Translations under genes and position numbers: made by a program | Shown here: in pieces, positions 1 to 46,225 of the stretch | Layout of the letters: every line of letters begins with the position of its first letter | Position numbering within the stretch: the first letter of the stretch is position 1 | NCBI GenBank assembly: GCA_903844645.1 | Contig: CAIMUP010000035.1 | Span: 1-46,225, forward strand | From: an uncultured Bacteroidota bacterium | Lineage (GTDB): Bacteria > Bacteroidota > Bacteroidia > AKYH767-A > JABDAW01 | Direction of reading: 5' to 3' | DNA length: 46,225 bases | The notes under the pieces: generated by a model | Seen by the model: only the letters and a program-made list of their open reading frames with translations | Told to the model about the DNA's origin: nothing | Database searches by the model: none

Positions 1-105
1 CTTTTTTGAACTCGGGAGTCTCTTTTTTGAACTCGGGAGTCTCTTTTTTGAACTCGGGAGTCTCTTTTTTGAACTCGGGAGTCCCTTTTTTGAACTCCCG
101 ATTCT
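1..105. repeat. 21-bp tandem array A, five units, cut by window start
   Basis: Five consecutive units start at 1, 22, 43, 64 and 85, each exactly 21 bp. Every unit has a T-rich run followed by the dyad ACTCGGGAGT (arms ACTC/GAGT around GG). The fifth unit is diverged at its end. The array touches the window edge, so it may be longer. Because 21 is seven codons, it leaves an open frame that runs into the gene at 174; this is a by-product of the repeat and not evidence of coding. Confidence 0.95.
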
Positions 106-158
106 CTTATTCCAAGAAATTAAACAATGTTATTCCCCGAAACCCACTCCTTATTATA

Positions 159-166
159 TATCTTTG
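159..166 (+). promoter_or_regulatory. Bacteroidota-type -7 box for the 174 gene
   Basis: TATCTTTG matches the TAnnTTTG -7 consensus of Bacteroidota primary sigma factor promoters and is followed by GCCGCC. The ATG at 174 lies 7 bases after the box, so the transcript would have almost no leader. No clear -33 TTTG is seen. It argues that the gene starts at 174 and not inside the upstream repeats. Confidence 0.6.
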
Positions 167-173
167 CCGCCTT

Positions 174-590
174 ATGAAAACGATAGATCAGGATACGATA
201 GATTTTGCCGAAGATTTTTTCTTTAAATTAAGCCCTAATCAACTTTCAGACAAACTGGATGATTTAATTGCTCGGCAAGGCGACATCGCTCTCTTGTTAA
301 GTTCTGTTAAACAGGTTATGAAAACCGATTTGCAATTGGAAATCAGTTGGACTTTTGGCTTTATGGTAGATTATTGTTTTAAAAGCACGTACGGCGAAAT
401 CGAATGGATTCAGAAACAAAAAATCTTGGACAGATTGGAATGGGAACAACAAGATATTCTTGACCATCCCTCTCCAAATGGCAGCACCGATTATCAAAAA
501 GAGATATTCCGTATCGGGCAGACCTTGATGTTGAAATCTATCGAAGCGAAACTGGAACTTTATATTCATGAATCAAAAATTTTTCCCTGA
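174..590 (+). CDS. Hypothetical protein, 138 residues
   Basis: I do not recognise this protein. From the ATG at 174 it reads MKTIDQDTIDFAEDFFFKL and continues as a mostly charged, probably helical chain with no signal peptide, membrane segment or cysteine motif; the only cysteine is in the stretch FMVDYCFKS. Tryptophans are concentrated in the middle (SWTFGF, EIEWIQKQ, LEWEQQ). A longer frame exists from position 6, but its extra 56 residues are translated 21-bp repeats, and a promoter box sits at 159, so the short form is preferred. It stands alone between array A and secDF on the same strand. A cytoplasmic protein of unknown role is all that can be said. Confidence 0.6.
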   Translation: MKTIDQDTIDFAEDFFFKLSPNQLSDKLDDLIARQGDIALLLSSVKQVMKTDLQLEISWTFGFMVDYCFKSTYGEIEWIQKQKILDRLEWEQQDILDHPSPNGSTDYQKEIFRIGQTLMLKSIEAKLELYIHESKIFP

Positions 591-736
591 AACATTAGCC
601 TGTAATCTGTTCAGTATATTACTTACCATGACCTTTCTTTATCAACAAGAAGTAGAGAAAATGACATTGAATGGGGGTTAATTGCCGTTTTATATCCCCT
701 TGCCCGAAAGAAATATTGCAAAAAAATTGTGTAATA

Positions 737-758
737 TACTTTTGAAATTCTATATTTG
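737..758 (+). promoter_or_regulatory. Two overlapping candidate -7 boxes for secDF
   Basis: TACTTTTG at 737-744 and TATATTTG at 751-758 both fit TAnnTTTG. Short TTG motifs at 716-718 and 727-729 lie at roughly the distance of a -33 element from each. The leader to the ATG at 808 would be about 45 to 60 bases and is A-rich, with no GGAGG-type site, as is normal in this phylum. Which box is used cannot be told from sequence. Confidence 0.5.
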
Positions 759-807
759 CGGGCTTGAAAAAAAAATCATAGTTTAAACAATAATAAAAAA
801 CCAAAAA

Positions 808-3800
808 ATGCAGAGTAAAGGAGCCATTAGATTTATCGCAATAGCATTCGCCATTGTTTGTTTGTATCAATTATCATTCACCTGGAAAACACACCAGATT
901 GAGAACCGCGCAAAAGATTTTGCCAAAGGCGACTCATCGGCTGAACACAGGTACCTCGATTCGATGAAGAGCGAGGCGGTGTATAACATGTTTATCCAGA
1001 AGTACACCTACAGCGAGTGTAAGGAACGGGAAATTAATCTCGGTCTGGATTTAAAGGGAGGGATGAACGTAACCCTGGAAGTTTCCATTCCAGAGATTAT
1101 CCGTGCTTTATCCAACAACAGCCCCGACCCTACCTTCAATAAAGCCTTGAGCAATGCCTTGGATAAAGAAAAATCCAGTCAGAAAGATTTTGTAACCATC
1201 TTCGGAGAAGAATTTCAGAAGCTCGATGCCCATGCACGGTTGTCTGCCATCTTCTCGAATGCGGCACTGCAAGATAAAGTTTCGTTGAATTCCACGAACG
1301 AAGAGGTCTTGAAGATTATCAAGAAAGAAGCCGACGATGCTTTTGAATCTACCTATAAGATTCTTCGGACTCGTATAGATAAGTTCGGCGTTACGCAGCC
1401 CAACATTCAGAAACTTTCCGGTTCAGGACGGATACTCGTGGAATTACCTGGGGTGAAGGATAAGGATCGTGTTCGTAAACTGCTTCAAGGAACCGCTAAG
1501 TTGGAATTCTGGGAGACTTTTAATTTAAAAGAAATCTATCCAGCCTTAACAAAGGCAGATGCCGCATTGCGAAGCATCATAGACCCTACAAGTGATACCA
1601 CTGCCAAAGATACTTCTGCCATTGCAATAAAAGATACTACTGGTGGTGGACATAAACCTTCTGTTGCATCTGCAATAAAAGATACTACCGGTGGTGGACA
1701 TAAGCCATCAACTGCCGCTGCGAAAGATTGTACATCGCTTGCATCCTCACTTGGAAAGACAGATACCGGAGGAAATAAATTAGATACCGGAAGCAATGCC
1801 TTTAAAGCCGCTGATGCCGCCAAGAAGAATCCATTGTTTGCATTGTTATTTAATATTCCACCAAAGACCAATGAAGAAGCCAAGGCAATGGAGAAAGCAC
1901 CTATCATGGGTTCTTGCTTAATTAAGGATACCGCAAAGGTAAATTCTTATTTAACCATGCCGCAAATCAAGGCGTTGTTCCCTGTCGAATGTAAGTTCTT
2001 ATGGACGGTGAAGCCATCTAGGTTTAAGGATAAGAATATCCTTGAATTAATCGCGATCCGCATTCCGGGCAATGGCAGAGAGAACAAAGCGAAGTTAGAA
2101 GGGGATGCGATCATTGATGCTGCCCAAGACTTTGGTCAGATGGATCACCGTCCCGAAATCACGATGGAAATGAATCCTGACGGAGCCAATATCTGGAGAA
2201 GAATGACCGCTGAATGCGCTGCCGTAGAGCCGCATCGTTCTATCGCGATTGTGTTGGATGATAATGTTTATTCGTATCCGAATGTTATTAATGAAATTCC
2301 GAATGGTCGTACTTCCATCACCGGTAGCTTCGAGGTGAATGAAGCGAAAGATTTAGCGAACATCCTCAAAGCCGGTAAACTCCCTGCTCCCGCGAAGATT
2401 GTTGAAGAAGCCGTTGTCGGTCCATCTCTTGGACAAGAAGCGATCAATGCAGGGTTGTTATCCTTCATCATCGCCTTGATTTTAGTCCTTATATTCATGG
2501 CATTGTATTACAGTACTGCGGGAATGGTTGCTGATATTGCTTTGTTTGCAAATATCTTTTTCATCTTTGGGGTACTTGCCTCGCTGGGTGCGGTGCTTAC
2601 TCTTCCTGGTATTGCCGGTATCGTATTAACCATCGGTATGTCGGTTGATGCGAACGTACTTATCTACGAACGGATTCGAGAGGAAATTGCGAATGGAAAA
2701 GGATTGCGACTCGCCATCACGGATGGGTATAAAATGGCGTATTCTTCCATCATTGACTCCAACGTAACAACCCTCTTGATCGGAATTATTCTTTATTCAT
2801 TCGGTTCTGGTCCAATACAAGGATTTGCGACCACGCTGGTTATCGGTATCTTGACTTCTTTGTTCTCTGCTATTTTCATCACCCGTTTTATTTTCGAGTG
2901 GAGATTAGCCAAAAACAAAGCCATCAAATTCGCTTCTAAATTCTCTGAAGGTGCGTTCAAGAATATCAATATTGATTTCATCGGTGCTCGTAAATATTAT
3001 TACATTATTTCAGGAACTATCTTGGTACTCGGAATTATTTCCATCGCTGTTAAGGGCTTCAATTTTGGCGTGGATTTTAAAGGCGGACATACTTATCAAG
3101 TTCAATTCAAACAGCCGGTAACTACCGAGAAAGTGATTGATGTATTAACCCCTGCTTTCGGGGCTGCGCCCGAGGTGAAGACGTTCGGATCGAACAACGA
3201 GGTGAAGATTACGACCACTTATTTGATTGATGTGAATAACCCGACGACTGACAGCTTAATCGAAAAGAAATTAAACGATGGCTTGGATAAGTTAGCTGGC
3301 AACAGCCACGAAATACGAAGCTCGCAGAAGGTAGGTCCTACCATCGCGAATGACATAAAAATATCGGCGGTGTGGGCTATATTTTTCTCCCTCGTGGTCG
3401 TTTTCTTTTACATCCTTATCCGATTCAAGAAGTGGCAATTCTCGCTTGGGGCGGTCGTTTCGCTGTTCCATGATGTGGTGATTGTATTAAGTTTATTCTC
3501 TATATTTAATGGCATCTTACCTTTCTCTTTGGAGGTGGATCAAGCGTTTATCGCGGCGGTATTGACGGTTATGGGGTATTCGATTACGGATACGGTGGTG
3601 GTATTCGATAGGTTGAGGGAATATCTTTCGACGCATAAGAAACAGGAAATTGGACCGGTGCTGAATCAGGCGTTGAATGCGACCTTGAGCCGGACGATCA
3701 ATACTTCGTTGACGATTTTCTTTGTTCTTCTTTCTATCTTTATTTTTGGTGGATCGGTTATTCGCGGTTTTTCTTTTGCTTTATTAATAGGAGTAATAGT

Positions 3801-3885
3801 AGGTACGTATTCTTCTATTTGTATTGCGACTCCAATTGTGCTTGATTTTGATAAATCGCAAAGAGGCGACGACATCGTAAAGTAA
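808..3885 (+). CDS. secDF: Protein translocase SecD-SecF fusion
   Basis: Membrane partner of SecYEG that uses the proton gradient to help pull secreted proteins into the periplasm. The 1025-residue chain is SecD then SecF in one polypeptide, the usual Bacteroidota form. SecD begins with one membrane segment and then the signature LGLDLKGG (about residues 78-85); its membrane block (from about 550) carries DANVLIYERIREE. SecF starts near residue 745 with FGVDFKGG and carries TDTVVVFDRLRE. Unusual is a low-complexity insert at about residues 255-345 in the SecD periplasmic region, containing two 16-codon DNA repeats at 1624-1671 and 1672-1719 (core IKDTTGGGHKPS). The gene is monocistronic: a promoter candidate lies upstream and a strong terminator at 3905-3934. 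Identification is secure; the role of the insert is unknown. Confidence 0.97.
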   Translation: MQSKGAIRFIAIAFAIVCLYQLSFTWKTHQIENRAKDFAKGDSSAEHRYLDSMKSEAVYNMFIQKYTYSECKEREINLGLDLKGGMNVTLEVSIPEIIRALSNNSPDPTFNKALSNALDKEKSSQKDFVTIFGEEFQKLDAHARLSAIFSNAALQDKVSLNSTNEEVLKIIKKEADDAFESTYKILRTRIDKFGVTQPNIQKLSGSGRILVELPGVKDKDRVRKLLQGTAKLEFWETFNLKEIYPALTKADAALRSIIDPTSDTTAKDTSAIAIKDTTGGGHKPSVASAIKDTTGGGHKPSTAAAKDCTSLASSLGKTDTGGNKLDTGSNAFKAADAAKKNPLFALLFNIPPKTNEEAKAMEKAPIMGSCLIKDTAKVNSYLTMPQIKALFPVECKFLWTVKPSRFKDKNILELIAIRIPGNGRENKAKLEGDAIIDAAQDFGQMDHRPEITMEMNPDGANIWRRMTAECAAVEPHRSIAIVLDDNVYSYPNVINEIPNGRTSITGSFEVNEAKDLANILKAGKLPAPAKIVEEAVVGPSLGQEAINAGLLSFIIALILVLIFMALYYSTAGMVADIALFANIFFIFGVLASLGAVLTLPGIAGIVLTIGMSVDANVLIYERIREEIANGKGLRLAITDGYKMAYSSIIDSNVTTLLIGIILYSFGSGPIQGFATTLVIGILTSLFSAIFITRFIFEWRLAKNKAIKFASKFSEGAFKNINIDFIGARKYYYIISGTILVLGIISIAVKGFNFGVDFKGGHTYQVQFKQPVTTEKVIDVLTPAFGAAPEVKTFGSNNEVKITTTYLIDVNNPTTDSLIEKKLNDGLDKLAGNSHEIRSSQKVGPTIANDIKISAVWAIFFSLVVVFFYILIRFKKWQFSLGAVVSLFHDVVIVLSLFSIFNGILPFSLEVDQAFIAAVLTVMGYSITDTVVVFDRLREYLSTHKKQEIGPVLNQALNATLSRTINTSLTIFFVLLSIFIFGGSVIRGFSFALLIGVIVGTYSSICIATPIVLDFDKSQRGDDIVK

Positions 3886-3904
3886 TTCAGGGAAATAATT
3901 TTCC

Positions 3905-3934
3905 AAAAAGCCTTTCCCTCGGGAGAGGCTTTTT
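3905..3934 (+). terminator. Rho-independent terminator after secDF
   Basis: Stem AAAAAGCC (3905-3912) pairs with GGCTTTTT (3927-3934), with further CCC/GGG pairing inside, and begins 19 bases after the secDF stop. The A and T flanks would let it work in both directions. Confidence 0.85.
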
Positions 3935-4050
3935 GCATTTTATAGGCTTGGTTTTTTTTTGCCTATTATAAAGGAGGGTCGTTCTTTCGGATTATAATTA
4001 TGAAGGAGGTGTGTTATGGAAACCTTTTTTTGATATGAAATGATCATTTC

Positions 4051-4102
4051 GGGATGTCGTGGAATTTTTTGGGGATATCCTGAAAAAATTCCACGGTATC
4101 CC
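4051..4102. repeat. Long hairpin, first copy
   Basis: Arms 4051-4070 and 4083-4102 flank a 12-base loop. Eighteen of 20 positions are Watson-Crick pairs and the other two would be G-U pairs in RNA. It is the diverged sister of the hairpin at 4239-4290. Confidence 0.85.
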
Positions 4103-4238
4103 GTGGGCGATATTTGTTATCCTGAATCTCCGTGAGAATATCGCGTAGCGGCGTGGGGATATCAGGTGGCGGCAACGGGATATCTTGTGGCGGTTTGGGG
4201 ATATGCTGTGGCGGCGAGGGGATATAATTTATGGTGTG

Positions 4239-4290
4239 GGGATATCGTGGAATTTTTTGGGGATATCCTGAAAAAATTCCACGATATCCC
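4239..4290. repeat. Perfect 20-bp inverted repeat, second copy
   Basis: Arms 4239-4258 and 4271-4290 are exact reverse complements (arm begins GGGATATCGTGG and ends in six T). The 12-base loop 4259-4270 itself contains GGATATCC. Loop and arms each carry the array core in 21-bp register. Confidence 0.92.
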
Positions 4291-4505
4291 GAAACGGTCA
4301 GAGGATATCCTGAATCATCGGCAGGATATTGGTTTTTTGGGGACTGGGTCGTTCGACAGCGCGAGGGATGGTAGGGGCGGTACGGTTACCGCCTTTTGGT
4401 GGGGTCTTTTGAGTGGGAGGGCGGGAACGGAACCCCCGAACAGCCCGACCGCTGCTGCCTTTGGTGGGGTCTTTGGTGGGCGGCGGCAGGGGACGCGCCA
4501 TAAGG

Positions 4506-4526
4506 GTTTAAGGTTTAAAGTTTAAA
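4506..4526. repeat. Heptamer repeat GTTTAAR, three units
   Basis: GTTTAAG, GTTTAAA and GTTTAAA follow each other at 4506, 4513 and 4520. The reverse complement of the same motif forms the spacer 25561-25588. Both copies lie by the stop codon of a minus-strand gene facing a plus-strand gene. Confidence 0.75.
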
Positions 4527-4570
4527 GTGGGGTCGGGATTACAAATTCCGACCAGAGGAAGGCAAAATGG

Positions 4571-5362
4571 CTAATCTTGGTGGTGTAGTTTCTCGATTAG
4601 GATGGTTAATTCTTGAAATTGTTGCCATGACAATCGTTCGGCGCGCAAATCGAGGTAGGGTAGGGTGGGATTGGGTGAATTAATCAGGTTTTTCAGGGCA
4701 TTCCTCAAAGTCTTCCTCCGTTGGTTGAAAGCAGTTTTTACTACCTTGAAGAATAATGTTTCGTTGCAGGATAATATGTTTTCATTTCTCTTGGTAAAAC
4801 GAAGAACTACGGAGCGTACCTGTGGCGGCGGATTGAATGATTCTTTTTCTACGATCATCAGGGTTTCGATGTCGTAATATGCCTGCATAAAGACGCTTAA
4901 AATACCATACGTTCGTGAACCTGGAGGGGCGGCGATACGGTCTCCAACTTCTTTTTGGAACATCCCGACGAGGTAGGGTATCTTTTCTTTATGTTCCAGA
5001 ACCTTAAAAAGGATTTGGGAGGAGATATTGTACGGAAAGTTGCCGATTATTGCGAAAGAGTCCTGAAAAAAATGGTCGGGTTGCATCTTTAGTACATCGC
5101 CGAGGATGATGTTTTCGGCGATGTCCGGGAATAGTTCTTGGAGGTAGCTGATGGCATTGGTATCTACATCCATCACTTTCAGGTGGAGGTCGTTTTTCGG
5201 GAATAAATGCTTGGTAAGTACGCCCATCCCACCGCCTACCTCCAGAACATCGTTGCAAGGATTTAGATTTAGGAATAATTGTACGATTTCTTGGGCAATA
5301 TCTTCGTCGTTTAAGAAGTGTTGACCGAGAAATTTCTTAGGTTTTAGCGGGGCGCGATTCAA
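4571..5362 (-). CDS. rsmA: 16S rRNA (adenine1518-N6/adenine1519-N6)-dimethyltransferase
   Basis: Dimethylates the two adjacent adenines in helix 45 of 16S rRNA late in small-subunit assembly, using S-adenosylmethionine. The 263-residue chain is of family length. It opens with PKKFLGQHFL, has the SAM-binding loop LEVGGGMGVLT (about residues 40-50; the first P of the usual GPG is G here) and the catalytic motif GNFPYNISSQ (about 108-117). The C-terminal part has the expected FNQRRKTLRNAL element. It is the last gene of a minus-strand run beginning with serS and starts 5 bases after the LysM-protein stop, so cotranscription is likely. No terminator is obvious at its end; array K follows. The identification is firm. 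Confidence 0.96.
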   Translation of the reverse strand: MNRAPLKPKKFLGQHFLNDEDIAQEIVQLFLNLNPCNDVLEVGGGMGVLTKHLFPKNDLHLKVMDVDTNAISYLQELFPDIAENIILGDVLKMQPDHFFQDSFAIIGNFPYNISSQILFKVLEHKEKIPYLVGMFQKEVGDRIAAPPGSRTYGILSVFMQAYYDIETLMIVEKESFNPPPQVRSVVLRFTKRNENILSCNETLFFKVVKTAFNQRRKTLRNALKNLINSPNPTLPYLDLRAERLSWQQFQELTILIEKLHHQD

Positions 5363-5367
5363 AAGAT

Positions 5368-6213
5368 TTAGAACTTATAATCTTTATACTTCGGCGTGAA
5401 TTCTTCGGGCTTGATTACCACATTTAATAGGAGAGAATTAAACTCGTATTGGGCAAAAAGACCTTTATGGTCGTATATAACCTCTATCACGGGCAGGTAG
5501 GTGTCTTTGTCCAGATAGAACTCTATCTTTTTTGCGAAACAATTAGGGATTTTTATGGTCTGCCCAGCCTTTATATCGTCGTAATCACTGATATTTTTAT
5601 TATTTGATAAGATCATATAATCTGCTACCATGAATTTCTTGCCGATGGTGTATAGATTTTCACCTTTTTCTACTTTATAATCTATAAAGGCAAAATCTTT
5701 ATTATCAATTGTAATCTTAAAATATTTCTTTCCTTTCCAATCCACCTCACCATCGTAGGTAAGTCCGGCATAGAAGTCCTCCTTTCGGTTTAATATATTA
5801 TAAGAAATGATCGCGCCAATGTATCCAAAGCCTATTTCATAGATTGTATGATGGTGGTTCTTTCGAACCAAGGAATTAAAAGGACTTAAATTAAGATTTA
5901 CATAGGGAAATTTGTTCGGTCGAACCAAAATATCATTATTGTTACTACCATACAGGAAAAGGGCTTCCGCTCCCGGGTCAGGATTCACATTATAGGAATA
6001 GACTTTCAGGGGATTGGTCTGTAATTTAATAATCATCTCGGCAGTGTACATCTTTCCATCCATCCTTTCAATCTTATTGAGGATATATCTACCCGATTTG
6101 AAATTATGTATAGCATCCAGCATCTGACTTATAAGACTGGTAGCGGTTTGTGCCTGCATTGCCGAGGTAATGCTTAATAAAATAAAGGCAATGATAAGAG
6201 AAATTTTACGCAT
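5368..6213 (-). CDS. Exported DUF1571-like protein with an internal LysM domain
   Basis: The product (281 residues from the ATG at 6213) has a cleavable signal peptide, MRKISLIIAFILLSITSAMQ, and then a body resembling the DUF1571 family. In the middle, about residues 180-225, is a LysM-like segment (VEKGENLYTIGKKF ... IKAGQTIKIPN) that should bind the glycan chains of peptidoglycan. The domain around it keeps the DUF1571-like beta-rich pattern on both sides, so LysM looks inserted. A frame continuing upstream to 6384 overlaps the DUF4286 gene and lacks a signal peptide at its start, so 6213 was chosen. The neighbours are DUF4286 and rsmA. A periplasmic envelope protein is likely; the family assignment is from memory and the biochemical role is unknown. 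Confidence 0.72.
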   Translation of the reverse strand: MRKISLIIAFILLSITSAMQAQTATSLISQMLDAIHNFKSGRYILNKIERMDGKMYTAEMIIKLQTNPLKVYSYNVNPDPGAEALFLYGSNNNDILVRPNKFPYVNLNLSPFNSLVRKNHHHTIYEIGFGYIGAIISYNILNRKEDFYAGLTYDGEVDWKGKKYFKITIDNKDFAFIDYKVEKGENLYTIGKKFMVADYMILSNNKNISDYDDIKAGQTIKIPNCFAKKIEFYLDKDTYLPVIEVIYDHKGLFAQYEFNSLLLNVVIKPEEFTPKYKDYKF

Positions 6214-6223
6214 AGTATCTTTG

Positions 6224-6526
6224 TTAAATGATTTCGAGTAAAGTTCTGAAAGAAACAAATTTATCTTGGTACCTTTCGGTATGTTTTTTTTGCAAATCAG
6301 GAGCGAATTCGGTTTTATATTGTAGATAATCATCCATGCTTTTACAAGAATATTGAATGGAGTATGTAAATCCTTCCGATTCATCTTCAGTAATGACTTT
6401 TAAGATTCTATTTTCGATGAAAAGATTTGTATTCATCACCTCTGGAATGTGAATTTCACGCATCCAGAACAACCATTCATCATGAACGGAAGCATCTATG
6501 TTAATAGTTATATTATATATAATCAT
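6224..6526 (-). CDS. DUF4286 family protein
   Basis: A 100-residue cytoplasmic protein with the family's recognisable pattern: MIIYNITINIDASVHDEWLFW at the start, IHIPEVM, then YSIQYSCKSMDDYLQY and a C-terminal FVSFRTLLEII. The small alpha/beta sequence, with a conserved histidine and tryptophans, resembles a ferredoxin-like dimeric barrel, which is inference. It starts one base after the stop of the upstream TPR gene and ends 10 bases before the next start, so translation is probably coupled in the serS-to-rsmA run. In many Bacteroidota this family sits beside rsmA. No reaction is known to me. Confidence 0.85.
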   Translation of the reverse strand: MIIYNITINIDASVHDEWLFWMREIHIPEVMNTNLFIENRILKVITEDESEGFTYSIQYSCKSMDDYLQYKTEFAPDLQKKHTERYQDKFVSFRTLLEII

Positions 6527-6527
6527 T

Positions 6528-8363
6528 TTAATTAAGAGTATCGCCGCGTAGTGTTCTAAATCGTTTCCTTGCTTCGGTTGTATAAAGACTCGCAGGATAT
6601 TTAATGATTAATTGCTGGTATAATTCCATCGCTTTCTTGGTATCTTTGATTCGGTTTTCATATAAATCAGCCATATCATACAAAGCATCGTCCGCTAAGA
6701 TACCATCGGCATATTTTTCAACAATATTCTGCAAGTATGTAATCGCCTCCGCAGGTTTATTCCTTCGTTTTAGGATTTTCGCCTTCTGATAATCTACATA
6801 AGGAATCAAGGTACTGGAAGGAAATTGCTTCACCAATGTATCCATCCTCACCCAGGCTTCATCGGTTTTGTTTTGGTATAATAAAAGGTCTGCTTGAGAG
6901 TATAAAGTCAATGGAGCATTCACCGAATCTTCGATGTTATCCGAGATCAGTAAAGACAAATCCATTGCATCATTTGAAATCAAATCAGAGGTAGCTGCCT
7001 TGAGAATATCAAGCATCGCCTGGGAATATGCAAACTCGCCTTTATAATAATACCACTTGGCATTTTTGAACTTTGCCTCCTGCCCCAACGGGCTATGTTT
7101 GAAATCTAAATCAACCTGCGAATACAACAACGTGGACTCCCAAATGTCTTCTCCCTTGAACAAAAGAATATCTCCCAATTCCAACTTGCATTCTCCGATG
7201 AATTGTGGACTCAATCCTTGCATTGAAATCACATTCTGTAAAAGGCTTTCGGCACTATCTGTTTTATTAAGATAGAAGGCTTCAAAGTGTGCAAGTCCTT
7301 TAAGCAGTGGTGCTGTTGCGGTAGTTTTACCAAGCTCGTTCACGGCAGTGAAATAATCTTTTTCAAGATCCGCTAAATCCTTTTGTGTATAGTTATCATT
7401 CTTGGTTATTTTACTGCTCAAAGTATTCAATAAATTAACTCTTGCAAAAACATACTGATTGGAAGTTGGTCCCTTTTGAATGACATATTGATAGGCTTTT
7501 ATTGCAACATCATAATCCTGATTAGACGCTGCCAAATCACCAATTTGCATCACTCGTCCACCTTCTTCATTGAAGCGCTTATCCAATGCTTTTGCTTGCG
7601 TCAAAGCTCCATCAAATTCTTTTTGTTGAATGAAATACCAAGTCAGCATTTCAATAAAAACAACCTTATCGCCATCCTTCTGAATTCTTCTCAAAAGAGA
7701 ATTTTTGACCATATCTTTCTTCTCTCCTTTATCATCATTTGTGGCAAGTTTACTCTGTAACATATTCTGAACATTTGCCCGATAAACTTCACTCTCGCCA
7801 ACAGCATCAAGATACTCATCCAGCATCTTTTGAAACTCCGATTTCTGATAATAAATCTCTGCCAATTCAAAATGAAAAGCATATCCGCCTTTCATCAATT
7901 TCTTCCCTTGCAAATAGGTTTCTAAAGCATAATCCAACTCTCGTTTTTGTTGGAAAGCACTTGCGGTAACAGCAATTATTCCTTGATTCGCCGTTAATGA
8001 TTTTATCGCTTTATCATATTGCTGCTTTGCCTTATCTGATTGGTTTTGCTGCTTGTATAAATATCCCAGATCAACTACATACATAGGGTTATCAGGGTTT
8101 CGTTTAATCTCCTTTTTAATCAGCTTTTCTGCATTATTCATGTCTCGCAATTGCTCCAGGCAATAGAGATAATTGATATAAATATTCTGATCTGGATTCT
8201 TATTATAAAGCTTCTCATAAAGTATCACTGCTTTATCAAAATCATGATTCTGCATATACTCCAAAGCCATTTGTGCATCGGTGCTTTGAGCTTTATTGGC
8301 ATTTGAAATCAACACCAAAAGAATGATGAAAAATGGATATAAAAGTTTATTAAAGTTATTCAT
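6528..8363 (-). CDS. Exported tetratricopeptide-repeat protein
   Basis: The 611 residues begin with a signal peptide (LLYPFFIILLVLISNANKAQ), followed by TPR units almost to the C-terminus, recognisable as pairs of amphipathic helices with small residues at fixed places: DFDKAVILYEKLYNKNPD, KQQYDKAIKSL, and at the end KAMELYQQLIIKYPASL. TPR solenoids hold protein partners together, so a periplasmic or outer-membrane scaffold is likely; the cysteine needed for a lipoprotein is absent. It lies 55 bases downstream of serS and one base upstream of the DUF4286 gene, within the conserved serS-TPR-DUF4286-rsmA type of cluster. Partners cannot be named from the sequence. Confidence 0.85.
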   Translation of the reverse strand: MNNFNKLLYPFFIILLVLISNANKAQSTDAQMALEYMQNHDFDKAVILYEKLYNKNPDQNIYINYLYCLEQLRDMNNAEKLIKKEIKRNPDNPMYVVDLGYLYKQQNQSDKAKQQYDKAIKSLTANQGIIAVTASAFQQKRELDYALETYLQGKKLMKGGYAFHFELAEIYYQKSEFQKMLDEYLDAVGESEVYRANVQNMLQSKLATNDDKGEKKDMVKNSLLRRIQKDGDKVVFIEMLTWYFIQQKEFDGALTQAKALDKRFNEEGGRVMQIGDLAASNQDYDVAIKAYQYVIQKGPTSNQYVFARVNLLNTLSSKITKNDNYTQKDLADLEKDYFTAVNELGKTTATAPLLKGLAHFEAFYLNKTDSAESLLQNVISMQGLSPQFIGECKLELGDILLFKGEDIWESTLLYSQVDLDFKHSPLGQEAKFKNAKWYYYKGEFAYSQAMLDILKAATSDLISNDAMDLSLLISDNIEDSVNAPLTLYSQADLLLYQNKTDEAWVRMDTLVKQFPSSTLIPYVDYQKAKILKRRNKPAEAITYLQNIVEKYADGILADDALYDMADLYENRIKDTKKAMELYQQLIIKYPASLYTTEARKRFRTLRGDTLN

Positions 8364-8418
8364 TTTTGTCTATAAATTATTCTGCAATATCCTTTAACGT
8401 TTGCCAATAGGATTTGTT

Positions 8419-9690
8419 TTAATCAATGTAATCAAAGCCAGTGTATGGAATCAAAACCTTCGGTATTTTAATACCCAGGTCCGTTTGATTATTCTCCAAT
8501 AAAGCAGCAACTATTCTTGGCAATGCAAGCGCACTACCATTCAAGGTATGAGCGGCTTGTGGCTTGCCTTCCTTCTCGCGGAAACGCAGCTTCAAACGAT
8601 TCGCCTGGAAGGTCTCAAAGTTGGATACGGAGCTAACCTCCAACCACTTTTGTTGGGCAGCAGAATAAACCTCAAAATCAAAAGTAAGTGCGGATGCAAA
8701 ACTCATATCGCCACCACATAATCGAAGGATTCTGAAAGGCAACTCAAGAGCTTTCAATAAACCGGAAACATGCTCCTTCATCTCCTCCAAAGTATCATAA
8801 GAACGGTCGGGATGCTGCACCTGAACAATCTCCACTTTATCAAATTGGTGCAAGCGATTCAAGCCCCTCACATCCTTGCCATAAGAGCCGGCTTCGCGAC
8901 GGAAACATGGGGTATAAGCAGTCATCTTTACAGGCAATTCATCCTCCCGCAAAATCACATCGCGAAGGATGTTCGTGACAGGCACTTCGGCAGTAGGAAT
9001 GAGGTATAAATTATCCATGCCGACATGATACATCTGACCTTCCTTGTCAGGCAATTGACCGGTGCCAAAACCGCTTGCTTCATTCACCAAAATAGGTGGC
9101 TGAATCTCCTTATAACCTACCGCTGTTGCCTTATCCAAAAAGAAATTAATCAAAGCCCGTTGCAACTTGGCACCCTTGCCTTTATATACTGGAAAACCTG
9201 CACCAGTGAGCTTATTCCCCAATTCAAAATCTATAATATCGTACTGCGAAGTCAATTCCCAATGAGGCTTTGCATCTGCGCCAAGCACCGGAATTTCACC
9301 CCATTCATAAACATTGATATTTTCATTCGCAGTCTTGCCTTTCGGAACAGAACTATGAGGAGTGTTAGGCAACTTAATCAAGATATCTGTCTGCTCCTTT
9401 TCCAATTCATCGAGGCGGTTTTTCAAGGTCGCGGTTTCTTCTTTCAATGCGCCGCTTTTATTCTTCAAATCATTTGCTTCGGCAGCTTTTCCAGCCTTGA
9501 ATAAATCACCGATTTGCTTTGCCAATTGATTGGAAGCATTTAGCAAAGTATCCATTTCATTCTGCGTTTTGCGGCGCGCCTCATCAATTGAAATTGCCTG
9601 TTCGATTAATTCCCGAGCATCAAAATTCTTTACTGCGAGGCGTTCGATAGCCTCCTCTTTATTCTCTCTTATATAATTTATTGATAACAT
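8419..9690 (-). CDS. serS: Serine--tRNA ligase
   Basis: Charges tRNA-Ser with serine via seryl-adenylate. The 423-residue protein has the N-terminal coiled-coil arm that grips the tRNA variable arm (about residues 28-105, rich in K, E, L and A heptads) and a class II catalytic core. Motif 2 reads FRREAGSYGKDVRGLNRLHQ and motif 3 reads NGSALALPRIVAALLENNQ. Length and motif order are standard for bacterial SerRS. It is the first gene of the minus-strand run to rsmA. A TAATTTTG box at 9714-9721 gives a leader of about 20 bases to the ATG at 9690. Nothing unusual was seen. Confidence 0.98.
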   Translation of the reverse strand: MLSINYIRENKEEAIERLAVKNFDARELIEQAISIDEARRKTQNEMDTLLNASNQLAKQIGDLFKAGKAAEANDLKNKSGALKEETATLKNRLDELEKEQTDILIKLPNTPHSSVPKGKTANENINVYEWGEIPVLGADAKPHWELTSQYDIIDFELGNKLTGAGFPVYKGKGAKLQRALINFFLDKATAVGYKEIQPPILVNEASGFGTGQLPDKEGQMYHVGMDNLYLIPTAEVPVTNILRDVILREDELPVKMTAYTPCFRREAGSYGKDVRGLNRLHQFDKVEIVQVQHPDRSYDTLEEMKEHVSGLLKALELPFRILRLCGGDMSFASALTFDFEVYSAAQQKWLEVSSVSNFETFQANRLKLRFREKEGKPQAAHTLNGSALALPRIVAALLENNQTDLGIKIPKVLIPYTGFDYID

Positions 9691-9713
9691 ATTTGCATAT
9701 TCGTTTCAGCCCG

Positions 9714-9721
9714 CAAAATTA
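9714..9721 (-). promoter_or_regulatory. -7 box of the serS promoter
   Basis: On the minus strand the sequence is TAATTTTG followed by CGGGC, matching TAnnTTTG. It lies 23 bases upstream of the serS ATG. No good -33 element is visible at the expected distance. Confidence 0.6.
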
Positions 9722-9915
9722 CAATAATAAGGTTAAAGTGGGATGAAGGATGCCAAATAATCCTTCATGGGCTGTTTCTGAACTTCCAAATTAATCGAAT
9801 TATGGGAATTATTCCCCAAAATCGCGCCAAGCAAATTCTTTTTGGATTCCATGAAATTCCCCTAAAAATCGGGTTTATAACGGGGAATCGGGTTATTGGA
9901 GGAGAAAAACAAATC

Positions 9916-10167
9916 CGCCGGAGAGATCTTCCGACAGAAGATCGCTATCTTCCGACGGAAGATCGAGATCATTGGACGGAAGATCGAGATCATTGGACGG
10001 AAGATCGAGATCATTGGACGGAAGATCGAGATCATTGGACGGGAGATCGAGATCATTGGACAGAAGATCGAGATCATTGGACAGAAGATCGAGATCATTG
10101 GACGGAAGATCGAGATCATTGGACGGAAGATCGAGATCATTGGACGGAAGATCGAGATATTTAGACT
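9916..10167. repeat. 21-bp array B, twelve units, packed with GATC
   Basis: Units start at 9916, 9937, 9958 and then every 21 bp to 10147. The first two and the last are diverged; the central ones are nearly identical. The repeated core is GATCGAGATC, a dyad of two GATC half-sites around GA, followed by ATTGGACGGAA. This puts about twenty GATC tetramers into about 250 bp. The array occupies most of the divergent gap between serS and the gene at 10244, and ends 50 bases before the latter's promoter box. The rest of the gap (9722-9915) shows no further feature. Confidence 0.96.
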
Positions 10168-10219
10168 GAGGAAGGAGGAAAAAGTTATTAAATAGGAGAA
10201 ATCAAAACAAATTATTGTT

Positions 10220-10227
10220 TAGTTTTG
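10220..10227 (+). promoter_or_regulatory. -7 box of the 10244 gene promoter
   Basis: TAGTTTTG fits TAnnTTTG and is followed by CCGCC, the same flank seen at several other starts here. The leader to the ATG at 10244 is about 12 to 16 bases. Confidence 0.6.
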
Positions 10228-10243
10228 CCGCCAAATATTTAAT

Positions 10244-12157
10244 ATGAAACAGCAGAAACCAACAAATCTTCCGAAAGGAAGCAAGCAAAATGCGCCGCGA
10301 ATTAAACCGAAACAAGCCGCCAATACGACCGCTTATTGGATGATTGGGCTGGCATTGTTATTCACCTTGATTGCCTACATTCCCTCCTTCACTGCCGATT
10401 TTGTAAGCTGGGATGATGGCGATTACGTCTTCAATAATATGATGATCCGGAGCTTCGCCAACTTCAACGATTTCTTCACGATGCCGGTACAGGGAAATTA
10501 TCATCCGTTAACGATGATTAGTTTGGCGATGAATTATGCGATGACAGGCGATAATGCGTCGAGTTATCATATCCTGAATCTGATGTTGCATCTGCTGAAT
10601 ACGTTCATGGTTTTCAGATTTGTTTTGATGCTCTCGAAGGGGAATAATGTGGCTGCTTTTGCTGTAGCGATGCTGTTTGGCGTTCACCCGATGCACGTCG
10701 AGTCGGTCGCCTGGGTAGCCGAAAGAAAGGATGTATTGTACGGATGCTTCTTCCTCCTGGGCATGATTTATTATTTGAAATATTTGGATAAAATCTCACG
10801 CGAAGGATACCTTTTCGTCCTTGGATTATTCATCCTTTCCCTGGCATCAAAACCTGCTGCAATTATCTTCCCCATCGCTTTGTTTACCTTGGATTTTTAT
10901 AAGCAACGAGCAATCACCGTGAAGGTTGTATTGGAGAAAGTTCCGATGATTTTATTCTCCGGCATCTTTATCTTTTTAGCATTACATGGGCAAACGCAAG
11001 TCGGAGCCGTTGACAAAGCCAGCGTGTGGAGCCTCGGCACACGGCTCTTCTTCGCCTCCTTCGGATATATGATGTATTTTGTCAAGATGATAGCCCCGAT
11101 CAACCTCGCGCCGCTGTACCCATTCCCCGCCATCAACGAATCGTTACCTTTGGCATATATTCTTTCTCCACTCTTCTTTGTCGCCACTGCCGCCCTCTGT
11201 TTTATGACCTGGAAGAAGTACCGCGAAATAACTTTTGGCTTCGCTTTTTTCCTTGTTAATTTGCTTTTGATATTACAATTCAAGATTGTCGGAAGTGCCG
11301 TCATAGCCGATAGGTATACTTATATTCCGTACATCGGGTTGTTCTTTATTTTTGGATTATTTATCAGCAAAGGGAAGATTAAGTCATTTTCTTTTAATCC
11401 CTCGGCAATCATTATTTGTATCGGAATATTATTCACCATCGTGTCGTACAACCAAGCGGAAACATGGCACAGCAACGAAACATTATGGAACAATGCCGTC
11501 AACTCCCACCCCAGCGCAACAGCATTAATAAACCGCGCCATAGAATTGCGCAAAGCTGGCAAAAGAGATGATGCCCTGAAGATGTATAATGCCGCCCTCA
11601 AAATGAATAAACAAGCCTACGAAGGCTTCTTCAACCGCGGAAACATATACTTCGATATGAACGAGGACAGCCTCGCTTTCCGAGATTATAATACCAGCCT
11701 TTCTATCAAGCCCGACTATGCCCCGACTTACGATAATCGTGGCGCATTATATGCCCGAGAAGGTAAATCCGAACTCGGCATGGCAGACCTCAATAAGGCT
11801 CTCCTACTCGACCCGACTTACAAACCGTCGTACAAAAACAGAGGCGTAACATTGATGAATATGGGGCATTACGAAGAAGCTATTAAAGACTTCACCAAGT
11901 TCCTTTCCTACGAACCCAAGAATGGCGACATCTACAACTCGGTAGGCGTTTGCTATCAATATCTAAAGAAATACGACCTCTCCCTCGAGCCAATCACGAA
12001 GGCAATCGAACTCACCCAGCAAGGCGTTTATTACCTCAATCGCTCCTATTCTTACAACGCCCTCGGAAGAATGCAAGATGCCCAAAACGATGCCAAAACA
12101 GCCCGCGCCAAAGGATATAAAGTCCCCGCAGCTTACGCCCGCCTCGTCGGAATTTAA
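10244..12157 (+). CDS. TMTC-like multi-pass membrane protein with C-terminal TPRs
   Basis: A 637-residue protein with a basic N-terminal tail, roughly ten or more membrane helices (about residues 30-410) and about six TPR units (about 425-625). The first extracytoplasmic loop has FVSWDDGDYVFNN, the acidic pair expected of GT-C glycosyltransferases. Later come NYHPLTMIS, HPMHVESVAWVAERKDVLYG and ADRYTYIP, the hallmarks of bacterial relatives of the TMTC O-mannosyltransferases. A GT-C fold enzyme moving a sugar from a lipid carrier to a protein is therefore the best reading, but donor and acceptor are unknown. It is flanked by arrays B and C and has its own promoter box, so it is probably monocistronic. 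Confidence 0.85.
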   Translation: MKQQKPTNLPKGSKQNAPRIKPKQAANTTAYWMIGLALLFTLIAYIPSFTADFVSWDDGDYVFNNMMIRSFANFNDFFTMPVQGNYHPLTMISLAMNYAMTGDNASSYHILNLMLHLLNTFMVFRFVLMLSKGNNVAAFAVAMLFGVHPMHVESVAWVAERKDVLYGCFFLLGMIYYLKYLDKISREGYLFVLGLFILSLASKPAAIIFPIALFTLDFYKQRAITVKVVLEKVPMILFSGIFIFLALHGQTQVGAVDKASVWSLGTRLFFASFGYMMYFVKMIAPINLAPLYPFPAINESLPLAYILSPLFFVATAALCFMTWKKYREITFGFAFFLVNLLLILQFKIVGSAVIADRYTYIPYIGLFFIFGLFISKGKIKSFSFNPSAIIICIGILFTIVSYNQAETWHSNETLWNNAVNSHPSATALINRAIELRKAGKRDDALKMYNAALKMNKQAYEGFFNRGNIYFDMNEDSLAFRDYNTSLSIKPDYAPTYDNRGALYAREGKSELGMADLNKALLLDPTYKPSYKNRGVTLMNMGHYEEAIKDFTKFLSYEPKNGDIYNSVGVCYQYLKKYDLSLEPITKAIELTQQGVYYLNRSYSYNALGRMQDAQNDAKTARAKGYKVPAAYARLVGI

Positions 12158-12194
12158 TAGACCACTTTCTAAAAATTTTATTCATTCCAAAACC

Positions 12195-12494
12195 GGTTTC
12201 CGGAAATTCCTCGAACTTCGGGTTTGTTCCGTCAGAAATGGTTTTCATTGGAACGAAAACAGGTTTCGTCGCGACGATGCCAGAAACCGTCGAGTACGTT
12301 TCAAGTCTGTCGCGACAGACTTTGGGTTTGTACCCGCAGACCTGGGTTTCGTTCCAGTGAAAATAGTTTCCAAGGCAACGAAGTGCCGTTTCTTCGTCTG
12401 AAACCTCGGACCTTCGGTATCGAACCTCGGTTTCATTGGAACGAAACGCCAGTCCGAGGCGACAGGTTCAAAGTCGGTCGCGACAGACTTTGAA
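12195..12494. repeat. Degenerate 21-bp array C with two strong palindromes
   Basis: GGTTTC or its reverse GAAACC recurs at about 20 to 22 bp (for example 12240, 12262, 12283, 12325, 12345, 12365, 12387). The phrase CATTGGAACGAAA occurs at 12246 and 12434. Two palindromes stand out: 12303-12322 (perfect, 20 bp) and 12467-12494 (28 bp with one mismatched pair). Their centres are exactly 168 bp apart, eight steps of 21. Other weak dyads fall on the same grid at 12250.5, 12271.5, 12292.5 and 12438.5. The rest of the gap to 12753 holds a hairpin (12568-12594) and a promoter. Confidence 0.8.
12467..12494. repeat. 28-bp near-perfect palindrome
   Basis: The left half TTCAAAGTCGGTCG and right half CGACAGACTTTGAA are reverse complements except for one base. 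The central 14 bases resemble the perfect palindrome at 12303-12322. Confidence 0.85.
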
Positions 12495-12567
12495 TCTAAC
12501 ACAACGAAACTGAGTATTTTCAGCTCCAGCTCGAATTTTATCAGCTTAATAATATAATGTACCTAAC

Positions 12568-12594
12568 ACCTGAAAGGTTTTTCTCCTTTCAGGT
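12568..12594 (+). terminator. Terminator-like hairpin after the TMTC-like gene
   Basis: ACCTGAAAGG (12568-12577) pairs perfectly with CCTTTCAGGT (12585-12594) over a 7-base loop, followed by TTAATAAAT, a weak T tract. A second copy of the left arm's complement at 12623-12638 can pair with 12570-12585 instead. The 410-bp distance from the gene end makes its function uncertain. Confidence 0.5.
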
Positions 12595-12671
12595 TTAATA
12601 AATATCATTCAAAATCTGAAACGAGAAAAACCTTTCAGATACATACATTCATTGTCTTGCTATTGCGACTT

Positions 12672-12702
12672 TTTGCGATGAAGCACCGAATTAGTATCTT
12701 TG
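12672..12702 (+). promoter_or_regulatory. Complete Bacteroidota-type promoter
   Basis: TTTG at 12672-12675, a 19-base spacer, then TATCTTTG at 12695-12702. This is the best match to TTTG-N19/20-TAnnTTTG in the window. The leader to the ATG at 12753 is about 45 bases. Confidence 0.8.
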
Positions 12703-12752
12703 CCGTCCCAAATCTGCAAAACAAATTCTGAACCTAAAAACGCAAAAATTCT

Positions 12753-13967
12753 ATGATGAGATTGAAGCAATTGATTCCAATTCTCTGCCTGCTGTTTGTT
12801 ACTTCCTTCGTGAATGGGCAGGAAGTTCCGAAACACAACATTTATTTTGGTAATGACAATGCCGAATTGTCTGCTACCGTGCAGCAATTATTGGATACTA
12901 TTTATTATAATCTCCCCGAGGGTCGGCAGGTGCTTATCGGGATCATCGGGGAAATGGATAAGAGTAAATCGCCGCTTATCAATAACCAATTGGGCGAGGC
13001 AAGGATGAAAACAGCGTATGATTATCTGATGGCAAAGGGCGTGAAGGAGAAGGATATGACGAGGCTAGTTAAGGATAAAAATAATCAGAATATTGGGGCT
13101 AACAGCGATAAAACGAAGGAGGTATTTAACTACGAATTGCATTTGAAGAAGGCTCCGCCCAAGGCTAAGATAGTGTATTGGTATAAAAGGCTCAATCAGG
13201 AATATCCCAAGAAGCCGAATTGCTTCATCGTGAACCCGAATAATGTGAGTAATCTGACGAGCTATGAGGGGACGATTATTTCCATTCCTCGCTATTGTTT
13301 TGTTTATGAAACCGGCGAGCTGGCAGAGAATGATATTAATATTTGTTTCTTAGAATTTTATAAGAAATCGGATATTCTATTGGCAGATATGAATACCATG
13401 AACAAAGGTAAAGCCCTACAAACAGGCGGCATCCTGAATATCTCCGCTACTTGTAATAACAGAACGGTGGTGCTCTCTCCCCCCAATTCGATTACCATAA
13501 AATTTCCTGCCAAGAAGTATGTCAGCGGCATGAAATTGTATGATGGATTTGAAAGAGGAGGGACTATTTCGTGGCAAGAAAGCGAGATTCAAAATACCGC
13601 TGCCAACCAATTGGTTTATGCTTTTAAAATCCTGAAAACAGGTTGGTATAATTGCGGAACAACAGTGGAAGGACAAAATACCGGAACGCTAACTGTGGCT
13701 GTTGATAGTGCTTATCGGCAAGAGGTACGGTTGGTTTTGAAGGATATGAATTCCGTCATCTCCGGAACGTATATTGATGGACGAACGGTTCAATTTAATA
13801 ATCTTCCTATCGGGCAAAAAGCATATATCGTGAGCTATTGTTACCGCAATGATGTGCCAGCTTATTGTGCAAAAGAGATTACAATTTCTGCCAATGGGAA
13901 AGAAACTTTAGACTTGCAAGAAACGACTTATAAAGACCTCCAGACGTATCTCGGAACTTTACAGTAG
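12753..13967 (+). CDS. Exported protein with N-terminal OmpA-like domain
   Basis: The 404-residue product starts with a signal peptide (LKQLIPILCLLFVTSFVNGQ). Residues 25-135 resemble an OmpA-type peptidoglycan-binding domain: IYFGNDNAELS, a strand-helix with VLIGIIGEMDKSKSP, then NNQLGEARMKTAYDYLMAKGV, which matches the usual N-x2-LS-x2-RA-x2-V helix loosely. The remaining 270 residues look like beta-rich modules; I do not recognise them. Two ATG codons are adjacent (12753 and 12756) and either could be used. A strong promoter lies upstream. The gene is convergent with the carbonic anhydrase, leaving only 9 bases between stops. An outer-membrane or periplasmic location is likely; the function is unknown. 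Confidence 0.7.
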   Translation: MMRLKQLIPILCLLFVTSFVNGQEVPKHNIYFGNDNAELSATVQQLLDTIYYNLPEGRQVLIGIIGEMDKSKSPLINNQLGEARMKTAYDYLMAKGVKEKDMTRLVKDKNNQNIGANSDKTKEVFNYELHLKKAPPKAKIVYWYKRLNQEYPKKPNCFIVNPNNVSNLTSYEGTIISIPRYCFVYETGELAENDINICFLEFYKKSDILLADMNTMNKGKALQTGGILNISATCNNRTVVLSPPNSITIKFPAKKYVSGMKLYDGFERGGTISWQESEIQNTAANQLVYAFKILKTGWYNCGTTVEGQNTGTLTVAVDSAYRQEVRLVLKDMNSVISGTYIDGRTVQFNNLPIGQKAYIVSYCYRNDVPAYCAKEITISANGKETLDLQETTYKDLQTYLGTLQ

Positions 13968-13976
13968 AAGTATCTA

Positions 13977-14489
13977 TTACCGAAACCAATCCGAATACAT
14001 AAGATAATTATTCGCGATGCGTTCGATTAATTCTTTGGTTTGCTCGATGCTTAATTCTTTGACTTTCTTCGCAGGAACGCCTGCATAGATACTGCCTGAT
14101 TCGATACGTGTATTTTCAAGAACCACCGCGCCTGCCGCTATGATGCAATTGGATTCTACCAGACAATTATCCATGACGATAGTACCCATCCCGACCAGCA
14201 CATTATCCATCAAAGTACAGCCATGAACAATGGCATTATGCCCGATAGAAACATTATTGCCGATAGTGGTTTTCGCCTTCTGATAAGTGCAATGAATAAC
14301 GGCTCCATCTTGGATATTCACCTTGTTGCCGATGGTTATGGAATTGACATCGCCACGAACCACGGCATTAAACCAAACGCTGCAATCATCCCCCATAATC
14401 ACCTCTCCAACAATAGTAGAATTCTCTGCAAGAAAACAATTCTTTCCGAAGATAGGAGTTGCGCCTTTTACTGATTTTATTAATGCCAT
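13977..14489 (-). CDS. Gamma-class carbonic anhydrase family hexapeptide protein
   Basis: A 170-residue left-handed beta-helix protein of the YrdA/PaaY/gamma carbonic anhydrase type. Hexapeptide repeats run from about residue 12 to 140 (IFGKNCFLAENSTIVGEVIMG, IGNKVNIQDGAVIH, IGNNVSIGHNAIVHGC). The three histidines expected to hold the metal are present in AVIHCT and GHNAIVHGC. VVRGDVNSITIG carries the conserved arginine and aspartate. Family members bind zinc or iron; whether this one hydrates CO2 cannot be decided. It follows the LolA-like gene by 18 bases on the same strand and is probably cotranscribed with it. Confidence 0.92.
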   Translation of the reverse strand: MALIKSVKGATPIFGKNCFLAENSTIVGEVIMGDDCSVWFNAVVRGDVNSITIGNKVNIQDGAVIHCTYQKAKTTIGNNVSIGHNAIVHGCTLMDNVLVGMGTIVMDNCLVESNCIIAAGAVVLENTRIESGSIYAGVPAKKVKELSIEQTKELIERIANNYLMYSDWFR

Positions 14490-14507
14490 TAGATTTTAAT
14501 TAATCAC

Positions 14508-15161
14508 CTACTTGTCCCGCAGATCAATGATTTCGATACCTGGAAAATTTTTCGCAACGAAGGTGAACATCGAATCTTCAAGAGGAGTATTGGTAATAAA
14601 TTTATCTATCGTGTATGTAATTTTGTTTCCGTTCTTATCGAATATTTTGCTGTTCAGGATGGTCTTCTCCACCTTGTTAATCGTCAAGCGTATCTTGAAG
14701 AATTTCTTCTTCTTGTCTAATGGTGTGAGGTCTATCACCTGAACTGATTTTCCATTCTCCATCTTCTCTTCCACGAATTTACTTTGATATCCTTTGTCAT
14801 ACATTGTGAAAATATTCGCAGGAGTGATGGCATCCGCTTTCGTGTTGGGATCAGTGATTTGAACCTCTTTGGAATCCTTTAAATAAGTCCAAACAGTCGT
14901 TCCATCGCAATAAACTTCCTGCCCCGCAACTAACAATTTATACTTCGTTCCTTTCAAGAAAACCTTGCCTGTTTGCTTATCATTCGTCTTGTCCTGTGCA
15001 TTCTCGATAGTGTAGGTGAACTCCGCATTGATGCTGGTGAATGACTTATACTTATCGCTCAATCCCTTCAAAATATCTTGTGAAACCTTATCGCTCTGCG
15101 CGAAGATTCCAGAGCTTAATAAAAGCAGCATTACAACTATTCCTAATTTCATATTCCTCAT
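14508..15161 (-). CDS. LolA-like outer-membrane lipoprotein carrier
   Basis: A 217-residue periplasmic protein with a signal peptide (MLLLLSSGIFAQ). Its open beta-barrel sequence is typical of the LolA/LolB fold: INAEFTYTIENA, GKVFLKGTKYKLLVAGQEVYCDGTTVWTYL, ITPANIFTMY and a late RLTINKVEKTILNSKIF. LolA shuttles lipoproteins from the inner to the outer membrane. In Bacteroidota a LolA-like gene usually sits directly after ftsK; here a T9SS cargo gene and array D separate them. A second ATG lies three codons in (15152). The gene is 18 bases from both neighbours and should share a transcript with the carbonic anhydrase gene. Confidence 0.88.
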   Translation of the reverse strand: MRNMKLGIVVMLLLLSSGIFAQSDKVSQDILKGLSDKYKSFTSINAEFTYTIENAQDKTNDKQTGKVFLKGTKYKLLVAGQEVYCDGTTVWTYLKDSKEVQITDPNTKADAITPANIFTMYDKGYQSKFVEEKMENGKSVQVIDLTPLDKKKKFFKIRLTINKVEKTILNSKIFDKNGNKITYTIDKFITNTPLEDSMFTFVAKNFPGIEIIDLRDK

Positions 15162-15179
15162 TTTTTCTTTTTAACTAAA

Positions 15180-16121
15180 TTACTCTGCAATTATTTTTCC
15201 GATGCCTAAAACCTCTTTATTATCTTCTATCAGTTTATAGAAATACATGCCAGCGGGTAGGTTGCCACGGGGAATGGTGATTTGTGTATTGGTGCCTATG
15301 GGTATGCTTCTTACCTCTTGCCCGAGAAGGTTGTAGATGAATAAGGAAGGATTATGATAGGTGCCTTGAAGGGTGAGGGTTGTTTGAGTTGAGAAGGGAT
15401 TGGGGGAAATGGAAATTCTTTGTTGGGTTTTTGTTTCATTAATGCCCGCTGGCACATCTGAAACACATCGAACACTCATTCCGTAACTATTTCTGAAATT
15501 AAGAGAAGCAACACCGGCATCGCCTGTGTAAAAATATTTAGCTATTGCTGTAGAACCGGAATTATTTGTTGTAGTCCAAATTGCACCATTTCCATTAAGA
15601 GCATTAAACTTACCAGGATTAAATCCATAGTTACTCCATCTGTAACCTGCAGGAAGAACAGTTAAACCACTACTATTGTCTGCACCTGCATTTGGTGTTG
15701 GCCAATGTGTGAGTCCTGCTTCCCTCATTTTGCCTCCTGCAATTGAATCACCTCCAAGGTAATTAATAAGGATATTCCACTCACCGTCAGAAGGAACATG
15801 CCACCCTGCCGGACAAACTTTGTCGGAATCAATTACTGCGTAAAAATTATAAAGGTTTCCATACTCATGCCTATATGATGTGTCATTATGGTAGGTACAG
15901 AAAGCAGAAATTGTTAATCCACCCCAAATTGAATCTACAGCCTCATAATGAATTGGAATACCATTAGAATATTTTGTTGTTCTCAAATTTTCTTTTGTCC
16001 ATATTTGCGAGCCAATAGTAACTGTATTGTAAATATTTCCGTCAATATCTGCAATAGTTTGCCCCATTCCATTCAACCCCATCAACCCTACCACGATTAA
16101 GATTCCTAAAGATTTTTTCAT
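15180..16121 (-). CDS. FISUMP-domain protein with T9SS type A sorting signal
   Basis: A 313-residue secreted protein from the ATG at 16121. After the signal peptide (SLGILIVVGLMGLNGMGQ) comes a domain of the Fibrobacter succinogenes major paralogous type: DIDGNIYNTVTIGSQIWTKE, YGNLYNFYAV, CPAGWHVPSDGEW, LPAGYRW and YGMSVRCVSD are its landmarks. Residues 235-313 form a T9SS C-terminal sorting domain (ISISPNPF, LFIYNLLGQEV, LPAGMYFYKL), so the GldKLMN system encoded here would export it. A frame extends to 16217, but a promoter box at 16157-16164 lies inside the extension and excludes it. Its base composition is poorer in G+C than the ftsK beside it. Ligand or substrate is unknown. Confidence 0.9.
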   Translation of the reverse strand: MKKSLGILIVVGLMGLNGMGQTIADIDGNIYNTVTIGSQIWTKENLRTTKYSNGIPIHYEAVDSIWGGLTISAFCTYHNDTSYRHEYGNLYNFYAVIDSDKVCPAGWHVPSDGEWNILINYLGGDSIAGGKMREAGLTHWPTPNAGADNSSGLTVLPAGYRWSNYGFNPGKFNALNGNGAIWTTTNNSGSTAIAKYFYTGDAGVASLNFRNSYGMSVRCVSDVPAGINETKTQQRISISPNPFSTQTTLTLQGTYHNPSLFIYNLLGQEVRSIPIGTNTQITIPRGNLPAGMYFYKLIEDNKEVLGIGKIIAE

Positions 16122-16156
16122 TGTATTAGTATTAATTATACTTGTTTTTATCGCAG

Positions 16157-16164
16157 CAAAACTA
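16157..16164 (-). promoter_or_regulatory. -7 box of the FISUMP gene promoter
   Basis: TAGTTTTG on the minus strand, followed by CTGCG, fits TAnnTTTG. It is about 36 bases upstream of the ATG at 16121 and settles the start in favour of that codon. Confidence 0.6.
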
Positions 16165-16470
16165 CTATTTTTATTGGGAATAAGAATCGCCATTCCTGAA
16201 AATGGTATCGGGTACACCGCCCACGCCGCTCGTAATTTCTGGAAAAGGACCTGTGTAGCCAGGTAGTTTTGTGTCCAGATTTTTTAATAATGCAAATTTT
16301 CCGATTCGGTAAATTCGTTCCAAGGTTTAATTTTAGTACTCATTTTATAGCTATTTTAATTATTACTTATGAAATGTAATAGTGTAATTGGGTTCTCAAA
16401 GAATAGCTAATGTAATGATTTATAAGACAATATTGCCCGTATAACCTGCTTTGCTCACCCCAAAAACCCA

Positions 16471-16702
16471 TTTCGGATTGCGTCAACTCGGTTTCGGATT
16501 GCGTCAACTCGGTTTCGGATTGCGTCAACTCGGTTTCGGATTGACTCAATCTGGTTTCGGATTGACTCATTCCGGTTTCGGATTTCCTTCCATTCCTGTT
16601 CGGATTGTCCCATTCCGGTTTCGGATTGACTCATTCCGGCTTCGGATTGTCTCAATCCGGTTTCGAGTCGGCGCAATCCGGTTTCGGATTGGAATGAATT
16701 TC
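16471..16702. repeat. 21-bp array D, eleven units
   Basis: The core TTTCGGATTG starts at 16471, 16492, 16513, 16534, 16555, 16576, 16598, 16619, 16640, 16661 and 16682, so all steps are 21 bp except one of 22. Several units hold the dyad GGATTG-TCT-CAATCC or a near form. The first three units are identical and the rest vary. The array lies in the 830-bp gap between the FISUMP gene and ftsK. The piece 16218-16470 shows nothing firm. Confidence 0.96.
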
Positions 16703-16751
16703 CGTCTGCACCAAGAAATTCTTGAGAGGATTTTGCAAATTTTGTCCAAGC

Positions 16752-16868
16752 ATCCTGATAGCTGCCCCCTGCTTCTGTAAGGTTGCACCATACTAATTTA
16801 TCCTTAAATTAGTATCAAGGAATGAAATCCCGCACGTGCGGGAGGGCAGCTTTCAGGATTCATTCCTA
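16752..16868. repeat. Composite inverted-repeat element downstream of ftsK
   Basis: An outer stem joins ATCCTGATAGCTGCCC (16752-16767) to GGGCAGCTTTCAGGAT (16845-16860) with one mismatch. Inside are a perfect 10-bp hairpin (TACTAATTTA at 16791-16800 with TAAATTAGTA at 16805-16814) and a perfect 16-bp palindrome (TCCCGCACGTGCGGGA, 16828-16843). GGAATGA at 16819 and TCATTCC at 16861 add alternative pairing. The shape suggests a REP- or MITE-like mobile palindrome or a structured RNA; no transposase lies in the window. Confidence 0.7.
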
Positions 16869-16949
16869 CTATGAGTTTATGATTTTATCCTTTTATGATT
16901 GCGACTTCTGGGGAGCAACAATAAAAGGATGAAGATTAAAGTGAATAAT

Positions 16950-19403
16950 CTACTTGTATTTCTTCAAATGGTCATCCAAACTCATCTGGTCTTTTATCAA
17001 AACTTCGCGTGCTTTGCTGCCTTCGAAGGGACCGATGATGCCTGCGTTTTCCAATTGGTCTATGATGCGTCCGGCACGGTTGTATCCGAGCTTTAATTTT
17101 CGTTGGAGAAGGGATGCCGATCCTTGCTGATGCTGGACAATAATATAAGCAGCTTCATCGAACATGGAATCCTTTTCGGAGGCATTGAAATCGCCATCGC
17201 CTTCCTTGCCTTCCTCATAAACTTCGGGGAGCCGGAAGGCATCGGGATAGCCATGTTGCGTGCCGATAAAGTCGGTTATTTTCTCGACTTCGGGGGTGTC
17301 CACAAAGGCGCATTGGATACGAATCAAATCGGCACCGGTGGACAATAACATATCGCCTCGACCGACCAATTGATCGGCACCTCCGGCATCAAGAATCGTT
17401 CGCGAATCAATCTTGGAAGTAACCCGAAACGCTATCCTGGCGGGGAAATTCGCTTTGATGGTTCCGGTAATAATATTCACCGACGGACGCTGTGTGGCGA
17501 TGATAAGATGGATGCCGATAGCCCGCGCCAACTGTGCAAGACGAGCTATGGGTAGCTCCACTTCCTTACCCGCAGTCATGATTAAATCAGCGAATTCATC
17601 AATCACCAAAATGATGTATGGCAGGAAATGATGACCTTCATTAGGGTTTAATTTTCTTTGAATAAACTTGGCATTATATTCTTTGATATTCCGCACTTGC
17701 GCATCTTTCAACAGGTCATAACGATGATCCATTTCGATGCAAAGTGAGTTCAATGTTTTGATAACTTTCTTGGTATCTGTGATGATTGCATCTTCATCAT
17801 CACCGGGAAGTTTGGCAAGGAAATGACGTTCGATTTTCTTGAATAAAGTAAGCTCTACTTTCTTGGGATCAACGAGAACGAACTTGATTTGAGAAGGATG
17901 TTTTTTGTATAATAATGACACCAACACAGCATTCAACCCAACAGACTTTCCTTGACCAGTTGCACCCGCCATCAGCAAGTGAGGCATCTTGGCAAGATCG
18001 GCAACAAAGACTTCATTGGAGATAGTTTTTCCAAGGCCAATAGGAAGATCATAATCAGAATTCTGGAACTTCTCCGAGCCAATGATAGAGCGCATGGAAA
18101 CAGTATCAGGCTTGCTATTCGGAACTTCAATACCGATGGTTCCTTTACCGGGAATAGGAGCTATGATTCGAATACCCAGAGCAGAAAGACTCAAGGCAAT
18201 ATCGTCTTCCAAGTTCTTAATCTTAGCTATCCGGACACCCGCCGCAGGAACGATTTCATACAAGGTAATGGTAGGTCCGACGGTCGCTTTTATCTTATCA
18301 ATTCGGATGTCATAATGCCCCAGAGTCTCGACAATTTTGTTCTTATTCTCGACTAATTCTTCGTTGTTAACTTGTATTTTATTTGAGCCGTAATTCTCCA
18401 GTAAATCTATCGTAGGGAAGATGTAATTAGACAACTCAAGAGTCGGGTCATAAGGCGTATCAATAGTATTGCGAGTGCCTTTCACTTCGGACAACACATT
18501 CTCTACTGCTACTGTTTCTATGGCTAATGGAACATGTTCAACTTTCTTATTCTTGTCTTTCTTGATGAAGGTTTCTGTAATGGAATGTTCTTCATCTTCT
18601 TCTTTGCCATCTTCCTTTTCATCTTCTTCGCCGCCTACTACTTCCATGTCGAGATCCTTCTGTTTAGGAAGAGGTACTTTCTTCACTTTAGTAATGGGTG
18701 CTGCTATAACATCTTCCATGCCATCATTCATGAAAGCAGGTTCGAGCTTCACTCTTTGAGGAATTTTAAAACTGATATTAAAAGCTATGACCAAAAAGAT
18801 TAGGAACGAAAAAAACAATACGAATCCTGCACCGACCATCCCTATAGCCCCTTCCAACCATCGGTTTACCTCGTATCCGTATGCTCCTCCCAAAAAAAGA
18901 TATTCCTGATTCCGCACGAGAAAGGCGAATGTTATGGATCCCCATACCAAAAAGAAAAATGAATAGGCGTACGATTTTTCCAAATCGAATATTACAACAC
19001 CCATCACAATACGAACGCCGGTGATGAACAGCAGAAATACAATGAGAAACGATGGGACTCCAAACCAATCCTTAATAAATTGATGTGAAAGCACTGCCCC
19101 TATTCTCCCTAACCAGTTCTCGGCACGTAGCGTTCTTGAAGAGAAAATATCTTGCCACGACCGACTGAACAGATCATCATCAATTTTCCAGGTGAAGATA
19201 AAGGATACGAACGACACCATTAATATGACAGAGAAAAACAAGAGCACCAACCCGAACACCTTATGTGTCCGTTCATCGAGGAAGAAGGCTACGAATCCCT
19301 TTCCTGCCCCTTTCTTCGGCTTGACGGGATTGCTGGATTGATCCCGCTCTCCTTTTGGATCGAGGAAAGGACTATCCTCTGGCAACATATTCTTTTTTGG
19401 CAT
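16950..19403 (-). CDS. ftsK: DNA translocase FtsK
   Basis: Septum-anchored hexameric ATPase that pumps DNA and clears the chromosome terminus during division. The 817-residue chain has about four membrane helices (residues 30-210), an acidic low-complexity linker (EEDEKEDGKEEDEEH), the alpha/beta motor with Walker A GATGQGKSVGLN (about 478-489) and Walker B ILVIDEFADLI, and a C-terminal gamma winged helix (QRKLKLGYNRAGRIIDQLE ... GSKAREVL) that reads orienting sequences. The linker is short compared with that of E. coli. The minus-strand sequence TAATTTAG at 19425-19432 is a weak -7 box. The expected partner lolA is about 1.8 kb further on instead of adjacent. Identification is firm. Confidence 0.97.
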   Translation of the reverse strand: MPKKNMLPEDSPFLDPKGERDQSSNPVKPKKGAGKGFVAFFLDERTHKVFGLVLLFFSVILMVSFVSFIFTWKIDDDLFSRSWQDIFSSRTLRAENWLGRIGAVLSHQFIKDWFGVPSFLIVFLLFITGVRIVMGVVIFDLEKSYAYSFFFLVWGSITFAFLVRNQEYLFLGGAYGYEVNRWLEGAIGMVGAGFVLFFSFLIFLVIAFNISFKIPQRVKLEPAFMNDGMEDVIAAPITKVKKVPLPKQKDLDMEVVGGEEDEKEDGKEEDEEHSITETFIKKDKNKKVEHVPLAIETVAVENVLSEVKGTRNTIDTPYDPTLELSNYIFPTIDLLENYGSNKIQVNNEELVENKNKIVETLGHYDIRIDKIKATVGPTITLYEIVPAAGVRIAKIKNLEDDIALSLSALGIRIIAPIPGKGTIGIEVPNSKPDTVSMRSIIGSEKFQNSDYDLPIGLGKTISNEVFVADLAKMPHLLMAGATGQGKSVGLNAVLVSLLYKKHPSQIKFVLVDPKKVELTLFKKIERHFLAKLPGDDEDAIITDTKKVIKTLNSLCIEMDHRYDLLKDAQVRNIKEYNAKFIQRKLNPNEGHHFLPYIILVIDEFADLIMTAGKEVELPIARLAQLARAIGIHLIIATQRPSVNIITGTIKANFPARIAFRVTSKIDSRTILDAGGADQLVGRGDMLLSTGADLIRIQCAFVDTPEVEKITDFIGTQHGYPDAFRLPEVYEEGKEGDGDFNASEKDSMFDEAAYIIVQHQQGSASLLQRKLKLGYNRAGRIIDQLENAGIIGPFEGSKAREVLIKDQMSLDDHLKKYK

Positions 19404-19553
19404 TTTCGATGTTTCTTAACGCCGCTAAATTATAAAAACAACGGTATCAAATGACTAAGCCACAAATTTTACGAATTAAATTTCTAACCCGTGCAATTTG
19501 TGGCTTCGTTGCCCTCGGAATTATTAAACGCTAAACTCTGATTCTTGGCACTA

Positions 19554-20222
19554 TCAATGTCCGCCCATTTTTTTTGCTTCATCCATGGTCATCTCCTTAT
19601 ATCCTTCAGGAATTTTGAAGACGGCATCTTCGAGCTTGTCTTTGCTGACAGTTTTTGCGGTCATCTTCATACCCATCCCCTGCATGCTGATTACGTATTC
19701 CATCGGGAAGCCGTCAAGCCCCTTCAATCCGCCTTTTTGGGCTTGCGAATTTTTAGCCACAATATCTTTGGTATAATAAACGATTTGTTTTTCCTTTTCA
19801 CCCTCTATTGTTAATTCTGCTTTATGGCATGTATATCCACAAATCACCTTTGTTTCTTCCAAGTTTTTGACGGTTGTTTTCGGTTGTTTGCCTTTTTCTT
19901 TTTCCATATCGGCTTCAGAAATCTTGATCGCCGTTTTCTGTCCCATCATATCCATCAATGTGGTAGCGAACTTGGCTTTATCGTCATACAAAACGATGAT
20001 GGTTCCCATGCCCATCTTCATATCGGTTTTCGATTTGTCGCCTTTAAAGGTGAGCGTCATTTCTTTCGGCATCATGGAGGCTATTTGTGGGTCGAGATCA
20101 TTGTCTGTCATTGTGATTGAGAACACTACAGAACCTTCCGTCAGCTTGGTTTGTGCCTGTATCATGGATGTTGAGATTGACAGGGCGATTACGGTTATTA
20201 AAATCTTAAAATACGTTTTCAT
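19554..20222 (-). CDS. Exported DUF4412-like protein
   Basis: The 222-residue product has a signal peptide (ILITVIALSISTSMIQAQ) and resembles the DUF4412 family. Landmarks are GSVVFSITMTD, MTLTFKGDKSKTDMKMG, KVICGYTCHKAEL with two cysteines that could form a disulfide, YYTKDI and GFPMEYVISMQG. The methionine-rich tail (EMTMDEAKKMGGH) is notable and could bind metal, though this is speculation. The same landmarks occur in the lipoprotein at 24919-25560, so the two are paralogues about 5 kb apart. A promoter box lies at 20253-20260. A periplasmic role is likely; the function is unknown. Confidence 0.78.
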   Translation of the reverse strand: MKTYFKILITVIALSISTSMIQAQTKLTEGSVVFSITMTDNDLDPQIASMMPKEMTLTFKGDKSKTDMKMGMGTIIVLYDDKAKFATTLMDMMGQKTAIKISEADMEKEKGKQPKTTVKNLEETKVICGYTCHKAELTIEGEKEKQIVYYTKDIVAKNSQAQKGGLKGLDGFPMEYVISMQGMGMKMTAKTVSKDKLEDAVFKIPEGYKEMTMDEAKKMGGH

Positions 20223-20252
20223 TTATTCTATTATTAAATTATTTGATGGCGG

Positions 20253-20260
20253 CAAAGCTA
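20253..20260 (-). promoter_or_regulatory. -7 box for the DUF4412-like gene
   Basis: TAGCTTTG on the minus strand, followed by CCGCC, matches TAnnTTTG and gives a leader of about 27 bases to the ATG at 20222. Confidence 0.6.
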
Positions 20261-20360
20261 TACAATTACCGGTAAATGATTCCCATAACCCACAAGCTTG
20301 TTCGAGTCCTGGTTTATATGATTTTATTTAATGCTTTTAGCTGATGCGGATGGGTTGATT

Positions 20361-21020
20361 TTAATTAATTTCATTTGGGGCAGGAGGTTTCACCGATTGA
20401 TTTCCTATATCTTGATACGTTTTCTTTTCACGTTTTATTAGTAAAGAATATTCTTCTTCTATTGTTTTGATCTCCGCCTTTGCTTTGTCAAACGAGAGGA
20501 GTATTTCCAAGGAAGTTGCATATCCTTTTTCCATTTTTTCGAGCTGATCAGCAAAGCCCACCGATTCTTCGTTTGTTAAATGCCCCGCTGCCTGCATCTT
20601 CACGAATTCATCTAATAAAAATTTATATGCCACTACTTGTTCGCGCATTGCAAATGGTAAAAAAGCTCTAAATTCTCGTTCGCATTGGGGGCATTTATAA
20701 ACATAAAAGGTAAAATCCATTTGTCCCTTTTCTGCTCGCAAAGGCTGGAAGGTGGCGGAATACTTACAATACACACAGGTATCTTTATAATAATCCTTCA
20801 GCTTTCTTTCCTCCTTTGCTTTGTCTTTCAGCAAGGATTCGTATCAACCATTCGCAAAACTTATTATTTGTTTTTTCAACTGTTCGCTATTCTCATTAAA
20901 TAATTTTAATTTTTCATTCTCCGCCTCTTCGTCAAACACCATCCCTCTGTAAAGATCGAGAGCGTAATCTATCAACTCCAACAACTCTTTTTCCTCGGCA
21001 GTAAACACTTCTTCTTCCAT
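20361..21020 (-). pseudogene. Zinc-ribbon protein gene interrupted by one in-frame TGA
   Basis: Reading from the ATG at 21020 gives 58 residues (MEEEVFTAEEKELLELIDYA ... IISFANG), then TGA at 20844-20846, then the same frame continues YESLLKDKAKEERKLKDYY to the stop at 20361. Without the TGA it would be one 219-residue protein. The second part has CVYC (about residue 80) and CPQC (about 110), a four-cysteine zinc ribbon, between helical, coiled-coil-like stretches. The downstream half alone would have to start at TTG 20834 with no promoter, while a -7 box stands in front of the 21020 start. One TGG to TGA change would explain it: a real nonsense mutation, a sequencing error, or readthrough. 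The function is unknown. Confidence 0.8.
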
Positions 21021-21043
21021 ATCATTAATTTTTTATTCAGCGG

Positions 21044-21051
21044 CAAAAGTA
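21044..21051 (-). promoter_or_regulatory. -7 box for the TGA-interrupted gene
   Basis: TACTTTTG on the minus strand, followed by CCGC, fits TAnnTTTG and lies about 24 bases upstream of the ATG at 21020. It supports that ATG as the true gene start. Confidence 0.6.
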
Positions 21052-21289
21052 CGCATTAATTAAATGACGTTTGATTCATTTCTCATCGTTCAACTGAACC
21101 GAGATGAATTAGGGTTTGATCAACCCTTTTGATGGCATTTTCGAGGAATAATCCCCTCAATTACCCTTTTCAAGGATTAAAACATGACAGCAGAGAAATC
21201 CATTAGGAGTTTTCGTCTGTGTAATTTTTTTTCTTTTAATTTTAAATTTGTGGCTGACAAGTACTACCTATACCTTTTGGCAAAGCATC

Positions 21290-24200
21290 CTATTTCCTAT
21301 AAACCAATTTCAGCAGCGTAGGAAAAACGATCAGCAGTAAGGGTAACGCAAGGATTAATCCGCCTATCACCGCGATTGCTAAAGGCTGATGTAACTGTGC
21401 CCCCGTACCGATACCTAATGCCAAAGGAAGTAAAGCAATAATAGCTCCGATGGCGGTCATTAGCTTCGGTCTTAGCCTGACAGAGATGGCATAGACAATG
21501 GCTTGCTGCGTCTTGAATTCAGAACGGATTCGTTTCCTCGTGGTCATGAATTGTTGGAAGGTGAAGATGGCGTTTTCTGCGATGATTCCTACAATCATAA
21601 TGATGCCTGTATAGCTCCCAACATTCAATGGCGTATTCGTGATGAAGAGTGCTACGATGCTACCGGCAGTGCCCAGTAAGGCGATGATGAAGATAAGTAA
21701 CGCCACTTTATAATCCCTGAAAAGGAAGATGATCACCGCGAATACTAATAGGCTTGCCGCGATTAAAATATAGAGTAGTTCTTCAAACGATTTTTCTTGC
21801 TGGGCAACCGCGCCGCCATAAGTAATATGGTATCCGGGAGGCAGATGAACGCTGTCGGTTACTTGCTGTTTCAAGTCTTTTATTACGCTGCCGAGGTCGC
21901 GATTGTTAAGGCGGGAAGTAACTGCTACCATGCTCTCCAAATTTTCTCTTTTAATCTCTGCCACTCCTGGTTTAATTTCGTAATCTGCAAACTCGGTAAA
22001 CGGTTTTAGCTTGCCACCCGGGATGAATATGAACTGATGTTTCAGGTCTTTAATGGCATTTTCCTTGCTATTCGGATAGACCATTCGGATGTTGGTTAAT
22101 TGTTGGTTCTCCAAGATGCTTCCTATTACGTTTCCTTCGAGTTGTGTTTGCAATTGCATCTGAAAGTTAGTAGGTGTAATGTTGTATTGTCCGAGCCTCG
22201 CGAAGTCGGGCTTCACATTCACATAAGGACCTGCGATAGTGATGCCATTATTCACGTCTGCCGTGCCTTTGGTGCTGTCCACGATGGCTTCCGTTTTCAT
22301 TGCGAGGGCATTTAATTCCTCTTGATGCGGACCAAAAATCTTTATCTCAATAGGCTGCGGAGAACCCATCAAATCGCCAAGCATATCCCCGATAATCTGT
22401 CCGAATTCTATCTTTAATGCAGGCTGTGTCGCGGTAATTTGTTGGCGAATATCGTCTATCACTTGCTCGGTCGTTTTCTTTCGGTTTTTTTTCAGTTGAA
22501 TAAGATAATCGCCCTTGTTCGGTTCGGTGAGAAAGAAGCCCATCTCGGTACCTGTACGGCGTGAGTATGCCTCTACTTCCGGGACTTTCACCAACATGGT
22601 TTCTACTTCGCGGAGCATCCTGTCAGTCTCTTCTAATGACGTTCCGGGAGGCGATTTATAGTCTAAAACAATCGTACCTTCATCCATATCGGGCAGGAAT
22701 CCGGTCGCTAACTTTGGATAAATTAGATACACCGAAAAGATTAATCCTCCTATAAAAAGAAGACTGATCAAAGGCTTGTTGATGAAGAACGAAATCCATC
22801 CATTCGTACTTAAATGTTCGGCGTCAGCGTCTGTTTTTCCGATGTATTTATCGGAAAGAATCCGTTCGTTGGCTCCGCCCCTTTTCTCTTTGCCGGAGAG
22901 CAACAGGTAGATCACGGGAAGCCCTATCCACGTTACGAAGAAGGAGCATACCAGGGTAATAATCATCGTGTTGGTAAGGACATTAAAATACGCTCCGGCA
23001 ACGCCGCCCATCAGGAAGAAGGGAACAAAAATAACGATGGTACTAATGGACGATCCGACCATAGACGGAAACAGGTATTTGATGGAGCGCACAATCAATA
23101 TCGAAGACCGTTCGTGGGGATATTCTTCATGCGTCCGATGTATCTGTTCCGTTACCACGATGGCATCATCAATGATTAAGGCGATGGCTGCTGCGAGTGC
23201 CCCGAGGGTCATAATATTAAAGGTATATCCGAAGGCAAAAAGCAGTATCAAGGTAAGCCCTAAAGTAAGCGGTAAGGTGAAGAGGATTGTAGCACTTGCC
23301 TTCCAAGATCGCAAGAAAATAATAGACACTACGATCGCAAGCAACAGCCCTATCCATAAGGAATCTGACACACTCCTGATAGTCGTATTCACGAAGTCGG
23401 CTTGGATATAATACGGCTTTAATTCCACTTTAGGCGGCAATATTTTCATCAGCTCTCCGACCTTTTCTTCCATATCTTTTGATACCTCCAGAAGGTTGGC
23501 ATCGGGTTGCTTCAGTACGTTTATCAGCAAGGCTTCCTTTCCGTTGGCATTGATTTTAGTGTATTCTATCTGCTCTCGGATTTCGATGGAAGCGATGTCT
23601 TTCAGCCTGACGACGCGCTTCCCGTCGTTCTTGATGACGACATTTTCGAGGTCTTCTTTGTTGTAAATACCTGCATCGGTCAAGGTCAGATACAGCCGTT
23701 TGTAGTCGGTCGAATAACCGTTGGAATTAATGAAATTCGTTTGCCCGAGTACGGTATTAATCGTATCGGGGGTGAGGGAGAGGGCACTCATTTTATGGAT
23801 GTCTGGCAGTACCCAATATTCCTTGGTTTTGCCGCCAATAACTTTCACTGATGATACGCCATCTACCTGCGACAGAAAGGGTTTGACGACGTTAGTGGCG
23901 ATCATTTTTAATTCAATAGGACTCTTCACCGAACTCTCCAAAGTATAGCCCATGACGGCAAGTGCCGAGGGGTTCATCTTGATGACATTAATCTCCAGGT
24001 TCGCGGGCAATACATTCCGTATTTCTGCTATCTTCGATTCGATCATCTGCTGACTCAAATCCATGTTGGCGTTCCATTCCATGTATGCCGAGATCTCTAC
24101 TGCCCCGAGGCTGGTAACGCTCTGCACCATCTTCAAATCGTGTACCTGTTTGATGGCGTTCTCTAAGGGTTTCGTAACCGTGACCAAGGTTTTTTCGACC

Positions 24201-24358
24201 GGTTGTTGCCCGTTATCCACAATGATTTTTATCTTCGGAAACGTGATTTCGGGGAATAACGAAGTCTTGATTTTTACGAATGAAAAGATACCTCCGATGA
24301 CGATCATGATCATCAAAAAGGAGATAGAATGTCTGTGATTAAAGTAAAAATTTTTCAA
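21290..24358 (-). CDS. RND-family efflux permease
   Basis: A 1022-residue inner-membrane proton-driven pump subunit of the AcrB/CzcA superfamily: one membrane helix, a large periplasmic loop, a block of membrane helices, then the same again. The first helix is followed by SLFPEITFPKI. Helix 4 has LIIDDAIVVTEQ (about residues 393-404), the paired aspartates that carry protons. The second half opens with FLPDMDEGTIVLDYKSPPGT and has GIIAENAIF in the helix-10 region (about 924). The periplasmic membrane-fusion partner and outer-membrane channel, normally neighbours, are absent on both sides, so they are encoded elsewhere or not used. TAGTTTTA at 24383-24390 is a weak -7 box. Substrate cannot be predicted. 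Confidence 0.93.
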   Translation of the reverse strand: MKNFYFNHRHSISFLMIMIVIGGIFSFVKIKTSLFPEITFPKIKIIVDNGQQPVEKTLVTVTKPLENAIKQVHDLKMVQSVTSLGAVEISAYMEWNANMDLSQQMIESKIAEIRNVLPANLEINVIKMNPSALAVMGYTLESSVKSPIELKMIATNVVKPFLSQVDGVSSVKVIGGKTKEYWVLPDIHKMSALSLTPDTINTVLGQTNFINSNGYSTDYKRLYLTLTDAGIYNKEDLENVVIKNDGKRVVRLKDIASIEIREQIEYTKINANGKEALLINVLKQPDANLLEVSKDMEEKVGELMKILPPKVELKPYYIQADFVNTTIRSVSDSLWIGLLLAIVVSIIFLRSWKASATILFTLPLTLGLTLILLFAFGYTFNIMTLGALAAAIALIIDDAIVVTEQIHRTHEEYPHERSSILIVRSIKYLFPSMVGSSISTIVIFVPFFLMGGVAGAYFNVLTNTMIITLVCSFFVTWIGLPVIYLLLSGKEKRGGANERILSDKYIGKTDADAEHLSTNGWISFFINKPLISLLFIGGLIFSVYLIYPKLATGFLPDMDEGTIVLDYKSPPGTSLEETDRMLREVETMLVKVPEVEAYSRRTGTEMGFFLTEPNKGDYLIQLKKNRKKTTEQVIDDIRQQITATQPALKIEFGQIIGDMLGDLMGSPQPIEIKIFGPHQEELNALAMKTEAIVDSTKGTADVNNGITIAGPYVNVKPDFARLGQYNITPTNFQMQLQTQLEGNVIGSILENQQLTNIRMVYPNSKENAIKDLKHQFIFIPGGKLKPFTEFADYEIKPGVAEIKRENLESMVAVTSRLNNRDLGSVIKDLKQQVTDSVHLPPGYHITYGGAVAQQEKSFEELLYILIAASLLVFAVIIFLFRDYKVALLIFIIALLGTAGSIVALFITNTPLNVGSYTGIIMIVGIIAENAIFTFQQFMTTRKRIRSEFKTQQAIVYAISVRLRPKLMTAIGAIIALLPLALGIGTGAQLHQPLAIAVIGGLILALPLLLIVFPTLLKLVYRK

Positions 24359-24606
24359 CGCTTGGTATATTATTCGGAGCGGTAAAACTAACTAAAGTTT
24401 CGGTGGTTCTCGGCAGTCATTAGTAATACCTGTCAAACCCTTTTTCATTCCCCGAAACTCCTGCCCCGAGGAATCCTTTCCATCCTCCCGAATCGCTTTG
24501 TGGGAGGTCGCATAAATTTCATGAATCGGCACCGCCCCCAACATGCCTTCGGGTTATATTTAATGGATTCCAGCCTGCCCCAATTCGGGAAGGGATTAGA
24601 ATAAAT

Positions 24607-24754
24607 GCTTTATAGCGATTGTTACTTCACAATCGAGGTAAGGCATGTGCTTTATAGCGATTGTTACTTAACAATCGAACGAAAGCATGTGCATTATAGC
24701 GATTGTTAAGTAACAATCGAACGAAAGCATGTGCTTGATTACGATTGTTACTTG
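24607..24754. repeat. 42-bp array E built of two alternating 21-bp dyads
   Basis: The start of TTATAGCGATTG or its variants recurs at 24607, 24649, 24691 and, diverged, 24733, exactly 42 bp apart. Each unit has two dyads, CGATTGTTA/TAACAATCG and AAAGCA/TGCTTT. Their centres (24667.5, 24688.5, 24709.5) are 21 bp apart. The middle of the dyad at 24700-24719 is inverted relative to that at 24658-24677. The array lies in the divergent gap between the RND gene and the lipoprotein gene. The piece 24391-24606 shows nothing I recognise. Confidence 0.92.
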
Positions 24755-24879
24755 TCTGGGTTCGAAAGGGTTTTTATTTGATTCAATAGGTTTGTATGTA
24801 TCATTGAATATCATAGCATTATTAATAACCTCCAAATTTCCATTTAATCGAAGTATTTCACATTCATCCCCCGATTCCT

Positions 24880-24887
24880 TACCTTTG
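24880..24887 (+). promoter_or_regulatory. -7 box of the 24919 lipoprotein gene
   Basis: TACCTTTG fits TAnnTTTG. Transcription would begin at about 24891-24894, on top of an ATG at 24892, which makes the next in-frame ATG at 24919 the more natural start. Confidence 0.6.
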
Positions 24888-24918
24888 CGCCATGAAAATT
24901 AATTTCCGATTATCCCCA

Positions 24919-25560
24919 ATGAAAACACTCCTATTTATAGGTACTCTTTTTTTGATGCTTGTTGTTGGATGCAAGGTTAGAAATGCTCCGAAGAAAATGG
25001 CTGAAGGAAAAATTGTGTATTCGATTACTGATCTATATGCTCTAAAAATGAAGGTTAATGATTCAACTGCTCCAACAGACAATATTTTTAGATTCAAACA
25101 TAGCAAACAAAGAATGGATGTATTAAAATATGGTAAGTTAAGAGTTACATTATTATATAATGATTCAACATCTGAAATTACGACAATGATCGAACCTGAT
25201 GTTAGGAAAACTGCTGTTGTTGAAAGCTATCATTCTACTGAAAGAGAATCATTGAAACTTCCCAAAAAAACATTTAAATATTTAGATGAGTCAAAAATAA
25301 TATGTGGCTATAAATGCTTTAAAGCAGAATACAAAGTAGAAAATGATACTAATAGATATTATGTGTATTACACAAAGGATTTTCTTGATACATTGCCATT
25401 TTTTGTTAAAGATTATTTTGATGATTTGGTTGGGTACCCAATGGAATATAATATGGAAATATCAATGGGATCCTTAATATATACAGCAACTAAGATTGAA
25501 AAAGAGAAAATCGATGATAGTTTATTTGAAATTCCAAAGGAATACAAGATTATCCACTAA
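24919..25560 (+). CDS. Lipoprotein related to the DUF4412-like protein
   Basis: From the ATG at 24919 the product begins MKTLLFIGTLFLMLVVGCK, a textbook lipoprotein signal peptide with the lipidated cysteine at residue 18; a longer frame from 24892 would add nine residues. The body (213 residues in all) shares the order GKIVYSIT, KIICGYKCFKAEY, YYVYYTKDF, GYPMEYN and LFEIPKEYK with the exported protein at 19554-20222, so it is a diverged paralogue anchored in a membrane where the other is soluble. Its codon use is visibly more A+T-rich than that of its neighbours. It is convergent with the carboxylase gene, with only a heptamer repeat between them. The function is unknown. Confidence 0.78.
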   Translation: MKTLLFIGTLFLMLVVGCKVRNAPKKMAEGKIVYSITDLYALKMKVNDSTAPTDNIFRFKHSKQRMDVLKYGKLRVTLLYNDSTSEITTMIEPDVRKTAVVESYHSTERESLKLPKKTFKYLDESKIICGYKCFKAEYKVENDTNRYYVYYTKDFLDTLPFFVKDYFDDLVGYPMEYNMEISMGSLIYTATKIEKEKIDDSLFEIPKEYKIIH

Positions 25561-25588
25561 CTTTAAACCTTAAACTTTAGACCTTAAA
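25561..25588. repeat. Heptamer repeat YYTTARA, four units
   Basis: CTTTAAA, CCTTAAA, CTTTAGA and CCTTAAA follow directly after the stop codon at 25560 and fill the gap between two convergent genes. They are the reverse complement of the heptamers at 4506-4526. Confidence 0.75.
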
Positions 25589-25595
25589 CCGTTCC

Positions 25596-27236
25596 CTACG
25601 TCTGCAAAATCCCCACATTAAATGCCTTCTCGATTGGCGCGTGGTTGGCGGCTTCTATGCCCATGGAGATGACTTTTCGGGTATCGAGCGGGTCAATGAT
25701 TGCATCCAGCCAGAGACGTGCCGCAGCATAATAAGGCGAGGTTTGGGCGGTATAGCGGTCAATGATTTTCTTTAATAAAGCAGCTTCGTCTTCGGGAGTG
25801 ATTTCCATGCCCTTCGCCTTGAGTGTCGCCACCTCTATCTGCAGCAATACTTTAGCCGCTTGAGAGCCTCCCATCACAGCGATATTTGCAGAGGTCCAGC
25901 CCACAATTAATCGAGGGTCGTAAGCCTTGCCACACATCGCGTAATTGCCCGCCCCATAAGAGTTCCCGATGATGATGGTGAACTTAGGAACCACACTGTT
26001 TGCCACTGCATTTACCATCTTGGCACCATCCTTAATAATGCCTCCCTGCTCGCTCCTCGAACCCACCATAAAACCCGTAACATCTTGTAAGAAAACAAGC
26101 GGTATCTTCTTTTGATTGCAATTCATGATGAAGCGGGCAGCCTTATCCGCAGAATCGGAGTATATAACACCACCAAATTGCATCTCACCCTTCTTACTTT
26201 TCACAACCTTGCGCTGGTTCGCTACGATGCCCACTGCCCAGCCCTCTATCCTTGCCAAGCCGCAGAGAATGGACTTGCCATAGAGTTCTTTATACTCCTC
26301 GAAATCGGAGTTATCCACCAAGCGATGAATGATTTCAACCATGTCGTAAGGCTTGTCTCTTTCAACAGGTATTATACCATAGATTTCTTTCGGATCTTTA
26401 ATAGGAGGCATCGCTGCAACCCTGTCGAATCCAGCCTTTTGGTAATCACCTATCTTGCTGAATATATTGCGAATAGCATCAAGGCACGACTTATCATCTG
26501 GATGCTTGTAGTCAGTTACGCCGGATATTTCACAATGAGTTGTAGCACCACCAAGGGTTTCATTGTCCACCTCCTCACCAATTGCAGCCTTCACGAGGAA
26601 GGAACCGGCAAGGAAAATACTCCCTGTCTTGTCCACTATCATCGCCTCGTCCGACATGATGGGAAGGTACGCCCCACCTGCAACACAGCTTCCCATGATA
26701 GCAGCAATTTGGATGATGCCCATGCTCGACATGATGGCATTATTGCGGAATATCCTGCCGAAATGTTCTTTGTCCGGGAAGATTTCATCTTGCATCGGGA
26801 GGAAGACACCGGCACTATCCACAAGATATATTATTGGTAGTTTATTCTCCATTGCTATCTCCTGGATACGAAGATTTTTCTTGCCTGTAATAGGAAACCA
26901 GGCACCCGCCTTGACTGTTGCATCATTGGCTACAATCAGGCATTGCCGACCAGAAACATATCCGATAACAGTAACAACTCCACCACCAGGACAACCGCCA
27001 TATTCCTCATACATGCCATCACCCGCAAAGGCACCAATCTCCACAGTACGACTGTCTTTATCTATCAAATATGCAATACGTTCACGAGCTAATAACTTGC
27101 CCTTTTCGTGTTGTTTATCCGCAGCTTTTTTCCCTCCGCCCTGATAAATTTTATCCAATTTACCTTTCATTGCAGAGATGGAAAGTTTGTTGTGATCCTC
27201 GTTTTTATTAAAATCTAAATTGACCTTTTCTGACAT
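25596..27236 (-). CDS. Acyl-CoA carboxylase beta subunit (carboxyltransferase)
   Basis: Transfers the carboxyl group from carboxybiotin to an acyl-CoA. The 546-residue length and the segment DEAMIVDKTGSIFLAG, followed by GEEVDNETLGGATTH, favour the methylcrotonyl-CoA (leucine breakdown) type over propionyl-CoA carboxylase, but this is not proven. Both crotonase-like halves are present: the N-terminal half has KLLARERIAYLID, GGCPGGGVVTVIG and ANDATVKAGAWFP, the C-terminal half has LQDVTGFMVGS, NSYGAGNYAMCG and GGSQAAKVL. The biotin carboxylase and biotin carrier genes are not in the window. A weak -7 box (TATATTCG, 27260-27267) lies upstream. Nothing is truncated. Confidence 0.93.
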   Translation of the reverse strand: MSEKVNLDFNKNEDHNKLSISAMKGKLDKIYQGGGKKAADKQHEKGKLLARERIAYLIDKDSRTVEIGAFAGDGMYEEYGGCPGGGVVTVIGYVSGRQCLIVANDATVKAGAWFPITGKKNLRIQEIAMENKLPIIYLVDSAGVFLPMQDEIFPDKEHFGRIFRNNAIMSSMGIIQIAAIMGSCVAGGAYLPIMSDEAMIVDKTGSIFLAGSFLVKAAIGEEVDNETLGGATTHCEISGVTDYKHPDDKSCLDAIRNIFSKIGDYQKAGFDRVAAMPPIKDPKEIYGIIPVERDKPYDMVEIIHRLVDNSDFEEYKELYGKSILCGLARIEGWAVGIVANQRKVVKSKKGEMQFGGVIYSDSADKAARFIMNCNQKKIPLVFLQDVTGFMVGSRSEQGGIIKDGAKMVNAVANSVVPKFTIIIGNSYGAGNYAMCGKAYDPRLIVGWTSANIAVMGGSQAAKVLLQIEVATLKAKGMEITPEDEAALLKKIIDRYTAQTSPYYAAARLWLDAIIDPLDTRKVISMGIEAANHAPIEKAFNVGILQT

Positions 27237-27469
27237 ATAATCTTTATTATTTGAGAGGGCGAATATACAATCTTCATTAACAATTACCTGTTAGGAAATA
27301 TGCCGATGCTGTTGTTGCAGATGTTCAATATATGCCGAATTTTGCATCGTGAATCATCCAACACCAATCGCTTTAAGACCTAATGTAGTTATCTCCCCTC
27401 TGCGCAGCGCGACAGCCCTCGCATGGCATCAATGAATCGAAAAAGTTTAACAATATATATTAAAATATT

Positions 27470-28513
27470 ATGGAATTAAAAATCAATCAAAACGAAAAAA
27501 TTCACGGTGGAATGCAAAAGGATTTCTACCAATTAAACGAAGTGCAATCCTGCCCTTGCCCTTTGTGTGGCTCCGACCAATTCGATGCTATTTGCAAGGA
27601 ACGCGGGCATATCGGCGTAGTGAAATGCAAGGATTGCGAATTAATCTATGCCAACCCGCGTGTCATCGGTTCGGAATTGAATTATCATGGTGAAGCAAGC
27701 CTGTATATGGACGAAGCTCGCTTGATATTTAAGGGGCTGAAGACACATCATCGCGACCGTAATTATGAATTTGAAATTAACGAAATCAAGAAACATAAAA
27801 ACCATGGAAAGTTCTTGGATATCGGTACCAACATGGGCTTCTTTCTTAGGAAGGCACGTCGCCACGGCTTCGATGTGGTGGGCGTTGAGCCGTCGCCTTC
27901 GTTATCCAAAATCGCGACCGAACAATTTTATTTAAAAATTCATACTTCTTACTTCGAGTCGGTTGATTTCGCACCCAAAAGCATTGATGTGATTACGATG
28001 ATTGATGTTTTCGAGCATGTGAATAATCCAAAAGAACTCCTGAATGCAGCCAGCAAAGTCTTGAAAGACGACGGCATAATCTGCGTAAAAGTACCCAACG
28101 GAAATTACAATTTATTAAAATACAAACTCTCTAAAAACACAGGCAAAGATTTCAATTACGACATCTTCAATGCATACGAACATGTGGCACATTACACTCC
28201 CGAAACGATGAAAAAAATGCTTGAGAAAAACGGCTTCAAGATCAAAAAAATGATATTGCCAATCCCCATTCATCTACCCGTTTGGGAGGAATTGACCGGA
28301 CATTATTATCAATATCCTTCGCCATTTTTAATGGATTGGAAAAGGATTATTCTGCGGAATTTATTTTATTACACTGGCAAGGTTCAACGGTTCTTCGGGA
28401 TGAAAATAACCTTCGCGCCAGACCTCATGTTTATCATCGAAAAAATAAGGTATTACAAACCCGCTTTCCACGAAATAAAAAGCCCTTTGATCGTCCGTCA
28501 AAGGGTTTTTTAA
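27470..28513 (+). CDS. SAM-dependent methyltransferase with N-terminal zinc ribbon
   Basis: The 347-residue protein starts with a four-cysteine knuckle (CPCPLCGSDQF ... VVKCKDCELIYANPR), probably zinc-binding. A Rossmann-fold class I methyltransferase follows: motif I FLDIGTNMGFFLRKARRHGF (about 121-140), the acidic residue of strand 2 in VGVEPSPSL, and motif IV-like IDVITMIDVFEHV. The C-terminal 100 residues are basic and aromatic. Such fusions often act on sugar nucleotides, lipids or small metabolites; the target here cannot be named. No TAnnTTTG box is seen upstream. Its last codons and stop are embedded in a terminator hairpin (28483-28511), so the transcript probably ends with the stop codon. 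Confidence 0.88.
   Translation: MELKINQNEKIHGGMQKDFYQLNEVQSCPCPLCGSDQFDAICKERGHIGVVKCKDCELIYANPRVIGSELNYHGEASLYMDEARLIFKGLKTHHRDRNYEFEINEIKKHKNHGKFLDIGTNMGFFLRKARRHGFDVVGVEPSPSLSKIATEQFYLKIHTSYFESVDFAPKSIDVITMIDVFEHVNNPKELLNAASKVLKDDGIICVKVPNGNYNLLKYKLSKNTGKDFNYDIFNAYEHVAHYTPETMKKMLEKNGFKIKKMILPIPIHLPVWEELTGHYYQYPSPFLMDWKRIILRNLFYYTGKVQRFFGMKITFAPDLMFIIEKIRYYKPAFHEIKSPLIVRQRVF
28483..28511 (+). terminator. Terminator overlapping the methyltransferase 3' end
   Basis: CCCTTTGA (28483-28490) pairs with TCAAAGGG (28498-28505) over a 7-base loop and is followed by a run of T that contains the start of the TAA stop at 28511. The hairpin therefore encodes the last residues of the protein. Confidence 0.85.
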
Positions 28514-28611
28514 TGGCATATAGAATCCATTCTATATGCCTGAAGAAGCATTCTTTAGCCCTATGGAATGATTCTTTAGGCATAAAAAATCATTCTATAT
28601 GCCTGTAAATA
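28507..28611. repeat. 21-bp array F with a 26-bp palindrome
   Basis: The core CATTCT, or GATTCT, starts at 28528, 28549, 28570 and 28591. The first unit also exists inverted, forming GGCATATAGAAT (28515-28526), CC, and its perfect complement (28529-28540). Weaker inverted repeats centre at 28559.5 and 28580.5. The array lies in the convergent gap between the methyltransferase and dtd and begins in its terminator. Confidence 0.9.
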
Positions 28612-28692
28612 TTGTTTACAAGACTTATTATCAACACTTTTGATATAAATCAAGATTGTTTTTGGGATACGAGGGATTGAAATTCGAAGGCT

Positions 28693-29145
28693 TTATTCCC
28701 TATTCTTGGAATCAATAAAAATCGTAACCGGACCGTCATTAATTAACCCGATTTTCATATCAGCACCGAAGATGCCGCAATGAATTTCTTTACCAGTTTC
28801 TTTGGATAAATGTTGGATAAATAATCCATACATCGGGATTGCAATATCGGGTTTGGCAGCATTGATAAATGATGGGCGATTACCCTTTTTGGTACTCGCA
28901 AAAAGGGTGAATTGGCTGACGACAAGTATGTCACCATTGACATCCTGGATGGATAGATTCATCAAATTATTCGCATCATTGAAGATGCGAAGATGCGCTA
29001 TTTTAGCGGAAAGCCATTCGATGTCCTCAATAGTATCAGCCTCCTCAATGCCTAATAAAATAAGCAAACCAAGACCGATTTCAGCCTTCGTTTTTTCATT
29101 AATAACAACAGTTGCTTTTGTTACCCGTTGAATGATTGCCCGCAT
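28693..29145 (-). CDS. dtd: D-aminoacyl-tRNA deacylase
   Basis: Removes wrongly attached D-amino acids, and glycine on tRNA-Ala, from tRNA. The 150-residue length is typical. It begins MRAIIQRVTKATVVIN, has the catalytic SQFTLFA loop (about 78-84) and the cross-subunit Gly-cisPro element GPVTIFIDS near the end (about 137-145). NRPSFINAA matches the conserved region between them. It follows rsgA by 9 bases and is probably cotranscribed. There is no sign of damage. Confidence 0.97.
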   Translation of the reverse strand: MRAIIQRVTKATVVINEKTKAEIGLGLLILLGIEEADTIEDIEWLSAKIAHLRIFNDANNLMNLSIQDVNGDILVVSQFTLFASTKKGNRPSFINAAKPDIAIPMYGLFIQHLSKETGKEIHCGIFGADMKIGLINDGPVTIFIDSKNRE

Positions 29146-29154
29146 AATTAAAGA

Positions 29155-30075
29155 TTACTTATAAATATCTTCTCCATCGAGAATAGAAAGGTAATTATGA
29201 TACCGTGAAGCAGAGATGATTCCCGCTTCCACAGCGGCTTTCACGACACACTCCGGCTCATTCAGATGAAGGCAATTATGAAACTTACATCCATTTAAAA
29301 TCTTTAACATTTCAGGAAAATAATGGCTCACTTCCTCCTTCTTCAAATCATACATCCCGAAGTCGCGAATACCCGGAGTATCCACAATAAATGTATCCTT
29401 CTCTACCTCGAATAATTCCGCGAACGTAGTGGTATGAACGCCCTTAGCATGAGTCTTTGAGATGGAAGCTGTCTTCAAATTTAAGGTCGGATTAATGGCA
29501 TTCAGAAGCGTAGTTTTTCCAACTCCCGAATGCCCCGAAAACAGATTGATTCGATCACTCATCAGGTCTTTTATTTTAGCTACATCATCAGGATTGTAAG
29601 CCGAAATCGAGAAACATTCGTAACTGATTTCTTGATATAATTGCATCAACTCTTCCTGAATTTCGAGAGCTTCTACGTTGTATAAATCGCGCTTGTTGAA
29701 AATTAGGGTAACCGGTATCCTGTACGCCTCGGCAGTGACTAAAAAGCGATCTATAAAACCGGTAGAAGTACGTGGATTAAACAAACAGACCACCAAATAT
29801 GCCATGTCTATATTTGCCGCAATTATCTGCGATTTATGCGATAGATTTATAGCTTTTCGTATCATGTAATTCTTGCGTTCCAGTAGCGATTTTATTACAC
29901 CTACTTGCTCATTTTCTTCAAAATCAAATTCTATCCGGTCGCCCACTGCCAGAGGGTTTGTAGATACTGCTTCCTGTAATCGGTATGCACCTTTGAGGGT
30001 ACAGTTCACGACCATGCCATCATTATTCCGAACCAAATAATATCGCCCTGTTGACTTGGTTATTAATCCTTCCAT
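29155..30075 (-). CDS. rsgA: Ribosome small-subunit-dependent GTPase A
   Basis: A GTPase that checks the decoding centre of the maturing 30S subunit. The 306-residue form starting MEGLITKSTGRYYLV at 30075 has the family's OB-fold, then the circularly permuted G domain in the order G4 NKRD (about 128), G1 SGHSGVGKTTL (about 180) and G3 DTPGI, and a C-terminal zinc site CKFHNCLHLNEPEC. A frame extends 12 codons upstream to 30111, but these residues are not family-like and lie close to the terminator of the WG gene. It is followed closely by dtd. The GHSGVGK P-loop and zinc ligands are intact, so an active enzyme is expected. Confidence 0.96.
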   Translation of the reverse strand: MEGLITKSTGRYYLVRNNDGMVVNCTLKGAYRLQEAVSTNPLAVGDRIEFDFEENEQVGVIKSLLERKNYMIRKAINLSHKSQIIAANIDMAYLVVCLFNPRTSTGFIDRFLVTAEAYRIPVTLIFNKRDLYNVEALEIQEELMQLYQEISYECFSISAYNPDDVAKIKDLMSDRINLFSGHSGVGKTTLLNAINPTLNLKTASISKTHAKGVHTTTFAELFEVEKDTFIVDTPGIRDFGMYDLKKEEVSHYFPEMLKILNGCKFHNCLHLNEPECVVKAAVEAGIISASRYHNYLSILDGEDIYK

Positions 30076-30095
30076 ATCCCTTCGTTTAGTACCAA

Positions 30096-30119
30096 TAAAA
30101 AAGCAGGACAATGCCTGCT
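30096..30119 (-). terminator. Terminator after the WG-repeat gene
   Basis: On the minus strand AGCAGG pairs with CCTGCT over a 6-base loop (30102-30119), followed by a T tract running to about 30096. It separates the WG gene from rsgA. Confidence 0.7.
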
Positions 30120-30147
30120 CTTTTGTATGAATATTTCTTGCAAACGA

Positions 30148-30909
30148 TTATTTCCGATCTTTATCTCTGTCTTTATCTTTTTCGTGTTCTTTTTCCATAT
30201 TCTTTTTCCCTGCTTTCTTGCCTTGCATTTCTTCTTCCTCATCATGCTTTGGAACTTCTTTTATAAACTTTCCTTTGTGGTCAATATAGAAGCGATCATT
30301 ACCCTTTGCTACTAAGGCATTGCCCTGATAAAAAATAATGGCATCGTCGTATTCAGCAGAAATTACGAAAACTCCTTTTTCATTAATGAAGCCCCATTTG
30401 GCTTCTTTAACAGCGGCAACACCTTCTGCAAAGTTGTGAGCATTGGAATATTTTAAAGCAATTGCTTCTTTACCATCAACGCTGATAAAACCATACTTGC
30501 CACCTTTGCTGACACGCGCTAATCCGTTAATAAAATCATCGGCGAAATCGTATTGAAGTTCGATGACCACTTTGTTATCTTTGTTGATATAACCATACTT
30601 TCCGGCTTTGCCAACCTTCGCTAAACCTTTTACAAAGATGGATGCATCATCGTATTCAAAAGGAATTTGCACTTCGCCTTTCCCGTTGATGAATCCACGC
30701 TTCCTTCCTTCGAGAACGAGTGCCATACCATCGAAGAAATCGCTGCCGGCAATGTACTTTGCCGGGACGATTACCTTGCCGCTTTTGTCTTTGTAACCGG
30801 CTTTTCCGCCTTCATAAAATTTTACTAAGTCTTGTGCATTTACCTGCATGCTGAATCCGATGGCAAGCATCATGAAGAGAACCGTTTTTACCATGTTTTG
30901 ATTTTTCAT
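30148..30909 (-). CDS. Exported WG-repeat protein with charged tail
   Basis: The product (253 residues) has a signal peptide (LFMMLAIGFSMQVNAQ) and then about six WG-type beta repeats, each with a G[YF]I or GFIN strand: KRGFINGKGEVQIPFEYDDA, KYGYINKDNKVVIELQYDFA, KYGFISVDGKEAIALKYSNA, KWGFINEKGVFVISAEYDDA. The last 40 residues are almost entirely K, E and D (EKEHEKDKDRDKDRK). WG repeats likely form a small propeller or solenoid, and their ligands are generally unknown. A -7 box lies at 30960-30967 and a terminator after the stop, so this is probably a single-gene transcript in the cell envelope. Confidence 0.87.
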   Translation of the reverse strand: MKNQNMVKTVLFMMLAIGFSMQVNAQDLVKFYEGGKAGYKDKSGKVIVPAKYIAGSDFFDGMALVLEGRKRGFINGKGEVQIPFEYDDASIFVKGLAKVGKAGKYGYINKDNKVVIELQYDFADDFINGLARVSKGGKYGFISVDGKEAIALKYSNAHNFAEGVAAVKEAKWGFINEKGVFVISAEYDDAIIFYQGNALVAKGNDRFYIDHKGKFIKEVPKHDEEEEMQGKKAGKKNMEKEHEKDKDRDKDRK

Positions 30910-30959
30910 TTTTTATATAATTTAATTTGTTTTGAAACTTTATAATTATTTTGCGAGGA

Positions 30960-30967
30960 CAAAATTA
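30960..30967 (-). promoter_or_regulatory. -7 box of the WG-repeat gene
   Basis: TAATTTTG on the minus strand, followed by TCCTCGC, fits TAnnTTTG. It is about 50 bases upstream of the ATG at 30909. Confidence 0.55.
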
Positions 30968-31166
30968 GGAAATATTTTGGTAATGACAAAATCTGGCATT
31001 AGAATTTTTCTTCCGAATCCATTTTGAAGGATTTGAAATCGAGGAGTCGCCGGCTCGGCAATGTTGCTGCCAATTAGGCTCGGTTTATTCAGAATTCTCC
31101 CCGTTTTAGACGTAATGTATTGATAATTAAACCTCATTATACATTCATTACTTATGAAAGCGGTGT

Positions 31167-31370
31167 TGCAAATTACCAAAATATAGTTGCAAACTGTCAG
31201 TTTGCAACTACATTTCGCCAGTTTGCAGTCGCAAATTCCAAATTTGCGACTGCATTTTATTGGAATGCAATCGCAAATCTCCCAAATGCAATCGCAAATT
31301 TTCGGGATGCAATCGCAATTTATCAGGATGCAATTGCAAAATATCAGCTTGCAATTGCTTTTTGGGAATA
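31167..31370. repeat. 21-bp array G with two perfect inverted repeats
   Basis: TGC cores start at 31167 and 31188, then, after one 15-bp step, at 31203, 31224, 31245, 31266, 31287, 31308, 31329 and 31350, every 21 bp. Later units read TGCAATCGCAA. Two perfect inverted repeats are embedded: 31184-31196 with 31198-31210 (13 bp) and 31225-31237 with 31241-31253 (13 bp). Their centres are exactly 42 bp apart. The array fills the divergent gap between the WG gene and apaG; 30968-31166 shows nothing clear. Confidence 0.94.
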
Positions 31371-31410
31371 AGGGTTGTCATTTCCTTTTTCTGATTCAAA
31401 ATATTATTTA

Positions 31411-31418
31411 TAATTTTG
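31411..31418 (+). promoter_or_regulatory. -7 box of the apaG promoter
   Basis: TAATTTTG followed by CCTCC, 22 bases before the ATG at 31441, fits TAnnTTTG. It lies some 40 bp after the last unit of array G. Confidence 0.6.
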
Positions 31419-31440
31419 CCTCCGAATTAAAAAAAAGAAG

Positions 31441-31827
31441 ATGATAGCAGAAGTAACAAACGGAATTAAGGTGAGTGTCGAAACGCTCTTTCAGCCAAAT
31501 CAATCGAACCCTTCGCGGTCGCATTTTTTCTTTGCATATCAGGTTACGATTCAGAATTTTAGTGGCGCGACAGTTCAGTTATTGAGGCGGCATTGGTTTA
31601 TTTTTGATTCTATCGGGACGACGAGCGAAGTGGAGGGTGAAGGTGTGGTCGGGCTTCAGCCGGTGATAGCTCCGGGAGAGGAGCATAAATATATTTCGGG
31701 CTGCAATCTGTCGTCTGAAATGGGGAAGATGCACGGCACTTATTTGATGGAGAATCTCTCTACTCACGAACGCTTCGAGGTTCGGATTCCGGAGTTCGTG
31801 ATGACGGTTCCTTTTAAATTAAATTAA
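31441..31827 (+). CDS. apaG: ApaG-domain protein
   Basis: A 128-residue single-domain protein of the ApaG/DUF525 immunoglobulin-like fold. The family pattern is clear: GIKVSVETLFQPNQSNPSRSHFFFAY, YQVTIQNFSG, LLRRHWFIFDS, VVGLQPVIAPGEEHKYISGC and MHGTYLMEN. Enterobacterial ApaG has been linked to cobalt and magnesium homeostasis, but the molecular activity is unclear. It has its own promoter box and is convergent with the lytic transglycosylase gene, 16 bases away. Length and sequence are complete. Confidence 0.95.
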   Translation: MIAEVTNGIKVSVETLFQPNQSNPSRSHFFFAYQVTIQNFSGATVQLLRRHWFIFDSIGTTSEVEGEGVVGLQPVIAPGEEHKYISGCNLSSEMGKMHGTYLMENLSTHERFEVRIPEFVMTVPFKLN

Positions 31828-31843
31828 GTAGGATTCCCTCAAA

Positions 31844-32827
31844 TTATTTAATACTATCCTTAGCAGCATTGCCGCTGCCATTGGTGGAGGCATCGTTTTC
31901 ATCATCGGGATAAACAAAGCCAGACTGGAGTATCTTTATCTGGTATTTTTTGTGGAAGCCGTTGCTCAAAGAACTCTGTCGCAGCCAAGGATTGAGCAGT
32001 CGGATCATCTTATACGTCGTCTTGTTTTTCTCTGCTAAATCTACGAAGCTGGCAACCGATGAATCTACCGTAATATTGTGGGTAGGCAGGGGCGGATAGA
32101 GGTCTGACTTGCGGAAATGGAAGCCATACTTCAGGGGGTTATCCACAATCTCTTTTATCGCTAATAATCGGGCAATATATCGGAAGGTTTCATCATTCAA
32201 AAGGAGGTCGTAATAGGAGGTAACCCTTTGTTTTTGCAATTGCCCCATGATGCCGTTTACGCCCATATTGTAAGATGCAGCAACCAAAGTCCAATCGCCT
32301 AATTTATTCTTAGCATCGAGGAAATATTTGCAGGCAGCAACGGTAGATTTTTCGACATCGTAGCGTTCATCTACCTCGCTGTTGATGGTCAGGTCGTAGA
32401 GTTTGCCAGTTGATTCGATAAACTGCCAAAACCCGACCGCATTCGAGGGAGAAACAACATTTGTCAGCCCACTTTCGGTGAGGGCGATGTATTTAAAATC
32501 GTCCGGCACATTATTCTTCTTCAAAATCGGTTCGATGACGGGAAACCAGCGGTTGGCTCGCTTCATCATCAGCATGGTTTGGCTTTGCCAATAGACATTG
32601 ATCGAAAGTTCGCGGTCTATCCGTTCTCTCACATCGAAATCGCCGACCGGAACTTTCTCGCCTGCGAAGTTTAGGTTCTTCGGAATATCCAAAGCGAAGA
32701 CGTGATAATTGTCGGTAAACGTGTGTTGGTGCTCCGCTTTACCATCTGTTTTAGAGAAGCTGAAGAGCTTGACGATAGCGAATAAAACAACCATCCCGAG
32801 GAAGGCATACAGTGTCTTTTTGAGCAT
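31844..32827 (-). CDS. SLT-type lytic transglycosylase
   Basis: Cleaves the glycan strands of peptidoglycan. From the ATG at 32827 the product (327 residues) has a short N-terminal membrane anchor or uncleaved signal (TLYAFLGMVVLFAIVKLF) and a Slt70-type lysozyme-like domain at about residues 95-240. The catalytic glutamate lies in YIALTESGLTN, followed by SNAVGFWQFIESTGKLYDL and VAASYNMGVNGIMGQL. The C-terminal part (TYKMIRLLNPWLRQ ... YQIKIL) looks like a degenerate LysM. Another ATG at 32845 lies only 4 bases past the -7 box at 32850-32857, so 32827, with a short A-rich leader, is preferred. The identification of the domain is firm. Confidence 0.92.
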   Translation of the reverse strand: MLKKTLYAFLGMVVLFAIVKLFSFSKTDGKAEHQHTFTDNYHVFALDIPKNLNFAGEKVPVGDFDVRERIDRELSINVYWQSQTMLMMKRANRWFPVIEPILKKNNVPDDFKYIALTESGLTNVVSPSNAVGFWQFIESTGKLYDLTINSEVDERYDVEKSTVAACKYFLDAKNKLGDWTLVAASYNMGVNGIMGQLQKQRVTSYYDLLLNDETFRYIARLLAIKEIVDNPLKYGFHFRKSDLYPPLPTHNITVDSSVASFVDLAEKNKTTYKMIRLLNPWLRQSSLSNGFHKKYQIKILQSGFVYPDDENDASTNGSGNAAKDSIK

Positions 32828-32849
32828 TTTTTTATCTTTTATCATACCG

Positions 32850-32857
32850 CAAAAGTA
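32850..32857 (-). promoter_or_regulatory. -7 box of the lytic transglycosylase gene
   Basis: TACTTTTG on the minus strand followed by CGG fits TAnnTTTG. It bears on the choice of start codon for the gene below it. Confidence 0.6.
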
Positions 32858-32891
32858 GTTTCTTTGAATGATTTCTTAATGAAGAACTCCA

Positions 32892-33665
32892 TCATTCCAA
32901 TTTTTTCAGCAATTCCTCGCAATGCTTCCTCGTAGCTGCATCATCGGGGGCGATATTGGGTAATAAGAGGGCTGATTTCAGGGTAGAAATGGCTAATTCC
33001 TTATCGCCTTTGCCATCGCGGAGGGAATAAGTATGGGCTAATTCGTACTGATGAATCATATATTTCGGGTTTAAATCAATCGCTTTGGTGAAGCATTTAA
33101 TGGCATCGTTTAACGTGCCGCCTTGGGGCATTCCGCCAAAAAGAGTATTGACGGCTAACCGTTCAATTCCATTCAGCGATGCGAGTTCTACGTGCCATCT
33201 GCCGAGAATGTGCCATGCCAAATCGTGCTTCGGGTTTAATTTCAAACAAAAATCCAATTCTGTCCGAATCACCTTGGCATTGGCGATTTTTTGCTTCGTA
33301 CTCGCATGTTCATTAATCCGTCCTAAAGCCAGCGCAAGCGAGTAATGACTTTCAGGATATTCAGGACCTTGGGCAACGGCTTTGTGGGCAAGATATTCGG
33401 CACGATGATAGTATTCCATAGCCCCATTTTTGGTCGGTTGCAGTTGCCCTACACGAGAAAAAAAGTAGCTCGTTTGTGCCAGGTAATTCACATTTGCGGA
33501 ATCGCTTTTCAGGAGGATTTGGAACAGGGCTAATCCCTCTTGATATTGATAATCTTCCCGTGCCTTCAATCCTTTTTGATAGAGAATATCGTTGGCTCCG
33601 GTTTGGGCGGTTATTAAATTAGTAATTAATAAAAAGAGGAGTAGGAGGGAGGCGTGGTTTTTCAT
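32892..33665 (-). CDS. Exported TPR protein
   Basis: The 257-residue product has a signal peptide (SLLLLFLLITNLITAQ) and TPR-like helices over the rest: LKAREDYQYQEGLALFQILL, AEYLAHKAVAQGPEYPESHY, LDFCLKLNPKHDLAWHILGRW, ECFTKAIDLNPKYMIHQYEL-like with AHTYSLRDG. The pattern resembles the RMDN/FAM82-type TPR proteins, though the similarity is from memory. It has its own -7 box at 33688-33695. The next gene on the same strand is the lytic transglycosylase, which also has a promoter, so they are probably separate transcripts. A periplasmic scaffold is likely. Confidence 0.78.
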   Translation of the reverse strand: MKNHASLLLLFLLITNLITAQTGANDILYQKGLKAREDYQYQEGLALFQILLKSDSANVNYLAQTSYFFSRVGQLQPTKNGAMEYYHRAEYLAHKAVAQGPEYPESHYSLALALGRINEHASTKQKIANAKVIRTELDFCLKLNPKHDLAWHILGRWHVELASLNGIERLAVNTLFGGMPQGGTLNDAIKCFTKAIDLNPKYMIHQYELAHTYSLRDGKGDKELAISTLKSALLLPNIAPDDAATRKHCEELLKKLE

Positions 33666-33687
33666 CGTAAATCAGATTTTGATGTGG

Positions 33688-33695
33688 CAAAATTA
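33688..33695 (-). promoter_or_regulatory. -7 box of the TPR gene at 32892
   Basis: TAATTTTG followed by CCAC on the minus strand, with a TTG 21 bases upstream (33717-33719), is a fair match to the phylum's promoter pattern. Confidence 0.6.
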
Positions 33696-33787
33696 GGAAT
33701 TCTATTGCAAAAAACGCAATTCCCCGTTGTGGGAGGTTTTATTTCCCTTAAAAGTTAGGACTTTGGACATTCCTAACCTATCTGATT

Positions 33788-33950
33788 TTTGGATTTCGCA
33801 TAGGTCTTGGGTCCAAGACCTATGCGAAATCCAAATTTCTGATAGGTCTTGGACTCAAAACCTGCGTGAAATCCAAATTTCTGATAGGTCTTGGACCCAG
33901 ACCTATCAGAAATTTGGATTTCTCGTAGGTTTTGGATACCCTGATGGCGA
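33788..33950. repeat. 42-bp array H with two very long palindromes
   Basis: TAGGTCTTGG begins at 33801, 33843 and 33885, 42 bp apart, and a diverged copy begins at 33926. Arms 33788-33810 and 33813-33835 are a perfect 23-bp inverted repeat with a 2-base centre. Arms 33868-33891 and 33899-33922 are a perfect 24-bp inverted repeat with a 7-base loop. The array lies in the divergent gap between the TPR gene and the subtilase gene; 33951-34150 shows nothing further. Confidence 0.94.
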
Positions 33951-34189
33951 CTTTTTGGGAGGTTTCGAGGGAGGGAATGGAATAATCCATGCCCTTTTAT
34001 TCCCGATGATGAGGCAGGAAAGGCTACTATGAATACTATTAGTAAAGGATAAAAGGTGGACATGTCCAAGTGCTTTCTCCCGAAATTCCCGTTGAAACAC
34101 TCCTATATATATACACCGCTTTTTAAGGCATTATCCATTTCATTCCATTAATCTAAATTCGCCCCCTCAATAATTTAATGATCGCTGTT

Positions 34190-35878
34190 ATGAAATCTCT
34201 GAAATTAATCCTCGTCGTCCTCACGCTGAACTGTTCGCTGTTCACTTTTCTCTGCGAAGCGCAATACCCTACTCGGTATTTTATCCAATTCACCGATAAA
34301 ATCAATAATGGATATTCCCTGTCCAACCCTTCCGCCTTTCTCTCGGCACGAGCCATCGCCAGGCGAACGAATCAAAGCATCGGATATGACAGCCTCGATC
34401 TGCCCATCACCCAAGCTTATATAGATACGATCATGGCGCATGGGGCAATCGTCTTGAATCATTCCAAATGGCTCAACGGGGTCTGTATCGCTACGGCTGA
34501 TACCAATATTTTAAATGATATTAATGCCCTGCCGTTCGTTGCCCATTCGGTATGGGTCGGCGCGAAGAAGAAATTAGGCGATAATGGCGGTATTTCGCTG
34601 CTCTCGAAAGAGACCATGATGAATGATAAAACAAAATCGAACCATGCGACCAAGAATACCCAATCATTAAATTACGGAGCGGCAACCAATCAGATCACGA
34701 TGATCCACGGCGACTATCTTCACGACCTTGGTTTTATGGGAGAAGGGATGGTGATCGCGGTGATGGATGCCGGCTTCTTGCATGTAGATACCATTGCCGG
34801 TTTTGATAGTATCAGAGTGAATAATCAGATCCTCGGAACGAAAGATTTCGTGGTCGGCGATACCTCCGTTTATGAAGATGACGGGCATGGATGTATGGTG
34901 TTGAGCTGTATCGCAGCAAACCTCCCCGGACAGATGATCGGGACAGGACCACATGCTAACTTTTGGCTGATACGTACCGAAGACGCTCCGACAGAGAATA
35001 TTATTGAAGAATATACCTGGGCTATGGGAGCGGAATTTGCGGATAGTGTCGGAGCAGATATTATCAGTTCTTCCTTAGGCTACACCCGCTTCGATCATAC
35101 GGATCAAGACCATACATACTCCGATATGACGGGGCGTATCTGCCCCAGCACCAAGGCAGCAACCGTCGCATCAGAACGCGGAATATTAGTCATCGTAGCC
35201 GAGATGAACGAAGGCGACCATTTCTTTCACTTTGTGGGAGCACCCGCAGATGCCGATAGTATTCTGGCGATTGGTGCGGTGGATTATTTAGGAAACTACG
35301 TAAGTTTTAGTTCCAAAGGACCTTCCTACGATGGGCGGGTCAAGCCCGATGTGGCAGACCAAGGGTTAAGCTCGACCGTAATTCTTCCCGCCACAGGGAC
35401 AGTAGGTACCTCCAGCGGCACTTCCTTCGCCACCCCGATATTAGCAGGTGCAGCAGCCTGCTTTTGGCAAGCCCACCCAACCATGACCAATATGCAAGTG
35501 CGACATGCCATCATCGCCAGTGCCACCCAATACACCAATCCCGATACTTTGGAAGGATATGGAATACCTAACTTTGAATTAGCCAACAGTATCACCACAG
35601 GGCAAAGCATCGTGAATGCCAAAGAGACCATTTCGGTAACCGTATATCCGAATCCATGTGTCCACCATGCTACCTTTTTTATTAATGGAAGTATAGATAC
35701 TAAAGATGCTACGATACTAATTTATGATCTGCTCGGTCAGCCATTACGAACGATTTCATTAGGGAATAACAGAAAAATATCCTTTGATAAAGGGAAACTA
35801 TCGAGCGGTATGTACTTCTATGAACTCCACACCCATCAAGGACAAACAGCAGCTACGGGGAAGTTGATTATAGAATAA
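34190..35878 (+). CDS. Subtilisin-like serine protease with T9SS sorting domain
   Basis: A 562-residue secreted protease from the ATG at 34190 (MKSLKLILVVLTLNCSLFTF is the signal peptide). An N-terminal pro-region of about 110 residues is followed by an S8 catalytic domain: aspartate in VIAVMDAGF (about 193), histidine in DDGHGCMV (about 232) and serine in SSGTSFATPI (about 410). The last 80 residues are a T9SS type A sorting domain (VYPNPCVHH, ILIYDLLGQPL, LSSGMYFYEL), so it should reach the surface through the system encoded at 40013-45838. Aspartate sits in DAG instead of the usual DTG or DSG. TAAATTCG at 34154-34161 is a weak -7 box. The substrate is unknown. Confidence 0.93.
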   Translation: MKSLKLILVVLTLNCSLFTFLCEAQYPTRYFIQFTDKINNGYSLSNPSAFLSARAIARRTNQSIGYDSLDLPITQAYIDTIMAHGAIVLNHSKWLNGVCIATADTNILNDINALPFVAHSVWVGAKKKLGDNGGISLLSKETMMNDKTKSNHATKNTQSLNYGAATNQITMIHGDYLHDLGFMGEGMVIAVMDAGFLHVDTIAGFDSIRVNNQILGTKDFVVGDTSVYEDDGHGCMVLSCIAANLPGQMIGTGPHANFWLIRTEDAPTENIIEEYTWAMGAEFADSVGADIISSSLGYTRFDHTDQDHTYSDMTGRICPSTKAATVASERGILVIVAEMNEGDHFFHFVGAPADADSILAIGAVDYLGNYVSFSSKGPSYDGRVKPDVADQGLSSTVILPATGTVGTSSGTSFATPILAGAAACFWQAHPTMTNMQVRHAIIASATQYTNPDTLEGYGIPNFELANSITTGQSIVNAKETISVTVYPNPCVHHATFFINGSIDTKDATILIYDLLGQPLRTISLGNNRKISFDKGKLSSGMYFYELHTHQGQTAATGKLIIE

Positions 35879-35959
35879 AATAAATGGGGCAGGAGAGGAA
35901 GTATATCGAGTATTAGCATTTGTATTTTTTAAAGAATTTTATTAACAAAGACAAAAATA

Positions 35960-35992
35960 TTTGGAAACTCAAAAACTATTTCCGTTACTTTG
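35960..35992 (+). promoter_or_regulatory. Candidate promoter of topA
   Basis: TTTG at 35960-35963 and TTACTTTG at 35985-35992 lie 21 bases apart; the -7 box misses the A of TAnnTTTG by one position. It would give a leader of about 30 bases to the ATG at 36029. Confidence 0.45.
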
Positions 35993-36028
35993 CGCCCTCG
36001 AAACTTTGAAACAAAGACAAAAATAAGA

Positions 36029-38425
36029 ATGGCAAAAAATTTATTGATAGTAGAATCACCCGCAAAAGCTAAAACCATTGAAGGGTTTTTAGGAAAGGAT
36101 TTTAAAGTGAAGTCGAGCTACGGACATATCCGCGATTTACCGAAGAATGACAAAGCGATAGATGTTAAAAACAACTTCAAACCGCTATACATCGTTACCG
36201 ATGATAAGAAAGATGTCGTTGCAGACTTAATGAGAGAGGTAAAGAAAGCTGACATCGTATGGCTCGCTACTGATGAGGATCGTGAGGGGGAAGCTATCTC
36301 ATGGCATCTTGCCGAGGCATTGGGTTTGGATGTGAAGACCACGAATCGTATCGTGTTTCATGAAATTACCAAAGATGCCATTCAACACGCCGTTGATAAT
36401 CCAAGACGTATTAACACCAACCTTGTAGATGCACAGCAAGCCAGAAGAATATTGGATCGTCTGGTTGGGTTTGAATTGTCTCCCGTGCTTTGGAAGAAGG
36501 TCAAGCCGTCTTTATCTGCCGGGAGGGTGCAGTCCGTTGCTGTCAGATTAATTGTCGAGAGAGAAAGGGAAATAGATCACTTCAATGTTACTTCAAATTA
36601 TAGAGTGGTGGCTTATTTCAATGCCCCGAATGATAACGGAACGATAATAAGTTTCAAGGCTGATTTATCCGAAAGGTTCAAGAAGGAAGAGGATGCAAAA
36701 TCCTTTTTAGAGAAATTAATCGGGGCGAATTATAAAGTAAAGAGTGTGGAGAAAAAACCCGCTAACAGGACTCCTTCCGCGCCTTTCACTACCTCTACCT
36801 TGCAGCAGGAGGCAAGCAGAAAGATGGGATTCTCGGTGGCACAAACCATGATTACCGCACAGAAGTTATATGAGTCAGGAAAGATTACTTATATGAGAAC
36901 AGATTCTGTGAATCTCTCTGATACCGCCTTGAATGCGGCTGCAAAAGTGATTACAGGTTTATATGGGCCAAAGTATTCCGAGCCACATCAATACAAAACC
37001 AAAAGCAAAGGTGCACAAGAGGCTCACGAAGCCATTCGCCCTACGGATATGGGTGTTCAGACTTTGGAGGAAGGGGGCAGTGAGGCTCGTTTGTATGATT
37101 TGATTTGGAAGAGAACGATCGCTTCGCAGATGGCTGATGCCCAGATAGAGCGTACCATAGCCAACATTATTCCTGATAAAACTACCGATGAATTCATAGC
37201 TACCGGCGAGGTAATTTTATTTGATGGATTCCTGAAGGTTTACATGGAATCGAATGATGACGAGGACGAGGAAACCAAAGAGGGCATCCTTCCGCCATTA
37301 AAAACCGGACAGCAGGTGGCTTTTGAGCAGATGGTGGCTACCCAAAGATTCAGCAAACCGTTGCCAAGATATACCGAGGCGGCGTTGGTGAAGAAGTTGG
37401 AAAATCTGGGTATCGGCAGACCTTCTACTTATGCCCCGACGATCTCTACGATACAGAAGCGGGGCTATGTCGAAAAGGGCAGCAGGATGGGCAAAGAGCG
37501 CAAGTTTCAGGTGCTTACTTTATTAAATAATACTATTACGGTGAGGACGAATACCGAATTGTTCGGGGCTGATAAAGGGAAGCTGTTGCCTACCGATATT
37601 GGTTCGGTGGTGAATGATTTCTTGGTCGCGAATTTCGAGATTATACTTGATTATAATTTCACTGCCGAGGTGGAGAAAGAGTTTGATGAAATAGCCGAGG
37701 GCAACATGGTTTGGACGGAAATGATCAACACTTTTTACAACCCATTTCATTCTACGGTGATTACTGCGGAGGGCACTTCGGAGCGGGTTTCGGGAGAGCG
37801 GATATTGGGTGCCGATCCGGCTACGGGTAAGGAAGTGAGCGTGAGGATAGGGCGGTATGGTCCGTTGGTTCAGATAAAATCTGATAACAAGGATGAGAAG
37901 CCTCAATTTGCGAGCCTCCAACCGGGGCAGCGGATCGAAACGATTACGCTGGAGGAGGCTTTGGAGACGATGGCTACGAAATTAAATCCTACTGCGAGCA
38001 ACGCGATGATAGGGATGTATGAGGAGGCTGAAATGACCCAGGGCGCGGGGCGATTCGGTCCTTTTATCAAACATAAAAGTAAATATTATTCCCTGAAAAG
38101 GGGTGAAGATTTGGCGGCGATTGATACTGCCCGTGCCATCGAAATTATCCTGGAAAAAAGGAAAAAAGATGCCGAGAAATTGATTAAATCATTCGACGAA
38201 AATAAGGAGGTACAAATCGTGAATGGGAGGTACGGTCCGTACATTACGATTGGCAAATTAAATGTAAAAATTCCAAAAGATAAGACTCCCGAGGCATTGA
38301 CTCTTGAAGAATGTCTGACTTTGGCGAAAGAACAGGAACCGACTAAGGGGAAGGCAAAAGGCAAGGCAGCTCCGGCTAAGAAAACGGTGGCAAAGAAGAA
38401 AAGTGCGAGAAAGGCGAAGAGTTAA
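36029..38425 (+). CDS. topA: DNA topoisomerase I (type IA)
   Basis: Relaxes negative supercoils by cutting one strand through a 5'-phosphotyrosine. The 798-residue protein opens with the Toprim domain (NLLIVESPAKAKTIEGFLG, then TDEDREGEAISWH), and the catalytic tyrosine lies in KITYMRTDSVNLS (about residue 288). FTTSTLQQEASRKMGFS and RPSTYAPTISTI are further family marks. In place of four-cysteine zinc fingers the C-terminus has repeat modules (IGRYGPLVQI, GRFGPFIKHK, GRYGPYITIG) and a tail rich in K and A that should bind DNA. An open frame reaches back to a TTG at 35990, but MAKNLLIVES is the family start. The T9SS region follows on the same strand. Confidence 0.97.
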   Translation: MAKNLLIVESPAKAKTIEGFLGKDFKVKSSYGHIRDLPKNDKAIDVKNNFKPLYIVTDDKKDVVADLMREVKKADIVWLATDEDREGEAISWHLAEALGLDVKTTNRIVFHEITKDAIQHAVDNPRRINTNLVDAQQARRILDRLVGFELSPVLWKKVKPSLSAGRVQSVAVRLIVEREREIDHFNVTSNYRVVAYFNAPNDNGTIISFKADLSERFKKEEDAKSFLEKLIGANYKVKSVEKKPANRTPSAPFTTSTLQQEASRKMGFSVAQTMITAQKLYESGKITYMRTDSVNLSDTALNAAAKVITGLYGPKYSEPHQYKTKSKGAQEAHEAIRPTDMGVQTLEEGGSEARLYDLIWKRTIASQMADAQIERTIANIIPDKTTDEFIATGEVILFDGFLKVYMESNDDEDEETKEGILPPLKTGQQVAFEQMVATQRFSKPLPRYTEAALVKKLENLGIGRPSTYAPTISTIQKRGYVEKGSRMGKERKFQVLTLLNNTITVRTNTELFGADKGKLLPTDIGSVVNDFLVANFEIILDYNFTAEVEKEFDEIAEGNMVWTEMINTFYNPFHSTVITAEGTSERVSGERILGADPATGKEVSVRIGRYGPLVQIKSDNKDEKPQFASLQPGQRIETITLEEALETMATKLNPTASNAMIGMYEEAEMTQGAGRFGPFIKHKSKYYSLKRGEDLAAIDTARAIEIILEKRKKDAEKLIKSFDENKEVQIVNGRYGPYITIGKLNVKIPKDKTPEALTLEECLTLAKEQEPTKGKAKGKAAPAKKTVAKKKSARKAKS

Positions 38426-38477
38426 ATGAAGAATTCTATAAGTATGGAATTTGAAAGTCCCATGATTATTTGCGACA

Positions 38478-38666
38478 ATTTAAATTTGGTATCCCGCGAT
38501 ATCAAAGTTGTATCCTACAATACCATTTTGGATTCCTACAATACCAATTTGGATTCCAAGGATACCAATTTGGTTTCCCACGATACCATTTTGGATTCCC
38601 ACGATACCATTTTGGATTCCCACGATACCATTTTGGATTCCCACGATACCAAAATGGTTTCCTACG
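38478..38666. repeat. 21-bp array I, nine units
   Basis: ATACCA or a variant starts at 38499, 38520, 38541, 38562, 38583, 38604, 38625 and 38646, all 21 bp apart, with a diverged unit at 38478. The small dyad CCATTTTGG or CCAATTTGG is in most units. The array lies in the 270-bp gap between topA and the ureohydrolase gene, both on the plus strand. The 86-residue frame across it is a repeat artefact. Confidence 0.95.
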
Positions 38667-38695
38667 GAACGAAACATGTAAATTAGTGATAATCA

Positions 38696-39868
38696 ATGCT
38701 AATGGAGCTACAAGAATATTTTGAACCGATAGATTACACGATTCTTGAAAAGGATGAATCGCCGAATTCGGTAGGCAATATCGTCAAGATTTATTCCTCC
38801 GATGCCCCATTTCCCGACCTCGAAACGATGGATATGGTCATCCTCGGCATTCCCGAAGAACGCGGTGCCATTACTAATGAAGGATGCAAAGATGCAGCCC
38901 CTTATATAAGGAGTAAATTATACGGCTTATTCAGCGGCGATTATCCGATTCGGGTGGCAGATATTGGCGATTTACGGATTGGGAATACCGTCGAAGATAC
39001 CTATATCGCCCTCGCCGAAGTATGCACCTCGCTGCTTCGGATGAATATTATCCCCATCATTATCGGCGGCAGCCAAGACCTTACTTACGCCCAATATAAA
39101 GCATACACGCCGCTCGGGAAGATGATCAATATCGTCAGCGTAGACTCGCATTTCGATTTAGGGAAGAATGATAGCGAGTTGAATTCGCAGACCTATTTAG
39201 GGAAGATTATTACCGACGAACCGAATTTTTTGTTTAATTACAGCAATATCGGGTTTCAGTCCTATTTTGTCGGCAGTGAATCCATTAATTTAATGAAAAA
39301 ACTATACTTCGATGTCTATCGCCTCGGGCAAGTCCGCAGCGATATGGAAGAAGTAGAACCCATCATCCGCGATGCCGATATGCTCACCTTCGATGTATCC
39401 TGCATCCGCCACTCCGATGCCCCCGCCAATGCCAATGCCAGCCCGAATGGGTTTTATGGTGAAGAAGCCTGTCAGATAATCCGGTATGCCGGCATGACCG
39501 ATAAGCTCACCTCGATCGGTTTTTATGAAGTCAATCCAAAGCACGATCATCGCGAACAAACGTCTTATTTAATAGCCCAAATGATATGGTATTTTATAGA
39601 TGGATTTTATCATCGCAAAAACGATAACCCCGCCAACGATCAGGAAGATTTCATAAAATATCGGGTAAATGTCAAAAGCATGGAACAAGAATTAACTTTT
39701 TTTAAAAGCAAAAAAACCGACCGCTGGTGGATGGAAATGCCACACTCCAATGAAGCCGTAAAATATTTACACAATCCTCTCGTTCCTTGTTCTTACAGGG
39801 ATTATCAAGCAGCAACACATGATGAAATATCAGACAGATGGTGGAATTCGTACCATAAATTCAACTAA
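38696..39868 (+). CDS. Ureohydrolase-fold protein with altered metal site
   Basis: A 390-residue member of the arginase/agmatinase/formimidoylglutamase superfamily, usually annotated in Bacteroidota as formimidoylglutamase. Three motifs line the usual two-manganese site. Here they read GGSQDLTYA (canonical GG-D/S-H, so histidine is replaced by glutamine), VDSHFDLG (intact D-x-H-x-D) and LTFDVSCIRHSDAP (canonical S-x-D-x-D, so the second aspartate is serine). Two metal ligands are thus missing. The gene stands between topA and the porP/gldKLMN genes, an arrangement I recall from other gliding Bacteroidota, which hints at a non-metabolic role. A second ATG at 38702 could be the start. A catalytically inactive or altered member is likely. 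Confidence 0.8.
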   Translation: MLMELQEYFEPIDYTILEKDESPNSVGNIVKIYSSDAPFPDLETMDMVILGIPEERGAITNEGCKDAAPYIRSKLYGLFSGDYPIRVADIGDLRIGNTVEDTYIALAEVCTSLLRMNIIPIIIGGSQDLTYAQYKAYTPLGKMINIVSVDSHFDLGKNDSELNSQTYLGKIITDEPNFLFNYSNIGFQSYFVGSESINLMKKLYFDVYRLGQVRSDMEEVEPIIRDADMLTFDVSCIRHSDAPANANASPNGFYGEEACQIIRYAGMTDKLTSIGFYEVNPKHDHREQTSYLIAQMIWYFIDGFYHRKNDNPANDQEDFIKYRVNVKSMEQELTFFKSKKTDRWWMEMPHSNEAVKYLHNPLVPCSYRDYQAATHDEISDRWWNSYHKFN

Positions 39869-40012
39869 GAAAATGATGAAGAAAGTAAGATTGTTGAAAA
39901 GAATTTTGCAAATAAATTTGGTGGTTAGAAATTTTTTTGCTTATTTTACACCCTTGAAAAAAATAACAGTCCTCGCACATAAAATAAATTTAATAAATTA
40001 ATAACATAAGAC

Positions 40013-40957
40013 ATGAGAAAAATCTTTACCATCGTAGTAGTATTAGTTGCTTTAGTAGCAAGGGTTTCAGCACAGCAAGACCCTCAATTTTCAATGAACA
40101 TGTATAACAAACTTTCAGTGAATCCAGCCTTTGCCGGAGCCAATGATGCCATCTGCGGAACCCTTATGTACAGAGATCAATGGGATGGTTTTCCTGGTGA
40201 TCCTAAAACACTTTTGTTTAGTGCCGATGCGCAAATAGATGATATTTCCGGAGGAGTAGGGTTGAATGTTTTGTCTGACCAATTAGGTTTGCAACATCAA
40301 CTTCAACTAAAAGTGGGATATGCCTATAGGATGCCCTTAGGCGATGGTAAATTAGCTATTGGTGCAGATGTTGGGTATGTGCAAAATTCTTTGAATGGGA
40401 CCTTTTTGTATAATCAATCTGGCGATCCTGCGATACCTGCAGCATCTAATACACCTTTTGTAGTCGCTGCTGGTGCTCCTGATTTTGATTTTGGTGTATA
40501 TTACCATACTACCGATTATTATGTCGGATTATCAACAACCCATTTAGCTGCGAGCACCTTGAATTATGGAACTGTGAAATCAGCACTTGCTCATCATTAT
40601 TATTTTATGGGAGGGTATAAATTTCCTGTTTCAGAGAATGTAGAGTTAGAGCCTTCAGTTCTTGTAAAATCTGATGCGGCCTCCACTCAGTTAGATGTAA
40701 ATGTAAGAGCAATTTTTAAAAATGCTTTTATTGGGGGCGTGTCGTATAGGTTGCAGGATGCCATTGTCCTAATGGTTGGATACCATATTAATGGTTTAAA
40801 ATTCGGTTATGCATATGATTTAACAACGTCTGACATAAAAAGTTATAGCAGAGGCTCTCATGAATTAATGGTTGGGTACTGTTTTAAACCAGTTCCTACA
40901 CCACATAAGATTACGACCCATGAGAATGTTAGAACTCTTGGGGGGAAAGAAAGATAA
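40013..40957 (+). CDS. PorP/SprF family T9SS outer-membrane protein
   Basis: A 314-residue outer-membrane beta-barrel with a signal peptide (FTIVVVLVALVARVSAQ) directly followed by the family mark QQDPQFSMNMYNKLSVNPAFAGA. Alternating aromatic and polar strands fill the rest. PorP/SprF proteins work with GldKN rings or help particular cargo reach the surface. It is the first gene of the T9SS set, 88 bases before gldK. TTTG at 39917-39920 and TATTTTAC at 39942-39949 form a weak promoter. The 390 to 430-kb scale spread of paralogues typical for the family cannot be judged here, so a specific name is not given. Confidence 0.9.
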   Translation: MRKIFTIVVVLVALVARVSAQQDPQFSMNMYNKLSVNPAFAGANDAICGTLMYRDQWDGFPGDPKTLLFSADAQIDDISGGVGLNVLSDQLGLQHQLQLKVGYAYRMPLGDGKLAIGADVGYVQNSLNGTFLYNQSGDPAIPAASNTPFVVAAGAPDFDFGVYYHTTDYYVGLSTTHLAASTLNYGTVKSALAHHYYFMGGYKFPVSENVELEPSVLVKSDAASTQLDVNVRAIFKNAFIGGVSYRLQDAIVLMVGYHINGLKFGYAYDLTTSDIKSYSRGSHELMVGYCFKPVPTPHKITTHENVRTLGGKER

Positions 40958-41045
40958 AATTATTGTAACCATTTAAAAATAATCCCGTTGAAAACCATTA
41001 ATAAATTTTTTTGTAGATAGTTTAGGTTTTTAAAACAAAGAATAA

Positions 41046-42341
41046 ATGAAAATTAATCTGAAATTTGGTAGTGGCAAGAATAGAGCAATCGAAGTATTGA
41101 TTTGTTTTTTTGTTATAGCTGTAATTTTTACAAGTTGTTCTGGTGACCATGGTGAATTAGTGGGGGTTCAACATAGAGTAAAATGGTATCAAGCCGATCC
41201 GTATGGAATGATTTATATTCCGGCTGGTTCGTATAACATGGGACCGAGTGATCAAGATGTACCATATGCGTTAACCGCACAAAGTAAATCTGTTACTGTG
41301 CCTGCGTTTTGGATGGATAATACAGAAATCACGAATAATGAATATAGGCAATTCGTTTATTGGGTTCGTGATTCTCTTGCGCACCGTCTATTAAATGATA
41401 TTGTTGACGAAGGAGAATACACTGAACGAATTAACTGGAAAAAAAATATTCGATGGGATGATCAGGCAAACACAGAAACATTAGGTGAATTGTTTCTTCC
41501 TGAAAGTGAAAGATTTTATAAGAGAAAAGAAATTGATAGCAGAAAACTCATGTTTGAATATTATTGGATTGATTTAAAGGAGGCCGCTGCAAAATCAAAT
41601 AGGCAACAAGGAATGACTGATAGATCAGTTTTTATCAAAAAGGGTTTGACCAATATTTATCCTGATACCCTAGCATGGGTTCATGATTACACTTATTCTT
41701 TCAATGAACCATTAACAAGAACATATTTTTGGCATCCCGCTTATGACGAGTATCCGGTAGTTGGAGTAAATTGGGTTCAAGCTACAGCATTCTGTATTTG
41801 GAGGACACAGTACTTACATGCTTATTTGGATGCTATTGAGCAAACTTGGCCAGAAGATTATCGCCTTCCAACTGAATCAGAATGGGAGTATGCAGCGAGA
41901 GGCGGGTTGCAACTATCTCCTTATCCTTGGGGAGGCCCCTACATAAGGAATAGCCGGGGATGTTTCTTGGCTAACTTTAAACCTATGCGAGGGAATTACA
42001 TTGATGACGGAGGTGTTTATACTGTAAAGGCTACGTCTTATTGGCCCAATGATTATGGTTTATATTGCATGGCTGGAAATGTTGCTGAATGGACAAGTAA
42101 TGCTTTCGATGAATCAGCTTATAGTTTTATTCATGACTTAAGCCCTGATTATTCTTATTCAGCTAACGAAAATGATTTACCCGCTCTTAAAAGGAAAGTC
42201 ATTAGAGGTGGATCTTGGAAAGATGTCGGATATTTTTTACAAACAAGTACACGTTCTTATGAGTATCAGGATACAGCGAAATGTTATATTGGCTTTCGTT
42301 GTGTAATGTCTTTTCTTGGACGTGATAAAGCAGATTATTAG
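41046..42341 (+). CDS. gldK: T9SS outer-membrane ring lipoprotein GldK
   Basis: A 431-residue lipoprotein: membrane stretch LICFFVIAVIFTSC with the lipidated cysteine at about residue 31. It is followed by an FGE-sulfatase (SUMF1) fold starting MIYIPAGSYNMGPSDQD and ending with NVAEWTSNAFDES, VIRGGSWKDVGYFLQTSTR and IGFRCVMSF. GldK and GldN form the large periplasmic ring on the outer membrane in the T9SS and do not act as sulfatase activators. It is followed by gldL at 46 bases. The base composition from porP to gldM is visibly poorer in G+C than in topA or gldN. Confidence 0.95.
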   Translation: MKINLKFGSGKNRAIEVLICFFVIAVIFTSCSGDHGELVGVQHRVKWYQADPYGMIYIPAGSYNMGPSDQDVPYALTAQSKSVTVPAFWMDNTEITNNEYRQFVYWVRDSLAHRLLNDIVDEGEYTERINWKKNIRWDDQANTETLGELFLPESERFYKRKEIDSRKLMFEYYWIDLKEAAAKSNRQQGMTDRSVFIKKGLTNIYPDTLAWVHDYTYSFNEPLTRTYFWHPAYDEYPVVGVNWVQATAFCIWRTQYLHAYLDAIEQTWPEDYRLPTESEWEYAARGGLQLSPYPWGGPYIRNSRGCFLANFKPMRGNYIDDGGVYTVKATSYWPNDYGLYCMAGNVAEWTSNAFDESAYSFIHDLSPDYSYSANENDLPALKRKVIRGGSWKDVGYFLQTSTRSYEYQDTAKCYIGFRCVMSFLGRDKADY

Positions 42342-42387
42342 GATATAAAAGTAAATTTAAATAATATTAAACAAATAAATTAAAAAA

Positions 42388-43188
42388 ATGGCAAATTTCA
42401 CACACGGAAAAAAATGGAAAAAATTTATGGCCAAATTGTATGGCTGGGGAGCTGCATTGGTAATTGTAGGCGCATTATTCAAAATTCAACATTATGAAGG
42501 GGCAGGTGTCATGCTTGTGATTGGTTTAAGCACGGAAGCGATTATTTTTTTCTTTTCTGCTTTTGAACCCTTACCACATGAATATGATTGGTCGTTAGTT
42601 TACCCTGAATTTGCAGGAATGTTCGATGAAGAAGAAAAAGTGAAGAAAACAAAAAAAATTGATCCTGTTACTCAAGAGCTTGACAGATTGATGTCGGAGG
42701 CAAAAATTGGACCTGAATTAATTCAAAGTTTGGGAGTCGGTTTAAAAAATTTGGGAGATAATACTTCTAAATTGGCAGATTTGACGGATGCTTCCTTAGC
42801 GACAAATGACTATGTAAAGAATGTAAAAAGCGCATCAAAATCTGTAGGGGAATTAAATGAATCTTATGTTAAAGCTGCTGGAGTAATGGGAGAGTTATCT
42901 GCTGCTGGAGAAGATGTAAAAATTTATAACACTCAGATGTCAAATGCAGCAAAAAATCTTGGTGCTTTAAATGCGATTTATGAAATGCAATTGCAAGGTT
43001 CAAATGAACATTTAAAGACTTCAACTAAAATGTATGAAGGGATGAATACCTTGATGGCAAATTTGAGTGATTCAATTGCTGATACTAAGAAATATAAAGA
43101 TGAAATATCCTCACTTGCAAAAAATTTGGCAGCATTAAACAATGTTTATGGAAATATGCTTTCTGCTATGAGTGGTGGAAAAAATTAA
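42388..43188 (+). CDS. gldL: T9SS/gliding motor stator GldL
   Basis: The 266-residue inner-membrane protein forms, with GldM, the proton-driven motor of gliding and T9SS. Two N-terminal membrane helices (YGWGAALVIVGALFKIQ and GVMLVIGLSTEAIIFFFSAF, about residues 12-57) hold the conserved glutamate in STEAIIF and HYEGAG between them. The long cytoplasmic tail is helical with repeated KNLGALNAIYE and KNLAALNNVYG-like segments. It lies 46 bases after gldK and 40 before gldM, in one operon. Length and motifs agree with the family. Confidence 0.95.
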   Translation: MANFTHGKKWKKFMAKLYGWGAALVIVGALFKIQHYEGAGVMLVIGLSTEAIIFFFSAFEPLPHEYDWSLVYPEFAGMFDEEEKVKKTKKIDPVTQELDRLMSEAKIGPELIQSLGVGLKNLGDNTSKLADLTDASLATNDYVKNVKSASKSVGELNESYVKAAGVMGELSAAGEDVKIYNTQMSNAAKNLGALNAIYEMQLQGSNEHLKTSTKMYEGMNTLMANLSDSIADTKKYKDEISSLAKNLAALNNVYGNMLSAMSGGKN

Positions 43189-43228
43189 ATTAAATTTTTT
43201 ATTTATTAAACAAATTATAAAATAGAAT

Positions 43229-44848
43229 ATGGCAAGTGGGAAAGTATCACCTAGGCAAAAGATGATTAATATGATGTATTTAGTGCTTACAGCACTTCTT
43301 GCATTGAATATTTCAAAAGAGGTTTTGAATGCTTTTGTCTTGGTAAATGAGAGTTTAGTTACATCGAAGCAGAATTTAGCGGCGAAGAATGATAATACAT
43401 ATCAGGATTTTACTGCTGCAATGATAAACGATGCAGTAAAAACTAAGCCTTATTTTGATAAAGCAAAGCAAGTAAAAGCAATGGCTGATTCGATGACCTC
43501 TTATATTGAAAAGACTAAAGATATTTTAATTAGAAAAGTCGAGTCAGTAAAAGATGGTGTGAAAACACCTGAATTGATGGAAGTTGGAGCTAAGGACAAT
43601 TATGATATTCCGACCAATTACATGTGTGGTTCTGAAAACAATGGAAAGGGGCATGAAGCTGAAGCATTAAAGAAAAAATTGATAGACTTTAAAGCGAGTA
43701 TTTATACTATTCTTAGCGGCGATAAGGATACCGCGGGTTTTAGAAAAAGCATGAATGTGTCTTTGAGGACCACCGATCCGCCAAAACCGATTGAAGGAAA
43801 AAGTACTTGGGAGATGGAGAATTTTTACCATATTCCCTTAGCGGCTGTAGTAGTATTGCTTACTAAATTTCAAAATGATATCAAAAATACCGAGGCTGCT
43901 GTTATTGATCATTTATTAAGCTCTATAACTAAAGCCGATTTCAAATTTGATCAAGTTACAGCACGAGTTGTCGCACCATCCAGTTATGTTTTATTGGGTC
44001 AGGAATATTCAGCGGACATTTTCGTGGCTGCGTATAGCTCTACCCAAAGACCTGAAATTTGGCTCGGAAATTACGATTCATTGTCTGACAAGATGATTGG
44101 AGGTATTGATTCAACAACAGTAAAAACAGAGGGTGGTATCGGTAAATACACCATTCACCCTTCTTCTGAAGGTCCCCAAAAGTGGGGAGGTGTTATCAGA
44201 GTTAAGAATCCGGCAACGAATCAGTATAAACAATATGGTTTCAAATCTGAATACATTGCTGCGAAACCGGCTTTGGTAATTTCTCCAGATTCAATGAATG
44301 TGTTTTACATTGGTGTTGATAACCCCGTTTCTATCTCAGTTCCCGGTATTCCTGCTGAAAATGTTACTCCTGCCATTACGAATGGAGCAACTATAAAAGG
44401 TGCTCGCGGTAAGTATATTGTTAATGTTACTACACCTGGAGAAACTGTTATCAGCGTAAATGCAAAATTGAGCGAACGAGAAAATAAACCAATGGGTTCA
44501 TTGAAATTTAGGGTCAAGAGAATTCCTCCTCCAGTTGCTAAGGTTGGGGGATTGGTTGGGGGACCTATTGATAAAGCCAAGCTTTTGGTTCAATATGGTG
44601 TAATTCCTGAATTGGAGAATTTTGCCTTTAATGCCAAGTTTGCAGTTGTTTCTTTCGACTTTGAATATACCAAGGGCGCTGATAATTTTTCTAAATCTAA
44701 TCCGTCTGGGGGTAATATGACCCAAGAGATGAAGGACGTTTTACAGAAATTACCACCAAGTTCTAAGGTGTATTTTAGTAATATTAAAGTTAAAGGTCCT
44801 GATGGGTTGGTTCGTCCGATTAATGGGATTAACTTTAAATTAATGTAA
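43229..44848 (+). CDS. gldM: T9SS/gliding motor protein GldM
   Basis: The 539-residue partner of GldL. One N-terminal membrane helix, MMYLVLTALLALNISKEVLN (about 14-33), carries the conserved glutamate thought to couple to the proton path. A long periplasmic arm follows, with a helical D1 region (to about 225) and three beta-domains (D2-D4). The arm spans the periplasm to touch the GldKN ring. SGKVSPRQKMINMMYLV at the start is the family signature. It is followed by gldN at 27 bases. No irregularities were seen. Confidence 0.96.
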   Translation: MASGKVSPRQKMINMMYLVLTALLALNISKEVLNAFVLVNESLVTSKQNLAAKNDNTYQDFTAAMINDAVKTKPYFDKAKQVKAMADSMTSYIEKTKDILIRKVESVKDGVKTPELMEVGAKDNYDIPTNYMCGSENNGKGHEAEALKKKLIDFKASIYTILSGDKDTAGFRKSMNVSLRTTDPPKPIEGKSTWEMENFYHIPLAAVVVLLTKFQNDIKNTEAAVIDHLLSSITKADFKFDQVTARVVAPSSYVLLGQEYSADIFVAAYSSTQRPEIWLGNYDSLSDKMIGGIDSTTVKTEGGIGKYTIHPSSEGPQKWGGVIRVKNPATNQYKQYGFKSEYIAAKPALVISPDSMNVFYIGVDNPVSISVPGIPAENVTPAITNGATIKGARGKYIVNVTTPGETVISVNAKLSERENKPMGSLKFRVKRIPPPVAKVGGLVGGPIDKAKLLVQYGVIPELENFAFNAKFAVVSFDFEYTKGADNFSKSNPSGGNMTQEMKDVLQKLPPSSKVYFSNIKVKGPDGLVRPINGINFKLM

Positions 44849-44875
44849 GTTGTTTAACCAAAAAAGGAGATCAAG

Positions 44876-45838
44876 ATGAAAAAATCAATTAAAAAAGTAG
44901 TTCTGCTTGTTATTCAAATTGTTTTTTTATACAATTTTTCATTCTCCCAAGGTAATGCAAACCAAGGGGCGCAGGTAAAGGTGGATAGTACCTCTACAGG
45001 GGCTAATAAAATGGTGGATACCACCCTCGAGCCTACCAAAACCGGAAGACCGGTAGGGATTCTCGACGGGGTTTATGTTCGCGAGCATTATCCAAATCGT
45101 AAGGCTATTAATTATGCCCCTCTTCGTGAGGCAGACGTGATGTGGAGTAAGAGGATTTGGCGGGTTATTGATATCAATGAAAAGATAAATTTGATATTCA
45201 AATACCCTACCGAATCTATGCCTACGAATGACCGCCACAGTATTATCAATATCCTTTTGGATGCGGTGAAAGAGGGTTCTTTGTCGGCTTATGATGCTTC
45301 GGTGGATGATGAATTCACGAAGAAAATGACCCGCGAGGAAATTATGAAAAGCATTTCCGGGCATCCTGATTCGGTGAAAATTGCTATTCCTGACCCTCCG
45401 TATGAAAAGGATACGATTGAGATTAAAGGAAAGTTGAAGATGGATGACATCGTGAATTATAGAATTAAAGAAGATTGGTTTTTCGATAAGCAGCGTTCGG
45501 TGATGGATGTTCGTATTATCGGGATATGCCCTGTTTCTTTAAGTCGTGATGAATCTGGGAATTTGAAGGAAGGTTTTGCGCCTTTATTCTGGATTTATTT
45601 CCCGGAAGCGCGTAATATTTTTGCGGTGAACGAGGTATTCAACAACCATAATGATGCCGAAAGAAGAACTTGGGATGATATTTTCTTCAAGAGGATGTTC
45701 GGGAGTTACATTACCAAGGAATCGAATGTGTATAACAGAGCTATTCGCGATTATAAAGTGGGGATGGATCAGGTGATAGAATCTGATAAAATCCATGGCG
45801 AGATGGTGAATTTGGAACACGATATGTGGGAATACTAA
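44876..45838 (+). CDS. gldN: T9SS ring protein GldN
   Basis: A 320-residue exported protein (signal peptide VVLLVIQIVFLYNFSFSQ) of the GldN/PorN family: GVYVREHYPNRKAINYAPLREADVMWSKRIWR (given in part as VREHYPNRKA and READVMWSKRIWR) and the C-terminal RTWDDIFFKRMFGSYI are its marks. It binds GldK in the outer-membrane ring. A GGAG-like element just upstream (aaaaggagatcaag) is a rare purine-rich site in this window. After the signal peptide, codon use becomes richer in G and C than in gldKLM. It is the last gene of the operon, followed by a strong terminator. Confidence 0.95.
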   Translation: MKKSIKKVVLLVIQIVFLYNFSFSQGNANQGAQVKVDSTSTGANKMVDTTLEPTKTGRPVGILDGVYVREHYPNRKAINYAPLREADVMWSKRIWRVIDINEKINLIFKYPTESMPTNDRHSIINILLDAVKEGSLSAYDASVDDEFTKKMTREEIMKSISGHPDSVKIAIPDPPYEKDTIEIKGKLKMDDIVNYRIKEDWFFDKQRSVMDVRIIGICPVSLSRDESGNLKEGFAPLFWIYFPEARNIFAVNEVFNNHNDAERRTWDDIFFKRMFGSYITKESNVYNRAIRDYKVGMDQVIESDKIHGEMVNLEHDMWEY

Positions 45839-45863
45839 GTCGCTTGCTGCGAAAAAAAGGGAG

Positions 45864-45906
45864 ATGTCCCGATGGTGTTTTTGAACTCATCGGGACATTT
45901 TTTTTG
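45864..45906 (+). terminator. Strong terminator after gldN
   Basis: ATGTCCCGATG (45864-45874) pairs perfectly with CATCGGGACAT (45888-45898) over a 13-base loop, followed by eight or nine T. It closes the porP-gldKLMN transcript. Confidence 0.93.
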
Positions 45907-46025
45907 TCCCTTACTTACATATTGGTGGTTCCGTCATCAAATAATTGATTCAACAGGCGGGACAGGAATGAGCGACCCTATCCAAAGAAGAGCGGATTAA
46001 TTACGATATATTTTCTCAAACAACT

Positions 46026-46054
46026 AAAGCCTCACATTTTGTGGGGCTTTTTTT
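46026..46054. terminator. Second hairpin terminator
   Basis: AAAGCCTCAC (46026-46035) pairs with GTGGGGCTTT (46041-46050) with one T-G pair, followed by T. It may back up the gldN terminator, or end a gene outside the window that runs toward it on the minus strand. Confidence 0.7.
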
Positions 46055-46091
46055 ATTACCATCATTATTCCAACCGAATCGGTAATTAAAT

Positions 46092-46225
46092 GAATCTTCT
46101 CGACGACTTGTCGGATCTTCTCGGAGTTTAGTCGAATCTTCTCGGAGTTTAGTCGGATCTTCTCGGAGTTTAGTCGGATCTTCTCGGAGTTTAGTCGAAT
46201 CTTTTCGGAGTTTAGTCGAATCTTC
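46092..46225. repeat. 21-bp array J, seven units, cut by window end
   Basis: GRATCTTC starts at 46092, 46113, 46134, 46155, 46176, 46197 and, with one change earlier, 46218, every 21 bp. The common phrase is TCGGAGTTTAGTCG. The last unit is cut by the window edge, so the array probably continues. It is unrelated in sequence to the other arrays. Confidence 0.95.

Follow-up and report, generated by a model that had tools for sequence, protein, structure and literature searches.

In-frame stop codons are reported to be widespread in bacterial genes and frequently under purifying selection (Belinky et al. 2021, PMC7918605). Nonsense pseudogenes and in-frame stop polymorphisms of the kind described there have one in-frame stop in a gene that is otherwise preserved, a sense codon at the same place in relatives and an apparently recent origin, and the gene analyzed here shares these features. 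UGA recoding, either to selenocysteine or in codes that read TGA as Trp, likewise presents an in-frame TGA followed by an open frame. At the protein level, the nearest described families are CpXC (PF14353) and Zn_ribbon_8 (PF09723), which have in common with the predicted product two CxxC knuckles followed by helices. The gene lies in a stretch of 46,225 nucleotides, analyzed in full and referred to below as the window.

A zinc-ribbon gene interrupted by a single TGA

We re-read the minus-strand frame of the gene and found an ATG, 58 codons, a TGA, 160 further codons and a TAA (Table 1). The preliminary description had reported this arrangement, with intact CxxC pairs and no other lesion, and the frame bears it out: both pairs (CVYC and CPQC) are intact and no further stop occurs. 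None of 20,000 first-order Markov sequences of the same composition remained open over 160 codons (expected frequency about 1e-5), so the open frame beyond the TGA is not due to chance. When read through the TGA, the gene scores 242.8 bits with the family profile, and intact full-length members score 242.5-280 bits. Its codon usage is normal, its C-terminal ..IN end is common to most close paralogues, and it keeps all four Cys and every position invariant in an alignment of 47 homologues except R59, the residue at the TGA.

The ATG had been called promoter-linked, in agreement with the presence of TACTTTTG, a TAnnTTTG element, about 35 bases upstream, a match based on the short consensus alone. 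Several intact paralogues have similar TTTG elements upstream at comparable distances; a scan of the minus strand for sigma-70 type promoters gave no match. The promoter and start of the gene look intact.

Table 1. Coordinates of the interrupted gene and of other features of the window and its genome
Feature	Position	Strand	Remark
Interrupted gene, four-helix zinc-ribbon protein	20361..21020	-	219 residue positions, TGA counted as one
N-terminal part, 58 codons, before TGA	20847..21020	-	homologous to N-termini of intact paralogues
Premature TGA	20844..20846	-	family-conserved Arg position (Arg in 19/21 and 47/47 homologues)
C-terminal part, 160 codons, then TAA at 20363-20361	20361..20843	-	CxxC...CxxC zinc ribbon
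TACTTTTG, TAnnTTTG-type -7 promoter element of Bacteroidota	21048..21055	-	consensus only, position approximate
In-frame TTG, nearest possible restart codon past TGA	20832..20834	-	putative
Tandem arrays	1-108, 4148-4225, 9933-10158, 16471-16691, 24606-24753, 28515-28604, 31265-31355, 33793-33913, 38483-38666, 46092-46225		period 21 or 42 bp
Family genes in the window's genome: window gene, C2, C90, C118, C76, C142, double-domain genes on C30 and C117			profile search

TGA is a stop codon in the window's organism

The genome carries prfB (L081, contig C73), and the short ORF before it ends in AGGAGGTTTCTTTGA, a textbook programmed +1 frameshift site of RF2 (autoregulatory). Within the window, TGA ends two of 29 long ORFs, including the neighbouring one at 19554-20222. 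The anticodon TCA (UCA) is absent among the 36 tRNAs found, an absence limited by the draft state of the genome. Under the same limit, a search of the genome with the tRNA-Sec model gave nothing over the cut-off, the best match being tRNA-Ser(TGA), and all matches to the SelB model fell under the curated cut-off. TGA is a true stop in this organism, because prfB retains its frameshift site, ORFs end in TGA, and no tRNA with a UCA anticodon, tRNA-Sec or SelB was found. Code reassignment is ruled out by prfB with its frameshift site together with the tRNA set; selenocysteine insertion or other UGA recoding is not supported, given the identity of the tRNA-Sec match, the sub-threshold SelB matches and the Arg residue of relatives. 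Two other stops that were considered, a TGA in L047 and a TAG in L044, terminate those genes at their natural ends.

The interrupted position is a conserved arginine

Of 21 homologous domains aligned with the window gene, 19 have Arg in the TGA column; the other two have His and, in a divergent double-domain copy, Ala. Every one of the 47 homologues aligned from named genome records likewise has Arg there, and among them all six Arg codons are used. In the latter alignment, the row of the window gene was read with TGA as Arg by choice and was left out of the count, and six distant loci among the 21-domain set overlap partly with the 47 homologues. The suggestion that the codon was once a tryptophan TGG does not hold: the Arg column, the lack of a UCA anticodon among the tRNAs found and the presence of RF2 rule out both a mutated Trp codon and a code in which TGA means Trp.

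The lesion lies one substitution from some Arg codons. It is unlikely that this single difference arose as an error of sequencing or assembly, or reflects the allele of a minority strain in a metagenome-like consensus, and that the gene is intact in the population. The isolated lesion in an otherwise intact gene and the fragmentation of the assembly (143 contigs) would fit such an origin, but the TGA site contains no homopolymer or repeat, and a second paralogue, on contig C76, is lesioned too, though possibly itself through an error. Good-depth short-read assemblies, moreover, seldom contain lone substitution errors.

Both halves match intact paralogues

The genome of the window (3.8 Mb in 143 contigs, 98.7% complete) contains further copies of the C-terminal half, and the family profile gave 10 domain matches there in eight genes. 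The best paralogue, on C2 (L002), reads MSMEEEVYNADEKELFELIEF...KHANTRFEFEQ... and on through the zinc ribbon in one ORF, and it matches the window gene over both halves. Two further genomes of the same genus have four and three family copies. Among 395 genomes sampled from the class, six had a single distant copy, and the named genomes scanned with the distant group yielded 67 loci, including Pontibacter, Rufibacter, Adhaeribacter and many uncultured Bacteroidota. Single-protein scans of genome and viral contig collections returned no close relatives. The preliminary description had taken the two parts for one gene, a view that relatives with two separate genes would contradict; all homologues examined are a single ORF across the TGA site. 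By this comparison both halves evidently belong to one gene, because the site is crossed by one ORF both in the paralogues of this genome and in homologues throughout the class.

In the tree, the window gene clusters with the C2 copy and three tandem copies of a same-genus genome (100/98), on a longish end branch (1.24 vs 0.8-1.3). These tandem copies (contig C18 of G002, 1372-3747; L008, L009 and L010) are all intact, each 224-225 codons from stop to stop. The genes on C30 (L005) and C117 (L006) are double-domain versions of 460 and 440 codons, with two zinc ribbons apiece. The neighbourhood of the window gene is not conserved: the flanking DUF4412 gene is kept in relatives, and in three of them the family gene is absent beside it. 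A same-place orthologue was rejected on this basis.

Compared with the whole family, the window gene keeps seven of seven consensus positions before the TGA and seven of 14 beyond it, the smallest share among 22 rows. When the comparison is restricted to close paralogues, it keeps 16 of 29 positions after the TGA, and intact copies keep 18 of 33 and 19 of 32. The loss of consensus past the TGA appears mild and at most hints at relaxed selection, since 16/29 falls within the range of intact close paralogues.

The C76 paralogue (L007 from 1288, plus strand; contig positions about 5055-5690) has a frameshift near an A6 run, which could reflect a pseudogene, a slippage site or an assembly error. 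Its C-terminus, ending in MDIN, lies in another frame, which points to ongoing decay among family members. In the window's genus the family is multi-copy and diverges fast. Its copies have been duplicated and have moved, diverge rapidly and are in some cases broken, a pattern consistent with gene birth and death.

The TGA falls in the middle of a predicted helix

With the 47 homologues, AlphaFold2 gave a model at pLDDT 82; the single sequence gave a poor one (pLDDT 47). The model has two N-terminal helices, at residues 8-25 and 32-77; the zinc ribbon, at about 79-118, is rich in strands and is followed by helices at 125-144 and 150-207. Residue 59, the TGA position, lies in the middle of the second helix. 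A 58-residue stub would comprise one helix and half of the next and lack the zinc ribbon, and neither piece should fold like the whole protein, because the site is midway along a helix of 46 residues.

These features bear on the possibility that the locus is a split gene with two products, the 58-residue stub and, by restart at the TTG at 20834, a zinc-ribbon protein of 157 residues. This TTG lies in frame three codons past the TGA and a restart there would leave the zinc ribbon whole; against this, the halves are separate genes in no relative, the cut is in mid-helix and the next in-frame ATG is inside the zinc ribbon. We regard a split gene as the least probable of the readings considered. 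Two products from one gene by readthrough, as proposed earlier, are similarly not borne out: searches for recoding machinery and a decoding tRNA found neither, the TGA falls midway along a helix, and the C76 copy is frameshifted. Readthrough at a low level keeps a small probability.

A search of the PDB for the fold of the model gave nothing at E <= 0.001. Pfam, NCBIfam and PHROGs gave weak matches only, those in Pfam and NCBIfam all below curated cut-offs. The sub-threshold profile matches were that of a paralogue to CpXC (E 0.00024) and those to Zn_ribbon_8 (E 0.012-0.016). The best paralogue reached 21.5 bits with CpXC, below the 25.4 bits of its cut-off, and the halves of the window gene had no listed match to CpXC.

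Tandem arrays in the window

The window contains ten tandem arrays with a period of 21 or 42 bp, whose unit sequences are unrelated. All ten are intergenic: eight inner arrays separate long ORFs, and the remaining two form the ends of the contig. At other loci of the same genome (123.5 kb), 49 of 69 array rows, which overlap, have a period of 21 or 42. Arrays also occur in same-genus genomes, and other Bacteroidota loci (428 kb) gave three rows of period 21. The 21-bp tandem arrays are genus-wide.

Discussion

The window gene, which belongs to a multi-copy paralogue family, is probably a recent nonsense allele: either a young pseudogene or a broken allele that still segregates in the population. 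A point substitution in the conserved Arg codon, which lies in the long second helix, would have produced the TGA. Translation would begin at the intact promoter and ATG and stop at the TGA via RF2, leaving a 58-residue stub without the zinc ribbon, and the other intact copies in the genome would make the loss tolerable. We infer that the loss was recent and neutral and that the stub is functionless. The retained Cys residues and other invariant positions (bar R59), the normal codon usage and the intact-looking promoter and start count against a nonsense allele. The break had been described beforehand as recent, erroneous or functional, and with one gene, one lesion and an intact zinc ribbon this description stands.

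The preserved downstream frame could instead indicate a functional, leaky TGA, at which basal readthrough of the UGA produces small amounts of the full-length protein and the stop serves as a down-regulating element. The reported prevalence of bacterial in-frame stops, often under purifying selection (PMC7918605), would favour such a role. The stop, however, is shared by no homologue (21 domains, 47 homologues), RF2 is present and autoregulated, and suppressor tRNA, SelC and SelB were not found in the genome; we consider a leaky TGA very improbable. That the leaky stop is maintained for regulation, and throttles one copy within a new helical zinc-ribbon family of Bacteroidota, seems slightly more doubtful.

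A nonsense codon that breaks one paralogue is an ordinary event, and the value of the analysis is mainly corrective: the interrupted column is Arg and TGA is a normal stop. It also brings to view an uncharacterized helical zinc-ribbon family, which has a single copy in the sampled distant genomes and has expanded in the window's genus, decaying copies included. Compared with CpXC and Zn_ribbon_8, to which all matches lie under curated cut-offs, this family has an additional long N-terminal helical hairpin. The window gene differs from the cases of Belinky et al. (2021, PMC7918605) in belonging to a paralogue family, with no orthologue close enough for dN/dS. It differs from recoded UGA codons as well: the recoding machinery was not found, RF2 is present, and the homologous residue at the site is Arg rather than Cys/Sec or Trp.
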